Positions 1-64,000 of a DNA stretch of 64,000 nucleotides are shown piece after piece. This stretch comes from a virus: the IMG/VR virus record IMGVR_UViG_3300036770_005084, positions 91,232 to 155,231 of that record; one strand, 5' to 3'. Every line of letters begins with the position of its first letter. Within the stretch, counting starts at the first letter, position 1. Both the position numbers and the translations under genes were made by a program. Under the pieces are notes generated by a model that was not told the origin of the DNA, did no database searches, and was given only the letters and a program-made list of their open reading frames with translations.

Positions 1-64
1 TTTCATGAAATTTTTCTTTAGACCTTACTTTATTTACACCATAACTTCTTGAAAATGATGACAT
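1..64 (-). CDS. 5' end of an uncharacterised gene, cut by the window edge
   Basis: An ATG at positions 64-62 on the minus strand opens a frame that stays open for 21 codons to the window edge. The predicted N-terminus is MSSFSRSYGVNKV. It follows the minus-strand gene ending at 93 in the same direction, which is the usual tight phage packing. There is no recognisable domain in so short a piece. It could be a chance open frame; the call rests only on orientation and position. Confidence 0.35.
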   Translation of the reverse strand, partial: MSSFSRSYGVNKVRSKEKFHE

Positions 65-92
65 TATAAAATGCCAACATTTAATTTTAGAA

Positions 93-287
93 TCATTGTC
101 CTTTTTCATTTTTATGAATCCAGGTTTTTAGTTCTGAAATATATTCTCTAAGTATTTGTGCTTTTTTTAAATGCCACTCATCACCATCTTTTAAATATTC
201 TTGAGTATGATTGTCTATTGCTTTTAGTATATTATGTATCGGGGAATTCCATCCTTCACGTATAGGAGTGTTCCATTCTCGGGGCAT
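93..287 (-). CDS. small uncharacterised phage protein (64 aa)
   Basis: A 64-residue acidic/basic mixed protein with no signal peptide or membrane segment. The central part (residues about 18-55) is predicted helical, with heptad-like spacing around LKAIDNHTQEYL and LREYISELKTWI. A minus-strand late-promoter motif (AATAAATA, 309-316) lies about 20 nt upstream of its ATG, so late expression is likely. It is divergent from the gene at 361. I do not recognise the family. Confidence 0.6.
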   Translation of the reverse strand: MPREWNTPIREGWNSPIHNILKAIDNHTQEYLKDGDEWHLKKAQILREYISELKTWIHKNEKGQ

Positions 288-308
288 ATATTTTTCAGGA
301 ACTATTTT

Positions 309-316
309 TATTTATT
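309..316 (-). promoter_or_regulatory. T4-type late promoter motif, minus strand
   Basis: Read on the minus strand the bases are AATAAATA, one mismatch from the T4 late consensus TATAAATA and matching the NATAAATA form used in cyanophages. It sits just upstream of the minus-strand gene that starts at 287. It forms a divergent pair with the plus-strand motif at 329-336. Confidence 0.5.
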
Positions 317-328
317 TCTTAGTGATAA

Positions 329-336
329 TATAAATA
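329..336 (+). promoter_or_regulatory. T4-type late promoter motif, plus strand
   Basis: A perfect TATAAATA 24 nt upstream of the ATG at 361. It is placed to drive the tandem pair of genes at 361 and 782. In T4-like phages this octamer is read by host polymerase with gp55, gp33 and the sliding clamp. Confidence 0.6.
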
Positions 337-360
337 CAAAAAATATAAAATTAATTTACA

Positions 361-780
361 ATGAATCCTAAGTATAAAATACGAATAAATGAGATAACTA
401 GATTAGAGTCATTCGATACTCTAAGTGATATTATTGTGAGAGTGGAGGTTTTTGTCCAAGCATATATAGAAGAGAATTCATCTATTTCCACTTCTCGGGT
501 CTTTGTAATTGACTTTTCTGAAGAAGATTATAATTTTGATAATTTTGTATCATATACTAACGTAGATTCGGACTTAATTATTTCTTGGATTGTAAGTAAA
601 TATAATGTTTCTTCATTTGAAGAACTTCCAATAGTTAAGTCTATAACTGAAGAACTTTCTGAAGTTTTTTCTAGATATGAAAATAAAATTATCGAAACTG
701 TTAACTGGAATGTTAATCTTGATAAAGTTACTATTAAAGAGGAAATTGGAATTTCAACTGGTACTCTAGGAGAGGTATGA
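361..780 (+). CDS. uncharacterised phage protein, copy A of a tandem paralogous pair (139 aa)
   Basis: A soluble acidic protein with no recognised domain. The central segment reads (residues about 45-80) FSEEDYNFDNFVSYTNVDSD followed by a tryptophan-containing helix (LIISWIV). The next gene has the same layout, with FDPENFNSESFIPYEEVDLD then FVNWMI, so the two are distant tandem duplicates. The genes are one base apart (stop ends at 780, ATG at 782) and probably share the late promoter at 329. The start is chosen because the ATG follows the promoter at leader-like spacing. Function unknown. Confidence 0.75.
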   Translation: MNPKYKIRINEITRLESFDTLSDIIVRVEVFVQAYIEENSSISTSRVFVIDFSEEDYNFDNFVSYTNVDSDLIISWIVSKYNVSSFEELPIVKSITEELSEVFSRYENKIIETVNWNVNLDKVTIKEEIGISTGTLGEV

Positions 781-781
781 T

Positions 782-1150
782 ATGGAAGATATAAAATACC
801 AAATTGAATTAAAAGAAGTTAAATATAGAAATCAATATAATAATTGTGAAAAATTTATAGAATCCATTCTTGGAAAAGTTACTGTTACTTCTATTTCTTG
901 TCCGGAAATAGTTTATGAAAAAAAGATAAATGTTAAGTTTGATCCTGAAAATTTTAATTCAGAATCATTTATTCCATATGAAGAAGTAGATTTAGATACT
1001 TTTGTCAATTGGATGATTGCTTTAGATGGTGAAGCAGATACAATTGAGCAGGTTGAAATAGTTAGGAATGGAATTGAATATGTTCAAAACTGTATTTCCA
1101 AAAGATTGAGTTCTGAAACTGAGACTAAGGATTGGGTTATTTCTAATTAG
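782..1150 (+). CDS. uncharacterised phage protein, copy B of a tandem paralogous pair (122 aa)
   Basis: A paralogue of the preceding gene by shared order of features: a beta-rich N-terminal half, then F-x-x-[ED]-[ND]-[YF]-N...Y-x-x-V-D-x-D and a tryptophan helix at residues about 60-85. It lacks the short C-terminal tail of copy A. It lies directly upstream of the psbA promoter and is co-directional with psbA, but the intergenic region carries separate promoter elements. No catalytic motif is visible; a structural or host-takeover role is equally possible. Confidence 0.75.
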   Translation: MEDIKYQIELKEVKYRNQYNNCEKFIESILGKVTVTSISCPEIVYEKKINVKFDPENFNSESFIPYEEVDLDTFVNWMIALDGEADTIEQVEIVRNGIEYVQNCISKRLSSETETKDWVISN

Positions 1151-1164
1151 ATCTTGGAGAGGGG

Positions 1165-1198
1165 TTGACAGAAAAGTTAGGATATGCTAACATAAATA
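1165..1198 (+). promoter_or_regulatory. psbA upstream promoter region: early -35/-10 overlapping a late motif
   Basis: A consensus -35 TTGACA lies at 1165-1170. A weak -10 (TAACAT, 1188-1193, 17-nt spacing) overlaps a CATAAATA late motif at 1191-1198. psbA starts at 1265, leaving a leader of about 60 nt. The arrangement suggests psbA can be transcribed both early (host sigma70-type) and late. The early -10 is only a 4/6 match, so the late reading is the stronger of the two. Confidence 0.5.
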
Positions 1199-1264
1199 AG
1201 TGTTAAGGAATGTTTCTTTTCCTTAACAATACATATCCCTCAACTACTCGGAGTATTTAAATCT

Positions 1265-2344
1265 ATGACTGCAACTATCGCCCAACAGCGGAGTAGCAAC
1301 ACTTGGGAGCAATTTTGCGAGTGGGTCACTTCAACCGATAATCGTCTGTATGTCGGTTGGTTTGGAACTCTAATGATTCCAACCCTTCTTGCTGCTACTA
1401 TTTGCTTCATCGTTGCTTTTATTGCTGCACCTCCCGTCGATATTGACGGTATCCGTGAACCAGTTGCTGGTTCACTCATGTATGGAAACAACATCATTTC
1501 TGGTGCTGTTGTTCCTTCATCCAATGCTATTGGACTTCACTTCTATCCCATCTGGGAAGCTGCTTCTCTTGACGAGTGGCTATATAATGGTGGACCATTC
1601 CAACTGGTCGTCTTCCACTTTCTGATTGGTATCTATGCCTACATGGGTCGTGAATGGGAACTATCTTACCGACTGGGTATGCGTCCTTGGATTTGTGTTG
1701 CCTACTCAGCACCCGTTGCTGCTGCTAGTGCAGTTTTCCTGGTCTATCCCTTCGGTCAAGGATCCTTCTCTGATGCGATGCCTCTGGGGATTTCGGGAAC
1801 TTTCAACTACATGCTTGTTTTCCAGGCAGAACACAACATTCTTATGCATCCTTTCCACATGCTGGGAGTTGCTGGTGTCTTCGGTGGTTCTCTTTTCTCT
1901 GCTATGCATGGATCTCTTGTCACCTCTAGTCTTGTACGTGAGACTACAGAAAATGAGTCTCAGAACTATGGATACAAGTTTGGACAAGAAGAAGAGACCT
2001 ACAACATTGTAGCTGCTCACGGTTATTTTGGTCGTCTTATTTTCCAATATGCTTCCTTCAATAACTCACGTTCACTGCACTTCTTCCTTGCTGCTTGGCC
2101 TGTAGTTGGTATCTGGTTTGCTGCTCTTGGTGTTAGCACCATGGCATTCAACCTCAACGGTTTCAACTTCAACCAGTCCCTGCTGTCTTCTGACGGTCGT
2201 GTAGTCAACACTTGGGCAGACATCCTCAATCGTGCAAATCTTGGATTTGAAGTAATGCACGAACGAAATGCTCATAACTTCCCTCTCGATCTTGCTGCTG
2301 CTGATAGCACTCCTGTTGCTCTTACCGCACCTGCAATCGGTTGA
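1265..2344 (+). CDS. psbA: photosystem II reaction-centre protein D1
   Basis: Full-length, uninterrupted D1 of 359 residues. It is the photosystem II core subunit that binds the primary donor, pheophytin, QB and the Mn cluster; phage copies replace photodamaged host D1 during infection. Key residues are all present at standard positions: Tyr161 (TyrZ), Asp170, Glu189, His190, His198, His215, Ser264, His272, His332, Glu333, His337, Asp342 and Ala344 (processing site). Residue 130 is Glu, the high-light D1 form. A C-terminal extension of 15 residues follows Ala344. It has its own promoter region and a strong terminator, so it is an independent cassette. Codon use is more GC-rich than its neighbours, in line with host origin and high expression. 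No intron is present. Confidence 0.99.
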
Positions 2345-2372
2345 TATAAAATTGAATAATTGATATACGTTA

Positions 2373-2398
2373 GAGGGTGTAACAACCCTCTTTTTTAT
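2373..2398 (+). terminator. Rho-independent terminator after psbA
   Basis: Stem GAGGGT (2373-2378) pairs with ACCCTC (2385-2390) across a 6-nt loop and is followed by a run of T from 2391. It lies 29 nt after the psbA stop and isolates psbA from the small genes downstream. Confidence 0.9.
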
Positions 2399-2428
2399 TT
2401 TTATACATAATGAGGTTGCTTTTTATCC

Positions 2429-2590
2429 ATGAAAACATTAACATTTACAGAAGATCAGATTAAACTTCTTGCTGATGCGGTTTGGATGCGTCAGAGATGT
2501 TTTATTGCCGGAGATAAAAGATTCAAAGAATATGGAGTAATGCTGGAAGATATTCTTTTAGATCTTGAGTATACTCCATCCCGGTATTGA
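2429..2590 (+). CDS. small uncharacterised protein (53 aa)
   Basis: ATG at 2429, stop TGA at 2588-2590. The protein begins MKTLTFTEDQIKLLADAVW and ends with LEYTPSRY. It is mostly helical and soluble, with a C-terminal acidic helix. It begins a run of tiny overlapping genes after the psbA terminator. Coding character is supported by amphipathic composition and by the adjacent start of the next frame 2 nt after its stop. Family not recognised. Confidence 0.6.
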   Translation: MKTLTFTEDQIKLLADAVWMRQRCFIAGDKRFKEYGVMLEDILLDLEYTPSRY

Positions 2591-2591
2591 A

Positions 2592-2729
2592 ATGATTACA
2601 TCTGAAACATCTTATAAACTTGCAGAGATTATTAGAGATACTTTTCCAAATCTTTACAGAAAACCTCAAGTGACCTATAATAATCAAAAGTCTTTAAATA
2701 ATGAACGAATATTGGATTGTAACAGATAA
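2592..2729 (+). CDS. very small possible protein (45 aa)
   Basis: ATG at 2592, two bases after the preceding stop; the frame closes with TAA at 2727-2729. The product starts MITSETSYKLAEIIRDTFPN, a plausible helix. It overlaps the next gene by 29 nt, which is more than typical here, so the frame may be shorter or spurious. No recognised motif. Confidence 0.4.
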   Translation: MITSETSYKLAEIIRDTFPNLYRKPQVTYNNQKSLNNERILDCNR

Positions 2730-2973
2730 TAGAACCGGAAGAGTTATCTCACATTGTGGAGATATTACCGATGCAATTATGATGGTGGGATTTGATCCCA
2801 ATCATAGAACCTATAGTCGGCATCGTTATATTATGGACCAAGTAATTGACATTACTTCCACAACCGATAAACAACTTCCCGGTCAAATTGGGTTGCCATT
2901 AGGGAAAATAGATTCTCTTAATTCATATAAAGAAAAACTTCCTGATAGGATGGAAGAACCTTTTATTCCATAA
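2701..2973 (+). CDS. small uncharacterised phage protein (90 aa)
   Basis: A soluble 90-residue protein starting MNEYWIVTDNRTGRVISHCG. The first 50 residues look like a small alpha/beta domain with a His/Arg-rich stretch (NHRTYSRHRY, residues about 34-44). The C-terminus is proline-containing and ends EEPFIP. It sits at the upstream border of the glycan-modification island and is co-directional with it. I do not recognise the family and see no catalytic signature. Confidence 0.7.
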   Translation: MNEYWIVTDNRTGRVISHCGDITDAIMMVGFDPNHRTYSRHRYIMDQVIDITSTTDKQLPGQIGLPLGKIDSLNSYKEKLPDRMEEPFIP

Positions 2974-2992
2974 TATTAATATTATATTCACT

Positions 2993-3970
2993 ATGCATTT
3001 AGCAAAATTAGCATTGGATAATGGTGGAGTACTTAAACCACTAATTATTCCTTCATCATTAACTTCTGGGACAGGATTGATGAATCCATCAATTTTGATT
3101 GATGATGGAAAAATTTTAGTAAATATTCGTCACGTAAATTATACCTTTTATCATTCTGAAGAGAAATTATATCAACATCAGTGGGGTCCATTGACGTATA
3201 TACATCCTGAGCATGATATGCATCTTAGGACCTGGAATTGGTATTGTGAGTTAGATTCTGAATTCAATATCACTAGATATCATAAAGTTGATACTTCAAA
3301 GTTTGATACTTATGAACCACTTTGGGATTTTGTTGGTCTTGAAGATGCTAGAATTTTTAAATGGGAAGGAAAACTATATCTTTCTGGAGTAAGAAGAGAC
3401 ACTACAACTAATGGTCAGGGAAGAATGGAACTTTCTGAAATTGTAGTTGGTGATGGTGTCAAGGAAGTTTCTAGGGTTAGAATTCAACCTCCAAATGATC
3501 CAAATTCATACTGTGAGAAAAATTGGATGCCCATTATGGATAAACCATATCATTATGTTAAGTGGACAAGTCCAACTGAAGTTGTAAAAGTAAATCCAGA
3601 AACTGGTGAGTCTGAGACAGTAGTTAAATCTAATTATATTCAGTTTTCAAGAGACTTACGAGGAGGTTCTCAGGTAGTAAAGTATGGAGATTATTATATT
3701 GCGGTTACTCACGAAGTAGAATTTCTTGAAAGTGAAGTTGGGAGAAAAGATGCAAAATATTTACATAGGTTCATAGTTTGGGATAGAGATTTTAATATCT
3801 TTGCTTATTCTAGAGATTTTTCTTTCATGAATGCTCACGTTGAATTTTGTGTAGGACTTCAAATTTTAAATGATGATTTTATCTTTACTTTTGGGTATCA
3901 AGATAATGGTGCATACATACTAAAGTGTCCATCTTATGTTGTAGTTGATTTTTTAAATGGAAAATATTAA
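2993..3970 (+). CDS. predicted beta-propeller carbohydrate-active protein (GH130-like)
   Basis: A 325-residue protein built of repeated beta-strand blocks. The segment GLEDARIFKWEGKLYLSGV (residues about 115-133) resembles the 'G-[VL]-E-D-[PA]-R' signature of GH130-type mannoside phosphorylases and related five-bladed propellers. A late block NAHVEFCVGL...FTFGYQDNGAYI (about 275-307) fits the closing blade. Such proteins act on mannosides or similar glycosides. The neighbours are a GT17 glycosyltransferase overlapping by 14 nt and further sugar enzymes, so it belongs to the glycan island. Catalytic Asp cannot be assigned with certainty; it might be a binding rather than catalytic propeller. 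Confidence 0.5.
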   Translation: MHLAKLALDNGGVLKPLIIPSSLTSGTGLMNPSILIDDGKILVNIRHVNYTFYHSEEKLYQHQWGPLTYIHPEHDMHLRTWNWYCELDSEFNITRYHKVDTSKFDTYEPLWDFVGLEDARIFKWEGKLYLSGVRRDTTTNGQGRMELSEIVVGDGVKEVSRVRIQPPNDPNSYCEKNWMPIMDKPYHYVKWTSPTEVVKVNPETGESETVVKSNYIQFSRDLRGGSQVVKYGDYYIAVTHEVEFLESEVGRKDAKYLHRFIVWDRDFNIFAYSRDFSFMNAHVEFCVGLQILNDDFIFTFGYQDNGAYILKCPSYVVVDFLNGKY

Positions 3971-5456
3971 GTTGATAGATTGCTTTCCATATTTCAATGA
4001 AAAGGAAATATTGGAACTTAGAATTAAATTGCTTTATGATTACGTAGATAAGTTTGTAATTACCGAAGCAAATCAAACTCATTCTGGTCTTCCAAAGGAA
4101 TATACTTGCCATGAAGTATTAAAAAGTATAGATGACCCATTAAATAAAATTGAATTAGTACAGATTGATTTTTCCGAAAAGAATAATTTTGATCATTGGA
4201 AAAGGGAAAGAGTACAAAGGGATGCAGTTCTCCAAATCTTACATACTTTTGATGATGACTGTTTATTCTATTTTGGTGATTGTGATGAAATTTTAAATCC
4301 AAATCATATTGCTTGGATATGTGATATTGCTAGACAAAATCCAATGAATATCCTGCGTACACCACTCGCATTTTTAAATTGTAGAGCAGACCTTAGAGTT
4401 TTTGATGAGTATGACAATCCAATTATTTGGAGGTGTCCATACATAGCATCAAAAATGCACTTGGGCAAATACACACCATCACAAATTAGAGAATCTTCAG
4501 CACTATCTGGGAGCATAGAAACTTCTGACTTGGGAAGATATGTTAGTTTTCCGGATATTACTATAACTTGTAATGATATTGAAGTTATTCTTGGTTGGCA
4601 TTTTGCTTGGATGGGTGATAATGAAAGGAGAAAAATAAAGTGTAAATCATATCTTCATTATCATGATGAAGTTTCTAATTCTGTGGCACCACTTAATAGT
4701 GCTGAGATGATGAATTTTATGGAAATATACCGTGCAGAAAATGGTGCAACAGATCCTTTAGGTAGAAATAATCATATCCTAAAGAAGTATGATGTTAGTT
4801 TACTTCCAGATTTAATTTTATCTGAGAAAAAATTTAGAGATTTCTTTATTCCAGAAAATCAGTATGAAACTATACTTGAATTGCTTCAGAATAATCCAGA
4901 AATAAGCACAGATAAAAATTCAATAAAGTATTATGATAAATCTTTAGAATGGGATTTTATGCAATATCATAGTTATATTGATAATTTTTATAATGAAGAA
5001 TTTAAAAAATATAAAAATAAAAATATAAGTCTATGCGAAATTGGAATTGATACTGGAGGTTCTATTGCGATTTGGAGTAAGTATTTCCCAGATTCAAATA
5101 TAATTGGTATAGATAACAATACTTCTAGACTAAAAGATGAGTATAAATCTTACAACTTTGATAATGTTAGATATATCATTGATAATGCTTATGATTCGGA
5201 TTTAGTCAAATCTCTTCCCAACTTTGATATTATTATTGATGATGGACCACATACTTTTGAATCCCAAAAAGAATTTATTCAATTATATTCTTCAAAATTA
5301 AATCCTGGAGGAGTAATGATTATTGAAGATGTTAAATCTATTGACTATATTGAAGAATTTAATAAGATCCTTATGCCTGGATATACTTCTGAATTTATCG
5401 ACCTTACAGTAACTGATAATTTATATGATAGTATTCTTTACATTATTCGAAAATGA
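3957..5456 (+). CDS. GT17-type glycosyltransferase fused to a class I methyltransferase
   Basis: A two-domain protein of 499 residues. Residues 1-about 280 match glycosyltransferase family 17 (N-acetylglucosaminyltransferase type): start KLIDCFPYFNEKEILELRI, an FVITEANQTHSG block and a DxD-like FGDCDEI near residue 105. Residues about 355-499 are a SAM-dependent methyltransferase: glycine loop LCEIGIDTGGS (about 358), acidic strand end GIDNN and IIIDDGPHTFESQ (about 423). The predicted role is adding a sugar and capping it with a methyl group. It overlaps its upstream neighbour by 14 nt and its downstream neighbour by 4 nt, so translation is coupled. The acceptor is unknown. Confidence 0.75.
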   Translation: MENIKLIDCFPYFNEKEILELRIKLLYDYVDKFVITEANQTHSGLPKEYTCHEVLKSIDDPLNKIELVQIDFSEKNNFDHWKRERVQRDAVLQILHTFDDDCLFYFGDCDEILNPNHIAWICDIARQNPMNILRTPLAFLNCRADLRVFDEYDNPIIWRCPYIASKMHLGKYTPSQIRESSALSGSIETSDLGRYVSFPDITITCNDIEVILGWHFAWMGDNERRKIKCKSYLHYHDEVSNSVAPLNSAEMMNFMEIYRAENGATDPLGRNNHILKKYDVSLLPDLILSEKKFRDFFIPENQYETILELLQNNPEISTDKNSIKYYDKSLEWDFMQYHSYIDNFYNEEFKKYKNKNISLCEIGIDTGGSIAIWSKYFPDSNIIGIDNNTSRLKDEYKSYNFDNVRYIIDNAYDSDLVKSLPNFDIIIDDGPHTFESQKEFIQLYSSKLNPGGVMIIEDVKSIDYIEEFNKILMPGYTSEFIDLTVTDNLYDSILYIIRK

Positions 5457-6184
5457 GTATTGTATTATATTGTAATTGCTACAAACAAAAGACTCCATAT
5501 AGAATTCAGCAAAATCAAAAAAATTTAATGTTGGGATCATCTCAATATACATCTAAATTGAAGGATGAATTAATTTCTGAAGGATATATTTTAGATGATA
5601 TTGGAGATAATATTTCTCATTTAAATAAATGGTTTGGGCAAAGTTGTGGATTGTATTGGGTATATAAAAATTCTAATGAAGATTTTGTTGGAATGAATAC
5701 TTATAGAATTTTTTGGAATGATTCTGCGATTTCTAATCTTGATGTTAGTGAAAATAAGTTATATGTTCCATCTAAATTTGATGTTAGTGATGATGGAATA
5801 AATTATGAAAATTTGGAAAATCATTTTCGTGTTAGTCATGGCAATGGATCTTACAAAATGCTTATGAACTGTATAAAAAATAATAATATTTTATATACAG
5901 ATTTTAATAATTGGATGAGTCAAAAATTTCTTTATCCATTTTCTATCTTTATTGCTAACAAAAAAATATTTGATAAAATATGTAGTATTTTATTTGAACT
6001 TGCCTTTGACTTTTTTGATACGAATAGGTATACTATATACAACTTTTCAGATCATTATGGACAAATTCGACAAATGGATTTTATTTGTGAAAGAATATTA
6101 CATCTAATATTTAATAATATAGATTATTTTATTCCAAACATAGACATAACAGAAATACCAATCTATCAATATAAACATATTTAA
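5453..6184 (+). CDS. DUF4422-type glycosyltransferase
   Basis: A 243-residue protein with the layout of the DUF4422 capsular-polysaccharide glycosyltransferase family: HLNKWFGQSCGLYWVYKN then DFVGMNTYRIFW (residues about 57-88), and near the C-terminus RQMDFICERILHLIF (about 204-218), which corresponds to the family's 'R.MGFISERL' block. It overlaps the GT17-methyltransferase gene by ATGA. It is AT-rich, even compared with its neighbours. Sugar donor and acceptor cannot be read from the sequence. Confidence 0.7.
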   Translation: MSIVLYCNCYKQKTPYRIQQNQKNLMLGSSQYTSKLKDELISEGYILDDIGDNISHLNKWFGQSCGLYWVYKNSNEDFVGMNTYRIFWNDSAISNLDVSENKLYVPSKFDVSDDGINYENLENHFRVSHGNGSYKMLMNCIKNNNILYTDFNNWMSQKFLYPFSIFIANKKIFDKICSILFELAFDFFDTNRYTIYNFSDHYGQIRQMDFICERILHLIFNNIDYFIPNIDITEIPIYQYKHI

Positions 6185-6195
6185 GATCAATAATT

Positions 6196-7446
6196 ATGAA
6201 TCTACTAGATCAATACTTGGTTAATTATATAAATGAACCAGAACTTCCAGACAATAATTTTCATATTGCAAGATACTATGATCTCATCGGACAAACTGCA
6301 ACAGCAGTTTCTTATTATTTGAGAACGGCAGAAAGAACTAAAGAACCAGAATACCAATATGTATGTTTAATCCTTGCTGCAAAATGTTTTGAACGTCAGG
6401 GTTCTAGAAATTTTACTGTTAAGGGATTATATCAAAATGCTATCACTACTTGCCCCGATCGACCAGAAGCATATTATTTCTTATCTAAGTTTTATGATAA
6501 TGAGAATAAAGATGGTTCTTGGACTGATGCTTATGTAATGGCAAGTATTGGGGTTAATAACTCTAAAGATAAGGTATTTTCACAATTAAAGTGTGAGGTT
6601 GATTACCCTGGTATGCAGGGATTATTATTTCAAAAGGCACATAATGGATGGGTGTGTGGTGTATGCGATGATGCAAGGAATATCTTAAAATATATTCTTA
6701 GGGAATATATTTCAGATAAAAAAATTTGCAGGGATACTTTTAATGAACTAATATCCATAGATAAAAATAATTCATTTGAAGTGTACACAAATGAAAATCA
6801 TTCTAATTTAAAGTATAAATTCACTAACTCTAATATAATTGATAAAAACTTTTCCGAAGCATTTCAAGATATGTTTATTTTGAGTATGCTGGATGGAAAG
6901 ATGAATGGATCATATCTTGAAATTGGTGCTGGTAGTTCCTATTATGGAAGTAATACTGCTTTACTTGAGACTAAATTTAATTGGACTGGAATTGGGTTGG
7001 ATTTATCAGAAGAATTTGTAGAACAACATCGTAACGAAAGGAAAAATCTCTGTTTATTAAAAAATGCTTTAGATATTGATTATGAAGAATTTATTTTGAA
7101 AAATTATAATTCAACAGACATTGATTATCTACAATTAGATTGTGATCCACCAGCAGTTACATATGAAATATTATTAAAAATTCCTTTTGAAAAATTTAGA
7201 TTTTCTGTAATTACATATGAGCATGATTACTATATTGATGAGACTGAATCCTTTAAAGATAAGTCTAGAGAATATTTGAGATCAAAGGGTTATGAATTAG
7301 TTTTGGCAAATGTTGCTCCCAATGAATGGAAGGATTATGAAGATTGGTGGGTGCATCCTGATCTTGTAAATGCGAAGGTATTGACTCAACTAAAAGATAC
7401 TTCAAATAAAATTAAAAAAGCAAAAAACATTTTTGTAGAATTATGA
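6196..7446 (+). CDS. TPR-like repeats fused to an FkbM-type methyltransferase
   Basis: A 416-residue protein. Residues about 15-150 are helical TPR-like repeats (ARYYDLIGQTATAVSYYLRT; PEAYYFLSKFYDN) as often precede sugar-modifying enzymes. Residues about 220-416 are FkbM-type methyltransferase: FQDMFILSMLDG, the SAM loop YLEIGAGSSYYGSNT (about 239), GLDLSEE and the DYLQLDCDP block (about 313). FkbM enzymes O-methylate sugars or similar hydroxyls. It overlaps the next gene by 4 nt. This is the second methyltransferase domain in the island, which suggests methylated glycans. Confidence 0.8.
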   Translation: MNLLDQYLVNYINEPELPDNNFHIARYYDLIGQTATAVSYYLRTAERTKEPEYQYVCLILAAKCFERQGSRNFTVKGLYQNAITTCPDRPEAYYFLSKFYDNENKDGSWTDAYVMASIGVNNSKDKVFSQLKCEVDYPGMQGLLFQKAHNGWVCGVCDDARNILKYILREYISDKKICRDTFNELISIDKNNSFEVYTNENHSNLKYKFTNSNIIDKNFSEAFQDMFILSMLDGKMNGSYLEIGAGSSYYGSNTALLETKFNWTGIGLDLSEEFVEQHRNERKNLCLLKNALDIDYEEFILKNYNSTDIDYLQLDCDPPAVTYEILLKIPFEKFRFSVITYEHDYYIDETESFKDKSREYLRSKGYELVLANVAPNEWKDYEDWWVHPDLVNAKVLTQLKDTSNKIKKAKNIFVEL

Positions 7447-8081
7447 AAATTACACAAGTACCAGATCCAGAACAAATTTACTTTAGAGTAAATCATAAAC
7501 CAAAACGAAGACCTGCAATGTGGATTGTAGATGATTTTTATGCTGATCCATATGCTGTTAGAGAATATGCATTAAAACAAGAATTTTTTGATGATGAGGG
7601 GTATATTGGTAGAAGAACTAGAAGGCAATTTTTCTTTCCTGGTCTCAAAGAATCTTTTGAAGATATTATGGGAATGACTATAACTGAATGGGAATCTCAT
7701 GGAATGAATGGAAGATTCCAACACAATTGGGCAGGAGAAAAATTGGTATATCATTGCGATGCTCAAAAATGGGCAGGGATGATATACTTGACTCCAGATG
7801 CCCCATTTGAATGCGGAACATCTTTATATGCACATAGAAAAACTAGAGTTCGACATAATTCAGAACCACTAGATGAAGTTTTTCCAGGAAATACCTTTCT
7901 CGATAAAACTCCATATCAAGTCGTAGATGTTGCTGGGAATGTATTTAATAGATTAGTTATTTTCAATGGTGGATGTATTCATGCAGCATCTGAATATTTT
8001 GGGCACTCTTTAGAGAACTGTAGGTTATGGCACATGTTTTTCTTTGATACTTTAGAAGATAATCATAATAGAGATAAATGA
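7443..8081 (+). CDS. 2-oxoglutarate/Fe(II) oxygenase-like protein
   Basis: A 212-residue protein with an oxygenase-type metal triad: HxD motif H104-C-D106, distal H180 in NGGCIHAAS, and R194 after it as the likely 2-oxoglutarate anchor. The N-terminal half has the WIVDDFYADPYAVREYAL segment seen in phage 2OG proteins of the DUF6445 type. The predicted role is hydroxylation of a peptide or small substrate. ATGA overlaps join it to the FkbM gene and to the GT2 gene. A protein or glycan substrate is inferred only from context. Confidence 0.7.
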   Translation: MKITQVPDPEQIYFRVNHKPKRRPAMWIVDDFYADPYAVREYALKQEFFDDEGYIGRRTRRQFFFPGLKESFEDIMGMTITEWESHGMNGRFQHNWAGEKLVYHCDAQKWAGMIYLTPDAPFECGTSLYAHRKTRVRHNSEPLDEVFPGNTFLDKTPYQVVDVAGNVFNRLVIFNGGCIHAASEYFGHSLENCRLWHMFFFDTLEDNHNRDK

Positions 8082-8869
8082 ATAAAATTTCAGTTATAGG
8101 TACTGCCGTAGTAAATAGTTCATATTGGGTGTCTAGACTTATAATGAGTATAGATTATCCAGTAGAAAATTTTGTTATTATTAATAATAATGGTAGAGGT
8201 GAACTTGATGACGAGTTAGATTTATTAAAAAGTTTAAACAAAAAATACATTGATAATATCAAAGTTTGTCACATGCCAGCAAATATTGGTTGCTCTGGAG
8301 CATGGAATTTAATAATTAAGTGTTATATGAATTCCCCTTATTGGATTATCGTCAATGACGATGTTTCTTTTGGTCCTGGACTACTAAAGGAGTTTTATGA
8401 TACAATAAGTGAAGACCCAGAAATTGGAATAATACATGCTAATCCTGGTGATTTTAATGTTGGTAGTTGGGACTTATTTTTAATTCGAGATTTTGTAATT
8501 CAAAATTTTGGATTATTTGATGAAAACCTATATCCTGCTTATTGTGAGGATGCGGATTATATTATGAGATTTATTCATAGACCAATAAAAAAAGTTACTT
8601 CTTTATCCTCAATGTATTATCATGGTCATGCAAGTAAAGAAAATTATTATTCACCATCTGGTGGAGGTCAGACTAAAAAAGCAGATCCAAGATTAGAAGA
8701 AATGTTGGATAAAATTAATGAAGTTAATTTTGAATATATGAATTCAAAATGGGGTCCAAATTGGAGAAGTTGTTCACCAACAGTTTACCCATTTAATCAT
8801 GACACTATTCCAATATCATATACATCATATGATTTAAATTATGTTCGTTCAAAAAATTTAGGATTTTAA
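8078..8869 (+). CDS. GT2-like glycosyltransferase
   Basis: A 263-residue GT-A fold enzyme: N-terminal strand ISVIGTAVVNSSYWVSRLI, a nucleotide-binding block NIGCSGAWNLII (residues about 70-81), the metal-binding acidic motif VNDDVSF (about 91-97) and an ED-containing acceptor/catalytic block YCEDADYIMRF (about 153-163). It is the last gene of the first glycan island, coupled by 4-nt overlap to the oxygenase upstream and 4 nt from glutaredoxin downstream. Sugar specificity is unknown. Confidence 0.8.
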   Translation: MNKISVIGTAVVNSSYWVSRLIMSIDYPVENFVIINNNGRGELDDELDLLKSLNKKYIDNIKVCHMPANIGCSGAWNLIIKCYMNSPYWIIVNDDVSFGPGLLKEFYDTISEDPEIGIIHANPGDFNVGSWDLFLIRDFVIQNFGLFDENLYPAYCEDADYIMRFIHRPIKKVTSLSSMYYHGHASKENYYSPSGGGQTKKADPRLEEMLDKINEVNFEYMNSKWGPNWRSCSPTVYPFNHDTIPISYTSYDLNYVRSKNLGF

Positions 8870-8873
8870 AAAT

Positions 8874-9122
8874 ATGAAATTTACTGTATATTCTAAGTAT
8901 GGTTGCCCATACTGTGTTAAGGTACTTTCTCTGCTAAATCAAGTTAGTGTTATGAAGGGAATTCAAGTAGTCGAATATGTACTTGGAACTCACTTTACAA
9001 AAGAAGAATTTTATTCTGAATTTGGTCAAGGTTCTACGTTCCCTCAAGTTATTTGTAATGAAACCCATATTGGGGGATGTTCAGATACTGCTAAGTATTT
9101 AAAAGAACAAAATATCGTATAA
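8874..9122 (+). CDS. grx: glutaredoxin
   Basis: An 82-residue thioredoxin-fold protein with active site C11-P-Y-C14, the cis-proline loop TFPQVICN (residues about 59-66) and the GGC/SDT glutathione-contact region near the C-terminus. Length is normal for a glutaredoxin. In T4-like phages it reduces ribonucleotide reductase (the role of T4 nrdC). Stop and next start overlap as TAATG. It begins the nucleotide-metabolism part of the window. Confidence 0.93.
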   Translation: MKFTVYSKYGCPYCVKVLSLLNQVSVMKGIQVVEYVLGTHFTKEEFYSEFGQGSTFPQVICNETHIGGCSDTAKYLKEQNIV

Positions 9123-9301
9123 TGTCTACTATAAATAATGGTGGGTCCTCACAAATAAATCGAGGAGTGGAGTTGTTATTAAGGAAAGAAGTAAAAGTTA
9201 AAAATACGTTTTCAATTTATTTTGAAAAATTATTACTGTTTTTAAATAGAGAGTTGAAAATTTACTTTAATTTTTCCTTTGATTTAAGGAAGCAAAAATA
9301 G
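9122..9301 (+). CDS. small basic uncharacterised protein (59 aa)
   Basis: ATG at 9122 overlaps the glutaredoxin stop (TAATG); stop TAG at 9299-9301. The product starts MSTINNGGSSQINRGVELLL and is Lys/Arg-rich with aromatic residues in the second half (FSIYFEKLLLFLNRELK). Translational coupling to glutaredoxin and a separate RBS (AAAGGAG) before the next gene support it as real. Function unknown; the amphipathic basic character would suit nucleic-acid or membrane-surface binding. Confidence 0.6.
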   Translation: MSTINNGGSSQINRGVELLLRKEVKVKNTFSIYFEKLLLFLNRELKIYFNFSFDLRKQK

Positions 9302-9315
9302 CAAAGGAGAAAACC

Positions 9316-9537
9316 ATGCTAGCAATTACCCTTGTATTTTCAACATTACTTTTTATTATGGCTTTAATTGTTGGAGGGTTATTTGGATGGGTTTACCGAG
9401 AATATATTTGGTCAACACGTCCAGAAAATATGCATCCTGAGTTATTTGATTCTAATGGAAATATTTTACCAGATGAAATAATAGCATTTAGGTTTGAGCA
9501 ATTAAATTCTGATGAAGAGGATTTAGAAGATTATTAA
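9316..9537 (+). CDS. small membrane protein (73 aa)
   Basis: Residues 1-26 form one hydrophobic transmembrane segment (MLAITLVFSTLLFIMALIVG) followed by an aromatic/charged anchor (FGWVYREYIW). The rest is a soluble acidic tail ending in EEDLEDY. It is preceded by a clear RBS (AAAGGAGAA). No cleavage site is obvious, so it is probably an N-anchored inner-membrane protein. Small membrane proteins of this shape are common in cyanophages; function unknown. Confidence 0.75.
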   Translation: MLAITLVFSTLLFIMALIVGGLFGWVYREYIWSTRPENMHPELFDSNGNILPDEIIAFRFEQLNSDEEDLEDY

Positions 9538-9555
9538 TTAAATGGAGATTAAACT

Positions 9556-10002
9556 ATGAAATTACCACCAAATCAATTGGTGTCTGAAGTTATTCAGAGA
9601 GTATCAAACGCAAAAACTAGGGATGAGAAGATAGAAATACTTCGTCATTATGATAATGTTGCTCTTAGGGCAGTTCTTATTTGGAATTTTGACAATAGAG
9701 TAGAATCTGCTATCCCAGAGGGTGAAGTTCCGTATACTCCAAATGATGCACCTATAGGAACTGAGCACTCACGATTAACTCAAGAGTGGAAAAAATTTAA
9801 TCATTTTGTTAAAGGAGTAAATAATTTAGTCCAAACAAAACGGGAAGTTCTTTTTATTCAACTATGTGAGTCTTTACATAGTTCTGAGGCAGAAATTCTT
9901 TGTCTTACAAAAGATAAACAACTGCATAAAAGATATAAAATTACCAAAGCAGTTGTTAAAGACGCATTTCCAGATATAAATTGGGGGGTGGATGAAGATT
10001 GA
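9556..10002 (+). CDS. conserved cyanophage protein (DUF6433-like)
   Basis: A 148-residue soluble protein. The N-terminal third (residues about 5-60: a helix with EKIEILRHYDNVALRAVLIWNF, then a PEGEVPYTPND loop) resembles the DUF6433 group of T4-like phages, as far as I recall the family. The second half is helical and basic. It has an RBS (GGAGAT) 10 nt upstream. The stop overlaps the next start (TTGA). The biochemical role is unknown; placement among replication genes suggests an early function. Confidence 0.6.
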   Translation: MKLPPNQLVSEVIQRVSNAKTRDEKIEILRHYDNVALRAVLIWNFDNRVESAIPEGEVPYTPNDAPIGTEHSRLTQEWKKFNHFVKGVNNLVQTKREVLFIQLCESLHSSEAEILCLTKDKQLHKRYKITKAVVKDAFPDINWGVDED

Positions 10003-10250
10003 AAATAATATCTGAAAAGTGTGAAAAGAAAGAGTCTAATGATAAATCATTACCATTAGACTCCTATCTAGTCACTTATAAAATAGAAGATGAACTTTTT
10101 TATGATATAGTGCAGTCTTCATCATCTGTCGAAATATTTGATTATTATTATGATACTTATGGTAAAAATTCTATATTAAAATATGAATGGACAAAGGGAT
10201 CCGTAAATCCTAAACTCTATAGATATTCAAAGAAGAGTAATAAAAAATAA
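9999..10250 (+). CDS. small uncharacterised protein, TTG start (83 aa)
   Basis: An 83-residue acidic-then-basic protein beginning at TTG 9999, which overlaps the preceding stop as TTGA and shares its stop region with the speD start (TAATG). The GGGGGTGG stretch at 9983-9990 just upstream could serve as RBS. The middle is rich in Asp/Tyr (FDYYYDTYGK). The C-terminus is Lys-rich. No family is recognised. Confidence 0.55.
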   Translation: MKIISEKCEKKESNDKSLPLDSYLVTYKIEDELFYDIVQSSSSVEIFDYYYDTYGKNSILKYEWTKGSVNPKLYRYSKKSNKK

Positions 10251-10576
10251 TGGGGAAGCATTATCTATTAAATTTGTATGGATGCTCTTTTGTCCTTTTG
10301 GACGATGAGAAATATCTTATTGACTTATTAGAGAATGCTGCAATTTCTAGTGGAGCAACAGTAATACAAACTATATCTAAAAAATTTGACCCTCAGGGAG
10401 TAACAGTAATATGTTTATTATCTGAGAGTCATATTAGTATTCATACTTGGCCTGAAGATGGTAAGGCAGCAGTAGATATATATACCTGTGGAGATTGTAA
10501 TCCAAAGATTGGTTGTGATATCGTAATTCATCAACTCTACGCACAAAATCATACTTTGAGTTATATAGAAAGATAG
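10250..10576 (+). CDS. speD: S-adenosylmethionine decarboxylase proenzyme
   Basis: A 108-residue bacterial class 1B-type AdoMetDC that makes decarboxylated SAM for spermidine synthesis. The self-cleavage site is visible: S58-E59-S60-H61, so cleavage between E59 and S60 would give the pyruvoyl group. The HTWPE block follows at about 65-69, and the catalytic Cys lies at C80 in IYTCGDC. Length is slightly short but complete. speD is a common cyanophage auxiliary gene. The start overlaps the upstream stop (TAATG). Confidence 0.95.
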   Translation: MGKHYLLNLYGCSFVLLDDEKYLIDLLENAAISSGATVIQTISKKFDPQGVTVICLLSESHISIHTWPEDGKAAVDIYTCGDCNPKIGCDIVIHQLYAQNHTLSYIER

Positions 10577-10687
10577 TGTATAATATTATACAAAATTACT
10601 TTACTACATAAAATACGTTCATCACATTAGTGACGGAAGTAGGGAAACCGAAGGAACGCACTTTTACAATAGTAAAGGAGCACCCTA
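10577..10687 (+). promoter_or_regulatory. palindrome and structured leader upstream of a DUF4278-like gene
   Basis: A perfect 16-bp palindrome TGTATAATATTATACA lies at 10577-10592 directly after the speD stop and contains a TATAAT on both strands, so it may be a promoter, an operator or both. Downstream, CGTTC (10616-10620) can pair with GAACG (10652-10656), enclosing a small TCAC/GTGA hairpin, which suggests a folded 5' leader. AAAGGAG near 10675-10681 is the RBS. There is no gene in this stretch. Confidence 0.4.
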
Positions 10688-10846
10688 ATGTCTAAAGCAA
10701 CTTATAGAGGTTGTCAGTATGATACTGATTTACCTAAAGAAGAATATCGTAAGTGGTATTCAATGACTCATTCACCAACACATGCAAATAATGTATATCG
10801 TGGAACTGAGTATCGTCCCTGCAATAATCAGGAGGTTGCAAAGTGA
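10688..10846 (+). CDS. small YRG-motif protein (DUF4278-like, 52 aa)
   Basis: ATG 10688 to TGA 10846. The protein contains two YRG..Y units, YRGCQY near the N-terminus and YRGTEYRP near the C-terminus. This is the pattern of the DUF4278 family found in cyanobacteria and their phages. It has a good AAAGGAG RBS. It overlaps the next gene by 4 nt (GTGA). Function unknown in the family; a host origin is likely. Confidence 0.65.
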   Translation: MSKATYRGCQYDTDLPKEEYRKWYSMTHSPTHANNVYRGTEYRPCNNQEVAK

Positions 10847-10944
10847 ATAGTTATTTTGTTAGATATCTTAAGAATAAAGATAGGAAGGAAAAACTTTTAA
10901 AGATCGCACAAATTAATATGGCAAAGCAACCTCAAGTTGCTTGA
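10843..10944 (+). CDS. tiny basic protein, GTG start (33 aa)
   Basis: GTG at 10843 overlaps the preceding stop (GTGA); TGA ends at 10944, just before a terminator. The product is Lys/Arg-rich (YLKNKDRKEKLLKIAQ), helical and 33 residues long. CAGGAGG at 10829-10835 provides the RBS. Such a short frame could be chance, but the coupled start, RBS and position immediately before a terminator support it. Confidence 0.5.
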   Translation: MNSYFVRYLKNKDRKEKLLKIAQINMAKQPQVA

Positions 10945-10950
10945 TATATT

Positions 10951-10981
10951 AGAGGGGAACTTGACTTCCCCTCTTTTTTTG
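10951..10981 (+). terminator. Rho-independent terminator
   Basis: A 9-bp perfect stem AGAGGGGAA (10951-10959) / TTCCCCTCT (10966-10974) with a 6-nt loop, followed by seven T residues. It closes the transcription unit running from the glutaredoxin/speD area. Confidence 0.93.
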
Positions 10982-11010
10982 TGTAAAATTCAAGAAACAC
11001 TATTCACGAT

Positions 11011-11175
11011 ATGGATGTAGAAAAAATTAAACTCATCATCAATAATATGGAATGTCTTGTGCGGTGTTTGAAAGAAGAAATTGCAAACAAAGAATTGCCA
11101 AATGTGGAGTATGAAAATTTTATTGCTCCTTACGATGACAACGATTATGATGAAGTGTATCTAGATGAGAATTAA
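11011..11175 (+). CDS. small acidic protein (54 aa)
   Basis: ATG 11011 to TAA 11175. It starts with a helix MDVEKIKLIINNMECLVRCL and ends in a strongly acidic tail (YDDNDYDEVYLDEN). It is the first gene after the terminator at 10951. It overlaps the next gene by 11 nt. There is no recognised domain; the acidic tail resembles DNA-mimic or protein-binding tails, but that is only a shape resemblance. Confidence 0.6.
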   Translation: MDVEKIKLIINNMECLVRCLKEEIANKELPNVEYENFIAPYDDNDYDEVYLDEN

Positions 11176-11326
11176 AAAGATGGTGAGATTGCTTAAAGAA
11201 GCAATAGATCAAAAACAAGATCTTTATTCAGAAAAAGAATTAGATTATATGAAATCTCAATTGGAGAATATTGAAAGTCAAATTAAATTAGCAAAAAGAA
11301 TGGACTATAGGGGGTTTGGTAAATGA
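11165..11326 (+). CDS. small coiled-coil protein (53 aa)
   Basis: ATG 11165 to TGA 11326. The product is almost entirely a charged helix (VRLLKEAIDQKQDLYSEKEL, then MKSQLENIESQIKLAKRM) with heptad spacing. Its stop overlaps the thyX start (ATGA), so it is translationally coupled to thyX. Function unknown. Confidence 0.6.
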   Translation: MRIKKMVRLLKEAIDQKQDLYSEKELDYMKSQLENIESQIKLAKRMDYRGFGK

Positions 11327-11982
11327 TTAAACTAATTTCAATTACTCAAGGTGCAGGAGAACTTATTAATACAAATGCACAAGAAGTGATTTCATATATT
11401 GCGAGAGTTAGTAATCCAAATAATCAATTGAATTTTGATACTGCTGCTGGTCTCCTTAAATACTGTATTAAGCATGAACATTGGAGCATTTTTGAACATG
11501 CTTTTATGACACTTGAGATTAATACTACCAGAGGTATCGCAGCACAAATTCTTCGACATAGGAGCTTTACATTCCAAGAATTTTCACAACGGTATGCCGA
11601 TACAAAACTTCTTTCTGATCGTCCCGTGATTCCAGACCTTCGCAGGCAAGACAATAAAAATCGTCAGAATTCAATTGATGATTTTGGTGATTATAAAAAA
11701 CTCAAAATGCAAGGAGAAATCCAAGAATATTTTGAGAGAGGTCAACAACTTTATAACAGTCTTCTTAGTCAAGGAGTTGCTAAGGAATGTGCAAGATTTG
11801 TACTTCCATTATCAACACCAACTAGAATTTATATGACTGGATCTTGCAGGTCATGGGTACATTACATCAATCTTCGTTCTGCCCATGGAACCCAAAAAGA
11901 ACATATGGAGATTGCTGAAGGATGTATGGAAATTTTTAATCAACAATTCCCAGATGTCGCAAAGGCACTTGACTGGGTATAA
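11323..11982 (+). CDS. thyX: FAD-dependent thymidylate synthase
   Basis: A 219-residue flavin-dependent enzyme converting dUMP to dTMP. The signature RHRSFTFQEFSQRY (residues about 77-90) matches RHRx7-SxRY. A C-terminal substrate-binding block TGSCRSWVHYINLRSAHGTQKEH lies around residues 170-192. Length is typical. In phages it supplies thymidine for genome synthesis. It overlaps the upstream coiled-coil gene by 4 nt. A late promoter motif straddles its stop codon and serves the next genes. Confidence 0.96.
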   Translation: MIKLISITQGAGELINTNAQEVISYIARVSNPNNQLNFDTAAGLLKYCIKHEHWSIFEHAFMTLEINTTRGIAAQILRHRSFTFQEFSQRYADTKLLSDRPVIPDLRRQDNKNRQNSIDDFGDYKKLKMQGEIQEYFERGQQLYNSLLSQGVAKECARFVLPLSTPTRIYMTGSCRSWVHYINLRSAHGTQKEHMEIAEGCMEIFNQQFPDVAKALDWV

Positions 11983-11985
11983 ATA
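11978..11985 (+). promoter_or_regulatory. T4-type late promoter overlapping the thyX stop codon
   Basis: A perfect TATAAATA whose internal TAA is the thyX stop. It lies 23 nt upstream of the ATG at 12008. Confidence 0.6.
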
Positions 11986-12007
11986 AAATGTATTGATTTC
12001 ATAACTT

Positions 12008-12250
12008 ATGGCAATTTATCCTGTTATTCATATAGATACTGGAGAAAAGAAAGAAGTTGAGATGAGTGTTCATGAGATCACTCAATGGTATAAAGACAAT
12101 CCCGAATGGAAACGAGATTGGTCTGAAGGTTGTGCAAGTCCTGGAGAAGTTGGTGATTGGAAGAATAAACTAGTCAGCAGAAATCCAGGATGGAATGATG
12201 TGCTTGCAAAGGCAAGCAAAGCTCCAGGTTCCCGTGTAAAGAAAATCTAA
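12008..12250 (+). CDS. conserved small cyanophage protein (80 aa)
   Basis: An 80-residue protein starting MAIYPVIHIDTGEKKEVEMS and ending APGSRVKKI, with the block QWYKDNPEWKRDWSEG in the middle. The 'MP.Y....TGE......S......KDNP' start resembles the FmdB-like proteins of cyanophages, but the CxxC zinc-ribbon cysteines are missing (only one Cys). It overlaps phoH by one base. Uncharacterised. Confidence 0.7.
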   Translation: MAIYPVIHIDTGEKKEVEMSVHEITQWYKDNPEWKRDWSEGCASPGEVGDWKNKLVSRNPGWNDVLAKASKAPGSRVKKI

Positions 12251-13008
12251 TGGCAAGAAAAAGAAGAAATAACGATTTGCATCCAATTGGAATTGGAATG
12301 ACTGCTAAGCAAATGAAAAGAAGAAAACCAATTAATACTGATCTTCTTGTAGATGTTAAACCGGCAACAGAAAATCAAGGAAAGTTATTTGAAGCATACG
12401 AATCCGACAAACATTTATTTGTATATGGATGTGCAGGAACTGGAAAGACCTTCTGTGCATTATACTTGGCACTAAAAGATGTACTAACTGAAATTACTCC
12501 ATATCAAAAAATTGTAATTGTAAGATCACTTGTACCTTCTAGAGAAATTGGATTCCTTCCTGGTGATCATGAGGACAAAGCATCACTTTATCAAATTCCA
12601 TATAAGAATATGGTAAAGTATATGTTTGAAATGCCTACCGATTCAGATTTTGAAATGCTGTATGGCAACTTGAAACAACAAGAGACAATTACATTCTGGA
12701 GTACATCTTTCATTCGTGGTACAACTTTAGACAATTCTGTTATTATTGTAGATGAGTGTCAGAACTTGAACTTCCATGAATTAGATAGTATAATTACTAG
12801 GGTTGGAGATAATTCCAGAATTGTATTCTGTGGTGATGCAACTCAATCAGATCTAACAAAAAATTATGAGAAAAATGGCATCCTAGACTTTATGAAAATT
12901 ACAAAACGTATGCCAGAATTTGAACACATTGAATTTGGTGTAGATGATATTGTAAGGTCTGGACTCGTTAAATCTTATATCGTTAATAAAATGTCTGAAG
13001 GATTTTAA
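12250..13008 (+). CDS. phoH: PhoH-like P-loop ATPase
   Basis: A 252-residue PhoH family ATPase: Walker A GCAGTGKT at residues about 60-67, Walker B VIIVDECQN at about 162-170, and a sensor-like IVFCGDATQSD at about 195-205. A basic N-terminal 40 residues (MARKRRNN) is typical of phage versions. phoH is widespread in cyanophages; proposed links are to phosphate stress or RNA/DNA handling and remain unproven. One-base overlaps on both sides indicate a compact operon. Confidence 0.93.
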   Translation: MARKRRNNDLHPIGIGMTAKQMKRRKPINTDLLVDVKPATENQGKLFEAYESDKHLFVYGCAGTGKTFCALYLALKDVLTEITPYQKIVIVRSLVPSREIGFLPGDHEDKASLYQIPYKNMVKYMFEMPTDSDFEMLYGNLKQQETITFWSTSFIRGTTLDNSVIIVDECQNLNFHELDSIITRVGDNSRIVFCGDATQSDLTKNYEKNGILDFMKITKRMPEFEHIEFGVDDIVRSGLVKSYIVNKMSEGF

Positions 13009-13691
13009 TGTTTAATCATGTTAGTGATGTAAGTCTCCCTCAACTTGAGAGGGAGACTATAGATGGAGTCAGGTATTATAAAATACCTGACAATTCAGAA
13101 CTCCTTAAATTTGTATCTATTACTTCTGTTACAAGTCATCATAACAGACACATATTTGAAGAATGGAGAAATAAAGTTGGTGAAGAAGAAGCAAACAAAA
13201 TAAACAAGGCAGCAACTACTCGTGGAACACAACTTCACAGCATGGTTGAAAATTATTTGCTTAATATTCCCGAACTTCCAGAGGGATCACCAATTTCTAA
13301 ACATTTGTTTAGAATCATAACTCCAGAATTAAAAAAAATAAATAATATTTATGCTTTAGAAAATTCTTTATACAGTAAAATTCTTGGTATTGCAGGAACA
13401 GTAGACTGTATCGCAGAATATAATGGAGAACTTTCTATTATTGACTTTAAGACTTCTAAGAAACCTAAACCATTGAAATGGATTGAACACTATTTTGTTC
13501 AAGCAGCAGCATACGCATGTATGTTTTATGAGTTAACTGGAATCCCCGTGAAAAAACTCGTAATTCTAATGGCATGTGAAGATGGTGAATGCGTTGTTTA
13601 TGAAGAATATAACAAAGCAAAATACATCAAACTTTTATCAACCTACATTAAAGACTTCATAGAATCTAAACTAAAAGAATATGGAAAATAA
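13008..13691 (+). CDS. PD-(D/E)XK nuclease superfamily protein (RecB/MGME1-like)
   Basis: A 227-residue predicted exonuclease. Visible features: a RGTQLHSMVE helix (residues about 68-80) typical of the RecB-like group, and the catalytic block AGTVDCIAEYNG...IIDFKTSK (about 128-150), giving the D...DxK triad, followed by a helix with Q (FVQAAAYACMF) that is characteristic of the family. It is likely used in recombination or DNA degradation. It sits between phoH and gp33 and overlaps gp33 by 11 nt. Confidence 0.8.
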   Translation: MFNHVSDVSLPQLERETIDGVRYYKIPDNSELLKFVSITSVTSHHNRHIFEEWRNKVGEEEANKINKAATTRGTQLHSMVENYLLNIPELPEGSPISKHLFRIITPELKKINNIYALENSLYSKILGIAGTVDCIAEYNGELSIIDFKTSKKPKPLKWIEHYFVQAAAYACMFYELTGIPVKKLVILMACEDGECVVYEEYNKAKYIKLLSTYIKDFIESKLKEYGK

Positions 13692-13938
13692 CATAGAAAG
13701 TATTTTAGAGAAAAAATTTTTATGTCAAAGTAAATTTTCTAAAATTATCGAGGACATTGTAAAAGTAAATTCTGAGATGAATTATATTGATGCAATAGTT
13801 CATTATTGTGATGAAAACAATATTGAAATTGAATCTGTATCTAAGTTAATTAGTAAACCACTTAAAGAAAAGATTAAGTGTGATGCTATTAATTTAAATT
13901 TTTTGAAACGAACTAGTAGAGCAAAACTTTTTATATGA
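13681..13938 (+). CDS. 33: late-transcription coactivator gp33-like
   Basis: An 85-residue acidic-to-basic helical protein in the place where T4-like cyanophages carry gene 33, directly before gene 59. The middle (MNYIDAIVHYCDENNIEIES) and the C-terminus (LNFLKRTSRAKLFI, with a hydrophobic clamp-binding-like end) fit the phage late-transcription coactivator family. gp33 bridges RNA polymerase and the sliding clamp at NATAAATA promoters. It overlaps its neighbours by 11 and 4 nt. Confidence 0.75.
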   Translation: MENNIESILEKKFLCQSKFSKIIEDIVKVNSEMNYIDAIVHYCDENNIEIESVSKLISKPLKEKIKCDAINLNFLKRTSRAKLFI

Positions 13939-14525
13939 CACCATTTGATGCTTATAGACAATACTTGGCACTAAAAAATCATTTTAGTAAACCAAAATAT
14001 GATTATCATCGTTATGCAGGAAAATCTAAAGCATCAATAGAATCATTTAATAAAAGAAAAGATAGATATTGGTTTGAAAAAATATCAAGACAAAAATCAG
14101 ATAAGGAGATCATAGATTTCTTTATCTCAAATTTTGTTGGCACTGATGATCCATCTATACTTTGGATTGGTAGTATTATCAGAGGTGGTGATGAATGTTA
14201 TAGAGAATGGGTTAAACGGCAGCAAAGTTTAAAGTACTTATTCAAAGAGCAATCATCAGAATTACTATCAAAATATACTTTGGAGGAATTATTTGATTGC
14301 TCTAAGAATCATCCACCTTTACTTAAAAAGTTTTTAAGTTCCGAAGTATCACCAGAAGTGCTAGTGATATATGAGAAAATATTTTCATATTCAAAAAATT
14401 TCGATAAAACTCTTTTAGATCCAATTTGGGAAATAGTTGCATTGAAAGTGAAGAAGTATTCTCCATTTCTAAATATTGATGTTGGTGAATATAAAACAAT
14501 ATTAAGAAGTATAATAGGAGAATAA
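13935..14525 (+). CDS. 59: helicase loader gp59-like
   Basis: A 196-residue all-helical basic protein. The N-terminus MTPFDAYRQYLALKNHF, followed by DYHRYAGKSKASIESFNKRK and RYWFEKISR, matches the T4 gp59 layout. gp59 loads the replicative helicase gp41 on gp32-coated ssDNA. Synteny agrees: gp33 upstream and gp32 downstream. Slightly shorter than T4 gp59 (217 aa). It is the last-but-one gene before the gp32 promoter. Confidence 0.85.
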   Translation: MTPFDAYRQYLALKNHFSKPKYDYHRYAGKSKASIESFNKRKDRYWFEKISRQKSDKEIIDFFISNFVGTDDPSILWIGSIIRGGDECYREWVKRQQSLKYLFKEQSSELLSKYTLEELFDCSKNHPPLLKKFLSSEVSPEVLVIYEKIFSYSKNFDKTLLDPIWEIVALKVKKYSPFLNIDVGEYKTILRSIIGE

Positions 14526-14528
14526 TAA

Positions 14529-14849
14529 ATGTCGTTCTTTAGTTCCGAAATTGTTAAGAATGAACTGGATGAAATTAATGAAATCCAAGTTAAAATCGCA
14601 AAGGATGTATTTAAATATCCAATAATGACTTTAGAGGAAAAGAGAGATCATATTAAACTTCTAAATACTTTGTTGGAAAAGCAACAATTAATGTATACAA
14701 GATTGAGTCTTTCTGATGATCCAGATGCGATTAAAATGAAAAAAGGAATTGAGGACTCATCAAGACTACTTGGGTTTGAAAATAATGATGTACACTCAGT
14801 GTTCAGGTCAATGAAAATGACTATCAAAAATCTTGAGCAAAATCTATAG
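14529..14849 (+). CDS. DUF1825-like protein (106 aa)
   Basis: A helical 106-residue protein starting MSFFSSEIVKNELDEINEIQ. The order 'FF.SEIV..E...' plus helix, LLEKQQLMYTRLSLSDDP (residues about 54-71) and a C-terminal helix matches the DUF1825 family known from cyanobacteria and cyanophages. Function unknown. It is 3 nt downstream of gp59 and followed at once by the gp32 promoter. Confidence 0.7.
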   Translation: MSFFSSEIVKNELDEINEIQVKIAKDVFKYPIMTLEEKRDHIKLLNTLLEKQQLMYTRLSLSDDPDAIKMKKGIEDSSRLLGFENNDVHSVFRSMKMTIKNLEQNL

Positions 14850-14851
14850 AC

Positions 14852-14880
14852 TTGACACTACACCTAATATCTGCTATAGT
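14852..14880 (+). promoter_or_regulatory. strong early promoter for gp32
   Basis: TTGACA (14852-14857), exactly 17 nt, then TATAGT (14875-14880): an 11/12 match to the sigma70 consensus. The predicted transcript starts near 14887, leaving a leader of about 55 nt before the gp32 ATG at 14941. Confidence 0.85.
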
Positions 14881-14891
14881 TGTTAGGTCGC

Positions 14892-14937
14892 AACTAATCC
14901 GACAAATCTAACTAATCCGATTAATCCGAGGTAATCC
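14892..14937 (+). promoter_or_regulatory. repeat-containing gp32 leader, possible autoregulatory operator
   Basis: The leader carries AACTAATCCGA twice (14892-14902, 14910-14920), then TTAATCCGA (14921-14929) and GTAATCC (14931-14937), with the RBS GAGG (14928-14931) inside the array. T4 gp32 represses its own translation by binding an unstructured, repeat-like leader. This array is an inferred counterpart. Confidence 0.45.
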
Positions 14938-14940
14938 TAA

Positions 14941-15849
14941 ATGTCTTTTTCTGACCTTAAGAAAAAATCTTCTCTTGGTTCCCTAACTTCAAAACTACTT
15001 ACGGAAGTAGAGAAGATGAGCAGTTCAACTTCTGGATCTGATGAACGGATCTGGAAACCTGAAGTTGATAAAGCAGGAAATGGATTTGCAATTATTCGAT
15101 TTCTACCTGCTCCCAATGGTGAAGATATCCCATGGGCAAAGGTATATAATCATGCATTCCAAGGTCCTGGTGGTTGGTTGATTGATAATTGTCTAACAAC
15201 TGTAAATCAATCCTGTCCGGTATGTGAAGCAAATCGTGAACTCTGGAATACAGGAAGCAAAGCAAATCAAGATATTGTACGTCAACGCAAACGTAAACTA
15301 TCGTATTACAGCAATATCTATGTTGTAAGTGATAAAGCACATCCAGAAAACGAGGGTAAAGTTTTTCTATTCAAATACGGAAAGAAAATCTTTGATAAGA
15401 TTTCTGCTGCAATGAAACCTGAGTTTGATGATGAAACTCCAATTGATCCATTTGATTTTTGGAATGGTGCCAACTTCAAAGTAAAAATTACTAAGAAAGA
15501 TGGTTATTGGAACTACGATAAATCTGAATTTGATCGTCCTGGTGTACTTAATGATTTTGACGATGAAACTCTAGAGAAAATTTGGAAGCAAGCATATTCT
15601 CTTGAAGACTTCACGAAGTCTGATGTATTTAAAACATATGAGCAACTTGATGCTCGTCTAAAAGCAGTCCTTGGCAAAAAGACTGTAAAACCAGATGAAT
15701 CATTTGATGATGAAGATTCTGATAGTGCTCCTCCAGTTCCTCAGAGCATGAAGGAAGAACTTGAAAGTATTTCTTCTTACTCATCATCTAATGATAGTCT
15801 TGAAGAAGATGATACTCTAAGTTACTTTGCTCGTCTAGCAGAAGAGTGA
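14941..15849 (+). CDS. 32: single-stranded DNA-binding protein gp32
   Basis: A 302-residue T4 gp32 homologue that coats ssDNA and organises replication and recombination. The zinc ligands are H71, C84, C92 and C95 (T4: H64, C77, C87, C90). An N-terminal basic cooperativity patch KKKSSLGS sits at residues 7-14. The OB-fold core (about 40-230) is followed by a linker and an acidic C-terminal tail (DDEDSDS; SLEEDDTL) that recruits partners. It has its own strong promoter and a terminator placed immediately after the stop. Confidence 0.97.
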   Translation: MSFSDLKKKSSLGSLTSKLLTEVEKMSSSTSGSDERIWKPEVDKAGNGFAIIRFLPAPNGEDIPWAKVYNHAFQGPGGWLIDNCLTTVNQSCPVCEANRELWNTGSKANQDIVRQRKRKLSYYSNIYVVSDKAHPENEGKVFLFKYGKKIFDKISAAMKPEFDDETPIDPFDFWNGANFKVKITKKDGYWNYDKSEFDRPGVLNDFDDETLEKIWKQAYSLEDFTKSDVFKTYEQLDARLKAVLGKKTVKPDESFDDEDSDSAPPVPQSMKEELESISSYSSSNDSLEEDDTLSYFARLAEE

Positions 15850-16512
15850 TTAACGTGGGGAGATAATTCTTAAATTATCTCCCTTTTTTGTTTTATCATC
15901 AATGAACTGTGAAGAGAATCCATATGACATTATTTCAAGCATATCATCTATTGCTGTCTGTAAAAATCTTCTTCTAAGTAAATATATTGTTCTTTTATTG
16001 TTATTTACCTCTACTTCATACTCATAATTCGAAACACTTTTTAGTGGGGATATAGTTTTGGTTTCACCTACTCTTTCATCATAATAACTAGTTTCAAAAT
16101 CAGGATCTACTATTCTTCCACTAGGAACAATTAATCTCCCTCTGCCATCGTAATAAGTGACAGTTTCGTAATGATGAATAGCATCAATTTCTGTTGGATC
16201 ATATTTTCTTTTTAGATATTGATCGAAGTCATATCCATTCATAGGCCATTCTGTTTTAATATCAATTATATTATTTGATATTAAAACAATCCAATCATAT
16301 CTTGAACTTCCATAATAAGAATTTGCAATTTGATCTGGACGTTCATCCCCAGTAATTGTATACTTAGTAAACACCGTTACATCTTTAAAGAATTCATCTC
16401 TTATTTTTGCTCTGCGAAATAAATTCTTTACTTTAATAAAATCTAATGAAGATTTTACTGTAGGTAATTGAGATTGGTAGTAAAGATCTGATACCTGGTT
16501 AAAGTAAGACAT
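15850..16512 (-). CDS. 53: baseplate wedge protein gp53-like
   Basis: A 220-residue protein with the gp53 layout: VTVFTKYTITGDERPDQIANSYYG (residues about 45-68, LysM-like) and YDWIVLISNNIIDIKTEWP (about 72-90). gp53 joins wedges in the T4 baseplate. It is first in position but last transcribed of a minus-strand block with gp48, an unknown and gp4. Its stop abuts the gp32 stop, and its last codons lie inside the gp32 terminator hairpin. The flank 3' of its stop lacks its own T-tract. Confidence 0.9.
   Translation of the reverse strand: MSYFNQVSDLYYQSQLPTVKSSLDFIKVKNLFRRAKIRDEFFKDVTVFTKYTITGDERPDQIANSYYGSSRYDWIVLISNNIIDIKTEWPMNGYDFDQYLKRKYDPTEIDAIHHYETVTYYDGRGRLIVPSGRIVDPDFETSYYDERVGETKTISPLKSVSNYEYEVEVNNNKRTIYLLRRRFLQTAIDDMLEIMSYGFSSQFIDDKTKKGDNLRIISPR
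15858..15889 (+). terminator. gp32 terminator lying inside the end of the convergent gp53 gene
   Basis: Perfect 11-bp stem GGGAGATAATT (15858-15868) / AATTATCTCCC (15873-15883), 4-nt loop, six T (15884-15889). It starts 9 nt after the gp32 stop and is coding sequence for gp53 on the other strand. Confidence 0.93.
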
Positions 16513-16525
16513 TAGATTTTAAAAA

Positions 16526-17971
16526 TTAACTTTGTGTTGAGGTTGGAGAATCCCATCCTGCACTATCATATTCGTAAGTATAATCATCATTATAAAGTGG
16601 TAGCAATTCAGTAAATCCCAATTGTAGTGTCAATGCTACTGGTTGCGAGTCATCTTCGTATGAATTATATATTCCATCTGGGGTATAGTTTATATTGCAT
16701 TGTTGTAATGCACATGTTTTTATCTTTCCAATTGTATTAAGATCTCCCCTAGGACCTTTAAAATGAATATCAAACACCATAGGAGCACCTAAGAAGAATG
16801 AACTTGCACCTTCAGATGATCTTAATGGTGCCATTCCCTTTTTGAAGAATTTTACAATTTTTCTAATTTGTACAGATTCAGTTTTACTTCTTGGGGCAAG
16901 TTTGAACTGGAATCCAAAACTTCTTAGTTTAGGACCTTGGAATAAAAGTTCTAGGTTTGGATTGATTGAAGTACCAGTCACTCTAGATCTAAATGCTTCT
17001 GGGTCAATGTTAATACCAACTTTTTTTGTAAGTGCTGCTGCAGCATTTAAGGTGAGTAACTGTTTAATGATTGGTTGTGCATCTCCAGAGATTGTAACCT
17101 TAGATAAATCTGCAACTGCAGATCCAAGTTCTTGAAGATTTACAACAGATATCCCAGACGCTAATTTTAGTGCACCACCTCCCAATAGTGCTGCTAAACT
17201 AGATAAACTATTTTCCCCCCAAGCAGTTACATTAGATTCTGAAATATCATTTGGCATTGGCAAAACAACAGATCCAATTACTTCTGATGGAGTTGTTGCA
17301 AATCTATCTTTTTGAATTTTCTTATAGAAATCGACAGTTACTTCTCCAGTCTCTTCTACTGGAATATATTTTCTTTGAACTATAACAATCCTATCCTGCG
17401 ATTGATCCATATTCTCGGGATATGAAATATTTTGTGATAGTTTTTCATTATTTCTAGAACCTGCTTTATAAAAATCATTTATTGTTGTTCCAAATATATT
17501 TTGAGGAGTATTATCAGTTCCATTATCTGAACTTCCTACTTCAGTTTCTGTGTCATCATCACTTTCTCCACTTGGTCTATCTTTTGGTGCAGGTTCTGCA
17601 TTAGGATCAATTATACCAACACTCTTTGCTCTTGCAGTAACTTCATTTTGGGAGTAATTTCTGAGTAATTCTGTTACTTCTGGTCCTGCTCCATATTTGC
17701 TTTTAGCAGCTGCAGCAAAATCATTGATAGTAGTATACTGACTAAAATCAAGGATATTACCTGGACCAAATTTGTAAAGTATTCTTCCGGTGTTAGCTAT
17801 TGAATAGTGAGGTACATCGTCAAGATTTTCTCCAGGCAAGACTTTCCTCATAGGAATAAATCCAGTTGGATTTGAAATAGATATAGTGTTTAGTTTTGGA
17901 TCCACATTAACTGGAGTTTTTGTTGGAAGTGATTTACCACTTTCCGGTTTCCAGTTTACTTTAAGTGACAT
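16526..17971 (-). CDS. 48: baseplate tail-tube cap protein gp48-like
   Basis: A 481-residue protein. Residues about 40-70 (IPMRKVLPGENLDDVPHYSI) and the C-terminal tube-fold block (LQQCNINYTPDGIYNSYED, then VALTLQLGFTELLPLYNDDY, about 425-470) match cyanophage gp48, the protein that caps the baseplate and starts the tail tube. It has an Ala-rich central insert and an acidic linker (DDDTETEVGSSDNG, about 137-150). It is larger than T4 gp48 (364 aa), as in other cyanophages. Coupled in the minus-strand block upstream of gp53. Confidence 0.85.
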   Translation of the reverse strand: MSLKVNWKPESGKSLPTKTPVNVDPKLNTISISNPTGFIPMRKVLPGENLDDVPHYSIANTGRILYKFGPGNILDFSQYTTINDFAAAAKSKYGAGPEVTELLRNYSQNEVTARAKSVGIIDPNAEPAPKDRPSGESDDDTETEVGSSDNGTDNTPQNIFGTTINDFYKAGSRNNEKLSQNISYPENMDQSQDRIVIVQRKYIPVEETGEVTVDFYKKIQKDRFATTPSEVIGSVVLPMPNDISESNVTAWGENSLSSLAALLGGGALKLASGISVVNLQELGSAVADLSKVTISGDAQPIIKQLLTLNAAAALTKKVGINIDPEAFRSRVTGTSINPNLELLFQGPKLRSFGFQFKLAPRSKTESVQIRKIVKFFKKGMAPLRSSEGASSFFLGAPMVFDIHFKGPRGDLNTIGKIKTCALQQCNINYTPDGIYNSYEDDSQPVALTLQLGFTELLPLYNDDYTYEYDSAGWDSPTSTQS

Positions 17972-18532
17972 TTATTTACCCCAAACTATATCGGAAGGAA
18001 TTGGTATTTCTACACCACCCAAGTCCCTGACAAATTCTTCCACTGGCAATAGGCATATTGTATCCCATTCTCTAGTATCAAAGTCTAAAAACGGACTGCG
18101 GACTTCTGTTAATAAGTATTTATGTGCTCCTTTAGTGAACCTTGGAATCTTATTTTCTGCTAAAGATCTAGCAATACCAACTCTTTCTTCTGGACTATAG
18201 TAATGTAGATTTACTCCAAAGAAATAGTTTGGTTGAAAATCTAAAATATATGTTAATGGATATTTGTCATAAAATGGTAGATCTCTTCTCCACTTTGCTC
18301 TATATTCATAGAACATTAAACTAAACAATCTTGGAAATGATCTAATGATGTTTTGATCTCTTCCACCCATCTCATCAACGTCATCATATTTTTCGGCATT
18401 GATTAAAGATTTTTTATTTTTTTCATATTTCATAGTTCTTGCAAAGAACATTTGAGATCTATACCAACTTTTTGATTGTTGTTTTCCTCCAGTTTTTTGC
18501 GTTACTTCTTCGAAGATAGTATTATACGCCAA
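17972..18532 (-). CDS. uncharacterised structural/assembly protein between gp4 and gp48 (186 aa)
   Basis: A 186-residue aromatic-rich protein (SWYRSQMFFARTMKY; RLFSLMFYEYRAKWRRDLPFY) ending IPIPSDIVWGK. It directly abuts gp48 (its stop is adjacent to the gp48 ATG) and overlaps gp4 by 11 nt, so it belongs to the same late assembly unit. Mixed alpha/beta content, no membrane segment and no catalytic motif. It is probably a baseplate or neck assembly factor on gene order alone. Confidence 0.7.
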   Translation of the reverse strand: MAYNTIFEEVTQKTGGKQQSKSWYRSQMFFARTMKYEKNKKSLINAEKYDDVDEMGGRDQNIIRSFPRLFSLMFYEYRAKWRRDLPFYDKYPLTYILDFQPNYFFGVNLHYYSPEERVGIARSLAENKIPRFTKGAHKYLLTEVRSPFLDFDTREWDTICLLPVEEFVRDLGGVEIPIPSDIVWGK

Positions 18533-18956
18533 GATTATCCTCCGTTAGTATCTGGAAATTCCATCTTCTATCTTCACAAAATTCTTTTGCTGCTTTCCAT
18601 TTTGCTTGGTTCTTTGCATATTCCCGAATTTCATATAATTGTTTTTTACTAATTCTCTTCTTTTGTTCGGGTAGATTCACTTGTCGTTTTGGTTTTATTT
18701 CAATCAAACTTTCTTTAATGGATCCATCAGTTGTTTTATATTTAATGTAAAAATCTGGGAAGTACTTATGAACTCTATTATCTATTGGAGATAGGTAAGG
18801 AATCCATATTTCTTCAGATGACCACTTCAATATATTCTCATTATTATCACAATAAACCATAAATTTTCTTTCCCACAGTGAACGATACACTATGTTGGTT
18901 GAATCACCGATGTATTTTTTGGGGTATGAAGGTTTGTATATACCTTTATAACTCAT
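18522..18956 (-). CDS. 4: head completion protein gp4-like
   Basis: A 144-residue TnsA-like PD-(D/E)XK protein: YRSLWERKFMVYCDNN (residues about 25-40, with the Glu), YFPDFYIKYKTTDGS (about 65-79, the Asp) and SLIEIKPKRQ (about 83-92, the ExK). This matches T4 gp4 (gp50/4), needed to finish DNA-filled heads. It is the first gene of the minus-strand block. A CTAAATA late motif lies about 22 nt upstream on the minus strand. Confidence 0.88.
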   Translation of the reverse strand: MSYKGIYKPSYPKKYIGDSTNIVYRSLWERKFMVYCDNNENILKWSSEEIWIPYLSPIDNRVHKYFPDFYIKYKTTDGSIKESLIEIKPKRQVNLPEQKKRISKKQLYEIREYAKNQAKWKAAKEFCEDRRWNFQILTEDNLGV

Positions 18957-18978
18957 ACATATAATATAGACACTTAAG

Positions 18979-18985
18979 TTATTTA
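18979..18985 (-). promoter_or_regulatory. possible late promoter (CTAAATA) for the minus-strand block
   Basis: On the minus strand the bases read CTAAATA, a variant of the late motif, 22 nt before the gp4 ATG. The match is weaker than NATAAATA sites elsewhere. Confidence 0.35.
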
Positions 18986-18986
18986 G

Positions 18987-19688
18987 ATGGCATTTCCGGT
19001 AGACCCAAAAAATACTTATATTAATGATGGTCTGTATAAAAATGTTGGAAGTACAAAATCTTTAATAGAAAGTTTTTTAAACTTATCATTAACATCAACT
19101 TTTGCAGTTGATATGAAAGTTGGTCCATTGATTGACAACATGAATAAAAAAATGGGAACAAATTATGAAAAAATATACGCAGAAAAACTAGGAATTTTAG
19201 CATATGAAGCAGTTATTCCTGGATCTTCTGTAGAGACGGGACAAATATTTGGTGATCGACAAGGAGTGACTGAAACATATATTACAAGAAGAATATATCC
19301 ACCAGTTGATGTTAGTTTTTATATTCAAAATGACTACAAATCTATAGAATTTTTTGAAGATTGGATGTCATTTGCATCATCTCAAAATTTAAATTCTACT
19401 TCACTAACTAAATTTTCACGTTTAAATTATCCAAATGAGTATAAATGCAATATTAATATTGTGAAATACGAAAGAGACTTGAGACCAAAACCACAAAAAT
19501 TAACTGCTAGAGGTGATGCTGGTGGAATAAATGATCCAAGAACATATACACACTCTTTGATTAATGCGTATCCAGTTAATATTATTTCTCTTCCAGTTTC
19601 ATATGAACAGACTTCATTGTTAAGAACGACTATTACTTTCAATTATGATAGATACTTTAAGCAAACTAATAAAGGGGTAAGTCTATAG
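18987..19688 (+). CDS. tail-tube-like baseplate protein (gp54/gp19-like)
   Basis: A 233-residue protein with a tube-protein pattern: AYEAVIPGSSVETGQIFGD (residues about 72-90), then ITRRIYPPVDVSFYIQND and FFEDWMSFAS (about 98-127), and a C-terminal strand pair NIISLPVSYEQTSLLRTTITF. This resembles the T4 gp19/gp48/gp54 tube fold, so it may be the tube initiator gp54 counterpart. It is divergent from gp4 and begins the plus-strand baseplate/tail block. The exact T4 equivalent is uncertain. Confidence 0.6.
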   Translation: MAFPVDPKNTYINDGLYKNVGSTKSLIESFLNLSLTSTFAVDMKVGPLIDNMNKKMGTNYEKIYAEKLGILAYEAVIPGSSVETGQIFGDRQGVTETYITRRIYPPVDVSFYIQNDYKSIEFFEDWMSFASSQNLNSTSLTKFSRLNYPNEYKCNINIVKYERDLRPKPQKLTARGDAGGINDPRTYTHSLINAYPVNIISLPVSYEQTSLLRTTITFNYDRYFKQTNKGVSL

Positions 19689-19689
19689 G

Positions 19690-19697
19690 GATAAATA
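19690..19697 (+). promoter_or_regulatory. T4-type late promoter upstream of gp26
   Basis: GATAAATA starts two bases after the upstream stop codon and lies 28 nt before the gp26 ATG. Confidence 0.6.
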
Positions 19698-19724
19698 AAA
19701 GTACTGACATTATAATCAAAAATT

Positions 19725-20456
19725 ATGCCTTTACCTAAAATTGCAACTCCGACATATGAGTTGATTTTACCTTCAACAAAAAAAGCAGTTAAGTATCGAC
19801 CATTTTTAGTCAAAGAAGAAAAAATTCTTATTCTCGCAATGGAGAGTGGAAACTTTGAAGAGATTATGAATGCGATTAAAACAACACTAAAGGATTGCAT
19901 TTTAACTAGAGGTATTAAAGTAGAAACTCTTCCAAGTTTTGATATTGAATATCTATTCTTAAATATCAGGGCAAAGTCTGTAGGAGAATCTGTAGAATTA
20001 ACAGTTACTTGTCCAGATGATAATGAAACAAAAGTTGATGTTGAAGTTTATATTGATGAAATTGCAGTAGTTATTCCTGAAGGTCATACAACTGATGTTA
20101 AAGTTGATGATAATATCACAATTAAAATGAAGTATCCTTCACTCAAAGAGTTTGTTGAGAATAATTTTGATTTCTCCGATCAAAATGATAGTGAAGAGAC
20201 TATTAATAAATCATTTGAAATCGTTGCTTCCTGTATTGATATGGTATATACAAAGGATGACTCTTGGGCATCAAGTGAAGTAACAAAGAAAGAATTAATT
20301 TCTTGGTTAGAAACTATGGATTCTAACCAGTTTAAAGGAATTGAAAAGTTTTTTGATACTATGCCAAAACTATCTCATACAATGAAAATTGTAAATCCAA
20401 AAACTAAAGTTGAAAACGAAATTGTACTGGAGGGACTGTCAAGTTTTTTCGGATAA
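19725..20456 (+). CDS. 26: baseplate hub assembly protein gp26-like
   Basis: A 243-residue protein matching the T4 baseplate gp26 family: MPLPKIATPTYELILPSTKK, then the PFLVKEEKILILAMESG block (residues about 26-42), DCILTRGIKVETLPSFDIEYLFLNIRAKSVGE (about 58-89) and an acidic C-terminal half. In T4 it takes part in hub assembly. The last codons, AGT TTT TTC, form a slippery site, and gp51 begins in the -1 frame. A frameshifted product of about 304 residues (gp26-gp51) is therefore predicted in addition to gp26 itself. Confidence 0.85.
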   Translation: MPLPKIATPTYELILPSTKKAVKYRPFLVKEEKILILAMESGNFEEIMNAIKTTLKDCILTRGIKVETLPSFDIEYLFLNIRAKSVGESVELTVTCPDDNETKVDVEVYIDEIAVVIPEGHTTDVKVDDNITIKMKYPSLKEFVENNFDFSDQNDSEETINKSFEIVASCIDMVYTKDDSWASSEVTKKELISWLETMDSNQFKGIEKFFDTMPKLSHTMKIVNPKTKVENEIVLEGLSSFFG

Positions 20457-20478
20457 TGATGAGTCATGAAGACTTATC
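20444..20478 (+). promoter_or_regulatory. predicted programmed -1 ribosomal frameshift signal
   Basis: The slippery heptamer T TTT TTC (20444-20450) is in the correct phase with the gp26 frame (X XXY YYZ). A 7-nt spacer (20451-20457) is followed by an 8-bp stem GATGAGTC (20458-20465) / GACTTATC (20471-20478) with one G-U pair and a 5-nt loop. Slipping -1 leads through CGG ATA straight into the gp51 ATG frame with no stop. The parts, phase and spacing are those of tail-chaperone frameshift sites. Confidence 0.7.
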
Positions 20479-20638
20479 AACTTATTTTAGAATTAACTTT
20501 GCATTGATGCAGTATCATAAATATTCATTAACTGAAATTGAAAATATGATTCCATGGGAAAGAGAAATATATCTATCATTACTTGAGCAGCATATTAAGG
20601 AAGAAGAAGAAAAGGCATCAAGAAAACAAAGTCTCTAA
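20456..20638 (+). CDS. 51: baseplate hub assembly protein gp51-like
   Basis: A 60-residue protein: HEDLSTYFRINFALMQYHKYS, then LTEIENMIPWEREIYLSLL and a charged C-terminal helix. The MIPWEREIY block is typical of cyanophage gp51, in T4 a hub assembly catalyst. The start overlaps the gp26 stop (TAATG). It may be made both alone and as the C-terminal part of a gp26-gp51 frameshift fusion. It is followed 2 nt later by the tape-measure-like gene. Confidence 0.75.
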   Translation: MMSHEDLSTYFRINFALMQYHKYSLTEIENMIPWEREIYLSLLEQHIKEEEEKASRKQSL

Positions 20639-20640
20639 CA

Positions 20641-22935
20641 ATGGAAACAGTAGATCTAGTACAATATAAAAAACAAAGACTAAGGGAGGAACTTCAAAAG
20701 TTAGTTCCTCCTGGGTTTAATTTGTTTCCACCTCCAAAAAATAGGGGGAATACTTATGATAATCTAGATAAATTTTTAGAAAGAGATACTGAGTTTTTAA
20801 TGAAAGTTGGATATTTAGTTCCAACAAATAGAGGGTATGATACTGCAATACAACATCTAAGATATTTTGGATATCCCATTGGCAAATATAAAGAAGCAGA
20901 AAATGTAGGGTCTTTTTATGGTGATGATCAGTTAAATAAAGATCTTAGGGAAGCATGTGATTATACTATTCGATTTTATGATCTTGCTGAAATAACACTA
21001 GCAAGAATTGAGGATGAAGTTGATACTCAATTAAAATTAATTCAGAACGAAAGAGATAAAGAAAAGAGAGATTTAGAAAAGACTGAGGAGAAAAAACAAA
21101 AGGCATCTTCATTTATTTCTGGTGCTACTAGTTTTAGACCAGGTAAATCAGTTCGTATAAAAACTACGAAGATACCTGGAATAATCCCAAAGAAAATAAC
21201 CTCTCAAAATATTGTTGATAATATATCCAAACCATCTGAGCAAGATGTACAGGTAACTAATATTCCACCAATTGTTCCGAAGAGAACTCCTCCAGAGCAA
21301 ATTGCAGCAAGAGTTCAGAATAAGTCTGATGATGAGTCAATCTCTGGTGGAGGAGTTACATCATCACTTGCAAAATTATCTTTAAATCTAGATCAAACTA
21401 ATGAAAATCTAGAAGCAATTGCTGATATTATAATTGAAGATATAAAAAATTCGAAAAATATTAATGATAAAGAGAAGGAAGAATATAGAAAAAGAATTGC
21501 AAATCGTGGAAGAAGAATTGGAAAGCAAGATCTTGGAAGTAGTAAAGTTGATGTTAGCAATTTAGTAAAAACTTATGCAGGGAATTTCTTCTCAGGTGCT
21601 GGTGGAGCAATAAGAACATTATCATTATTCAATCTTCTTGAAGGATTGATGAGTGGTGATCCTTCAAAAATTTTAGGTCCATTGTTAGGAATTGGAGTAA
21701 CATATTTACCTGCTATTGGTGCTGCTATAGCAGGTCTAATGGCAAAGAAAGTTGCACAATCTATCTTTGGTGGTGGAGGAAAACCAAGTGTTACTCCAGG
21801 AGGTAGAACTCCTACTGCTCCACAAACACCAACTAAGTTAGGAAAATTTGGAAAGTTTGCTGCAATTGCATCTTTAGGAGCAGGTGCACTTTCATTAGGA
21901 TCTGCTTTCTTATCGAATAGAGATCAACCTGAGGATATTCAGAAAGAAAGATTATCTGAATTGGAGATAGAACAAAAATCAAAAACAGAAGTTTTAGATA
22001 AACCATCAGCAATACCAGATTCTGATCTCAAAAGATTCCAAGAATTAAATCTAAAATTTGAAAAGGCATTGGATTTCTTATTGAAAAAGCAGCAGGAACG
22101 TGAGGAAGCAATCTCCAGAAGACCATCAGGAGGTCCTGGTGGTGGAGGAGGTGGTGGTGGAGGTCAACTTATAGAAGGTGAGGCACCTGCAGAGATTGAT
22201 GCATTAATGTCTGCTATTTCTGGGGGTGAAGGTGGATTAGAATCTGTAAATAGAATTGGTGCAATGCCTGGATTGTCTGAGTTGACAATAGATGAAGCAA
22301 TTGCAAAAGTTGAGTCTTTAAGGGCAAAGGGAAAAACTTCTGGTGCAATGGGTAGAATGCAACAGATGTCATATTATCTTAAAGATAGGGCAATTGCTGC
22401 CGGTCTTGATCCGACAAAGGATAAATTCAATGAGGAAAATCAGTATAAAATTGATAGAAGTTACTTGGCATCACTATTTTCCGGAGGAGAACGTGAAATT
22501 CTTGAGATGTTAAAAAAACCAAATGGCATAGAAGAAGTTGTTAGAAAACTTAAAGGAGTTTGGCCATCAGTACCAACAGGAGAACAGGAAAATGTACATA
22601 CTCCTGGGTTCTATGATAGGTATAGAAATATATTGAAAAACTTAAAAGAAAAAGAAGTTGATACTAAAAAACCTGAGGAAGAAGATTCAAAAGATTCAAA
22701 AACTACAAAGGGTCCAGACGTAAGTGCGTTGCCTAGAAATATTCCTAGGATAGAAACCCCAGTATCTTCTGAGGTTAATTTTCTTCCATTGCCCATAAAT
22801 GGAGGACAAGATAAACCTTCACAAAAATTATCAGATGGTGATGAAGGAGGTTCTTCAATTCCAAATGTACTGACTACCAATCCAGATAATTTTCTAGCAC
22901 TCAATACAAAATTAAGACTTCAGGTAGTTGCTTAA
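20641..22935 (+). CDS. tape-measure-like hub protein with C-terminal lambda-lysozyme-like domain
   Basis: A 764-residue protein. Residues 1-about 290 are charged and helical. Two hydrophobic segments follow (ILGPLLGIGVTYLPAIGAAI, about 340-365; FAAIASLGAGALSLGSAFL, about 405-425). A Gly-rich linker (about 497-507) leads to a domain at about 517-665 that resembles the phage lambda R-type lytic enzyme: Glu in AISGGEGG (about 525), SGAMGRMQQM (about 566), and IEEVVRKLKGVWPSVPTG (about 627-644). It may open the peptidoglycan during injection. Its position right after the chaperone-like gp26/gp51 genes and its hydrophobic segments fit a tape-measure role; T4 gp29 or gp28 are possible counterparts. 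Confidence 0.6.
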   Translation: METVDLVQYKKQRLREELQKLVPPGFNLFPPPKNRGNTYDNLDKFLERDTEFLMKVGYLVPTNRGYDTAIQHLRYFGYPIGKYKEAENVGSFYGDDQLNKDLREACDYTIRFYDLAEITLARIEDEVDTQLKLIQNERDKEKRDLEKTEEKKQKASSFISGATSFRPGKSVRIKTTKIPGIIPKKITSQNIVDNISKPSEQDVQVTNIPPIVPKRTPPEQIAARVQNKSDDESISGGGVTSSLAKLSLNLDQTNENLEAIADIIIEDIKNSKNINDKEKEEYRKRIANRGRRIGKQDLGSSKVDVSNLVKTYAGNFFSGAGGAIRTLSLFNLLEGLMSGDPSKILGPLLGIGVTYLPAIGAAIAGLMAKKVAQSIFGGGGKPSVTPGGRTPTAPQTPTKLGKFGKFAAIASLGAGALSLGSAFLSNRDQPEDIQKERLSELEIEQKSKTEVLDKPSAIPDSDLKRFQELNLKFEKALDFLLKKQQEREEAISRRPSGGPGGGGGGGGGQLIEGEAPAEIDALMSAISGGEGGLESVNRIGAMPGLSELTIDEAIAKVESLRAKGKTSGAMGRMQQMSYYLKDRAIAAGLDPTKDKFNEENQYKIDRSYLASLFSGGEREILEMLKKPNGIEEVVRKLKGVWPSVPTGEQENVHTPGFYDRYRNILKNLKEKEVDTKKPEEEDSKDSKTTKGPDVSALPRNIPRIETPVSSEVNFLPLPINGGQDKPSQKLSDGDEGGSSIPNVLTTNPDNFLALNTKLRLQVVA

Positions 22936-22939
22936 TAAA

Positions 22940-24976
22940 ATGGAACAACAAGTACAAAATAAACCAAAAAGAATATTAAGAAGAACTCCAAAAATTAATA
23001 TTACAAGTATATCACCTATACTGAAAACTTCTGAAGATATTAAAAAGACTACAAAGAAGTTAAGAAGAACTTTTGAAAGAAGAACATATCTAAAAGGAAC
23101 TCATTTATCAGTTCTTAATAGATATAAAAAAAGACTAGACTCTATTGAAAGAGCACAGGAAGAACAAAGACAAAGAGCATCTAGAAAAAAATATAAAGCA
23201 CCAGATATTAAGAAGTTTGCCGGTAAATTCTTTGCTCCTGGATCTAGTGATGATCCTTTTAAGGCAATAGGTTCTTTAGCAGCATTTAATGCACTTACAA
23301 GTTTTTCTGAGGGAAAAGTATTAGATGCTTTAACACCAGCATTAATTGCTGCTGGAATGTTTGCTGGTCCTGGGTTAATTGGTGCAGGAATAAGTAAAAT
23401 CTTCGACCGAGGATCAAAACCAACAACAGGAGTTGATGTTTCTGGAAGGAGAGTTCCTAAGTCTGCACAGCAAAGATATCTTTCTAGATATGGAGAGAAG
23501 GCATTTAGATCTAGGTTTGGAAACCAAGCACTAAAAAATTTACAGAAACCAGATCCAAGTATTACTCCAAAGGGAACTAGTATTGGTGCCAGAACTTCAA
23601 AAGCATTTTCTAGATTAGGAAAATCTATTATTCCAGGAGTCGGAGCAGTTTTTGGTGGAATAGATGCAGAATTAAGAAGACGTGAGGGTGATTATACTGG
23701 AGCAGCAATTTCTGGGGCATCTGCTGCATTAGATGCTGCAACTGCTGCTTCTGCTGCAACTGGGATTGGTCTTGTTGCTGCTCCATTTTTAGGAATTGCA
23801 TCAATTGCATTAGATCTAGTAAACTTTACTAGAGATATTATTGGAATGAGTGAAAAAGAATCTGAAAGAAACAAAACAAAAATAAACAAACCTTCAGAAG
23901 ATAAAATTAAAGAAAGATTAAAGGAGCAAACTAAACTTCAAAAAGAACAAGTTTCTCAGATAGACAAAAAAGAACCTGAGGGAACACTATCATTTTCACA
24001 AACATTAATAGGATACGATAGAGTTGTAACTAAATTTGAGAAATTTTCAGAGAGTTTTAAAATACAATTGCCAGAAGAAGATCCTGACTATGCAAATTTT
24101 AGAGCATCTGAAGTAGAACGTACAACAGGTCTCATGGGTCCAGTGGATGAACCTGGATATGAATTTACAAAGTATTTAAGTCAATATCTTACTGGAGATC
24201 CAGATAGTCCTTCTTATGATTATTATCATGGAACAGTAAGTAATTACCATGATCACTTAGCATTTAAAGATCGTGAAACTGCAATTAGAGCATATGAATT
24301 TTTAAAATCTAAAGGATTAGATGTTACTGAATTGACAGGGTTTGGTGCTGGAGTTACTGGACCACATAGTGGAGCAGGGTCAATGCACCATTCTGGTCTC
24401 GCATTTGATGTTCCTGGATATCAATGGCAAGGAAGTGGTCCTATTGGAGAAAGAGAATTTAGAGGATCTAGACTGGTTCGACAATATATGAATGAATTTT
24501 TCAAGAATGAAATTGAAAGAGATAAGAAAAAAACTGCTCCAAAACCAACTCCAAAACCAACTTTAAAGGGGCAACCAAAGGGATACGGAAAAGTTCTTAA
24601 TAACGAATATTTTTATTTGGATGGAAAGTATTGGGAAAGAAAAGATAATTCTACAAAAGAAATTGATAAAGAAACATATAAAGCAATTAGAGATAACCAT
24701 AGAACTGGATTTGGATTGCCATCGTATAAAGATATTCCATTGCCATCTGAAGTATCCATAGTTCCTCAAAAAAATGAACAGATTGCAAGATCAATTGAAA
24801 CTTATCCAACATATGATAATAAAAAAATTACAGTTCCTTTGCCAATAATAAATAACCCAGGATCAGAACAAATTGCAATGACTCCAAGCAGTCCTGGGAT
24901 AAGTATGCCATCAGTAAATCGACAAAATACAACATCAGATTTCTTCAAAAAAATTCTACTTAACGAATTGGCATAA
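22940..24976 (+). CDS. second tape-measure-like protein with M15-like peptidase motif
   Basis: A 678-residue protein from ATG 22940 (an in-frame TTG at 22928 is less likely because it overlaps the upstream stop). It shares architecture with the preceding protein: basic helical N-terminus, a K-F-A-G-K-F-F block, and hydrophobic stretches (LIAAGMFAGPGLIGAGIS; AASAATGIGLVAAPFLGIAS). At residues about 470-500, SMHHSGLAFDVPG carries the HxxGxAxD zinc motif of M15 D,D-peptidases. The second metal His is not certain. The C-terminus is Lys/Pro-rich. Likely a virion protein that trims peptide cross-links. Confidence 0.6.
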   Translation: MEQQVQNKPKRILRRTPKINITSISPILKTSEDIKKTTKKLRRTFERRTYLKGTHLSVLNRYKKRLDSIERAQEEQRQRASRKKYKAPDIKKFAGKFFAPGSSDDPFKAIGSLAAFNALTSFSEGKVLDALTPALIAAGMFAGPGLIGAGISKIFDRGSKPTTGVDVSGRRVPKSAQQRYLSRYGEKAFRSRFGNQALKNLQKPDPSITPKGTSIGARTSKAFSRLGKSIIPGVGAVFGGIDAELRRREGDYTGAAISGASAALDAATAASAATGIGLVAAPFLGIASIALDLVNFTRDIIGMSEKESERNKTKINKPSEDKIKERLKEQTKLQKEQVSQIDKKEPEGTLSFSQTLIGYDRVVTKFEKFSESFKIQLPEEDPDYANFRASEVERTTGLMGPVDEPGYEFTKYLSQYLTGDPDSPSYDYYHGTVSNYHDHLAFKDRETAIRAYEFLKSKGLDVTELTGFGAGVTGPHSGAGSMHHSGLAFDVPGYQWQGSGPIGEREFRGSRLVRQYMNEFFKNEIERDKKKTAPKPTPKPTLKGQPKGYGKVLNNEYFYLDGKYWERKDNSTKEIDKETYKAIRDNHRTGFGLPSYKDIPLPSEVSIVPQKNEQIARSIETYPTYDNKKITVPLPIINNPGSEQIAMTPSSPGISMPSVNRQNTTSDFFKKILLNELA

Positions 24977-26274
24977 TGGCATCCTTTTTTAACTATAAAA
25001 TACAAGAATTCATTATAGAATCTTTAGATGGTTCGAAAAATATAGATGCGACTTCTTGTGTTTCCTCGATTAAATATTTTGAAGATTTATTTTCACCATC
25101 AATTTTTATAACGATGGTGCTTGCAAATACTGATGGGTTATTAACTTCTCTTCCAATTCGTGGTGGTGAAAGAGTAAGATTAAAGTTATATCAAGAGGCA
25201 ACTAATTTATATCTATCATTTGAAGAATTAAAAAATCCTTTGTACATATACAAAGTTTATGGATCAACATCAGAATCTACCAGAGAAGTTTTTGCTATTG
25301 ATTTAGCACCTGCAGAAGTGTTTTCAAATGAAACCACAAGAGTTTTTAATAGATATCCAGAATCTGGTGAGGGTCAGTTAATTAGTGATTCTGTTGAAAA
25401 AATATTAAACGATGTTTTGAAGACAAATAAAGTTCGTCAAATTGAAAGATCTGCCAATAGTTATTCTTTTTATGGAAATTCAAAAAAACCATTTGGTGTA
25501 TTGACTTGGTTATGCCCAAAGGCAATACCTACCATTGGAAAGTCCTCAACTACAGAAGGAACTGCTGGATTTTTATTCTATGAAAATAGGGATGGTTATC
25601 ATTTTAGAAGTGTTGATACATTAATGGGTGGATTAATTCCATCATCTTCAGATCAATCTGATTTTATTACATATTATTATGATGAGACTGCTACAAATTA
25701 TGCATCTAGAAGTACAAATACGAAAATTTTAACAATACCAACTTTCGAAAGGAATGAAAACGTATTTGAAAATATGCGGATTGGTATGTATTCAAGTTTA
25801 AATATATTTTTTGATTTAAATACTAAACAATATAATGAATATCAGTATAAATTATCCGATAGTTATGATACTATGAAGCATGTTTCTTCTAGATCAGATA
25901 AACCAAAAATTCCTATGGATTTGGAGAATAGTCCCACAAGACTAATGGTTGGATTTATAGATACAATAGTATCTTCTCCACTTGGAACAAAAGTAGACGC
26001 AAAATTTGATGAAAGAGTAAAGTATCAATCCCAATCTGTTGCTAGATATAATCTTGCATTTAGGCAGTTTTTAAATATTACAATTCCATTAAACTTTAAT
26101 TTGAAAGTTGGAGATGTAATTAGAATAGATATTGGTAAGATTTCAAAAACAAGTAAGGAAAAAGATCAAGAAAAGTCGGGTTTATATTTGATTAAAGAAT
26201 TGGCACACGATTTCTCAGATATTAAAGGATATACTGGACTTAAATTAATTAGAGATTCTTACGGAGCAAGATAA
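24976..26274 (+). CDS. 27: baseplate hub protein gp27-like
   Basis: A 432-residue protein with the gp27/VgrG-type hub layout. The N-terminal barrel (SSIKYFEDLFSPSIFITMVLANT, residues about 27-50, then GGERVRLKL) is followed by a second barrel around KFDERVKYQSQSVARYNLAF and FNLKVGDVIRIDIGKIS (about 375-395), ending KELAHDFSDIKGYTGLKLIRD. gp27 forms the trimeric ring that joins the tail tube to gp5. Overlaps of one base on each side. A gene gp5-like follows, as expected. Confidence 0.8.
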   Translation: MASFFNYKIQEFIIESLDGSKNIDATSCVSSIKYFEDLFSPSIFITMVLANTDGLLTSLPIRGGERVRLKLYQEATNLYLSFEELKNPLYIYKVYGSTSESTREVFAIDLAPAEVFSNETTRVFNRYPESGEGQLISDSVEKILNDVLKTNKVRQIERSANSYSFYGNSKKPFGVLTWLCPKAIPTIGKSSTTEGTAGFLFYENRDGYHFRSVDTLMGGLIPSSSDQSDFITYYYDETATNYASRSTNTKILTIPTFERNENVFENMRIGMYSSLNIFFDLNTKQYNEYQYKLSDSYDTMKHVSSRSDKPKIPMDLENSPTRLMVGFIDTIVSSPLGTKVDAKFDERVKYQSQSVARYNLAFRQFLNITIPLNFNLKVGDVIRIDIGKISKTSKEKDQEKSGLYLIKELAHDFSDIKGYTGLKLIRDSYGAR

Positions 26275-28361
26275 TGTTAGAACAATCTTTAATCAATCCC
26301 AATTTTGCAGGAAGAGATGGATTTAAGTGGTTTATTGGTCTAACTACTGGAGAGATAGATCGAGCAAATGATGAGTATGGATATAGAGTTAAGGTAAGAA
26401 TAATTGGATATCATCCCAAAGATATATCAGATTCTAATTTGCCTTGGGCACATGTTCTTGTACCAACTATTATGGGTAGTGGTGATCGTGGGTGTGGTAT
26501 TTCAGATAACTCAAGAGGTTCTCAAGTAGTAATTGGATTTTTTGCCGATGGTGATGATGGACAACAACCAATAATTATTGGTGCTTTATATAACGGTGAT
26601 AGTGTAATACGAGAGAATTCTATTGATCTTGGAACTAAAAATTTTAAATTATTCAAACCAGAACAGAATGAGATAATAAATCCAAATAATTTACAAGTAA
26701 AGTCAAATAAAACTATTGGTACTAAAACTAAAGCAGAGTCTAATAAATCTTCATCAACCCCAAAAAATACGATTCCGAGAACTGATGGCACTGTTGTAGG
26801 TGAAGAGACAGTAACTCATGCAGAACTTCAAAAGGGAGCAACAGTTTCTATTCCTGGACATTGTGAAAATGCCAAAGATAATATTTCAAAGATTTCACAA
26901 TCTTTAATTAAATTTATTCAGGTATTAAACACTGTAAAGAATGTTGGAGATACTTACATAGATCCTGTTTTGAATAGAATAAAAAATATAGATGATGAAA
27001 TTAATGAAATTGCAGATGCAATTGCAGATTCTTTAAGTGCAATAATTAAAAGAATTCGTGATGAGATTACAACAGGAATTTATAACCTACTAAAAGATTT
27101 TTTAGATAAAATTACATTACCGAAGGATTTAGAAATAGTTAAAAAAATTGCAACAGGACAAATAGCAGATAGTATTTGGTGTGCTTTTAAAAAAATATTG
27201 GATAAAGTAAAGAAGTTTGTATTAGATTTTTTATTTAATTTGATTGGAAAGGTTGTAACAATGCCTCTTTGTGCAGCAGAAGCATTAGTTGGTAGTGTTA
27301 TTCAATCTGTAGCAAATGAAATTACTGATGCAATAGGACCAGTATTAGAAGAAGCATCAAATCTTTTACAAGGATCTATTGGAACTGTCATGTCATATGT
27401 GGATAAAGCAATTGGAATTACAAAAGGTATCGTTAGCTTTTTATCTTGTGAAAACTATGAGTGCAAAGAGGTTTTTGATTATGAAATGAATAAAGGATTT
27501 GTTCCAAAAGGTAATCCAAATTTTGAAGCAATTCTTAATTATTCTCCAGCAAAGGGTGTTAGGAATTTATTGGAAGATGGAACTGGACAAGCAGAAAATT
27601 TCTTAGATGGAATGTCCGGTGGAGATTTGGTCAGTATTCCATGTGATGTATCATCTTTAGAATGTGGATTACCAATCGTAGAATTTTTTGGTGGTGGTGG
27701 ATTTGGTGCTGCTGCCAATTCCGTTGTAGATTCCTTTGGTCAAGTTATGGGAATTAACATAATTAATGGTGGATCTGGATATATATCTGCTCCATATGTA
27801 TCTTTAAAGGATCCTTGTGAAAACGGCAGTGGTGCAACTGCTTATGCAATCATTGATAAAGATGGCAAAGTAACTGATGTTGTTATGGAAACTGTAGGAT
27901 CTAATTATATTGGACCATCAGATCTTGGGAATACTGGAGGTACTGATGATACTGGAAGTACTGGTGATACTGGAGGTACTGATGGTGATATTAGAGATGT
28001 TGCATGTTCTATTGCCCCTATAGATTCTTCAGGATCTACACTTTCTGGATATGTTGAAAAAGTAATAATTAAAAACACTGGAATTGGATATTCTTCAGAA
28101 GATATAATATTTGATTCTTCTTGTCCAAATAGTGATGTTGAAATTGCTCCTATTTTAGATGATGATGGAAGAGTAATTGATGTGGAAATTAAAAATCCAG
28201 GTTCTTTTATTACTATATTCCCAGAGTTGAAAATAAATAGTGAGACTGGTAATGGATTATCTCTAGTTCCTGTATTGAGATTTAATAAAATTGAAGATAC
28301 AAAGATAGAAACAGATCCTACAAAGATTCAAAAAGTTATTTACTGTGCTGATAAAACTTAA
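26274..28361 (+). CDS. 5: baseplate hub protein gp5-like (OB domain, no lysozyme domain)
   Basis: A 695-residue protein. Residues about 15-115 are an OB-fold hub domain (YRVKVRIIGYHP; LPWAHVLVPTIMG; GSQVVIGFFADGDDGQQPIIIGALYNG), as in gp5/VgrG. The middle (about 200-400) is helical. The C-terminal part holds two copies of a GSGY-type beta module (around 495 and 600) separated by a Gly/Thr/Asp-rich linker. I see no T4-lysozyme-like domain and no spike beta-prism; the spike seems to be the next gene. Confidence 0.75.
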   Translation: MLEQSLINPNFAGRDGFKWFIGLTTGEIDRANDEYGYRVKVRIIGYHPKDISDSNLPWAHVLVPTIMGSGDRGCGISDNSRGSQVVIGFFADGDDGQQPIIIGALYNGDSVIRENSIDLGTKNFKLFKPEQNEIINPNNLQVKSNKTIGTKTKAESNKSSSTPKNTIPRTDGTVVGEETVTHAELQKGATVSIPGHCENAKDNISKISQSLIKFIQVLNTVKNVGDTYIDPVLNRIKNIDDEINEIADAIADSLSAIIKRIRDEITTGIYNLLKDFLDKITLPKDLEIVKKIATGQIADSIWCAFKKILDKVKKFVLDFLFNLIGKVVTMPLCAAEALVGSVIQSVANEITDAIGPVLEEASNLLQGSIGTVMSYVDKAIGITKGIVSFLSCENYECKEVFDYEMNKGFVPKGNPNFEAILNYSPAKGVRNLLEDGTGQAENFLDGMSGGDLVSIPCDVSSLECGLPIVEFFGGGGFGAAANSVVDSFGQVMGINIINGGSGYISAPYVSLKDPCENGSGATAYAIIDKDGKVTDVVMETVGSNYIGPSDLGNTGGTDDTGSTGDTGGTDGDIRDVACSIAPIDSSGSTLSGYVEKVIIKNTGIGYSSEDIIFDSSCPNSDVEIAPILDDDGRVIDVEIKNPGSFITIFPELKINSETGNGLSLVPVLRFNKIEDTKIETDPTKIQKVIYCADKT

Positions 28362-28363
28362 AT

Positions 28364-28927
28364 ATGAAAAAACCAAGAGAAAAACCAACAGGATATTTAT
28401 TTAATGATCCTCAGTGTGGAACCATTGCAGTTGGGTTAGATCCAGATTCGGTTAGACCAAGACAAATTGAACTAGTATCACAATCTTTAGCATCGGTGAG
28501 ATTATTTCAAGATGGTGGATTTGACATTAGAAGTCATCCAGATGCAGTTTTGGCAGATAATATATGGAGTAATGCTAAAGATGGTCTATTAGTAAAGGGA
28601 AATAATATACACTTAGATGCTGGAAATGGTACAGTAACAATAACTGCTAGAGAAATTATATTTGAGTCTACTGGCAACGATACTGGGGGAATAACTATTA
28701 GATCAAAGCATAACATAACAATGGATGCTGAAGATAATATAAAACTTGAAGGATCTAATGTTGCAATTGGTGCTAGAAATAAAATGATAGTCGCATCCAA
28801 AGGATTTCTAAATATTCGTGGAATTAATGGTGTTACAATAACTGAACCAAAGCAAAAATTAATTCCTACTTCAATCAATGATTTGATTGACACATTTTTA
28901 TCTTCAGTCTTACCAGGATATTTCTAA
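28364..28927 (+). CDS. beta-helical spike protein (gp5 C-terminal-like, separate gene)
   Basis: A 187-residue protein. Residues about 65-160 are regular beta repeats (IHLDAGNGTVTITAREIIFES; ITIRSKHNITMDAEDNIKLE), the pattern of the gp5/VgrG needle beta-prism. The N-terminus (YLFNDPQCGTIAVGLDPDS) may attach it to the hub. It follows gp5 by 2 nt. In T4 this part is fused to gp5; here it is a separate gene. Membrane-puncturing tip by analogy. Confidence 0.65.
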   Translation: MKKPREKPTGYLFNDPQCGTIAVGLDPDSVRPRQIELVSQSLASVRLFQDGGFDIRSHPDAVLADNIWSNAKDGLLVKGNNIHLDAGNGTVTITAREIIFESTGNDTGGITIRSKHNITMDAEDNIKLEGSNVAIGARNKMIVASKGFLNIRGINGVTITEPKQKLIPTSINDLIDTFLSSVLPGYF

Positions 28928-29646
28928 TGCCATACGTTAATACAGTAGAAACAGAGTCTATTCAGGCAGGAAAGGTATTAAATATACCATTATCCACTGT
29001 TGAAATTTGGCCAAGTTTAGATCCACAACTTCCATTTTCACTTCAAAATATGGCAGTTGCCAATATGGTTGGAATGACAAATCAAATTGGAATTTATAAT
29101 GGATTTGGAGTTTGGGATCAGATGGGAGTATATAATGGATTAGGTCAAGGAACTGATGTTGGTGGGCATATTGATGGTCAACCATACTTAGATAGTTGTT
29201 CACCATCTATGGATCTTTCAACTGCTAATGGAAATCTTTGGGGGTTTTGGAAATATAATGGTGCAACTATTTGTGCACCTTGTCCATCAGACGTAAGATT
29301 AAAGAAAGATATATCTAAAATCGAAAATGCTTTAGATAAAGTTTTATCATTAAATGGTGTCACTTTTTCTTGGAATGAAGAAGTTGCTCCAACATTGTCA
29401 GAAAAATCTAACGGAGAAATTGGATTAATTGCACAAGAAGTTGAAGGTGTTTTGCCTCAATTAATAGAAAATATTCATATTAAAGATTCTATTGATCCTG
29501 TCAAATCTGTAAAATATGAAAATATTGTTGCACTTTTAATCGAAGCAGTTAGGGAACAGCAAGATCAAATTGAAGATTTGAAGAGGACAGTGAAGGAACT
29601 GTCCACTGAATGCCCAAAATGCCAAGGACTGTGCTATGATGTATAG
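28927..29646 (+). CDS. baseplate/tail protein with C-terminal S74 chaperone domain
   Basis: A 239-residue protein. Residues about 40-110 are a Gly/Asn-rich beta region (MVGMTNQIGIYNGFGVWDQM). Residues about 118-230 form a peptidase S74 intramolecular chaperone: SDVRLKKDISKIENALDKVL with the candidate cleavage Ser at 121 and its Lys, then IGLIAQEVEGVLPQLI and a coiled coil LLIEAVREQQDQIEDLKRTV. S74 domains trimerise and self-cleave after folding fibres. It ends with a Cys pair (CPKCQGLC). It may be the short tip of the spike. Confidence 0.8.
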   Translation: MPYVNTVETESIQAGKVLNIPLSTVEIWPSLDPQLPFSLQNMAVANMVGMTNQIGIYNGFGVWDQMGVYNGLGQGTDVGGHIDGQPYLDSCSPSMDLSTANGNLWGFWKYNGATICAPCPSDVRLKKDISKIENALDKVLSLNGVTFSWNEEVAPTLSEKSNGEIGLIAQEVEGVLPQLIENIHIKDSIDPVKSVKYENIVALLIEAVREQQDQIEDLKRTVKELSTECPKCQGLCYDV

Positions 29647-29655
29647 GTACTCCTC

Positions 29656-29832
29656 ATGACCACCATGCAAATTACTCGTGATCAACTGCAAAGTCTTCGT
29701 GAAATGAATGAAGACATTGCAGAGTATTTTATTGATCACAATTTCCCCATCAGTGGTGAAACGTATTGGACGTGCGTAGAATGTTTGGCACAGGCAAAAC
29801 TAGCCGAACTTCGTGGGGAACTTGTCTACTGA
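29656..29832 (+). CDS. small conserved protein (58 aa)
   Basis: ATG 29656 to TGA 29832. It starts MTTMQITRDQLQSLREMNED and contains a Cys pair in WTCVECLAQAKLAEL. It is soluble and helical. Codon use is more GC-rich than the flanking structural genes. It lies between the S74 gene and a bidirectional terminator. The sequence has the look of a conserved cyanophage small protein; function unknown. Confidence 0.6.
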   Translation: MTTMQITRDQLQSLREMNEDIAEYFIDHNFPISGETYWTCVECLAQAKLAELRGELVY

Positions 29833-29869
29833 TTTCAAAATTGACTTTTTATTTCAAAAAAGGTCGAAA

Positions 29870-29906
29870 AAAAATCCCGGCAAAAATTTGCTGTAGGGGT
29901 TTTTAT
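29870..29906. terminator. bidirectional terminator between convergent genes
   Basis: AAAAATCCC (29870-29878) pairs with GGGGTTTTT (29896-29904, one G-U), with an inner GCAA/TTGC stem. There is a T-tract on the plus strand after the stem and a longer one on the minus strand (the A-run before 29875). It separates the plus-strand tail genes from the minus-strand gene ending at 29903. Confidence 0.65.
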
Positions 29907-30637
29907 AGAAATTCAGCATTTTCTGGGTTCTTTAAAAAGTTTAATATTTTTTCACTTTTTTGAATTTGTTTTTTAAGTTTCTTTCTAGTAAGTTTATAAG
30001 CATAATTTTGAAGTTCAATTTCAATTCTAAATTCCCTCAAATCATTTACTTTATTAATATACTTTTTTCGATCATTTTGCAATATTACGATTTGACCTTC
30101 TAAAGATGTAATAGAACTTGCAAATCCTGGGCATCCACATGGGAAAACGGCATAACAGGTTGCCGTATCATTGTAGTAAGATCCAATGGCAACTGGTTGT
30201 ACTTTTAAAATAGTTCCTATACCAGAATTGGATATTGCAAAAGAACCAGATATTGATTCAAAAGGATTTGGATCTTGATATTTAAATCCTTCATAGTTAA
30301 TATCATCTCTATATACTGTTGTTATTCCTGCTGTAGTCGTTCCACATCCAGCAGCAACAGATTCTGCTGCAATAACACTAAGTTGAATTTGTAAATTGTT
30401 GATTTGTGTATTAATTTCTATTATTTTTTTATCAATTTGTTTAATTGGATATTCATAATAATCTAAGGTTTCGTCTGGTCCATATATCGTTATTTCTTCC
30501 CTGTTTGTTAACCCAATTCCAGTCTTGGTGCTATATTTACTTTCTATAGTTTTTAACTGTTCTAATTGACTATTATCTAAGTCTATCTTTTGTTCGTAGA
30601 AATTTATAAGTGACTCTGTTTTTTCGTTTAATGACAT
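29903..30637 (-). CDS. uncharacterised coiled-coil virion-type protein (244 aa)
   Basis: A 244-residue protein with coiled coils at both ends (NEKTESLINFYEQKIDLDNS; KQIDKKIIEINTQINNLQIQL, and a C-terminal Lys-rich helix KKLKKQIQKSEKILNFL) around a central beta/Cys region (TATCYAVFPCGCPGFASS, residues about 155-172). It is the only minus-strand gene in this part and has its own AATAAATA late motif upstream. It is flanked by tail genes, so a structural or fibre-assembly role is likely. Family not recognised. Confidence 0.7.
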   Translation of the reverse strand: MSLNEKTESLINFYEQKIDLDNSQLEQLKTIESKYSTKTGIGLTNREEITIYGPDETLDYYEYPIKQIDKKIIEINTQINNLQIQLSVIAAESVAAGCGTTTAGITTVYRDDINYEGFKYQDPNPFESISGSFAISNSGIGTILKVQPVAIGSYYNDTATCYAVFPCGCPGFASSITSLEGQIVILQNDRKKYINKVNDLREFRIEIELQNYAYKLTRKKLKKQIQKSEKILNFLKNPENAEFL

Positions 30638-30659
30638 AATTTAAAGATAATAATAGTTT

Positions 30660-30667
30660 TATTTATT
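30660..30667 (-). promoter_or_regulatory. late promoter motif, minus strand
   Basis: Reads AATAAATA on the minus strand, 23 nt upstream of the minus-strand ATG at 30637. It is adjacent to the plus-strand motif at 30668. Confidence 0.5.
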
Positions 30668-30675
30668 GATAAATA
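30668..30675 (+). promoter_or_regulatory. late promoter motif, plus strand
   Basis: GATAAATA, 33 nt upstream of the ATG at 30709. It abuts the minus-strand motif at 30660-30667, giving back-to-back divergent late promoters. Confidence 0.55.
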
Positions 30676-30708
30676 AAACAGAAGAAAAAATCTATAGGAT
30701 ATTCTAGA

Positions 30709-33700
30709 ATGGCTTTAGCGAGATTAGAAAATTTCCTTAAAAATTTAAGAGGAAATACTTTATATGTAGACCCTAATCAATTGGATGCATCAGATTCAAT
30801 TGAAAATAGAGGTAACTCTGCGTTAAGACCATTTAAGACCATTCAAAGAGCACTTTTAGAAGCAGTAAGATTTTCATACGTACAAGGAAATAATAACGAT
30901 CTTTTCGATCAAACCACTATTCTAATTTCTCCTGGAACTCACTATATTGATAATAGACCAGGGCATTATGTAAGTGGATCAATAATTAAAAACTATTCTG
31001 GTGGAAATTCTTCAATTCCAGAACTAGATTTGCAAAGTAATTTTAATATTACTGATTCCGATAACGTATTATATCCATATAACAGTGCCGAAGGTGGGGT
31101 AATAGTACCTAAAGGAGTTTCATTGGTAGCAACAGATCTTAGAAAAACTAAGATTAGACCATTATATGTTCCAGACCCAACTAATGATCTTATTCCAAGA
31201 TCTGCAATATTTAGAGTCACCGGAGGTTGTTATATATTTGGATTTTCCATTTTAGATGGAGATCCAAATGGAAATGTATATTATAATCCAGCAAGTGTAA
31301 CAAAAGTTGTTCCTAGTTATTCTCACCATAAACTAACTGCATTTGAGTATGCAGATGGAAAGAATAATCTGGTAAGAGTTGGAACAAATCTAGGTAAAAC
31401 AGACCTAGATATGTATTACTATAAAATATCTCTAGGATATGGAAATAGTGCTGGTGCTCCAGTAATTATTGATGGATATGATGATCTACAACTAAACATA
31501 GAAGAAACAAGAATAGTTGGAGATCTTGGTCGTGGATCTATAGTAATTGAAAACATTTATGCAGGTGATGGAGTTAATTCTTCAAACGTAATTACTGTAA
31601 AGACCGCATCTGACCATGGATTTTCCCCACTAACATCGATTTTAATTTCTGGGGTGGGATCAAATCTTCAGCAGCAAGCAGAGTATAATGGACCATTTAC
31701 AGTTGCTCAGGTTATTAGTTCTACTGAGTTCACATACAGATTGACAAATGATCCAGAATCATCTCTAAATCCTGGAATTGATAGTCTTTCCAATGTAAAA
31801 TCTGTATCAGACACAGTATCATCTGGTTCTCCATACGTATTTAATTGTAGTCTTAAATCTGTTTATGGCATGAATGGTCTTCATGCAGATGGTAATAAGG
31901 CAACTGGATTTAAGAGTATAGTTACTGCACAGTTTACAGGTATTTCATTACAAAAAGATGATAGGGCATTTGTAATTTATAATGATGCTTCTGGTTCATA
32001 TAATGATTTTACTTTTGCAGGTGAAAATACATTTCTACATCAAAATTCTAGATCAATTTATAATCCAGAGTGGGAAAGTTTTCATATAAAAGCATCAAAT
32101 GATGCGTTTATTCAGTGTGTTTCAATTTTTGCCATTGGATATGCAAAGCAGTTTATTGCTGATGATGGTGGAGACCAAAGCATTACTAACTCAAACAGTA
32201 ATTTCGGTGCTATAGCACTTTCCTCTAGAGGATTTAAGGATTATGAGTTAGCAAAAGATAATCATGGTTTTATTACTCATATTATTCCTCCAAAAGAAAT
32301 TAGTGAAGAAGAAATTATTGTAAGATGTTTACCAATAGATGTAGAATCAACTACAACAAGGGGATTAAGTAATAATTATACAAGGATTTATTTAGATGGA
32401 TATGATAATGCATTAGATCCACCAAAAACATCTTTCCGTGGATATAAATTGGGTGGGAAATTAAATGACACTATAAATTATACTAATGATGGTGTTGTTT
32501 ATAGTGCTATAGTATCACCAAATTATAAAACTGAAGTAACTGTAACCAATATAACATCAAGTGTTTTTACAATAGATACACCACTTACAATAGGGTCAGT
32601 TACTGGCATTAATACTTCTCAAGCAGTTAGAATTATTTCAAATGATGGACTATTGCCAGATGGGTTAGAGCATCATAGACTTTATTATATTAATGGAGAG
32701 ACTAATCTAACAACCACTACATTTACTTTATCTGAAAATATATTTAATAGTACTGTTAGTGATTCTATTGTAGAAATTAAAAATCAAATAGGAGCAACTT
32801 CTAATAATTTAAAACTTGTAAGTAAAGTATCTGATAGATCTGCCGGACAACCAGCATCACCAGTTCAATATGACACAATAAATGGTCAATGGTATGTTCA
32901 AATTATATCAAATGCGGCATTTATTAGTGCTATGAATGGAATAGGTGCGATTACATTTTATATTGAAAGAGCACTAGATTCTAGAGAAATTAAAGACAAA
33001 ATTTATAAAGCAAGATATGTAATACCTAAGGAATCTATTGGAGCATCTGCACCATCAATTGGATTTATTCTTCAAAATTCTACAAGTGGTATAAGTTCTG
33101 CGTTAACATTGCCATCTTCTTCTATTTCTGATATAGATGAAACTAGAAATTCAAATCAAATTATAGATGCCTGGGCATCGTATAGTCCAGGATTTACCAG
33201 TTATGCATATGTAAGAACTAAATATCCACACAAATTATTTCCAGGATGTAAGGTAAACATATATGATCTCAAGAGTTCTAATGAACCAAACCCAGTAGGT
33301 TTAGGGACTGGAACTGGATTTAACGGTTCATTTATTGTCGATCTTGTTCCAAATGATGTTGTTTTCAGATATCAAATTCTTGCAAATCCTGGAAATATAA
33401 CTACAATTGATGATACTGCTATAACTACTTGGTTAATTTCAAATGATTGTAATGAGGCAACATTTAGGGTTCCTCCATATACAGTTTCTGAAGATACTAA
33501 TGTTAGATCAAATCTTCCATATTTTACATGTGAAAAGGTATTTAATGATTATCAAATATATGGAGTAGATACAATTCAAGAGTATAATTATGGAGTTTCA
33601 GATGGTGTCTATCATTTAACTTTAAATGCATTTAAAAATAGACCCAGTGTATTTCCATTCAATATAGAGGACTTAAAATTATCCCAAAGCATTGAAAATT

Positions 33701-35994
33701 TATATCCTACAGCAGATAAAGACAATGTAGTTTCTGATCCACTACCAACAAAATCAGTTGCGTCCAGAAAAATTATCGGAAAGGTAGATATTAATGATTT
33801 GGAGAAAAGTGTAACTAAAGAAACATTCTCCGAATTTATTAAGGATTTTGGTATTGGTAAAAGAGTAAATTCTATTACATTTAATAGTGGTACTGGAACT
33901 TGTACATTAACAACTTTATATAATCATGGTCTTGGTGGAATAAGAACCTTATCGGTTACAACTGCAGGATCTGGTTTTGTTAATGGTACTTGGTATGATA
34001 TTCCTCTTTGTGGTGGATCTGGTGAAAATGCAACCGCAGTAGTCACTGTAACATCGGGAGTAGTGTCAGATGTTCAAATTTCAAATCCAGGATCAGGATA
34101 TTCTGTTGGAAATTCATTAACTATAAGAGGAATACCACATTCCTCAACAAGTGCAGCATCTGCCAATGTTTCTGTAAACGCTATTTTAAATAATACTTTA
34201 GACTCTATACAAATAATTGGATCTACTAATCCAGATAATGACGGGTTCTTCCCAATAACTAGCATCACTAAAGATACAATTGTATATACCAACTCACTTG
34301 GAGTCACAGAATCCAATTCAAATGCCTCTGTAATTATATCTGGATCTAGAAATACTGTCTCTTCGGTTTCAGGAACTACCGATACTGAAATTACTTCATC
34401 CTCCCGTCATTCATTGACTGCAGGAAATAAAGTATATTTTGAATCAACTAATCAAACATTTGATGTACTTTCAGTAGTATCTCCAACAAAATTCAAAGTT
34501 TCTGGTAATGCATCAAGTACAAATTCTAGTAATTTTTACCAGATTGCATTAGCACCATCATTTAGATCTTCAGATCAAACCTTAGAAAATGTATCAGGAA
34601 GGCATTATCCACTTCTTGGAGATTATAATTATAGAACTTCGAATAATTCTGTTGGTGAGATGACACTTACATCATCAAGTGTAAATATTAGCAACACATC
34701 CGGATTGAAGAAGGGTGATTATGTTCAAATTGATGATGAAATACTTTTAATCACTTTAGTAAGTGGTTCTGCAATTAATGTAAAGAGAGGATTATTCAAT
34801 ACTGCAATTACAACTCATACTAGAAATACATTAGTTAAATTACTAAGATCTATTCCAGTAGAGTTGAGAAGAAACTCAATCTTACGTGCATCTGGACATA
34901 CTTTTGAGTATACTGGATTTGGTCCTGGAAACTACTCTACTGGTATGCCAACAAACCAAGATAGAGTTCTTTCAACAGATGAGACTTTAATATCACAAGC
35001 ACTATCAACAAGAGGTGGTACAGTATTATATACAGGAATGAATAGTGACGGTGAATTCTTTATTGGAAAGAAAAAGATAAATGCTTTAACTGGAGATGAA
35101 GAATTTGTAGGAATACCAGAAGGTGTATCTGGAGATCAAACTACTTTTGATGATCTTACTGTAAGTAATCTGACAGTTTTAGTATCATTAAATGCTGTTA
35201 GTGCTGAAACAACATTAGGTGAGACAATAATTACAGAAAACCTGGAAGTTCTTGGAGATGCTGGAACAACTAATTTATTTGCTTCTGGAATTGTTACCGC
35301 AACTTCCGTTATAGCAAACGATTTAACAGTTATTACTGATGCTGATATTCAAGGGTCATTGAATGTAGATTTAAACTTAACAGTTTCAGGTCATACTGAT
35401 TTAGACAATGTTACTGCAGGAATTGTTACTGCGACTGAATTCATTGGTCGTGGAATTACACCAAAAGGAGGAATTATTCTTTGGAGTGGATCTACCTCAT
35501 CAGCAGAAGCATTACAACCAAATTGGGCATTATGTGATGGAAGAACTGTAAATGGGGTAACAACTCCAAATCTCACAAATAAATTTGTTATTGTTGCTGG
35601 ATCAAGTTATCCGGTCGGATCTACTGGTGGTTCTGCAACAGTGTCATTGAATAAAGATAATCTTCCAGCACATAATCATGGTGGTGGTGGAACTTCAACT
35701 TTTACTACTGTTGAAAACGGTACTCATAGTCATGGTATTACTGATCCCGGACATAGACATGGATATGATAAGTTGACAGATAAACATGATGCAGGTGGTG
35801 ATACTGATGAGGTTTGGAGAAACTCTGAGGAAAAAAATACAACCAATCAAACTACTGGAATTTCAATTAATGAAGGTGGTGCCCATACTCATGATGTTAC
35901 AGTATCATATACAATTAACACTGAAGGATCAGGAATTGCCCACGACAACATGCCACCATACTATGCACTTGCCTATATTATGAGAACTGCATAA
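30709..35994 (+). CDS. very large virion appendage protein with beta-helix regions and C-terminal tail-collar domain
   Basis: A 1761-residue beta-rich protein. The N-terminus has a pectate-lyase-like start (TLYVDPNQLDASDS; NSALRPFKTIQRALLEAV, residues about 17-55). A GSGY-type beta module occurs near residues 1085-1140. The C-terminal about 180 residues are a phage tail-collar domain: PKGGIILWSGS, ALCDGRTV, LPAHNHGGGG with several His-Gly pairs, and the end NMPPYYALAYIMRT, as in T4 gp12. It is probably a baseplate short-fibre or wedge-pin protein; gp10 or gp12 are possible counterparts. Late promoters stand at both ends. Confidence 0.7.
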   Translation: MALARLENFLKNLRGNTLYVDPNQLDASDSIENRGNSALRPFKTIQRALLEAVRFSYVQGNNNDLFDQTTILISPGTHYIDNRPGHYVSGSIIKNYSGGNSSIPELDLQSNFNITDSDNVLYPYNSAEGGVIVPKGVSLVATDLRKTKIRPLYVPDPTNDLIPRSAIFRVTGGCYIFGFSILDGDPNGNVYYNPASVTKVVPSYSHHKLTAFEYADGKNNLVRVGTNLGKTDLDMYYYKISLGYGNSAGAPVIIDGYDDLQLNIEETRIVGDLGRGSIVIENIYAGDGVNSSNVITVKTASDHGFSPLTSILISGVGSNLQQQAEYNGPFTVAQVISSTEFTYRLTNDPESSLNPGIDSLSNVKSVSDTVSSGSPYVFNCSLKSVYGMNGLHADGNKATGFKSIVTAQFTGISLQKDDRAFVIYNDASGSYNDFTFAGENTFLHQNSRSIYNPEWESFHIKASNDAFIQCVSIFAIGYAKQFIADDGGDQSITNSNSNFGAIALSSRGFKDYELAKDNHGFITHIIPPKEISEEEIIVRCLPIDVESTTTRGLSNNYTRIYLDGYDNALDPPKTSFRGYKLGGKLNDTINYTNDGVVYSAIVSPNYKTEVTVTNITSSVFTIDTPLTIGSVTGINTSQAVRIISNDGLLPDGLEHHRLYYINGETNLTTTTFTLSENIFNSTVSDSIVEIKNQIGATSNNLKLVSKVSDRSAGQPASPVQYDTINGQWYVQIISNAAFISAMNGIGAITFYIERALDSREIKDKIYKARYVIPKESIGASAPSIGFILQNSTSGISSALTLPSSSISDIDETRNSNQIIDAWASYSPGFTSYAYVRTKYPHKLFPGCKVNIYDLKSSNEPNPVGLGTGTGFNGSFIVDLVPNDVVFRYQILANPGNITTIDDTAITTWLISNDCNEATFRVPPYTVSEDTNVRSNLPYFTCEKVFNDYQIYGVDTIQEYNYGVSDGVYHLTLNAFKNRPSVFPFNIEDLKLSQSIENLYPTADKDNVVSDPLPTKSVASRKIIGKVDINDLEKSVTKETFSEFIKDFGIGKRVNSITFNSGTGTCTLTTLYNHGLGGIRTLSVTTAGSGFVNGTWYDIPLCGGSGENATAVVTVTSGVVSDVQISNPGSGYSVGNSLTIRGIPHSSTSAASANVSVNAILNNTLDSIQIIGSTNPDNDGFFPITSITKDTIVYTNSLGVTESNSNASVIISGSRNTVSSVSGTTDTEITSSSRHSLTAGNKVYFESTNQTFDVLSVVSPTKFKVSGNASSTNSSNFYQIALAPSFRSSDQTLENVSGRHYPLLGDYNYRTSNNSVGEMTLTSSSVNISNTSGLKKGDYVQIDDEILLITLVSGSAINVKRGLFNTAITTHTRNTLVKLLRSIPVELRRNSILRASGHTFEYTGFGPGNYSTGMPTNQDRVLSTDETLISQALSTRGGTVLYTGMNSDGEFFIGKKKINALTGDEEFVGIPEGVSGDQTTFDDLTVSNLTVLVSLNAVSAETTLGETIITENLEVLGDAGTTNLFASGIVTATSVIANDLTVITDADIQGSLNVDLNLTVSGHTDLDNVTAGIVTATEFIGRGITPKGGIILWSGSTSSAEALQPNWALCDGRTVNGVTTPNLTNKFVIVAGSSYPVGSTGGSATVSLNKDNLPAHNHGGGGTSTFTTVENGTHSHGITDPGHRHGYDKLTDKHDAGGDTDEVWRNSEEKNTTNQTTGISINEGGAHTHDVTVSYTINTEGSGIAHDNMPPYYALAYIMRTA

Positions 35995-35997
35995 ATA
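35990..35997 (+). promoter_or_regulatory. late promoter overlapping a stop codon
   Basis: CATAAATA; its TAA is the stop of the 1761-residue gene. It lies 30 nt upstream of the ATG at 36028. Confidence 0.6.
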
Positions 35998-36007
35998 AGT
36001 TTATAAA

Positions 36008-36027
36008 CAGGGGGATAGTGGAACCCA
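36008..36027 (+). repeat. duplicated leader element, copy 1
   Basis: A 20-nt stretch, identical to 40879-40898, holding the RBS-like GGGGGA and running up to the start codon of the 1478-residue gene. The late motif before it is also similar at both sites. Confidence 0.8.
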
Positions 36028-39000
36028 ATGGCTTCACAAGATACTTTTTTCAAAGTTAAAACTGGTTTAGGTGTAGGTACAAATACTTTATATGCTGACG
36101 CACAAACTCAAAGAGTTAGTATTGGTGATACAGTAGGTTTATATACCCTTGATGTTTATGGAGATTCTTATTATAATGATAATTTATATGTAGATAATAG
36201 GGTTGGTGTTGGAACTACTGTTCCACATCAACAATTAGATGTTAGGGGTGTAGGTATATTTTCTGGTGTTGGAGTAGGAGTAACTGAACCTAAGCAAAGA
36301 TTTCAAGTAAATGGGCAAGATCCATTTAACCCAGGAGACAGACCAGTAGTAATTACTGGATTTGGTTCATTAGGAATAAACCGATTAAATCCAGTACATC
36401 CATTTGATTTTGTAGGTTATGGAAATAGTGATTCAGTTGTTATTACTGGTCTTGCCTCTGTCGGAATTAGAACTTATAGTCCATTACATCCAGTCCACAT
36501 CGTTGGAATTTCAACAGATGATACTACAGATGTAGTTATAGATTTATCTGGATATGTTGGAATCAATACTTTATTTCCACAATTTGGATTAGATGTATTC
36601 AATAGAGATGTAAGAATATTAGGTTTTGCTACAATTACTAGAGAATCTGTAGGAATATCTACAATTGGAGTTGCATATATTGGTATTGCTTCAATTGGAT
36701 TTGAGAATGTAGGAGTATCAACTATTGGTATTGCTTCAATTGGGTTTGAAAATGTAGGTGTTTCTACAATTGGTATTGCTACTATTGGATTTGAAAACGT
36801 AGGAGTATCAACTATTGGTATTGCCACGATATCTTTTGAAAACGTAGGTGTATCAACTATTGGTATTGCTACTATTGGATTTGAAAACGTAGGAGTATCA
36901 ACTATTGGTATTGCTACTATTGGATTTGAAAACGTAGGGTTTTCTACAATTGGCATTGCCAGCATCAGATTTGAAACTGTTGGTGTATCCACTATTGGTA
37001 TTGCTACTATAAGATTTGAAAATGTAGGTGTTTCTACAATTGGCATTGCCAGTATCAGATTCGAAAATGTAGGTGTATCAACTATTGGTATTGCCAGTAT
37101 CAGATTTGAAGAAGTTGGTGTATCAACTATTGGTATTGCTACTATTGGATTCGAAAACGTAGGAGTATCAACTATTGGTATTGCTACTATTGGATTCGAA
37201 AACGTAGGAGTATCAACTATTGGTATTGCTACTATTGGATTCGAAAACGTAGGAGTATCAACTATTGGTATTGCTACTATTGGATTTGAAAACGTAGGAG
37301 TATCAACTATTGGTATTGCTACTATTGGATTTGAAAACGTAGGAGTATCAACTATTGGTATTGCTACTATTGGATTTGAAAACGTAGGGTTTTCTACAAT
37401 TGGTATTGCTACTATTGGATTCGAAAACGTAGGAGTATCAACTATTGGTATTGCCACAATATCTTTTGAAAACGTAGGAGTATCAACTATTGGTATTGCT
37501 ACTATTGGATCAGAAACTGTAATTGATTCTGAAATTGAAAGATTACTTGTAACAGGAATAACTACAACTGCAAAATTAGATGTTGGTATTGGTGCAACTC
37601 TAATTAGAGCAAGAGGATTTGGAATAACTACAGTAAGAGATCTTGATGGGGAATTTGTAAAAGAAATAAATCCAATTGTTGGTATTGCAACAACAGAACC
37701 AACTAGAACTTTAGATATTGCCGGAGATCTGAGAGTTCGTGGTGAAGTAATTGATTCAAACAATAATGTAGGATTTGCATACTCTGTACTTGCATCTGGT
37801 GGGTCTCCAGGAATATCTGGAAGATTTTTTGATGCTGCAAACTTACTATTAAGAAACAAAGAGTTTATCTCTGAAGAAATCGTAGGACTCATCACAAGTG
37901 CGAATGGACCATTTGGTGTATATGGTCCAAACTTTGATTATGGTCCAGTTGGTGTTCAAACTGGACGAGAAAAATGTAAGAGAGACATTGGATTTATAAT
38001 AGATGCAGTTGCATTTGATATTACGAAGGGTGGAAATTCCAAATCTGTAGGTGCTGGAGTCTCATATTCACTAGGAAATTATCTCGAAAGTAGTGTTCCT
38101 CCACCAACTGGACTGGATGGATATCTAGGTGGATACGTAAAGTTTGCTACAATTGTTGGAATTAATTCAATTGCACATTTAGCAAGACATATTGTAAATA
38201 ATTCCCCAATTCCAAATTCATATCAGAATAATGTTACTCAATTAATTGATCCTGAAATTCTTGCTGATGGAGATTCAAATACTGATCCAAATGGATGTGC
38301 TAATGTAGTTTCTGCAATTTATAGTGCTGTTGGCATTGTTACTACTATTATTAATAATGGAAGTATAAACGGAACAGGAATTACAACTAACTTCCCATCA
38401 GGAAAACTTGAATGGCAACCACCAGGACCTAGAATTGGAAATGAATGGTTTGTAAATAAACTTGGTGATGATAGAAATAATGGAACTGGTCCAGGAGATG
38501 CTTTCTTAACTATTAAGAGAGCAGCAGAAGTTGCAGAACCAGGTGATACAATTAAAGTATTTGCCGGATTATATGTTGAAGATGGTCCAATATCACTAAA
38601 TGAAAGAGTTGCAGTTATTGGAGAAGATCTAAGAAGAACTCTTGTTACAACTAAAGATTTAACTGATTTATTCTATGTAAAGAGGGGTTGTTATATTGCA
38701 CAAATGTCTTTTGTTGGACCTAGCAGTCCGGGAAGGGCAATGGTTTCTTTCCCAACTGTTGGATATGGATATGCTGATGGTACTGATGAAAATTGGCAAT
38801 CCCCATATGTACAAAACTGTACCAATTTTGTACCAGATAGCATTGGAATGAGGATTGATGGAAACCGTGCTGGTGGGTTTAAGAGTATGGTTCTTGATGC
38901 TTATACCCAATATAATCAAGGTGGAATTGGAGTATCAATTACCAACTTTGGATATGCTCAGTTAGTATCTTTATTTACAATTTGTTGTGATACTGCTGTA

Positions 39001-40464
39001 TTCTGCGATACTGGTGGTGTATGTGATCTAAACAACTCAAACTCATCTTTTGGTAATTTTGGTCTTGTAGCAAATGGTGCCACACCACTTCAATATACAG
39101 GAACAGTTGTAAAAATTCCAGATGGAGACAATGTTGACAGATTAGAAATTAATGTTGGTATTGGAGCATCTCAAGAATTTATCGATTCAGTTGAATTATT
39201 GAAAGCAAATAAAGATTTTATTGCTTCTGAAGTTGTAGGATTTATAACAAGCACTGATGGTCCATTTGGAGCAAATGGTCAATATTTTGATTATGGTGGT
39301 GCACCCAAGGGAAGAGATTTATGTAGAAGAGATAGCAAACTTATCATAGATTCAATAACTGCAGACATTTTAACATTGTCAAATCAAAATTCAATTTATG
39401 CTGGTTTAGCATATAGAGATTCTGAGACTGGAGAATTAACATACTTAGATGAAAGGTCTGTTCCTGTTGGATTTAACACTGGGTATGTTGTAGATGCAGA
39501 AATTGCTGCATTAGAATTCATTGCAGGTATTTCAACTTATATTGTTAGAAATATATCTGTCCCTAAGAGTTATCAGACTGGAGTTGGATCATTCCCCCAA
39601 GTAAAAATAACTGGATTAAGTACATCTTCATTAATTGACAATTTTATAGAAAATAGAATTGGCATTATTACTAGTATTATTGGCATTGGTACTCAAGCAG
39701 TTCCAGAAACAATATTACCAAAAGGACAAAGACCGTATGATGGACAAATTGCTGTTATTGATAGTCAGTATTATTTCATAAGTAGAATTGAGATTACGAA
39801 TCCAGGATCTGGTTATGATCCAACAGTTCCAGTAGAAGTTTTTATTGATTTCCCAGATAATTCTGAATTTTTTGTTCCTGCAGAAGCAGCAATTTTTGAA
39901 ACTAATATCAATTTAGATGGTACTATTAATTCTGTGGAAGTTCTTGTATCTGGAACTGGTTATTCAGAAACTCCTCCAAATGTAATAATTTCACCTCCAG
40001 CAGGTATTGGTGTGACGGCAACAGCAGTGGCAGTTATGGAAAAATATTTCTTCAATCCAGTTTCTGCAACTCCTGTTTCTGTAGGTGGAACAACCACTGT
40101 CGTATTTGATGAATTTATTACATATGCTTCTCCAGATAGACCAGATCTACTCGGTGTTGGTTCTACAGTATTTTTCTTCCAAGCAAGTAAAATCATTGCA
40201 AGTAGCATTACATTTGAATACGTTGGTACGGGCATAAATATTGTTAATGCTGTACCATCTAAAGGTGCTGTTCCTATTACAGAAAATGAAATTGTTGCTA
40301 CAAATGGAGGAAAAGTTCCATTCACAAGTACCGATCAAGGAGGTAACTTCAAGATTAGTGAAGGTATTACAATTAATCAAAATACCGGAACTATTTCAGG
40401 TCAGGCATTCAGTAAGAGTTTGCAAGCAGAAGTAACACCACTAATCATTGCACTACAATCATAA
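36028..40464 (+). CDS. large repeat-containing virion protein (1478 aa) with pentad repeats and beta-helix
   Basis: A structural protein. The N-terminal 200 residues have fibre-shaft motifs (VGVGTTVPHQQLDVRG). Residues about 206-495 are 19 tandem 15-mers of the type VGVSTIGIATIGFEN. A duplicated domain occurs twice (about 615-745 and 1050-1190: LLLRNKEFISEEIVGLITS...GPFGVYG versus LLKANKDFIASEVVGFITS...GPFGANG). Between them lies a pectate-lyase-like beta-helix (WFVNKLGDDRNNGTGPGDAF, about 808). A GSGY module lies near 1260-1320. Likely a long fibre or baseplate-wedge appendage. Late transcription. Confidence 0.75.
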   Translation: MASQDTFFKVKTGLGVGTNTLYADAQTQRVSIGDTVGLYTLDVYGDSYYNDNLYVDNRVGVGTTVPHQQLDVRGVGIFSGVGVGVTEPKQRFQVNGQDPFNPGDRPVVITGFGSLGINRLNPVHPFDFVGYGNSDSVVITGLASVGIRTYSPLHPVHIVGISTDDTTDVVIDLSGYVGINTLFPQFGLDVFNRDVRILGFATITRESVGISTIGVAYIGIASIGFENVGVSTIGIASIGFENVGVSTIGIATIGFENVGVSTIGIATISFENVGVSTIGIATIGFENVGVSTIGIATIGFENVGFSTIGIASIRFETVGVSTIGIATIRFENVGVSTIGIASIRFENVGVSTIGIASIRFEEVGVSTIGIATIGFENVGVSTIGIATIGFENVGVSTIGIATIGFENVGVSTIGIATIGFENVGVSTIGIATIGFENVGVSTIGIATIGFENVGFSTIGIATIGFENVGVSTIGIATISFENVGVSTIGIATIGSETVIDSEIERLLVTGITTTAKLDVGIGATLIRARGFGITTVRDLDGEFVKEINPIVGIATTEPTRTLDIAGDLRVRGEVIDSNNNVGFAYSVLASGGSPGISGRFFDAANLLLRNKEFISEEIVGLITSANGPFGVYGPNFDYGPVGVQTGREKCKRDIGFIIDAVAFDITKGGNSKSVGAGVSYSLGNYLESSVPPPTGLDGYLGGYVKFATIVGINSIAHLARHIVNNSPIPNSYQNNVTQLIDPEILADGDSNTDPNGCANVVSAIYSAVGIVTTIINNGSINGTGITTNFPSGKLEWQPPGPRIGNEWFVNKLGDDRNNGTGPGDAFLTIKRAAEVAEPGDTIKVFAGLYVEDGPISLNERVAVIGEDLRRTLVTTKDLTDLFYVKRGCYIAQMSFVGPSSPGRAMVSFPTVGYGYADGTDENWQSPYVQNCTNFVPDSIGMRIDGNRAGGFKSMVLDAYTQYNQGGIGVSITNFGYAQLVSLFTICCDTAVFCDTGGVCDLNNSNSSFGNFGLVANGATPLQYTGTVVKIPDGDNVDRLEINVGIGASQEFIDSVELLKANKDFIASEVVGFITSTDGPFGANGQYFDYGGAPKGRDLCRRDSKLIIDSITADILTLSNQNSIYAGLAYRDSETGELTYLDERSVPVGFNTGYVVDAEIAALEFIAGISTYIVRNISVPKSYQTGVGSFPQVKITGLSTSSLIDNFIENRIGIITSIIGIGTQAVPETILPKGQRPYDGQIAVIDSQYYFISRIEITNPGSGYDPTVPVEVFIDFPDNSEFFVPAEAAIFETNINLDGTINSVEVLVSGTGYSETPPNVIISPPAGIGVTATAVAVMEKYFFNPVSATPVSVGGTTTVVFDEFITYASPDRPDLLGVGSTVFFFQASKIIASSITFEYVGTGINIVNAVPSKGAVPITENEIVATNGGKVPFTSTDQGGNFKISEGITINQNTGTISGQAFSKSLQAEVTPLIIALQS
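36646..37515 (+). repeat. 45-bp tandem repeats (about 19 units) encoding 15-residue repeats
   Basis: Near-identical 45-bp units encode VGVSTIGIATIGFEN with small variants (ASI, RFE, ISF). Each unit splits into three pentads of the form G-[VIF]-x-[TN]-[IV]. Several adjacent units (about 37140-37380) are almost identical in DNA, which suggests recent expansion. Confidence 0.95.
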
Positions 40465-40470
40465 TCTATT

Positions 40471-40863
40471 ATGGCACAACAACCGTTAAATACGTATAAA
40501 ACAGTTTCTGGAGTAGTAACTACTATATTAGATGGTAGTGGATCAGAAATTTATAGAACAAAAACTGGATACACAAGTATTGTGCTCTATGGTCAAGTTG
40601 CTAATACTGGTTCTGGTATTGGAACAGTATCATTTTACCATCAAAGAGAAACTAGAACTCAATCTGGGGTATCTACTGAATTGAATGAACTAATCTATCA
40701 AATACAAGTTCCTCCAAATGATGCTATAGTTTTATTAGATGGTAGATTAGTTCTTGAAAGAACTGCACTGAAGAGTGATTCTATTAGGTTAGTAGGAATA
40801 TCAACTCAGACACCAAATCATTTAAAATATACTATTAGTATACTAGAGACATTAAATCAGTAA
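40471..40863 (+). CDS. small virion-type beta protein (130 aa)
   Basis: A 130-residue beta-sandwich-like protein: VVTTILDGSGSEIYRTKTGY (residues about 14-33), then ANTGSGIGTVSFYHQRE and IQVPPNDAIVLLDGRLVLE (about 75-93). It lies between two giant fibre genes and is cotranscribed with the 1478-residue gene (6-nt gap). The shape suits a small decoration or fibre-joint protein. Function not established from sequence. Confidence 0.7.
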   Translation: MAQQPLNTYKTVSGVVTTILDGSGSEIYRTKTGYTSIVLYGQVANTGSGIGTVSFYHQRETRTQSGVSTELNELIYQIQVPPNDAIVLLDGRLVLERTALKSDSIRLVGISTQTPNHLKYTISILETLNQ

Positions 40864-40869
40864 TAAATA
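40862..40869 (+). promoter_or_regulatory. late promoter overlapping a stop codon
   Basis: AATAAATA overlapping the TAA stop (40861-40863) of the 130-residue gene. It is followed by the duplicated leader element and the collagen-like fibre gene. Confidence 0.55.
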
Positions 40870-40878
40870 AATCTATAA

Positions 40879-40898
40879 CAGGGGGATAGTGGAACCCA
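40879..40898 (+). repeat. duplicated leader element, copy 2
   Basis: Identical over 20 nt to 36008-36027; three bases (40899-40901) separate it from the ATG at 40902. It contains the GGGGGA ribosome-binding stretch. Confidence 0.8.
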
Positions 40899-40901
40899 AC
40901 C

Positions 40902-43900
40902 ATGGCAAGATACTTAAGTAGAAGAGTAGCAAGAACACCTCAGTCAAGATTAACTCCAGATAGGTATCAATTCCTAGGATTAAATCAAGCTGAACCAAAC
41001 TTAGGTGATCCCCCAGGAGATCAATTGCCTATTGGTGCTCAATACATGTTAGTTTCTCTTCTGGAGCATCCAGGAGAGAGATATTGGGTTTCTGTTCCCC
41101 CAGGATTAATTGAATTAGGTATTACTGTTCGTGATGAAGGTAATATAGTTGGTGGAAATGCTGGTATAGGATCAATAACACAGTTAAACTTTGTTGGTGC
41201 TGGAGTAACTGTAGTTGGAATAGTAACTAATGGAATTGGTATTGCAACAGTAATCATTGATAATACTGCTTTAGTAATTAATCAACCAACTGATATTTCC
41301 AAGAGATATATTGGATTTACTAGTGTTACATCTGGTATTGCATCTGTAATAGATATTAGCACTGATTTTGTTTATATTCCAAGTATAGGAAATATTGGAT
41401 TTAAAACAGATTCTCCAGAATATCCAATAGATCTTGCAGATGTAGTAAGAATTAAATCAGATTTAGTTGATAGTTATGGTAATTCTGGATCTTCATCTGG
41501 AGATACATATTTAAGATCTCTTGGACCAGGATTGGGGGTTACTTGGTCAACTGCTCTTGGTGCTCAAGGCATTCAAGGTGTTCAAGGATTACAGGGAATT
41601 CAAGGAATTCAAGGTGTTCAAGGAATTCAAGGAATTCAGGGAGAACAAGGTATCCAGGGAATTCAAGGAGAACAAGGTATCCAGGGAATTCAGGGAGTAG
41701 GAAATCAAGGTCTCCAAGGAATTCAAGGAGTACAAGGAATTCAAGGTAGTCAGGGTCTTCAAGGAATTCAAGGAATAGGAAATCAAGGTCTTCAAGGAAT
41801 TCAAGGAGTACAAGGAAATCAAGGAGTACAAGGAAATCAAGGTCTCCAAGGAATTCAAGGCAGACAAGGCATTCAAGGCATTCAAGGTTTACTTGGTATT
41901 CAAGGTGTCCAAGGTATTCAAGGTATTACTGGACTTGGTATTCAAGGTATTCAGGGAATACAAGGTATTCAAGGTATTCAAGGCATCCAGGGAATCCAAG
42001 GTATTCAAGGATCACAAGGTTTACAGGGAATTCAAGGACAACAGGGAATTCAAGGAATTACTGGCATAGGTCAGCAAGGTCTTCAGGGAATACAAGGTTC
42101 TCAGGGATTGCAAGGAATTCAAGGAGAACAGGGTATCCAAGGAATTCAAGGAATTCAAGGTAGACAAGGAACACAAGGTAGACAAGGAATTCAAGGAATT
42201 CAAGGAAATTTAGGACTACAAGGTACTCAAGGTATTCAAGGTATCCAAGGTATCCAGGGTATTGATGGATCTGGTGGTGCTCAAGGTCTTCAAGGATCTC
42301 AAGGTCTTCAAGGTCTTCAAGGAATTCAGGGAAGACAAGGTATTCAAGGTATTCAAGGGAATCAAGGATTGCAAGGATTGCAAGGAATTCAAGGAATTCA
42401 AGGATTGCAAGGTATTGATGGAACTGGAGGTGCTCAAGGTCTTCAAGGAATTCAAGGTCTTCAAGGAATTCAGGGAATTCAGGGAAGACAAGGTATTCAA
42501 GGTGTCCAAGGAAACCAAGGATTGCAAGGGATTCTAGGAGAACAGGGGATCCAGGGAATTCAAGGATTGCAGGGTGTTGGTGGAGAAGGTGGAACACAAG
42601 GTATTCAAGGTATTCAAGGTATTCAAGGTATTCAAGGTATTCAAGGATCTCAGGGCATTCAAGGATCTCAGGGAATTCAAGGATCTCAGGGTATTCAAGG
42701 AATTCAAGGAATTGTTGGGGAAACTGGACCAGCTGGTACATCAGTATCCATTGTTGGTTCAGTTCCATCAGTGACAACTTCAGAACCACATACAACATTA
42801 ACTTCTGATGATACTGTTTATTCCTGGTATCCACCTTCAATAGGAAATGGTGTCATTGCATCAGATACTGGAAATTTGTGGGTATATAATGGATCTGATT
42901 GGGATGATGTTGGATTAATTAGAGGTCCACAAGGTATCCAAGGTATTCAGGGAATTCAGGGAAGTCAAGGTACTCAAGGTGTTCAAGGTATTCAGGGAAG
43001 GCAAGGTATACAAGGAATTACTGGAGAAGGTGGAATTCAAGGTATACAAGGAATTCAAGGTACACAAGGATCTCAAGGTATTCAAGGAAGACAGGGTATT
43101 CAAGGAATATCAGGAACTTTAGGATCTCAAGGTGAACAAGGAATTCAAGGTACTCAAGGTATTCAAGGAAGACAAGGTATTCAAGGTATTGGTGGTTCTA
43201 CTGGTGGTCAAGGTATTCAAGGATCTCAGGGAATACAGGGTATTCAAGGTAGACAAGGTATTCAAGGAATAGTTGGTTCTACTGGAAATCAGGGTATTCA
43301 AGGCAGACAAGGTAGACAAGGTATTCAAGGCAGACAAGGTATTGGTGGTTCTACTGGGGGACAAGGACTGCAAGGTATTCAAGGAATACAGGGAGTTCAA
43401 GGTAGACAAGGTATTCAAGGTAATAATGGTGTAGGATCACAAGGTATTCAAGGAACACAGGGAATTCAAGGTAGACAAGGTAGACAAGGTGTTCAAGGAT
43501 CCATAGGTGCAGGTACTCAAGGTATTCAAGGTATCCAAGGGCAACAAGGTATCCAAGGAAATCCTGGAAATGATAGTGTTGTTCCAGGTCCTCAAGGTAT
43601 TCAAGGAAGACAAGGTATTCAAGGTATCCAAGGAAATCAAGGTAGACAGGGAATTCAAGGCATTCAAGGTAGACAGGGAATTCAAGGCATTCAAGGTAGA
43701 CAAGGTATTCAAGGCATTCAAGGTAGACAAGGTATCAGTGGTCCTCAAGGAATTCAAGGAAGACAAGGAATTAGTGGTACTGTAGGTGGTCAAGGTCCTC
43801 AAGGTACTCAAGGAATTCAAGGAAGACAAGGCATTCAAGGTTTACAAGGTAGACAAGGCATTCAAGGTATACAAGGAACAAAAGGTGATCCAGGAAGCAC

Positions 43901-45707
43901 TGCACTTTCTGTAGATTCGGCAGTAAGATTATCTCCAAAAGGATCAAATTATGAAAATATTACTCAACAGGGAGCATATATTTACTGGAATAGAAATGTT
44001 GGAGATGGTGCAACATGGTTCATCAACCAACGTGGGTCTGGAGCAGGTGGATTCTATTTTGCACATTCAAGTACTACTAATGTTCTAGAAAATGATCATG
44101 TAAGAATTAGTAGAGATGGTGATATCTATTTTGATGGATTTGCCGACACAACTACAACTCAAAATCGTGGTTTATATTGGACTGCTTATGATAAAGAAAT
44201 CGTTGGGGATCGTACTGATGCAGCATATATTATCCATGGTGTAAACCAAGGAGGTTTGAGTGGATCAGTTCTTGATTTCAGTAGTGGAAATGATGTGCAA
44301 GATGGAATGTTATTTAGGATTCCTGCAGTAGATAATTTAAAAGTAAGAGTTGGCACATCAAACTTTACAGTATTGCATACTGGAAATTATACTTCATATC
44401 AAGATGGAACAGCATCTCAAATTTATGATGTAGTTGGTAGTAATGATTATATTAGAGTAAGAGGTAGCAGTTCTGCAACAGATGCAGGGTTCTTAGAACT
44501 CGCAACAGCAGATGGTGGAAATGAACCAATTTATGCCAGACAATATACTGGTGCATTTTCTACTATTACAAGAACATTAACTTTATTAAATGGTTCTGGA
44601 CAAACATTATTACCAGTTGGTCTTGGTGTTAATGTTGCATCTATTGGATCTGGGTTTACATTTGATGTAAGTGGAAATGCTAGAATTAGTGGAAATTTAA
44701 CGGTTACTGGATCAGTTAGTGGATCATTGAGCAGTCCAAACTTCTTTGCTGATACTTCAAATGCAGCAATAAGATCTACATCAACTAGTGGAACATCATT
44801 TATACAAGTTGGTACTGGAAATGCTGCCATAACAATTGGTTCATTTAGCAATTCTTCTATAAATTTAGAAAGAAATACAACTGTTAATAATAGTTATTAT
44901 TTTAGTTCTAGAAATTTTTATACAGATATTGGTGTTGCTAATGGAAATGCAGCAGTAAGATCAAATGGAACGATCTTTATGAATAATCTTACTAATAGTG
45001 TAAGTTATGCAACATTTAGTAATAGTGGAATTAACCTGAATAGAACTACAAATATTAATGGACAATTATATGTAACTAATAATAGTCGTGTATTTTTGTG
45101 GTCAACAGATGGTTCCATTGAAATTCAAAGACCTGGTGGACCTTATATAGACTTTAAGTGGGGTGGTGAGGATTACAATGCAAGATTACATAATTTCACA
45201 TCAACAAGAATTACCTCAGATCGAGATTTTGGTGCAACTAATTATTACATGTTTGGATCCATTAGTGCTGGTGGATCAAATGATGTCGTAAAAAGATCTG
45301 GAAGTGGACAATTAAGATTAACTAATGTATCATCAACAATACGTGATAAAAATGTAATTGGTAATATTGATACTAATATATTTGAAAAAATCTATGATCT
45401 AAATCCAGTAGAATTTACTTATAAGAGAGATCCTTATTTAGAAACAAAATATGGATTTATTGCAGAAGATGTTTATGAAATTCTTCCAGACCTAGTAGAA
45501 CTAGATTATTACAGGGATCAATACACCATGGATCCTGATGATCCAGCAGCAAATTCTAAAATCTTGAAGGAAGGTGCTGTGAAATCCCCAACAAATATCA
45601 ATACAAATACTTTATTAACTACAACAATTGGAGCACTTCAAAACTTAAGAAATAAAGTTTTAGAATTGGAAACTGAAATTCAAACATTAAAGCAAACAAA
45701 TTCTTAA
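40902..45707 (+). CDS. collagen-like tail fibre (1601 aa) with S74 chaperone domain
   Basis: The N-terminal about 220 residues look like a virion-attachment domain (RYLSRRVARTPQSRLTPDRY; IGAQYMLVSLLEHPGERYW). Collagen-like Gly-X-Y blocks span residues about 222-612 and 674-996, mostly GIQ, GLQ and GRQ triplets and very little proline. A 60-residue non-collagen insert (YSWYPPSIGNG; NLWVYNGSDWDDVG) separates them. Residues about 1000-1470 are beta shaft. The C-terminus is an S74 domain (STIRDKNVIGNIDTN; YGFIAEDVYEILPDLV) ending in a coiled coil (LRNKVLELETEIQTLK). S74 domains cleave themselves off after trimer folding. Likely a long receptor-binding fibre. Confidence 0.85.
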   Translation: MARYLSRRVARTPQSRLTPDRYQFLGLNQAEPNLGDPPGDQLPIGAQYMLVSLLEHPGERYWVSVPPGLIELGITVRDEGNIVGGNAGIGSITQLNFVGAGVTVVGIVTNGIGIATVIIDNTALVINQPTDISKRYIGFTSVTSGIASVIDISTDFVYIPSIGNIGFKTDSPEYPIDLADVVRIKSDLVDSYGNSGSSSGDTYLRSLGPGLGVTWSTALGAQGIQGVQGLQGIQGIQGVQGIQGIQGEQGIQGIQGEQGIQGIQGVGNQGLQGIQGVQGIQGSQGLQGIQGIGNQGLQGIQGVQGNQGVQGNQGLQGIQGRQGIQGIQGLLGIQGVQGIQGITGLGIQGIQGIQGIQGIQGIQGIQGIQGSQGLQGIQGQQGIQGITGIGQQGLQGIQGSQGLQGIQGEQGIQGIQGIQGRQGTQGRQGIQGIQGNLGLQGTQGIQGIQGIQGIDGSGGAQGLQGSQGLQGLQGIQGRQGIQGIQGNQGLQGLQGIQGIQGLQGIDGTGGAQGLQGIQGLQGIQGIQGRQGIQGVQGNQGLQGILGEQGIQGIQGLQGVGGEGGTQGIQGIQGIQGIQGIQGSQGIQGSQGIQGSQGIQGIQGIVGETGPAGTSVSIVGSVPSVTTSEPHTTLTSDDTVYSWYPPSIGNGVIASDTGNLWVYNGSDWDDVGLIRGPQGIQGIQGIQGSQGTQGVQGIQGRQGIQGITGEGGIQGIQGIQGTQGSQGIQGRQGIQGISGTLGSQGEQGIQGTQGIQGRQGIQGIGGSTGGQGIQGSQGIQGIQGRQGIQGIVGSTGNQGIQGRQGRQGIQGRQGIGGSTGGQGLQGIQGIQGVQGRQGIQGNNGVGSQGIQGTQGIQGRQGRQGVQGSIGAGTQGIQGIQGQQGIQGNPGNDSVVPGPQGIQGRQGIQGIQGNQGRQGIQGIQGRQGIQGIQGRQGIQGIQGRQGISGPQGIQGRQGISGTVGGQGPQGTQGIQGRQGIQGLQGRQGIQGIQGTKGDPGSTALSVDSAVRLSPKGSNYENITQQGAYIYWNRNVGDGATWFINQRGSGAGGFYFAHSSTTNVLENDHVRISRDGDIYFDGFADTTTTQNRGLYWTAYDKEIVGDRTDAAYIIHGVNQGGLSGSVLDFSSGNDVQDGMLFRIPAVDNLKVRVGTSNFTVLHTGNYTSYQDGTASQIYDVVGSNDYIRVRGSSSATDAGFLELATADGGNEPIYARQYTGAFSTITRTLTLLNGSGQTLLPVGLGVNVASIGSGFTFDVSGNARISGNLTVTGSVSGSLSSPNFFADTSNAAIRSTSTSGTSFIQVGTGNAAITIGSFSNSSINLERNTTVNNSYYFSSRNFYTDIGVANGNAAVRSNGTIFMNNLTNSVSYATFSNSGINLNRTTNINGQLYVTNNSRVFLWSTDGSIEIQRPGGPYIDFKWGGEDYNARLHNFTSTRITSDRDFGATNYYMFGSISAGGSNDVVKRSGSGQLRLTNVSSTIRDKNVIGNIDTNIFEKIYDLNPVEFTYKRDPYLETKYGFIAEDVYEILPDLVELDYYRDQYTMDPDDPAANSKILKEGAVKSPTNINTNTLLTTTIGALQNLRNKVLELETEIQTLKQTNS
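41567..43890 (+). repeat. collagen-like GXY-coding repeat tract (two blocks)
   Basis: 9-bp-periodic DNA coding Gly-Ile-Gln-type triplets in two blocks (about 41567-42740 and 42923-43890), interrupted by a non-repeat segment. The low codon variety makes the tract prone to slippage and recombination. Long frames on other strands here are by-products of the repeat. Confidence 0.95.
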
Positions 45708-45708
45708 T

Positions 45709-45716
45709 CATAAATA
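45709..45716 (+). promoter_or_regulatory. T4-type late promoter
   Basis: CATAAATA two bases after the fibre stop codon, 24 nt upstream of the ATG at 45740. Confidence 0.6.
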
Positions 45717-45739
45717 TTTAAAAATATCCAGAATAGACA

Positions 45740-46075
45740 ATGGCAGTTTCCTCCGTTAATTTAATTATAGATAAAGGAACTGACTTTGAAGCAACATTCA
45801 ATGTATTTGAACCGTCTTCGGAAGTTGCAACATTTAGTAATTTTGTGGGAACATGCAAAATTAGAAAGTATCCATCATCTCCAACTTCAATAAGTTGTCA
45901 AGTAATTATTACTGCCGCAACTGGAGAAATTAAGATAAGAATGACTAAACAAAATACATTGTTACTTTCAAATGGAAGAAATTACTATGATGTAATATTG
46001 ACTAGTACAATAGATTCATCCACATTTAAGGTCGTTGAGGGAACAATTATAGTCAATGATACCGTTTCAAAATGA
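45740..46075 (+). CDS. small beta-sandwich virion-type protein (111 aa)
   Basis: A 111-residue beta protein: VNLIIDKGTDFEATFNVFE (residues about 6-24), GTCKIRKYPSSPTSISC, IKIRMTKQNTLLL and YDVILTSTID. This strand order is like small Ig-like or connector proteins found near phage fibres. It overlaps the next gene by 4 nt (ATGA). A structural or fibre-assembly role is inferred from location only. Confidence 0.7.
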   Translation: MAVSSVNLIIDKGTDFEATFNVFEPSSEVATFSNFVGTCKIRKYPSSPTSISCQVIITAATGEIKIRMTKQNTLLLSNGRNYYDVILTSTIDSSTFKVVEGTIIVNDTVSK

Positions 46076-46401
46076 ATAATTACAAAGTAATTTTATCTTC
46101 AAATAAAAATTATATTTCAAAATTAAAAACAGAATCAGACTATAAAGTACTTGCAACATCAGGAGGAATACAAGTGCCAGCAAGATTTGAAGATCTAGTA
46201 AATTTTAATTATGATGATAAAAATGACAAGTATGTTATCATGTATGATTCTGCAACACAAGAATATAAATTAGTAAATCCAGATGAAATTCTTTCTGCAT
46301 CCATCACTGATCCTATATCACCAGGATTGCCAAATGAAGTTATAAATGAATTAGAATCAGATCTAGACAATAAAATTGATCTTGATGCTGGTGGGTGGTA
46401 A
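46072..46401 (+). CDS. small acidic virion-type protein (109 aa)
   Basis: A 109-residue acidic protein with a central block VPARFEDLVNFNYDDKNDKYV followed by MYDSATQEYKLVNPDEIL (residues about 40-80), a pattern often found in the N-terminal parts of fibre proteins. It ends with a helix (NEVINELESDLDNKI). It is coupled to the upstream gene by ATGA. It may be a split-off fibre domain or adaptor. Family not recognised. Confidence 0.65.
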   Translation: MNNYKVILSSNKNYISKLKTESDYKVLATSGGIQVPARFEDLVNFNYDDKNDKYVIMYDSATQEYKLVNPDEILSASITDPISPGLPNEVINELESDLDNKIDLDAGGW

Positions 46402-46413
46402 TGATACCCAAAC

Positions 46414-46421
46414 GATAAATA
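46414..46421 (+). promoter_or_regulatory. T4-type late promoter
   Basis: GATAAATA, 27 nt upstream of the ATG at 46449. Confidence 0.6.
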
Positions 46422-46448
46422 CATATATAAAAGTATAAACTTAAGGAT

Positions 46449-47678
46449 ATGGCAACTCCGGTACTGCAGATTAAAAGAGGTGCTTTTTCAAATTTACCTG
46501 GATTAAGGTCTGGTGAACCAGGTTTTACTACAGATAAATATGATCTTTTTGTTGGTATAGATTCAACTACAAATAATAATAAATTTTTTGGATCTCATAG
46601 ATATTGGGAAAGAGAAAATGGAACTAATTCCCTATATTTTAAATTAGTTGATAGAGACGGAACAAATTACGTTGCAATTAAAGCACCAAATATTCTTGGT
46701 GGAAATGTAACCTATACTTTTCCAGGAACTCAAGGTGCATCATCCTCTGTTCTTACAAATGATGGTAGTGGAAATTTAACTTGGGCAAGTGGATCTGCTA
46801 ACCCAGTTTTTACGGGTATTGCCACATTTTCAGATACAACTGATAATATTTTAGGAAATGCTGATAGTGGTGCGGTTCAAATTGATGGTGGTCTTGGAGT
46901 AAATAAGAATGTAACAGTTGGTGCTGGATTAAGTGTAGTTAATAATTTTTATGTCGGAGGAATCTCAACTTTTGTAGGATCAGTTACCTTTAAAGGAGGT
47001 ACTATTAATATTGGTGATGAAAATACCGATGATATTAATATTGCTGGTGAATTTGTTTCAAATCTTGTTCCAAATGCAGATAATACTTATAATATTGGTA
47101 TTGGAACAAATAAAAGATGGAAAAATGCTAATTTTTCTGGAGTAGGAACTTTTGCAACTGGTGCAGTTGTTGATGCGATTCAGATTGGAATTACTGCTGC
47201 TGGAGAAATTGATACATCTTCGGGCAATTTAACAATTGATTCTGCTGGTGGAACAGTTACAATTGACGACAATCTTACTGTTACAGGTAATTTATACGTT
47301 AATGGATCTACAACTCAAGTTAACACTTCAACACTAACTGTTGAAGATAGAACTATTGAACTTGGTGTTGTAGATGGTAATGCTCCTTCAGCAACAACCA
47401 CTTGGGATTTAGGAGTTCTTTTTAACTATTATCAAACTTCTGCGAAGAAATCTGCAGTTGTCTGGGAGCAGGGAGATGCAAGATTTAAATTTGCATCTGA
47501 AGTTTCGGATGGTGGAGGAACAGATAATAATAGTCCACAAATTACTTTTACTTCCTTTGCTCCTATTGAGATTAGTGCTTTGTGGGTAACTGATTGTGCA
47601 GGAACTTCTCAAGTTATTTCTTGCACTGGAAATGAAAGATTCCTTCAAAATATTACTGTGGATGCTGGGACTTTCTGA
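46449..47678 (+). CDS. tail fibre-like protein (409 aa)
   Basis: A 409-residue beta protein. Its N-terminus LQIKRGAFSNLPGLRSGEPG and TDKYDLFVG is the attachment motif seen on many phage fibres. The middle contains shaft repeats (LTVTGNLYVNGSTTQVNTST; NTYNIGIGTNKRWKNANFSG). The C-terminal about 100 residues are an unrecognised domain with two Cys (WVTDCAGTSQVISC). No S74 or collar domain is visible. It is followed by a hairpin terminator. Late promoter upstream. Confidence 0.75.
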   Translation: MATPVLQIKRGAFSNLPGLRSGEPGFTTDKYDLFVGIDSTTNNNKFFGSHRYWERENGTNSLYFKLVDRDGTNYVAIKAPNILGGNVTYTFPGTQGASSSVLTNDGSGNLTWASGSANPVFTGIATFSDTTDNILGNADSGAVQIDGGLGVNKNVTVGAGLSVVNNFYVGGISTFVGSVTFKGGTINIGDENTDDINIAGEFVSNLVPNADNTYNIGIGTNKRWKNANFSGVGTFATGAVVDAIQIGITAAGEIDTSSGNLTIDSAGGTVTIDDNLTVTGNLYVNGSTTQVNTSTLTVEDRTIELGVVDGNAPSATTTWDLGVLFNYYQTSAKKSAVVWEQGDARFKFASEVSDGGGTDNNSPQITFTSFAPIEISALWVTDCAGTSQVISCTGNERFLQNITVDAGTF

Positions 47679-47696
47679 TAATATTTAAATATTTCT

Positions 47697-47727
47697 AAAT
47701 ACGCATAGGAAACTATGCGTATTTTTT
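47697..47727 (+). terminator. strong hairpin with T-tract directly before a start codon
   Basis: A 12-bp stem AAATACGCATAG (47697-47708) / CTATGCGTATTT (47713-47724) with a GAAA tetraloop and T-run. It ends right before the ATG at 47728. The AGGAAA around the loop (47707-47712) is the only RBS-like string near that start. Confidence 0.8.
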
Positions 47728-47916
47728 ATGTCTGAAGAAGATTTGAAATTAGTTCTTTCAAAATATCAACAAAAAACTTTTGAGTTATTAAATCAAAATA
47801 TTGTATTAGAAACTCAGGTTGAAAAATTAAATTCTGATATAAAATTACTGAACTTTGAAATCGATAAACTAAAGAAATCAAAAAAGATAATGAAAACTGA
47901 AGAAGATTTTGGATAA
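47728..47916 (+). CDS. small coiled-coil protein (62 aa)
   Basis: An almost entirely coiled-coil protein: LKLVLSKYQQKTFELLNQNI, then VLETQVEKLNSDIKLLNFEI with a clear heptad pattern, and a Lys-rich end. It lies between two fibre genes, so it may be a fibre-assembly or trimerisation helper. It starts immediately after a terminator-like hairpin and has no ordinary RBS. A late promoter overlaps its stop. Confidence 0.6.
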   Translation: MSEEDLKLVLSKYQQKTFELLNQNIVLETQVEKLNSDIKLLNFEIDKLKKSKKIMKTEEDFG

Positions 47917-47919
47917 ATA
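47912..47919 (+). promoter_or_regulatory. late promoter overlapping a stop codon
   Basis: GATAAATA containing the TAA stop of the coiled-coil gene, about 55 nt upstream of the second collagen-like fibre. Confidence 0.55.
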
Positions 47920-47928
47920 AGTAAAATG

Positions 47929-47948
47929 CTCAATATATATTGAGTTTT
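47929..47948 (+). terminator. AT-rich palindrome with short T-run
   Basis: Perfect 16-bp palindrome CTCAATATATATTGAG (47929-47944) followed by TTTT. It could be a weak terminator or a leader hairpin for the fibre gene that starts at 47974. Confidence 0.4.
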
Positions 47949-47973
47949 GCGGTATATACCATCATATAGATAA

Positions 47974-50514
47974 ATGCCAGATCCAATATTAAAACTTAAA
48001 AGATCTACAGTAGAAGGAAAAATCCCAACAACAAGTCAATTGGGTCTTGGGGAATTAGCTATAAATCATTATGATGGAAAAATTTTTATTCGGCAAGATA
48101 CTGGTGGTGTTGGTATAGCCACAACGGTAATTGAAATTGGTAATCAGGGTCTTCAAGGTATACAAGGAAGACAAGGTATCCAAGGAACTACTGGTACTCA
48201 AGGTATCCAAGGTATCCAAGGTATCCAAGGAAGACAGGGTATCCAAGGAACTCAAGGAACTACAGGAACTCAAGGTATCCAAGGTATCCAAGGTATCCAA
48301 GGAAGACAGGGTATCCAAGGAACTCAAGGAACTACAGGAACTCAAGGAACTACAGGAACTCAAGGTATCCAAGGTATCCAAGGTATCCAAGGTATCCAAG
48401 GTATCCAAGGAAGACAGGGTATCCAAGGAACTCAAGGAACTACAGGAACTCAAGGAACTACAGGAACTCAAGGTATCCAAGGTATCCAAGGTATCCAAGG
48501 AACTCAAGGAACTACAGGAACTCAAGGAACTACAGGAACTCAAGGTATCCAAGGTATCCAAGGTATCCAAGGAACTCAAGGAACTACAGGAACTCAAGGA
48601 ACTACAGGAACTCAAGGTATTCAAGGAAGACAGGGTATCCAAGGAACTCAAGGAACTACAGGAACTCAAGGAACTACAGGAACTCAAGGTATTCAAGGAA
48701 GACAGGGTATCCAAGGAACTCAAGGAACTACAGGAACTCAAGGAACTACTGGTACTCAAGGTACTACTGGTACTCAAGGTACTACTGGTACTCAAGGTAT
48801 CCAAGGAAGACAGGGTATCCAAGGAACTCAAGGAACTACAGGAACTCAAGGAACTACAGGAACTCAAGGTACTACTGGTACTCAAGGTATTCAAGGTATC
48901 CAAGGTACTCAAGGAACTACAGGAACTCAAGGAACTACTGGTACTCAAGGTACTACTGGTACTCAAGGTACTACTGGTACTCAAGGTATCCAAGGAAGAC
49001 AGGGTATCCAAGGAACTCAAGGAACTACAGGAACTCAAGGAACTACTGGTACTCAAGGTATCCAAGGAAGACAGGGTATCCAAGGAACTCAAGGAACTAC
49101 AGGAACTCAAGGAACTACAGGAACTCAAGGTATTCAAGGAAGACAGGGTATCCAAGGAACTCAAGGAACTACTGGTACTCAAGGTACTACTGGTACTCAA
49201 GGTATTCAAGGAAGACAGGGTATTCAAGGTACTACTGGTACTCAAGGTATCCAAGGAAGACAGGGTATCCAAGGTTCAAATGCAACTGTTCAGGGTATTC
49301 AAGGTACTCAAGGAACTACAGGTACTCAAGGTATTCAAGGAAGACAGGGTATTCAAGGTACTACTGGTATCCAAGGAACTCAAGGAACTACAGGTACTCA
49401 AGGTATTCAAGGAAGACAGGGTATTCAAGGTACTACTGGTATCCAAGGAACTCAAGGAACTACTGGTACTCAAGGTACTACTGGTACTCAAGGTATCCAA
49501 GGAAGACAGGGTATCCAAGGTACTACAGGTACTCAAGGAACTCAAGGAAGACAGGGTATCCAAGGTTCAAATGCAACTGTTCAGGGTATTCAAGGTACTC
49601 AAGGAACTACAGGTACTCAAGGTATTCAAGGAAGACAGGGTATTCAAGGTACTACTGGTATCCAAGGAACTCAAGGAACTACTGGTACTCAAGGTACTAC
49701 TGGTACTCAAGGTATCCAAGGAAGACAGGGTATCCAAGGTACTACAGGTACTCAAGGAACTCAAGGAAGACAGGGTATCCAAGGTTCAAATGCAACTGTT
49801 CAGGGTATTCAAGGTACTCAAGGAACTACAGGTACTCAAGGAACTCAAGGAAGACAGGGTATTCAAGGAACTACAGGTACTCAAGGAACTCAAGGAAGAC
49901 AGGGTATCCAAGGTTCAAATGCAACTGTTCAGGGTATTCAAGGAAGACAGGGTATTCAAGGAACTACTGGTACAGGTACTCAAGGAACTCAAGGAAGACA
50001 GGGTATTCAAGGTACTACAGGTACAGGTACTCAAGGAACTCAAGGAAGACAGGGTATCCAAGGTTCTAATAATGGAGGATTTGCTATTGTAAATGATACA
50101 AGTACAAATGCTACCAGATATGTACTTTTTGATGATGCTACAAGTGGTACAGTAACTTCTGCTCTTGTATCATCAACAAAACTTCAATTTAATCCATCAA
50201 CAGGAACTTTATCTGCAACAGTATTCACATCACTTTCAGACCAAACACAAAAAGAAAATATTGAAACGATTAACAATGCAATAGAAATTGTAAAACAACT
50301 TCGTGGAGTTAAATATACATGGATTGATAATCATAATCATCCTTCTATTGGTGTGATTGCTCAGGAAATTGAAAAGGTATTACCTGAAGTTGTTGATACT
50401 AATGATATGGGAATGAAGACCGTTTCTTATGGAAACATAGTTGGTGTTTTAATTGAAGCAATTAAGGAACAACAAGTTCGCATAGAAGAACTGGAGAGAA
50501 AGTTAAATGACTAG
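47974..50514 (+). CDS. Thr-rich collagen-like tail fibre (846 aa) with S74 chaperone domain
   Basis: The N-terminus PILKLKRSTVEGKIPTTSQL, then LGLGELAINHYDGKIFIRQ (residues about 20-45) is a fibre attachment domain. Residues about 58-700 are collagen-like triplets GTQ, GTT, GIQ and GRQ, with threonine in a large share of X and Y positions and almost no proline. Three copies of a GSNATVQ interruption occur in the later part. The C-terminal about 95 residues form an S74 domain (SDQTQKENIETINNAIEIV; IGVIAQEIEKVLPEVV) plus a coiled coil. Thr-rich collagen repeats are O-glycosylation targets in BclA-type proteins. It overlaps the RCC1 gene by 8 nt. Confidence 0.85.
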   Translation: MPDPILKLKRSTVEGKIPTTSQLGLGELAINHYDGKIFIRQDTGGVGIATTVIEIGNQGLQGIQGRQGIQGTTGTQGIQGIQGIQGRQGIQGTQGTTGTQGIQGIQGIQGRQGIQGTQGTTGTQGTTGTQGIQGIQGIQGIQGIQGRQGIQGTQGTTGTQGTTGTQGIQGIQGIQGTQGTTGTQGTTGTQGIQGIQGIQGTQGTTGTQGTTGTQGIQGRQGIQGTQGTTGTQGTTGTQGIQGRQGIQGTQGTTGTQGTTGTQGTTGTQGTTGTQGIQGRQGIQGTQGTTGTQGTTGTQGTTGTQGIQGIQGTQGTTGTQGTTGTQGTTGTQGTTGTQGIQGRQGIQGTQGTTGTQGTTGTQGIQGRQGIQGTQGTTGTQGTTGTQGIQGRQGIQGTQGTTGTQGTTGTQGIQGRQGIQGTTGTQGIQGRQGIQGSNATVQGIQGTQGTTGTQGIQGRQGIQGTTGIQGTQGTTGTQGIQGRQGIQGTTGIQGTQGTTGTQGTTGTQGIQGRQGIQGTTGTQGTQGRQGIQGSNATVQGIQGTQGTTGTQGIQGRQGIQGTTGIQGTQGTTGTQGTTGTQGIQGRQGIQGTTGTQGTQGRQGIQGSNATVQGIQGTQGTTGTQGTQGRQGIQGTTGTQGTQGRQGIQGSNATVQGIQGRQGIQGTTGTGTQGTQGRQGIQGTTGTGTQGTQGRQGIQGSNNGGFAIVNDTSTNATRYVLFDDATSGTVTSALVSSTKLQFNPSTGTLSATVFTSLSDQTQKENIETINNAIEIVKQLRGVKYTWIDNHNHPSIGVIAQEIEKVLPEVVDTNDMGMKTVSYGNIVGVLIEAIKEQQVRIEELERKLND
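48145..50065 (+). repeat. collagen-like repeat tract rich in ACT/ACA-coded threonine
   Basis: Highly repetitive DNA built from a few 9- to 27-bp units coding GTQ-GTT and GIQ-GRQ blocks, with long stretches identical between units. It likely varies in length between isolates. Long open frames in other phases are caused by the lack of stops in the repeat. Confidence 0.95.
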
Positions 50515-51700
50515 ACCCAATCAGTTTTTATCTCCAGAAGGAGATTTGGAAGATTATTTTGTAGATGAGTATTGGTTAATTGACCAGTGGGTTGGTGATA
50601 CTTTGTTGGGTGCTGGTAGTATTGCTGGACTAGGAATTAATCTCTCATCTGGTTTTGCTGTAGCTCCAGTACAAACTTTTGCAAGAGGAACCAACTGGAA
50701 ACAAGTTTCTGGTGGGAGAAGTATTTTTACCGGAGCAATCAAAACTGATGGAACTTTATGGATGTGGGGGCGTAACTATAATGGGCAATTGGGAAATTCT
50801 TCATTTACTGATAGATCCACTCCAGTAACCACATTTGCAGGAGGAACCAACTGGAAACAAGTTGCTTGTGGAGGATATCATACGGCAGCAATCAAAACTG
50901 ATGGAACTTTATGGACTTGGGGACGTAATAGTAGTGGACAATTGGGAATCAATTTAACTACATCCTTTTCAGTTCCAAGAACAACATTCTCTGGAGGAAC
51001 CAACTGGAAACAAGTTTCTTGTGGAGATACTTATACAGCAGCAATCAAAACTGATGGAACTTTATGGACTTGGGGACTTAATTCTAGTGGGCAACTTGGA
51101 ACTAATAATGTAATAACAAGAAGTACTCCAGTCACAACATTTGCTGGAGGAAGTAATTGGAAACAAGTTTCTTGTGGAAGATTCCATACTATGGCAGTGA
51201 AAACTGATGGAACTTTATGGACTTGGGGACTTAATTCTAATGGGCAACTTGGAATCAATAATACAACTAGTAGATCTACTCCAGTCACCACATTTATAGG
51301 AGGAAACAACTGGAAACAAGTTGCTGGTGGAAATGCTTCTACAGTAGCAATCAGGACTAATGGAACTTTATGGGTTTGGGGTCTTAATACTAGTGGACAA
51401 CTAGGAGACAATACAACAACCCAAAGAAACACTCCAGTAACAACATTTGCTGGAGGAACTAACTGGAAACAAGTTTCTTGTGGATTTAGTCATACCGCAG
51501 CAATCAAAACGGACGGAACATTATGGACATGGGGATATAATTATCAGGGTCAACTTGGCATTGGAAGGAGAAACGCACCAGATCCTCGAACTCCTGTTAC
51601 TACAATAACAGGGGGAACTAACTGGAAACATGTTGGTTGTGGTGGATATCATACTTCGGTAGTTACATCAGGTACTGATCCTACATATTTTATCTCATAA
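50507..51700 (+). CDS. RCC1-like seven-bladed propeller protein, copy 1
   Basis: A 397-residue protein. A unique 55-residue N-terminus (LSPEGDLEDYFVDEYWLIDQ) is followed by seven repeats of about 50 residues, each holding NWKQV, a CG(G) turn, H/S-T-AAIKTDGTLW and WGxNxxGQLG. These are RCC1-type blades, and seven would close one propeller. It overlaps the collagen-like fibre gene by 8 nt, so the two are translated together. It probably is a fibre tip or adhesin. There is no reason to expect nucleotide-exchange activity. Confidence 0.85.
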   Translation: MTRPNQFLSPEGDLEDYFVDEYWLIDQWVGDTLLGAGSIAGLGINLSSGFAVAPVQTFARGTNWKQVSGGRSIFTGAIKTDGTLWMWGRNYNGQLGNSSFTDRSTPVTTFAGGTNWKQVACGGYHTAAIKTDGTLWTWGRNSSGQLGINLTTSFSVPRTTFSGGTNWKQVSCGDTYTAAIKTDGTLWTWGLNSSGQLGTNNVITRSTPVTTFAGGSNWKQVSCGRFHTMAVKTDGTLWTWGLNSNGQLGINNTTSRSTPVTTFIGGNNWKQVAGGNASTVAIRTNGTLWVWGLNTSGQLGDNTTTQRNTPVTTFAGGTNWKQVSCGFSHTAAIKTDGTLWTWGYNYQGQLGIGRRNAPDPRTPVTTITGGTNWKHVGCGGYHTSVVTSGTDPTYFIS

Positions 51701-51703
51701 ATA
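51696..51703 (+). promoter_or_regulatory. late promoter overlapping a stop codon
   Basis: CATAAATA whose TAA is the stop of the first RCC1-like gene; 22 nt upstream of the ATG at 51718 (at 51718 the sequence reads ATGTATGC). Confidence 0.55.
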
Positions 51704-51717
51704 ATTAAAAAAGTCAT

Positions 51718-52365
51718 ATGTATGCACTCGTTAATGGTCAGGAATTACTTTTGGGACCAATTGCATTTAATTATAGAATGATTAATTCTTCTCTTGAGGA
51801 AGAGTTAGAGTTGAATTATAGAGTGACATCACAAGATTATCAAAACGTTCCAATTATAATTACAGAAGATATTAGAATTATAACTGCAAGAAATGAAGTT
51901 CCAGAATTTGATTCGAGATTTGAAGAAGTATATCAAACAGGAAGATCAATCAATGAAAGTGAAGTAGTATTTCATTATAGTGTAAGAGAAAAACCATTAG
52001 AACAAATTAAAGATGAATATAAAGTAGGAGTAAAACCAGAAAGACAAAGAAGAGAAAATACATCAATTGAAGTTACTATTAATAATTCTACAATTACATT
52101 ATCAACAAGTAGAGAAAGTAGATTAGAATTTATTTCTAAACTTCTTGGAAATGAGGGACCATATAATTTCAAGTTTGATAGTGGAACTTGGGTAGAAATT
52201 AGTAAAGTAGATTTGCAATATATTATTTCACAGATTGATTCAAAAGTTCAAGAAGCATTTGATTGGGAACTTGCAAAACTTCAAGAGATTGATGCTTGTG
52301 AAACTAAAGAAGAAGTTTATGAAGTAGAGATTGTTCCTTCTGTAGAGATGACTGGAGTAGTCTAA
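51718..52365 (+). CDS. fibre-associated protein with DUF4376-like C-terminus (215 aa)
   Basis: A 215-residue protein. The N-terminal half is beta-rich (YALVNGQELLLGPIAFNYRM). The C-terminal part (residues about 115-195) has the pattern of DUF4376-like domains: SRLEFISKLLG, W-V-EISKVDLQYIISQIDSK, VQEAFDWELAKLQEIDAC. Such domains are found on phage fibre-assembly or fibre-adaptor proteins. It sits between two RCC1-like genes, one base upstream of the second. Likely an assembly factor for the propeller fibres. Confidence 0.65.
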   Translation: MYALVNGQELLLGPIAFNYRMINSSLEEELELNYRVTSQDYQNVPIIITEDIRIITARNEVPEFDSRFEEVYQTGRSINESEVVFHYSVREKPLEQIKDEYKVGVKPERQRRENTSIEVTINNSTITLSTSRESRLEFISKLLGNEGPYNFKFDSGTWVEISKVDLQYIISQIDSKVQEAFDWELAKLQEIDACETKEEVYEVEIVPSVEMTGVV

Positions 52366-52366
52366 A

Positions 52367-53584
52367 ATGCCCAATCCAATAACCAACTTTAGAGATTCTT
52401 TTGGTGTTGATTTAGGTAATAAACTTATTACCAAAGAATACTTAATGACTGTGTATCCACAGATTGCGAGTCAGTTGATTACTCCAGAACTTTGGGTTTG
52501 GGGAAATAACGCTAATGGAAAGTTGGGTAATAATACATCCACAAATAGATCCACTCCAGTCACTACACTCTCAGGTGGAGCAAACTGGAAACAAGTTGCC
52601 TGTGGAGATTTATTTACTTCAGCAATTAAAACTGATGGAACATTATGGACTTGGGGAAGTAGTCAATTTGGGTATTTAGGTGATAATACAACAACCGATA
52701 GATCCACTCCAGTCACTACATTTGCTGGAGGAACCAACTGGAAACAAGTTGATGCAGGAACTCGTAACAATGCAGCAATCAAAACTGATGGAACATTATG
52801 GACTTGGGGAAATAATCTCTATGGATCAATTGGAAACAATACAACAACCGATAGATCCACTCCAGTCACTACATTTGCTGGAGGAACCAACTGGAAACAA
52901 GTTGCTTGTGGTGGATTTCATGTAGCAGCAATTAAAACTGATGGAACTTTATGGACTTGGGGACGTAATTCTGATGGACAACTAGGAAACAATACAATAA
53001 CCAATAGATCCACTCCAGTAACCACATTTGCAGGAGGAACCAACTGGAAACAAGTTTCTGGTGGATATATTCATACGGCAGCAATCAAGACTGATGGAAC
53101 ATTGTGGACTTGGGGAAGTAATAGTTTTGGACGACTGGGAGATAATACAGCAGTCCGAAGATCAATTCCAGTCACCACATTTGCAGGAGGAAACAACTGG
53201 AAACAAGTTGATTGTGGTAGTGGTTCTACATCAGCAATCAAAACTGATGGAACATTATGGAATTGGGGCGATAATTTTTATGGACAACTAGGACACAATA
53301 TAGGAGGTTCTGCAGGTTCTAGATCCACTCCAGTAACCACATTTGCAGGAGGAAACAATTGGAAACAAGTTTCCTGTGGTAGTCATCACATAATATCCAC
53401 GAAAACTGATGGGACTTTATGGACCTGGGGAAGAGGTGATAGTGGTCAATTAGGAACTAATACATCAGTGAATAGATCAACTCCAGTCACAACATTCGCA
53501 GGAGGGACCAACTGGAAACAAGTTTCTGGTGGTGGTGCTTCTACAGTAGCAATAAGAACTTCAGACGATTTACAAGGTATCTAA
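52367..53584 (+). CDS. RCC1-like seven-bladed propeller protein, copy 2
   Basis: A 405-residue paralogue of the propeller at 50507. The N-terminal 40 residues (ITNFRDSFGVDLGNKLITKE) differ and look like an attachment segment. Seven NWKQV blades follow, with TDGTLWTWG repeats in each. DNA of the blades is very similar within the gene and to the other two copies, which would allow recombination between them. It follows the DUF4376-like gene by one base. Confidence 0.85.
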   Translation: MPNPITNFRDSFGVDLGNKLITKEYLMTVYPQIASQLITPELWVWGNNANGKLGNNTSTNRSTPVTTLSGGANWKQVACGDLFTSAIKTDGTLWTWGSSQFGYLGDNTTTDRSTPVTTFAGGTNWKQVDAGTRNNAAIKTDGTLWTWGNNLYGSIGNNTTTDRSTPVTTFAGGTNWKQVACGGFHVAAIKTDGTLWTWGRNSDGQLGNNTITNRSTPVTTFAGGTNWKQVSGGYIHTAAIKTDGTLWTWGSNSFGRLGDNTAVRRSIPVTTFAGGNNWKQVDCGSGSTSAIKTDGTLWNWGDNFYGQLGHNIGGSAGSRSTPVTTFAGGNNWKQVSCGSHHIISTKTDGTLWTWGRGDSGQLGTNTSVNRSTPVTTFAGGTNWKQVSGGGASTVAIRTSDDLQGI

Positions 53585-53587
53585 ATA
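53580..53587 (+). promoter_or_regulatory. possible late promoter (TCTAAATA)
   Basis: A weaker late-type motif overlapping the stop of the second RCC1-like gene, 22 nt before the start of the second glycan island. Confidence 0.35.
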
Positions 53588-53609
53588 CCTTCAAATACAT
53601 TATTCCTTT

Positions 53610-54959
53610 ATGAACCCCCTTGAGTTAGTTGCAAAAACATTATATTCCTTTCAAGAACATCAACTTACATTTGAACTTCTAGATGCTTTTGGAAAGAGAG
53701 CACAAGTATTCCAGCAATATGATGAGATTGCAAAATGCTTCTTTGAACTTAAAAATTTCTCCAAAGCAATTGAGTATGGAGAACAAGGACTCAAATTAGC
53801 ACAAACAAAAGAAGAAAAATATATAACAGCAAAGAACCTGATTAATGCATATAATCAGTCAAATTATCCAGAGAAATCAATCACACAGATTGAAAAATTA
53901 AAGAAACAAAATCCTCAAGATGCTGAACTTCTTCTTGAAGAAACTTTTGCTTATTCTGCAATTAATCAAAAAGATGAAGCAGAGAAACTTCTCTTCAATC
54001 TTCTTCAAAAGAAACTGCCGGAAGAAATTGAAAGAAAGGCATATCACAACTTATCGGGACATTATTTTAGGAAGAATGATATTCATACCGGACTTCATCA
54101 TTTTCTCAAAGCAGGAGAAGTAGAAGCATATAAGAATAGAAAACTTCCTGAGTATGAGAAATGGGATGGAACCATTACATCTGGAAGGACTATTATTATA
54201 GATAATGAATGTGGTGCCGGTGATGAAGTAATTCATATTCGTTTTATGAAGCATCTCAAAGAACTTGGAATGAAACCTATTTGGAGTTCAACCAGAAGAG
54301 AACTAGTAGAACTTTTTCAATATAATGGTTATGATGCTGTTTGTGTTTATGATAATCCAGAGTTTCCTAAAGATTCTTGCTGGGTTTATGGACTTGCACT
54401 TCCTTATTATCTCAACTTAACAATAGAAGATTTAGGACAAAAACCTTATCTTCAAACCATTCCAAAGTATGATAAGAAATGGGAATGGATGCATGAAGAT
54501 ACTGAATATAAGATTGGAATGTTCTGGGCATCTAGTTCTACATTTGAACAGAACTCTTTTAGAAGTTTAGAACTCAAAGACTATATGAGTGCTCTTGGAG
54601 ATAAAGGATATTCACTTTATTCACTTCAAACTCATAGTGATAATAAAGATGCTGATGAGTATCCAGAAATTAAGCAATCACTATCAGTTCAAGGTAGAGA
54701 GTTTGCTGATACATTCTCTATTATCAAAAATCTTGATATGGTTGTGACTTCTTGTAGTTTTGTTGCTCACGTAGCAGCATCATTAGGAAAAGAAGTCTGT
54801 GTCTTTGTTCCTATTATGGAATATTATGTTTGGACAAGTTCAACAGGAAAATCTATGTGGTATGGAGATAATGTTCATCTCTTTAAGCAAAAGAAACCAA
54901 GAAATTGGGATGAACCTTTGAAGCAACTGAAGGAGTTTCTAAATGATAGAGGAGTATAA
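53610..54959 (+). CDS. TPR-repeat protein fused to a GT9-like glycosyltransferase
   Basis: A 449-residue protein. Residues about 1-190 are TPR helices (AKCFFELKNFSKAIEYGEQG; AELLLEETFAYSAINQKDEA). Residues about 195-449 resemble glycosyltransferase family 9 (heptosyltransferase-like GT-B): DNECGAGDEVIHIRFMKHLK (about 197-216), KIGMFWASS (about 309) and DMVVTSCSFVAHVAASLGK (about 376-394). TPR-GT fusions often modify proteins or cell-surface glycans. It begins the second modification island, directly after the propeller genes, and overlaps the next gene by 17 nt. Confidence 0.75.
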   Translation: MNPLELVAKTLYSFQEHQLTFELLDAFGKRAQVFQQYDEIAKCFFELKNFSKAIEYGEQGLKLAQTKEEKYITAKNLINAYNQSNYPEKSITQIEKLKKQNPQDAELLLEETFAYSAINQKDEAEKLLFNLLQKKLPEEIERKAYHNLSGHYFRKNDIHTGLHHFLKAGEVEAYKNRKLPEYEKWDGTITSGRTIIIDNECGAGDEVIHIRFMKHLKELGMKPIWSSTRRELVELFQYNGYDAVCVYDNPEFPKDSCWVYGLALPYYLNLTIEDLGQKPYLQTIPKYDKKWEWMHEDTEYKIGMFWASSSTFEQNSFRSLELKDYMSALGDKGYSLYSLQTHSDNKDADEYPEIKQSLSVQGREFADTFSIIKNLDMVVTSCSFVAHVAASLGKEVCVFVPIMEYYVWTSSTGKSMWYGDNVHLFKQKKPRNWDEPLKQLKEFLNDRGV

Positions 54960-55401
54960 CCTTTCTTTTCTTAATCTAAATACCATTAAGAACATACTTC
55001 TGAAAATAGAAACCAGTTCTCACGGACTCGTAACTAAAGGTGTTTCTACTTATAATCACGGAATGCCTACTCTAATGTATCCAGAATTGACTGGATTAAA
55101 AAATACAATCAAACAATATGTGAGATTATATTGCAATAAGTATGAGATTCCACCTTTAAAGTTTATCAACAGTTGGTTCAATATTTCACAACCAGGAAAT
55201 AAACTCAAAGCACATAAGCACGAAGAAAGTATTGTAAGTGGTGCATTTTATATTTCTGGAAAAACTCCTTTGATATTTCCAGATATATCAATCAATCCTT
55301 ATCCTGGATTATTAGTCATCTTCTCAAGTGATTTGGTTCATTATACAGAAGAAGAAACAGAAGAACGAATTATTATTAGTTTTAACACAGATTACCTATG
55401 A
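54943..55401 (+). CDS. 2OG-Fe(II) oxygenase-like protein (152 aa)
   Basis: A small double-stranded beta-helix protein of the phage 2OG oxygenase type: SWFNISQPGNKLKAHKHEES (metal ligands H91/H93 region), SGAFYISG, then H133 in LVHYTEEETEER and R142 before IIISFN. This order (W, HxH, SG-x-Y, H, R, SFN) is that of the putative 2OG-Fe(II) oxygenase family in cyanophages. Second such oxygenase in the window. It overlaps both neighbours. Substrate unknown; fibre hydroxylation is one possibility. Confidence 0.7.
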   Translation: MIEEYNLSFLNLNTIKNILLKIETSSHGLVTKGVSTYNHGMPTLMYPELTGLKNTIKQYVRLYCNKYEIPPLKFINSWFNISQPGNKLKAHKHEESIVSGAFYISGKTPLIFPDISINPYPGLLVIFSSDLVHYTEEETEERIIISFNTDYL

Positions 55402-56078
55402 GATTTCATACATTTTATACAAACAATCTTCCAGAAAAACTGATAGAAGATCATAAGAAAGTTTGTAATCATATAGGTATTGAAGTTGAATATCATAGTG
55501 AAGAATTTACTGATTATAGTGGTGTTTATACTGCTCACGGAAAGTTTATGACTTCTGTGATGGAGCAAGATGAAGTTGCTTGTTTTTTAGATATTGATTG
55601 CCTTCCTCATAATAAAGAACTTCTAGAGAAAGCATATTCCTGGGCAGTAGAAAATCAATCATTTGTAGGTAATGCTCAAAACATTTCTCATACTCAAATG
55701 AGAAATCATATCTATGCCGCTGCTTCTTGTTTGATTGTGACAAAAGATGCTTGGAATACATTAGGCAATCCAGACTTTTCTTGGTTTATGCAAAATGGAG
55801 TGCAAATAGATACAGCACAACTTTTAACTTTAAGAGCAGACCAAATTGGAATGTCTTATCAGTTAATGTATCCAGTTGGTTATGATAGCAAAGAAGAATA
55901 TAAACTTTCTGGATATGGAATGTATGGAACAGGAACTTTATATCCAGCAACCTGGCATTATTTTAGAATCAGTAAGTTTAAAGATTCAATTCCAGACCTC
56001 TGGACAACTCGTGTAAATAATATATTAGAAGACAAAAAAATTATTCCAAATTATTCATCGTGTTTTTATGAATTATAA
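55398..56078 (+). CDS. GT-A-like glycosyltransferase (226 aa)
   Basis: A 226-residue protein with the DxD metal/nucleotide motif in ACFLDIDCLPHN (residues about 61-72), preceded by a Rossmann-type N-terminus (FHTFYTNNLPEKLIEDHKKV) and followed by IYAAASCLIVTKDAW and a Gly/Tyr-rich C-terminal part (YGMYGTGTLYPATWHYFRIS). This layout fits small capsule-type glycosyltransferases. It overlaps neighbours by 4 and 11 nt. Specificity not readable. Confidence 0.65.
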   Translation: MRFHTFYTNNLPEKLIEDHKKVCNHIGIEVEYHSEEFTDYSGVYTAHGKFMTSVMEQDEVACFLDIDCLPHNKELLEKAYSWAVENQSFVGNAQNISHTQMRNHIYAAASCLIVTKDAWNTLGNPDFSWFMQNGVQIDTAQLLTLRADQIGMSYQLMYPVGYDSKEEYKLSGYGMYGTGTLYPATWHYFRISKFKDSIPDLWTTRVNNILEDKKIIPNYSSCFYEL

Positions 56079-56835
56079 ATTTTTATTTTTAGTTGGTTCT
56101 GCAGTCAATCATTTTCAAGAAGAACATTATAGTGAGTTTAGTGCAGAAGAAAGATTTCAACAGACATTAGATACCATTCAATCAATTAGACATAAAGTTC
56201 CTGATGCTTATATTTTGATTTATGAGGCATCAGAAACACAAATCAAACAAGAATATAAGGATAAATTTATTGAACAGAGTGACTTATTTCTTGAGTTTGG
56301 AAATGATATGTATATGAAAACTCTTTATGAGAATCTTCACCAGAATCCAAATAATTTTACATTTGTAAAGTCTATGCTTGAGTGCAGGTGTTTGGAATTG
56401 GTTTTAGATTATATGATGGAGTATAATGTTTTTAATGATGTTACTAGAATATTCAAGTTGAGTGGAAGATATAAACTTAATGAATACTTTGATATTAATG
56501 ATTATAAAACTAGGTTCTTAATGAATAAGTATGTGATGAGATATTATGACTACGAAGAAAGATTTAAAAATATGGATGATGTTTATACAACTCTTTACGG
56601 ATGTAAAGGAAGTGTTGTAACTGGTTTGTGGTCATTTGATAGGTTTTTGTTTAATGATGTTTATAGTGTTCTTCAAAAAAGTTTTCAGTATATGGAAAGA
56701 GCAATTCAAATGACTGCTGGAATTGATATTGAACATTCTTTCTATCATTTTATTGATAGAGATAAAATCCTAAATGTTCCTGTGCTTGGATTGGATTTGA
56801 TCAAAGGTATGAGTGGAGAGAGGTATTCATTATGA
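56068..56835 (+). CDS. putative glycosyltransferase-like protein (255 aa)
   Basis: A 255-residue alpha/beta protein. The N-terminus FLFLVGSAVNHF, the QTLDTIQSIRHKVPDAYILI strand (residues about 31-50) and the block RIFKLSGRYKLNEYFD (about 126-141) resemble sugar-transferase-like proteins of capsule loci. No clear DxD motif is seen. It is packed among confirmed GT-like genes with overlaps of 11 and 4 nt. A non-catalytic partner is also possible. Confidence 0.5.
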   Translation: MNYKFLFLVGSAVNHFQEEHYSEFSAEERFQQTLDTIQSIRHKVPDAYILIYEASETQIKQEYKDKFIEQSDLFLEFGNDMYMKTLYENLHQNPNNFTFVKSMLECRCLELVLDYMMEYNVFNDVTRIFKLSGRYKLNEYFDINDYKTRFLMNKYVMRYYDYEERFKNMDDVYTTLYGCKGSVVTGLWSFDRFLFNDVYSVLQKSFQYMERAIQMTAGIDIEHSFYHFIDRDKILNVPVLGLDLIKGMSGERYSL

Positions 56836-57506
56836 AAATAGCAATCTTTTATCATATAGCACAAATGGGTTTAGGTGCTTTTGTTTATCAGCAGCAACTT
56901 CATAGATTATATTCTTCTGGGTTACTTCAAGTATCAGATTATATTTATTTTGGAGTTAATGGAGACCAAGAACTTTTTAATATTCCAGAAAAAGCAATAG
57001 TTAATTATAATAAAGATTGGAAGTCTGAAAAGGAAACTTTGTTATCATTAAAACAATTTTGTAAAGAAAACCCAGATTATAAAGTCTTATACTTTCATAC
57101 AAAGGGAGCAACTAAAGATGAACTTTCAGTTCATTCTTGGAGATTGATGATGGAATATTTTATAATTGATAAATGGAAAGAGTGTGTAAAACATCTTGAT
57201 GAATATACTTGTGTGGGATGCCATTTGGGAACAATAGGACCAAGTATATGTGCGGATGGTTCTTTAATTGAAAATGATAGAACTTATGCTTATATGGGAA
57301 ACTTTTGGTGGGCAAATGCTTCTTATATAAACACAATCAAATCTAGATATATTGATTCTGATTGTAGAATGGAAAAGGAAAGATGGATTGGAGATAGTGA
57401 TAGTTGTTACCCAAAAACATTATATAATAATATAAATTTTGATAGAGACCCATTTAACTTTAATAACTATGAGTATTATTTCAGGGAGGAAGATTATATA
57501 AAATGA
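56832..57506 (+). CDS. putative glycosyltransferase (224 aa)
   Basis: A 224-residue protein with the blocks KVLYFHTKGATKDE (residues about 83-97), RLMMEYFIIDKWKECVKHLD, YTCVGCHLG and GNFWWANASYI (about 155-166). 'FHTKG' followed by 'GNFWWA' is a recurrent signature of a glycosyltransferase-like family in surface-polysaccharide loci. It overlaps neighbours by 4 nt each. Donor and acceptor unknown. Confidence 0.6.
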   Translation: MKIAIFYHIAQMGLGAFVYQQQLHRLYSSGLLQVSDYIYFGVNGDQELFNIPEKAIVNYNKDWKSEKETLLSLKQFCKENPDYKVLYFHTKGATKDELSVHSWRLMMEYFIIDKWKECVKHLDEYTCVGCHLGTIGPSICADGSLIENDRTYAYMGNFWWANASYINTIKSRYIDSDCRMEKERWIGDSDSCYPKTLYNNINFDRDPFNFNNYEYYFREEDYIK

Positions 57507-57871
57507 GACCTTGTGGAGATTGTACTGCTTGTTGTACTTGGTTAAAAGGAAGTGCTTATGGATATGAGTTTGGTGGTGGAAAGTCCTGTAAATTCTTATG
57601 TGGATCGGGATGTAGTGTTCATAAGGCAAGACCAAAAGTATGTGAAAGTTATTTCTGTGCCTGGTCTCAAGAACTTATAGATGAAGAAATGAGACCTGAT
57701 AAATGTGGAATAATTGTTTCGGTGGAGAATGCTGAGAACGGTCAATATTTAAGACTTACTCCAATTAAAAATAAAATAAATACAGATATATTAGAATATT
57801 TTAAGGGGTGGGGAAAGATAATGAACACTCCAGTTTTGTATTTAAACAATTATATCTGGAAAAATTTCTAA
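57503..57871 (+). CDS. YkgJ-like zinc/iron-binding cysteine cluster protein
   Basis: A 122-residue protein with the CxxCxxCC cluster (C4, C7, C10, C11) and further Cys in SCKFLCGSGCSVHKARPKVC and ESYFCAW. This is the YkgJ/UPF0153 pattern, a metal (Fe-S or Zn) binding family found near modification enzymes. Its neighbours include oxygenases and glycosyltransferases, so an iron-handling helper or a redox modification enzyme is possible. One base separates it from the third propeller gene. Confidence 0.8.
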   Translation: MRPCGDCTACCTWLKGSAYGYEFGGGKSCKFLCGSGCSVHKARPKVCESYFCAWSQELIDEEMRPDKCGIIVSVENAENGQYLRLTPIKNKINTDILEYFKGWGKIMNTPVLYLNNYIWKNF

Positions 57872-57872
57872 A

Positions 57873-59018
57873 ATGCCTACTTTTTATCACTATACTCAGA
57901 ATGGGTCAAAATATTCCTTTGATGATGTCTTTGTACCTGCTCATGCTTTTAGGCAAGGAAACTTATGGATTTCTGGAAATGGTTGTGGAGACAATACTTC
58001 AATTAGTAGATCCACTCCAGTCACTACATTCGCAGGAGGAGCAAACTGGAAACAAGTTTCTTGTAATTTTATAGATTGTGCAATTAAAACTGATGGAACT
58101 TTATGGGTTTGGAGTGGTATAATACTTGGAACTAATAATACAATTAATAGATCTACACCAGTTACTACATTTGCAGGAGGAACTAATTGGAAACAAGTTT
58201 CTTCTGGATATTATCATACATCAGCAATTAAAACCGATGGGACATTATGGATTTGGGGGGATAATTCGTATGCAATAATTGGAACAAACGATACAAGTAA
58301 TAAATTGACTCCAGTAACTACATTTGCAGGAGGAACCAACTGGAAACAAGTTTCTTGTGGAGGATATCATACAGCAGCAATCAAGACTGATGGAACTTTA
58401 TGGGTGTGGGGAAGAAATAATAGAGGTCAGTTAGGAAAATCTGGAGGAGGAACAGCAAGTACTCCAGTAACTACATTTGCAGGAGGAAATAATTGGAAAC
58501 AAGTTGCTTCTGGATATGAACATATAGCAGCAATCAAGACTGATGGAACTTTATGGACTTGGGGATATAATCCTGGTGGACAACTAGGAGATAACTCAAT
58601 AACTTCTAAAAATACTCCAGTAACAACATTTGCGGGAGGAAATAACTGGAAACAAGTTGCCTGTGGACGCCGACATACTGCAGCAATCAAGACTGATGGA
58701 ACATTATGGATCTGGGGAAGAAATGATACTACTGGAGCTTTAGGAACAAATAATCTAATTAATAGATCTACACCAGTTACTACATTTGCAGGAGGAAATA
58801 ACTGGAAACAAGTTGCTTGCTTTGATAGTACTGCAGCAATCAAGACTGATGGAACTTTATGGGTTTGGGGACGTAATAATAACGGACAATTGGGAATTAA
58901 TAATACAATTAGTAGATCTACACCAGTCACCACATTCATAGGAGGAGCAACCTGGAAACAAGTTGATATCGGACCAACAACCTTTATGGCAACCACATAC
59001 ATAGACGATTATATCTAA
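57873..59018 (+). CDS. RCC1-like seven-bladed propeller protein, copy 3
   Basis: A 381-residue paralogue of the propellers at 50507 and 52367, again with seven WKQV blades. The N-terminus (PTFYHYTQNGSKYSFDDVFV) is unique, and the first blade is reduced. It is embedded inside the modification island, one base after the YkgJ-like gene and 15 nt before the sulfotransferase. This placement ties the propellers to the modification enzymes. Confidence 0.85.
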   Translation: MPTFYHYTQNGSKYSFDDVFVPAHAFRQGNLWISGNGCGDNTSISRSTPVTTFAGGANWKQVSCNFIDCAIKTDGTLWVWSGIILGTNNTINRSTPVTTFAGGTNWKQVSSGYYHTSAIKTDGTLWIWGDNSYAIIGTNDTSNKLTPVTTFAGGTNWKQVSCGGYHTAAIKTDGTLWVWGRNNRGQLGKSGGGTASTPVTTFAGGNNWKQVASGYEHIAAIKTDGTLWTWGYNPGGQLGDNSITSKNTPVTTFAGGNNWKQVACGRRHTAAIKTDGTLWIWGRNDTTGALGTNNLINRSTPVTTFAGGNNWKQVACFDSTAAIKTDGTLWVWGRNNNGQLGINNTISRSTPVTTFIGGATWKQVDIGPTTFMATTYIDDYI

Positions 59019-59033
59019 ATTATTTTATTCATT

Positions 59034-59816
59034 ATGAAAACATTATTCTTTCTTTCCGGTCTTCCAAGATCAGGTTCTACATTACTTGGATCTATTCTTT
59101 CACAACATCCAAAGTTACAAGCAACTCCAACATCACCACTTGCAGATTTGCTTTGTTGGATTGATGAAGGTTTCTCTAAACTAGATCTTCAATACACTTA
59201 TGATAAACAAAATATCACATATAATACTTATAATTCAATTCTAGAAAATTTTTATAATCACATAGAGAAACCTTGTATTCTAGATAAACATCGTGGTTGG
59301 TGTAAGAATGTACCTTCTATTGAAAAGTTTCTACATCAAACTCCAAAAATTATAGCAACCAATCGTAGAATCAGTGAAGTTCTTTCTTCTTATATTCTAC
59401 TCATTCAAAGAAATAATGAAAGAGATAATTTTATAGATGCTCATTTAAGAAGAGAAGGTAAATTAATTACAATAGATAATCGTATTGAATGTCTTTGGAA
59501 AAATTATGTATGTGATCCTTATGAAAGTTTGGTATATGGACTTCAACATAATTCACAAAATATTCATCTAGTGGATTATAATGAACTTATGCAAAAACCA
59601 GAAAAAACTATTGAAAAAATATATGAATTTTTAGAGATAGATTCTTATCAACACGATTTTTCTCACATTCTAAATACTTGTGCAGAAGACAAGGATTATG
59701 CCTGGGGTATTGATAATCTTCATAAAATAAGACCGAAACTTCAAAGAACTTCACCTCCTCCCGAAGAAGTGATTGGTGAAGAAAATGTAAAACTTTATGA
59801 TAAATTCAATATATGA
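59034..59816 (+). CDS. sulfotransferase family protein
   Basis: A 260-residue P-loop sulfotransferase that would move sulfate from PAPS. The 5'-phosphosulfate loop is FFLSGLPRSGSTLLGSIL (residues about 4-21). The 3'-phosphate-binding part is near IIATNRRISEVLSSYILL (about 104-121). Length is typical for the bacterial/phage group. Acceptor could be a glycan or tyrosine on a fibre or the host surface. It overlaps the next gene by 4 nt. Confidence 0.85.
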   Translation: MKTLFFLSGLPRSGSTLLGSILSQHPKLQATPTSPLADLLCWIDEGFSKLDLQYTYDKQNITYNTYNSILENFYNHIEKPCILDKHRGWCKNVPSIEKFLHQTPKIIATNRRISEVLSSYILLIQRNNERDNFIDAHLRREGKLITIDNRIECLWKNYVCDPYESLVYGLQHNSQNIHLVDYNELMQKPEKTIEKIYEFLEIDSYQHDFSHILNTCAEDKDYAWGIDNLHKIRPKLQRTSPPPEEVIGEENVKLYDKFNI

Positions 59817-60499
59817 TTGAAGTATTTTTAAGACATTGTTATACATCCAAAGTTAATCTTTCTGGAGCAAATCGTCCAGATTGGTGGGATAAGGAAAAAG
59901 TATTCCAGAATTTCAAGAATACTCTGAATCCAGAAACTACCAACTACACAATCATATTTGATGAGTGTTATGGAAAGAAAGAAGATACTTTCCTTAAAGA
60001 TGAAGGGACAATTACAATTAACTGTGGAAAAGAAAGTGAAAGTTTTTGTAAAACATTAGATCATATTCTTTCCCAAGACTTTGATGATGACACAATCATT
60101 TATTTTCTTGAGGATGATTATGTACACCGTCCAGGATGGGATAAAGTTCTCATAGATGCATTTACCCTTCCAGTTCAGTATGCAACCTTGTACGACCACG
60201 GAGATAAGTATCAGGAGATGTATAAGGACTTTATGACTAAGGTTCTGGCAACAAAATATTCTCATTGGATGCCTACTCCTTCAACAACAAATACCTTTGC
60301 AGTAAAGTTCAAGACACTCAAAGAAGATCAAGAAATTCATAGACACTTCTCAACAGGATACGAACCTTCTGCAGATCACGGTAAATTTATTGAACTACAT
60401 AAGAAAGGAAGAAATTTAATATCAAGTATTCCTGGTTATTCTACACACTGTCATTCACAATTTTTATCACCCTGTATTGATTGGAGCACTTACTTATGA
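59813..60499 (+). CDS. GT2-like glycosyltransferase (228 aa)
   Basis: A 228-residue GT-A protein. YFLEDDYVHRPGWDKVLIDA (residues about 98-117) carries the acidic metal motif. The N-terminal strand EVFLRHCYTS and the C-terminal STHCHSQFLSP fit phage GT2-like enzymes. Coupled to the sulfotransferase and to the next gene by 4-nt overlaps. Specificity unknown. Confidence 0.65.
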   Translation: MIEVFLRHCYTSKVNLSGANRPDWWDKEKVFQNFKNTLNPETTNYTIIFDECYGKKEDTFLKDEGTITINCGKESESFCKTLDHILSQDFDDDTIIYFLEDDYVHRPGWDKVLIDAFTLPVQYATLYDHGDKYQEMYKDFMTKVLATKYSHWMPTPSTTNTFAVKFKTLKEDQEIHRHFSTGYEPSADHGKFIELHKKGRNLISSIPGYSTHCHSQFLSPCIDWSTYL

Positions 60500-61167
60500 A
60501 AAATCATCCTGTAAATGAAACTGAATACTTTAAAGTCATTAAAGGACTTGTAGAAGGTTTACATAAATCTGGAATGCTTGAGGCAGGTTCTGGATATTGT
60601 TTAAGTATGAGTGATATTGTACTTAAACTTTTACATAAAGAAGGAATTAAATCAAGATTGATTGAGTGTAATTTAATGGTTACACTTAAAGATCCTCCAG
60701 GAATGTATCTAATGGGATATCCTGGATTTACTGGTAATAATTATGACTCAGAAAAAATGATGCAAACTCATGTTGTTTGTGTCACCGAAACTGAAATTCC
60801 AATTTTGATTGATTTGAGTATTTCTCATATTGATAAAAAAATTGACTACATTTGTGCTCCAATTATTAAAAACTTTGATCATACAAATCTTGTAGAGTAT
60901 GATTTTGAAACAAGCACTTGGACTTATACTGAAAAAAGAGACACTGATATTGAACTACCAAAACTTCATCAAAAAAGTATTTTGGATAGAATTAGAACAG
61001 ATCAAAAAGTAGATAAGGAAATTAATTTTATTAAAACTTTATTAATTGTTCTATTCTGTGTATCTTCTACTAATTTTATTCGTGGTTCTTATGACTTCTA
61101 TCAAAAGTATGTTAATAAAACAAATGGATTTGGACCTCATAAAATTGAATATGTAGGTGATAAGTGA
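60496..61167 (+). CDS. transglutaminase-like (papain-fold) protein with a C-terminal hydrophobic segment
   Basis: Start taken at ATG 60496, which overlaps the upstream stop (ATGA); an in-frame TTG at 60481 is less likely. It is 223 residues long. A Cys-His-Asp triad is visible: C35 at the start of a helix (GYCLSMSDIVLKLLH), H92 in QTHVVCV and D106 in PILIDLSI, the order of transglutaminase-like enzymes. One hydrophobic segment (FIKTLLIVLFCVSS, about 176-190) may anchor it to the membrane. It could cross-link, amidate or cleave protein; no close family is recognised. Context: modification island. Confidence 0.55.
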   Translation: MKNHPVNETEYFKVIKGLVEGLHKSGMLEAGSGYCLSMSDIVLKLLHKEGIKSRLIECNLMVTLKDPPGMYLMGYPGFTGNNYDSEKMMQTHVVCVTETEIPILIDLSISHIDKKIDYICAPIIKNFDHTNLVEYDFETSTWTYTEKRDTDIELPKLHQKSILDRIRTDQKVDKEINFIKTLLIVLFCVSSTNFIRGSYDFYQKYVNKTNGFGPHKIEYVGDK

Positions 61168-61168
61168 T

Positions 61169-62704
61169 ATGAAAGTGACATTATACGCAATCGCAAAGAA
61201 CGAAGAAAAGAATATTGAAAAGTTTCTCAAGAATGCAGAGAAGTTTGATGATGTTGTTGTAGTTGATACTGGAAGTACAGATGATACAGTTCAACTGCTG
61301 AAGGATGCTGGTATTAAAGTTTATGAGCATCCACAAACTCGTGAAGAGTTTGATTTTTCAGTTGCAAGAAATCAGGCACTTTTTTATGTAGAAACTGATT
61401 GGGCATTTGCACTTGATTTTAATGAGGATGTTGATGAGTTTCATCCAGAAGGATTTGGTGTAATTGCAGATGAATTCACTACATTCCGTCATTTAAGATA
61501 TGATGATAATGGAACTGATGAACCTGTCCAATCTAACGAGGTTCATACTCGTTTTCATAGAACCAAGAATTATACTTGGGTAAATGCAGTTCATGAGGTT
61601 CCAAATTTTATTCCAACAGAGGAATATCCTAATGAAGTTAGTGTAGATACTACTATTAAGATTACAAAGAAAATTCATAAAACCATAGACAAAGAATTAT
61701 TTTATTTCAGTATTTGTGAAAGAGAGCATAAAAAAGATCCAACTAACTGGTATTGGATTTGGTTTATCTTTAATCATTACTTCAAAGTTCAAAATACAGA
61801 GAAGGCACTTGAGTATGGGCAAGAGTTTTTGAATGTATCTAAACCATATTTTGATAGTTTTAGAATTCTTGCATTTATCCGTTGTAGTCAGATTCTATTA
61901 AGTATTGGTGATACCCAAAGAGGAATGAATTATGCCTTCCATGCACTCAGTGAAGGTATGAATATGGGTGGTTCTCATTTTTCTCAAGCATTTGGATATT
62001 TGTTTGAACTTTCTAAGAGATTGAATAATCCCAATCTTACAATTTTTACTACAGGATTCAATCCTAATATGGCATCCACATCAGAAAGACTTCAAGCAAT
62101 TGATAGATTATTTTTAACTAATCTTGATGATGTTCCCACTTGTTGGAGAGGTCATCGTAAATTTGCTGAATGGTTGGTTACTTCTATCAAACCAGAAGTA
62201 ACTGTAGATCTTGGAGTTGATAAAGGTTTTTCTACTTTCTCTTTTGCTATGCCTCGTATTGGTCATGTTTATGGTATTGATACTTTTGAAGGTGATCGAT
62301 TTACAGGAAAACTTCATGATGCTTATGAATTTGTTTTATATAAGCAAGAAAAGTTATTGATGAGAGATAATGTAACCTTTATCAAAGGACTCTTTGATGA
62401 CGTTGCAAAAACTTGGGATAAGCAAATTGATATTCTTCATATTGATGGTGATCATGCTTATGAATCAGTCAAACACGATTATGAAACTTGGAGTCCATTT
62501 GTAAAAGAAAATGGTGTGATACTATTCCATGATACCTGTGTCGAGGAATTGAATGGAACTTTTTATGGAGTAAAGAAATTCTTTGATGAACTAGATCTTC
62601 CTAAAATTACATTTACTCATACTTTTGGTCTTGGTGTTGCATCTAAAAATAAAGAATTGATTGAATTTGTTAAGAATAATTTTGATCTTGATAATCCATT
62701 ATGA
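61169..62704 (+). CDS. GT2 glycosyltransferase fused to TPR-like region and class I methyltransferase
   Basis: Start taken at ATG 61169 (an in-frame GTG at 61157 overlaps the upstream gene). It is 511 residues long. Residues 1-about 190 are GT2: MKVTLYAIAKNEEKNIEKFL, VDTGSTDDTV (about 32-41), DFNEDVDEF (about 82). The middle is helical. Residues about 340-500 are a methyltransferase: VTVDLGVDKGFSTFSFA (about 344-360), GIDTFEGD and ILHIDGDHAYESVKHDYETW (about 422-441). The same GT-plus-methyltransferase logic as the protein at 3957. Overlaps the next gene by 4 nt. Confidence 0.8.
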   Translation: MKVTLYAIAKNEEKNIEKFLKNAEKFDDVVVVDTGSTDDTVQLLKDAGIKVYEHPQTREEFDFSVARNQALFYVETDWAFALDFNEDVDEFHPEGFGVIADEFTTFRHLRYDDNGTDEPVQSNEVHTRFHRTKNYTWVNAVHEVPNFIPTEEYPNEVSVDTTIKITKKIHKTIDKELFYFSICEREHKKDPTNWYWIWFIFNHYFKVQNTEKALEYGQEFLNVSKPYFDSFRILAFIRCSQILLSIGDTQRGMNYAFHALSEGMNMGGSHFSQAFGYLFELSKRLNNPNLTIFTTGFNPNMASTSERLQAIDRLFLTNLDDVPTCWRGHRKFAEWLVTSIKPEVTVDLGVDKGFSTFSFAMPRIGHVYGIDTFEGDRFTGKLHDAYEFVLYKQEKLLMRDNVTFIKGLFDDVAKTWDKQIDILHIDGDHAYESVKHDYETWSPFVKENGVILFHDTCVEELNGTFYGVKKFFDELDLPKITFTHTFGLGVASKNKELIEFVKNNFDLDNPL

Positions 62705-63066
62705 AAGTAGTAGTTCCTATATCAGTTGGTGAACTTTTAGATAAAATATCTATTTTAGAAATAAAATCTATATTTACTGATAATAAATATGTTAAAAAAG
62801 AACTTGAAGACCTTAATCAAATTAAATATACTATAACATATTATACTGAACATTACATGAATCAGTTGCGAGAAGTCAATCAAAAACTTTGGAAAATTGA
62901 AGATAGACTGAGAGTTCTTGAAAGGGAACAAAGATTTGATAATGAATTTATTGAACTTGCTCGAAGTGTTTATATACTAAACGACCAAAGATCGGAAATT
63001 AAAAGAAAAATCAACGAAGAAACTAATTCCATATATAAAGAGGTTAAAACTTATGGACATGACTGA
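62701..63066 (+). CDS. DUF6165-like helical protein (121 aa)
   Basis: A 121-residue helical protein. VVVPISVGELLDKISILEIK (residues about 3-22) is the signature start of the DUF6165 group found in polysaccharide loci and phages. The rest is coiled coil (LREVNQKLWKIEDRLRVLER; LNDQRSEIKRKINEE). Function unknown; it may regulate or scaffold sugar enzymes. Overlaps both neighbours. Confidence 0.7.
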   Translation: MKVVVPISVGELLDKISILEIKSIFTDNKYVKKELEDLNQIKYTITYYTEHYMNQLREVNQKLWKIEDRLRVLEREQRFDNEFIELARSVYILNDQRSEIKRKINEETNSIYKEVKTYGHD

Positions 63067-63277
63067 TCAACAAAAGCATCTTGAATCTGCAATTCAAAAT
63101 CAAACTAAACTTATTGAAGAATTTAATAATCTTAATACTGAAATAAGTACAAAAAGAGAACAAATATTAAAATATCAAGGAATTATTGAGTATCTATCTG
63201 AAATCCTTCCTAAAGATATTAAAAAAGAAGAAGGATCTTTAGATACTAATAACTTATCTTCAAACCTGACAGAGTGA
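63053..63277 (+). CDS. small coiled-coil protein (74 aa)
   Basis: A 74-residue coiled coil (LESAIQNQTKLIEEFNNLNT; EQILKYQGIIEYLSEIL) with a polar acidic tail. It overlaps the DUF6165-like gene by 14 nt and is the last gene of the second modification island. ATG at 63053 is followed by another in-frame ATG at 63059, so the start is uncertain by two codons. Function unknown. Confidence 0.65.
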   Translation: MDMTDQQKHLESAIQNQTKLIEEFNNLNTEISTKREQILKYQGIIEYLSEILPKDIKKEEGSLDTNNLSSNLTE

Positions 63278-63306
63278 TCCTACTTATTTTTTAATTACTT
63301 GTCAAG

Positions 63307-63335
63307 TTGACATATAAAATTTAATAGATTATAAT
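63307..63335 (+). promoter_or_regulatory. perfect consensus early promoter
   Basis: TTGACA (63307-63312), 17 nt, TATAAT (63330-63335): a 12/12 sigma70 match with optimal spacing, the best in the window. The predicted transcript starts near 63342, exactly at the foot of the first hairpin of the candidate RNA. Confidence 0.92.
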
Positions 63336-63341
63336 GGTAAA

Positions 63342-63440
63342 GTCTTCAATATCTTTGCGACTTTGAGATATTAAGACCCGTCTAAGGTGGTGGACGGTTT
63401 AACTGGTGGAACATTGGGGGTCTTCTGACCCCTTTTTTTC
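63342..63440 (+). ncRNA. candidate structured small RNA or leader (about 98 nt)
   Basis: Between a perfect promoter and a terminator there is no usable reading frame. There are three hairpins: 63342-63377 (GTCTT then AATATCT pairing with AGATATT and AAGAC, one bulged C, about 13 bp), 63378-63397 (CCGTC/GACGG with a 10-nt loop) and the terminator 63417-63432. The first stem begins at the predicted +1, which would protect the 5' end. It could be a trans-acting phage sRNA or an attenuator for the next gene. Confidence 0.6.
63417..63439 (+). terminator. Rho-independent terminator of the candidate RNA
   Basis: Stem GGGGTC (63417-63422) / GACCCC (63427-63432), TTCT loop, then seven T. Confidence 0.92.
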
Positions 63441-63449
63441 TGCTATGAT
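63441..63449 (+). promoter_or_regulatory. extended -10 promoter for the metalloprotease-like gene
   Basis: TGCTATGAT (TG-N-TATGAT) directly after the terminator, 25 nt upstream of the ATG at 63474. No good -35 is visible. Confidence 0.45.
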
Positions 63450-63473
63450 GAACGGAGTTCAAAAGCATACCAG

Positions 63474-64000
63474 ATGTCCGTTAACCTAGAAGTCAAAGGT
63501 TCTCTTGCCAAATGTCTGGCAACTGAGAATCTGATTATCGAACACAAGAAAGTTCCGACTGCGATGTTCGATGTAGACCGTCGTGTGCTGACTCTTCCTA
63601 CTTGGGATAAAGCATCTGCGACTGTCTATGACCTTCTGGTAGGACACGAAGTTGGACACGCACTGTTCACCGATAATATCGACTGGACTGTAGATTATCC
63701 TGAAGTTCCGAAAGACTTCGTGAATGTTCTTGAGGATGTTCGTGTTGAACGTCTGATGAAGAAAAAGTATCCTGGTCTGTCTCGGACTTTTTACAATGGT
63801 TATAATGAATTGAATTCTGATGATTTCTTTTCAACCAAGGAAGAGAACCTGGATGAACTGACTTTCATTGACAGAATCAATCTTTACTATAAGATTGGAG
63901 CATTTCATAACATTGCTTTCTCTGATGAAGAGAATGAGTTTCTGACTCGTGCAATTCAGACTGAAACTTTTGATGAAGTGTTGCAACTTTCTCGGGAGAT
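63474..64000 (+). CDS. zinc-metalloprotease-like protein (CobT/peptidase-like of cyanophages), 3' end outside the window
   Basis: ATG 63474; the frame is open for 175 codons to the window end. The start MSVNLEVKGSLAKCLATEN is followed by VPTAMFDVDRRVLTLPTWDK and the zinc motif HEVGHALF (residues about 63-70; HExxH), then FVNVLEDVRVERLMKKKYPG (about 88-107), where an ED pair could give the third ligand. This matches the protein called CobT-like or peptidase in cyanophages, often near cobS. Codon use is more GC-rich (CTG, GAC, GTT) than the adjacent island, suggesting a core, well-expressed early gene. Confidence 0.75.
   Translation, partial: MSVNLEVKGSLAKCLATENLIIEHKKVPTAMFDVDRRVLTLPTWDKASATVYDLLVGHEVGHALFTDNIDWTVDYPEVPKDFVNVLEDVRVERLMKKKYPGLSRTFYNGYNELNSDDFFSTKEENLDELTFIDRINLYYKIGAFHNIAFSDEENEFLTRAIQTETFDEVLQLSRE

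Follow-up and report, generated by a model that had tools for sequence, protein, structure and literature searches.

A short structured RNA encoded just upstream of a 'peptidase' gene in a T4-like cyanophage genome represents, in our view, a new family within a known kind of RNA, the phage small RNAs. The structure of this RNA is conserved, with base-pair covariation, among 54 distinct homologous sequences, and the RNA is independent of the neighbouring gene. It has the attributes of a stand-alone small RNA gene: sequence signals for its own promoter and intrinsic terminator around a short transcript, a structure kept by compensatory changes, no conserved reading frame, and no fixed downstream gene. 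We favor, with moderate confidence, the reading that it is a stand-alone early phage small RNA, predicted to act in trans through its loops.

Promoter, fold and parts of the RNA

The stretch of DNA analysed (the window, 64,000 nucleotides) forms the terminal 64 kb of a virus record 155,231 bases long, and its genes are of the T4-like cyanophage type. The features discussed below are listed by window coordinates and strand.

63258-63276, minus: conserved segment CACTCTGTCAGGTTTGAAG, 3' of the minus-strand promoter
63277-63305, minus: divergent sigma70-like promoter, TTGACA-17-TAGGAT, 10/12 (-35 at 63305-63300, -10 at 63282-63277)
63307-63335, plus: sigma70-type promoter of the RNA, TTGACA-17-TATAAT, 12/12
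63342-63439, plus: small RNA, predicted transcript of about 98 nt, from the predicted +1 (G63342) to the terminator; covariance model, 54 distinct homologues
63342-63377, plus: hairpin 1, 13 bp with one bulge, starting at the predicted +1; near-invariant loop segment CUUUGCGACUUUGAG; covariation in model helices 2 and 3
63378-63397, plus: hairpin 2, CCGUC...GACGG with loop GGUGGUG (63386-63392), from fold and covariation
63405-63413, plus: single-stranded GGUGGAACA, linker between hairpin 2 and terminator, holding a second GGUGG
63416-63439, plus: intrinsic terminator, hairpin 3 (63416-63433) and seven T (63433-63439)
63441-63449, plus: extended -10 element TG-C-TATGAT, for the downstream peptidase gene
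63474-63998, plus: downstream 'peptidase' gene, phrog_459 family, ATG at 63474, running off the window

The preliminary description of this DNA had reported a perfect sigma70 promoter followed by three hairpins, and both hold. TTGACA (63307-63312) and TATAAT (63330-63335), separated by a 17-bp spacer, form a sigma70-type site that scores 12/12, a score reached nowhere else in the 64-kb window, where 0.2 such sites would be expected under a Markov-1 model. The usual +1 position places the RNA 5' end at the first paired base of hairpin 1, so that the 13-bp stem, the second hairpin and the terminator with its seven T follow as described. The folding energy of the window RNA is -33.2 kcal/mol (z = -3.3 against dinucleotide shuffles, none of 200 shuffles being as good). 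As the RNA starts within a stem at +1 and closes with a terminator hairpin, it should be stable, and it may also be abundant, as first described. A G-quadruplex in GGUGGUGGACGG was considered and rejected, because 16 of the 54 homologues carry a U-A in place of a C-G pair and thereby lose the fourth GG.

The 'peptidase' gene is a neighbour that lies outside the RNA unit. Its closest annotated relatives are cyanomyovirus 'peptidase' genes, and its assignment to phrog_459 was made through the homologue at locus L085 (E 4e-251). Elsewhere in the window, the product of a gene at 57873-59018 (plus strand) contains repeats of the form 'NWKQV...GTLW.WG', which by eye look RCC1/beta-propeller-like. 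The region around this gene is variable and also holds open reading frames that resemble glycosyltransferases and methyltransferases.

Homologues and base-pair covariation

The RNA is present in 45 of the 80 nearest peptidase loci, which are IMG/VR contigs retrieved with the peptidase protein. Pattern scans of IMG/VR yielded further carriers, including a clearly distinct second type (L298-L301, L304 and L305), for a total of 54 distinct homologous sequences; good copies occur once per genome. The covariance model matches the window RNA at 63340-63441 with 84.7 bits. One carrier is in culture, Synechococcus phage S-SRM01 from Serangoon Reservoir (MW015081; 10975-11081, 59 bits, E 1.5e-12). BLAST searches of 50,697 phage records with the window RNA and with the majority-clade consensus returned no homologue, and the S-SRM01 copy was recovered only with a shorter core query. 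About 20 further cyanophage isolates, most of them from the sea, lack a convincing copy. Weak covariance-model matches in such isolates (E about 1e-3 to 0.1, the best being Sf-FR1 at 33.7 bits) were left uncounted: lacking the hairpin-1 loop or placed at gene ends, they resemble ordinary terminators. A pattern scan of 84,980 cellular genomes (GTDB) gave a single match, L287, which we attribute to chance and rejected as a homologue since the RNA structure is absent.

Compensatory base changes, on whose presence in homologues the preliminary description had staked the RNA beforehand, were found in two alignments. The first, A1, is a plain MAFFT alignment of 46 sequences made without reference to structure, from which RNAalifold derives 18 pairs, seven of them with compensatory change. 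The second, A3, holds all 54 distinct sequences and was fitted to the model structure; its pair counts therefore lean toward the model, but the independent A1 has the same sign. In A3, 92.2% of cells are paired, compared with 81.7% after shuffling, and double changes occur in 19 of 25 pairs (161 double-change cells versus 47.3 shuffled). When pairing partners are slid by one to three columns as a control, the double-change cells fall to 12-26. Hairpin 2 has double changes in all five model pairs, with 99.3% of cells paired, and the terminator has them in all eight of its model pairs; the middle pairs of hairpin 1 are paired in only 69% of cells. In the S-SRM01 type, the hairpin-2 stem is fully rewritten, with CCUCUUC/GAAGAGG for CCGUC/GACGG, and still pairs around a retained GGUGGUG loop.

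The unpaired parts behave in the opposite manner. The hairpin-1 loop segment CUUUGYRNCUUUGAG is near-invariant across homologues, and the GUGG-type loop of hairpin 2 hardly varies, although the L049 type has GGUGAUG. In most homologues the linker or the terminator loop adds a further GGUGG or GUGGUG; in the majority clade, GUGGUG sits in the terminator loop rather than the linker. Base-pair covariation and loop conservation together indicate that the RNA itself is under selection. The promoter geometry is fixed as well: an exact TTGACA, the 17-bp spacer and the same distance from the -10 to the RNA are found in 54 of 54 homologues.

A separate pattern was seen in the promoter spacer. In 16 of the 54 homologues (L012, L036, L047, L058, L071, L075, L078, L080, L104, L113 and others), 10-12 bp of the spacer repeat the 5'-terminal nucleotides of the RNA in inverted orientation and without mismatch, and the repeat and its counterpart co-vary (ACCCTCAAGAC/GTCTTGAGGGT, AACCTCAAGA/TCTTGAGGTT, ACCTTCAAGA/TCTTGAAGGT). 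This palindrome around the -10, not found in the window sequence, could be an operator.

Proposed function and alternative readings

The RNA would most likely be made early in infection by the host RNA polymerase with sigma70, unmodified. This timing follows from the sigma70 consensus together with the view that early cyanomyovirus genes use the unmodified host polymerase (PMC2984593). Given that the three-hairpin shape is kept across dozens of viruses despite changed letters, the RNA very probably does a job early in infection. We infer that it would act in trans through its near-invariant unpaired segments, the CUUUGYRNCUUUGAG loop, the GUGG-type loop of hairpin 2 and the second GGUGG or GUGGUG, and that these would bind a conserved partner, which might be an RNA of host or phage or else an RNA-binding protein.

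The T4 early takeover factors alt, modA, modB, motA and asiA are missing from cyanophages, and the control of cyanophage early and middle transcription has been described as unclear (PMC2984593). The RNA, conserved in dozens of phages with loops that scarcely change and a promoter whose early-type geometry is fixed, is a candidate early effector. A more specific and tentative proposal, which we would put forward as doubtful, is that it is itself a takeover factor made of RNA, disarming or reprogramming a conserved host RNA, RNA-binding protein or RNA polymerase through its loops before phage proteins accumulate. Direct tests of expression and target are feasible, as the carrier S-SRM01 is in culture.

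Complementarity of the RNA to phage translation starts in G000 and S-SRM01 was no better than for shuffled sequences, with the exception of one S-SRM01 gene. The start of this 244-aa gene (89350) has a 14-nt match to hairpin 2 (-21.9 kcal/mol), the best of 417 open reading frame starts. The same start can potentially form a hairpin with loop CACCAC, which could duplex with hairpin 2 of the RNA. We dropped the gene as a family-wide target, since it is absent from the other RNA-bearing genomes searched and since the starts of its homologues in Sf-FR1 and B23 have no such site; it could be a target in a single lineage at most.

One particular form of trans action would be a decoy with CsrB-like logic, whose unpaired GUGG repeats sequester a host or phage RNA-binding protein. 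The presence in most homologues of two unpaired GGUGG/GUGGUG segments, the first in the loop of hairpin 2 and the other in either the linker or the terminator loop, is consistent with such a role, as is the freedom of the stems, but not the loops, to vary. However, there are just two motifs, the second of which shifts position between clades, the L049 type departs from the motif in hairpin 2, a candidate protein is lacking, and the near-invariant hairpin-1 loop is left unexplained. We consider titration of a protein to be improbable.

Alternatively, the RNA could be a riboswitch-like leader or attenuator acting in cis on the peptidase gene, in which hairpins 1 and 2 would sense a signal that lets transcription read through a conditional terminator. 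Attenuators do have this layout, with a terminator behind a structured 5' region. In the main clade, the RNA lies directly 5' of the peptidase gene in most loci, and this strong synteny is what gives a cis role its remaining weight. Some of the RNAs also have an upstream segment able to pair with the 5' arm of the terminator (mean -8.9 versus -6.9 kcal/mol shuffled). Yet antiterminator pairing of either terminator arm with upstream sequence is not consistent among homologues, being absent in L044, L100, L104, L105 and L108, and in nearly every homologue the terminator is stronger than this alternative. The next gene has a separate extended -10, TG-C-TATGAT at 63441-63449 followed by the ATG at 63474, as first described, and -10-like elements precede the peptidase gene also in loci and isolates that lack the RNA. 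The RNA also changes place. It lies 5' of nrdC in S-SRM01, L298, L299, L301 and L304, and 5' of a gene that is neither nrdC nor the peptidase gene in L300 and L305; in S-SRM01, the peptidase gene (at 146701) is more than 100 kb from the RNA, and the relocated units keep their terminator. In L030 and L073, a homing endonuclease gene separates the RNA from the peptidase gene, and in L046, L048, L052, L053 and L056 the RNA 3' end is about 760 bases upstream of that gene. The stand-alone layout proposed in the preliminary description is supported by the conserved terminator, the separate promoter of the next gene, the intervening endonucleases, the move to nrdC and the inconsistent antiterminator pairing. 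These observations, along with erratic reading frames, favor a stand-alone RNA over a leader or a small open reading frame, and we consider control of the peptidase gene in cis to be unlikely.

The third alternative takes hairpins 1 and 2 for a nascent RNA that binds RNA polymerase and carries it through terminators, in the manner of the put RNA of phage HK022. The putL RNA is about 70 nt and forms two stem-loops just 3' of PL, and put RNA counters termination and pausing by binding the zinc-binding domain of the polymerase beta-prime subunit (PMC9378689). Two stem-loops near +1 of an early transcript, predicted in our case, are the shared feature, and the likeness drawn is one of layout; the fixed distance between promoter and hairpin in 54 of 54 homologues is also as expected of a co-transcriptional element. 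Whereas put suppresses downstream termination, the present RNA has a strong terminator within about 20 nt after hairpin 2, maintained by compensatory changes, and the genes downstream have other promoters. We therefore view this reading as very unlikely.

A small protein-coding gene, suggested by conserved GTG and TTG codons within the RNA, or a plain spacer whose strong promoter and terminator may serve as an insulator, is largely refuted and barely credible, since covariation and loop conservation require selection on the RNA, and since frames from internal start codons are erratic in length among homologues (2 to 57 codons from the GTG in the hairpin-2 loop, with a TGA directly after GTG GTG in S-SRM01). 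In accordance with the earlier claim of no usable reading frame, no open reading frame of at least 60 aa overlaps the RNA region (63340-63441) on either strand.

Relation to known RNAs and nearby early-type elements

At gathering score, none of the 4227 families of Rfam 15 matches the RNA region of the window, and a search of this region and six homologous loci at a permissive E-value gave no family match either. The sole Rfam match in the window is a glutamine riboswitch (glnA leader, RF01739) at 10614-10662 (plus strand, 57.8 bits). The present RNA is neither wcaG (RF01761) nor manA (RF01745), the two families with which comparison had been proposed: neither model reaches gathering score in the window, and no match appears at the permissive E-value.

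Phage T4 has two stable small RNAs, C and D, in its tRNA cluster, with no settled function; we liken the present RNA to them by description, as small RNAs of T4-type phages, and claim no link in sequence or context. The wcaG and manA RNAs are likewise structured and come from intergenic regions of T4-like cyanophages, and a cis-regulatory role in 5' UTRs, as candidate riboswitches, is predicted for them (PMC2864571); unlike them, the present RNA ends at a terminator of its own, and the genes after it are served by other promoters. The CfrI RNA of cyanophage S-PM2, also a non-coding RNA of a T4-like cyanophage and from a homing endonuclease region, measures about 225 nt and runs antisense to both psbA and a homing endonuclease gene (PMC2984593), whereas the present RNA is about 98 nt and intergenic, with no opposing open reading frame of at least 60 aa. 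The abiF RNA is a small RNA motif predicted by Rfam in cyanophage S-CREM1 (PMC9964418); abiF is among the Rfam families, all of them, that the present RNA fails to match. It differs from every cyanophage RNA listed by a 2025 review on small RNAs in phages, namely CfrI, abiF, wcaG, manA and glnA (PMC12197685). The main text of the paper describing S-SRM01 mentions neither a non-coding RNA nor a transcriptome (PMC8557907). From the lack of an Rfam 15 match, the difference from the RNAs of the review and the silence of the S-SRM01 paper, we regard the family as new within the literature outside subscription journals; annotation that relies on Rfam 15 does not pick it up.

The divergent minus-strand promoter, on which the preliminary description is silent, stands back to back with the RNA promoter in most, though not all, homologues. 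It is one instance of a recurrent element, a TTGACA-17-TAxxAT early-type promoter directly before a near-invariant transcribed segment, CACTCTGTTAGG(G/T)TTGAAGATAA. This phage has three copies, at 63305-63258 (minus) and, in G000:C1, at 53020-53038 (minus) and 79634-79652 (plus), and the element occurs in more than 100 IMG/VR stretches. At 48 of 69 distinct sites scored, the longer overlapping open reading frame runs antisense to it, and the sites most often read back into the 3' end of a small phrog_471 gene, which uvsW and gene 55 flank in phage ACG-2014g. The element may serve as an early antisense promoter or leader that has been conserved, or as a DNA element of some other sort. The leader on the minus strand (CACTCTGTTAGG...GAAGATAA) was considered as a pairing partner for the hairpin-1 loop and rejected by eye, as the three variable positions of the loop disrupt such pairing.

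Peptidase loci without the RNA were found to hold a different unit in the same place. In L062-L070, L050 and L054, a plus-strand promoter with CACTCTGTTAGGG is followed by a distinct hairpin and a T run, an arrangement that perhaps makes this unit another short early RNA.
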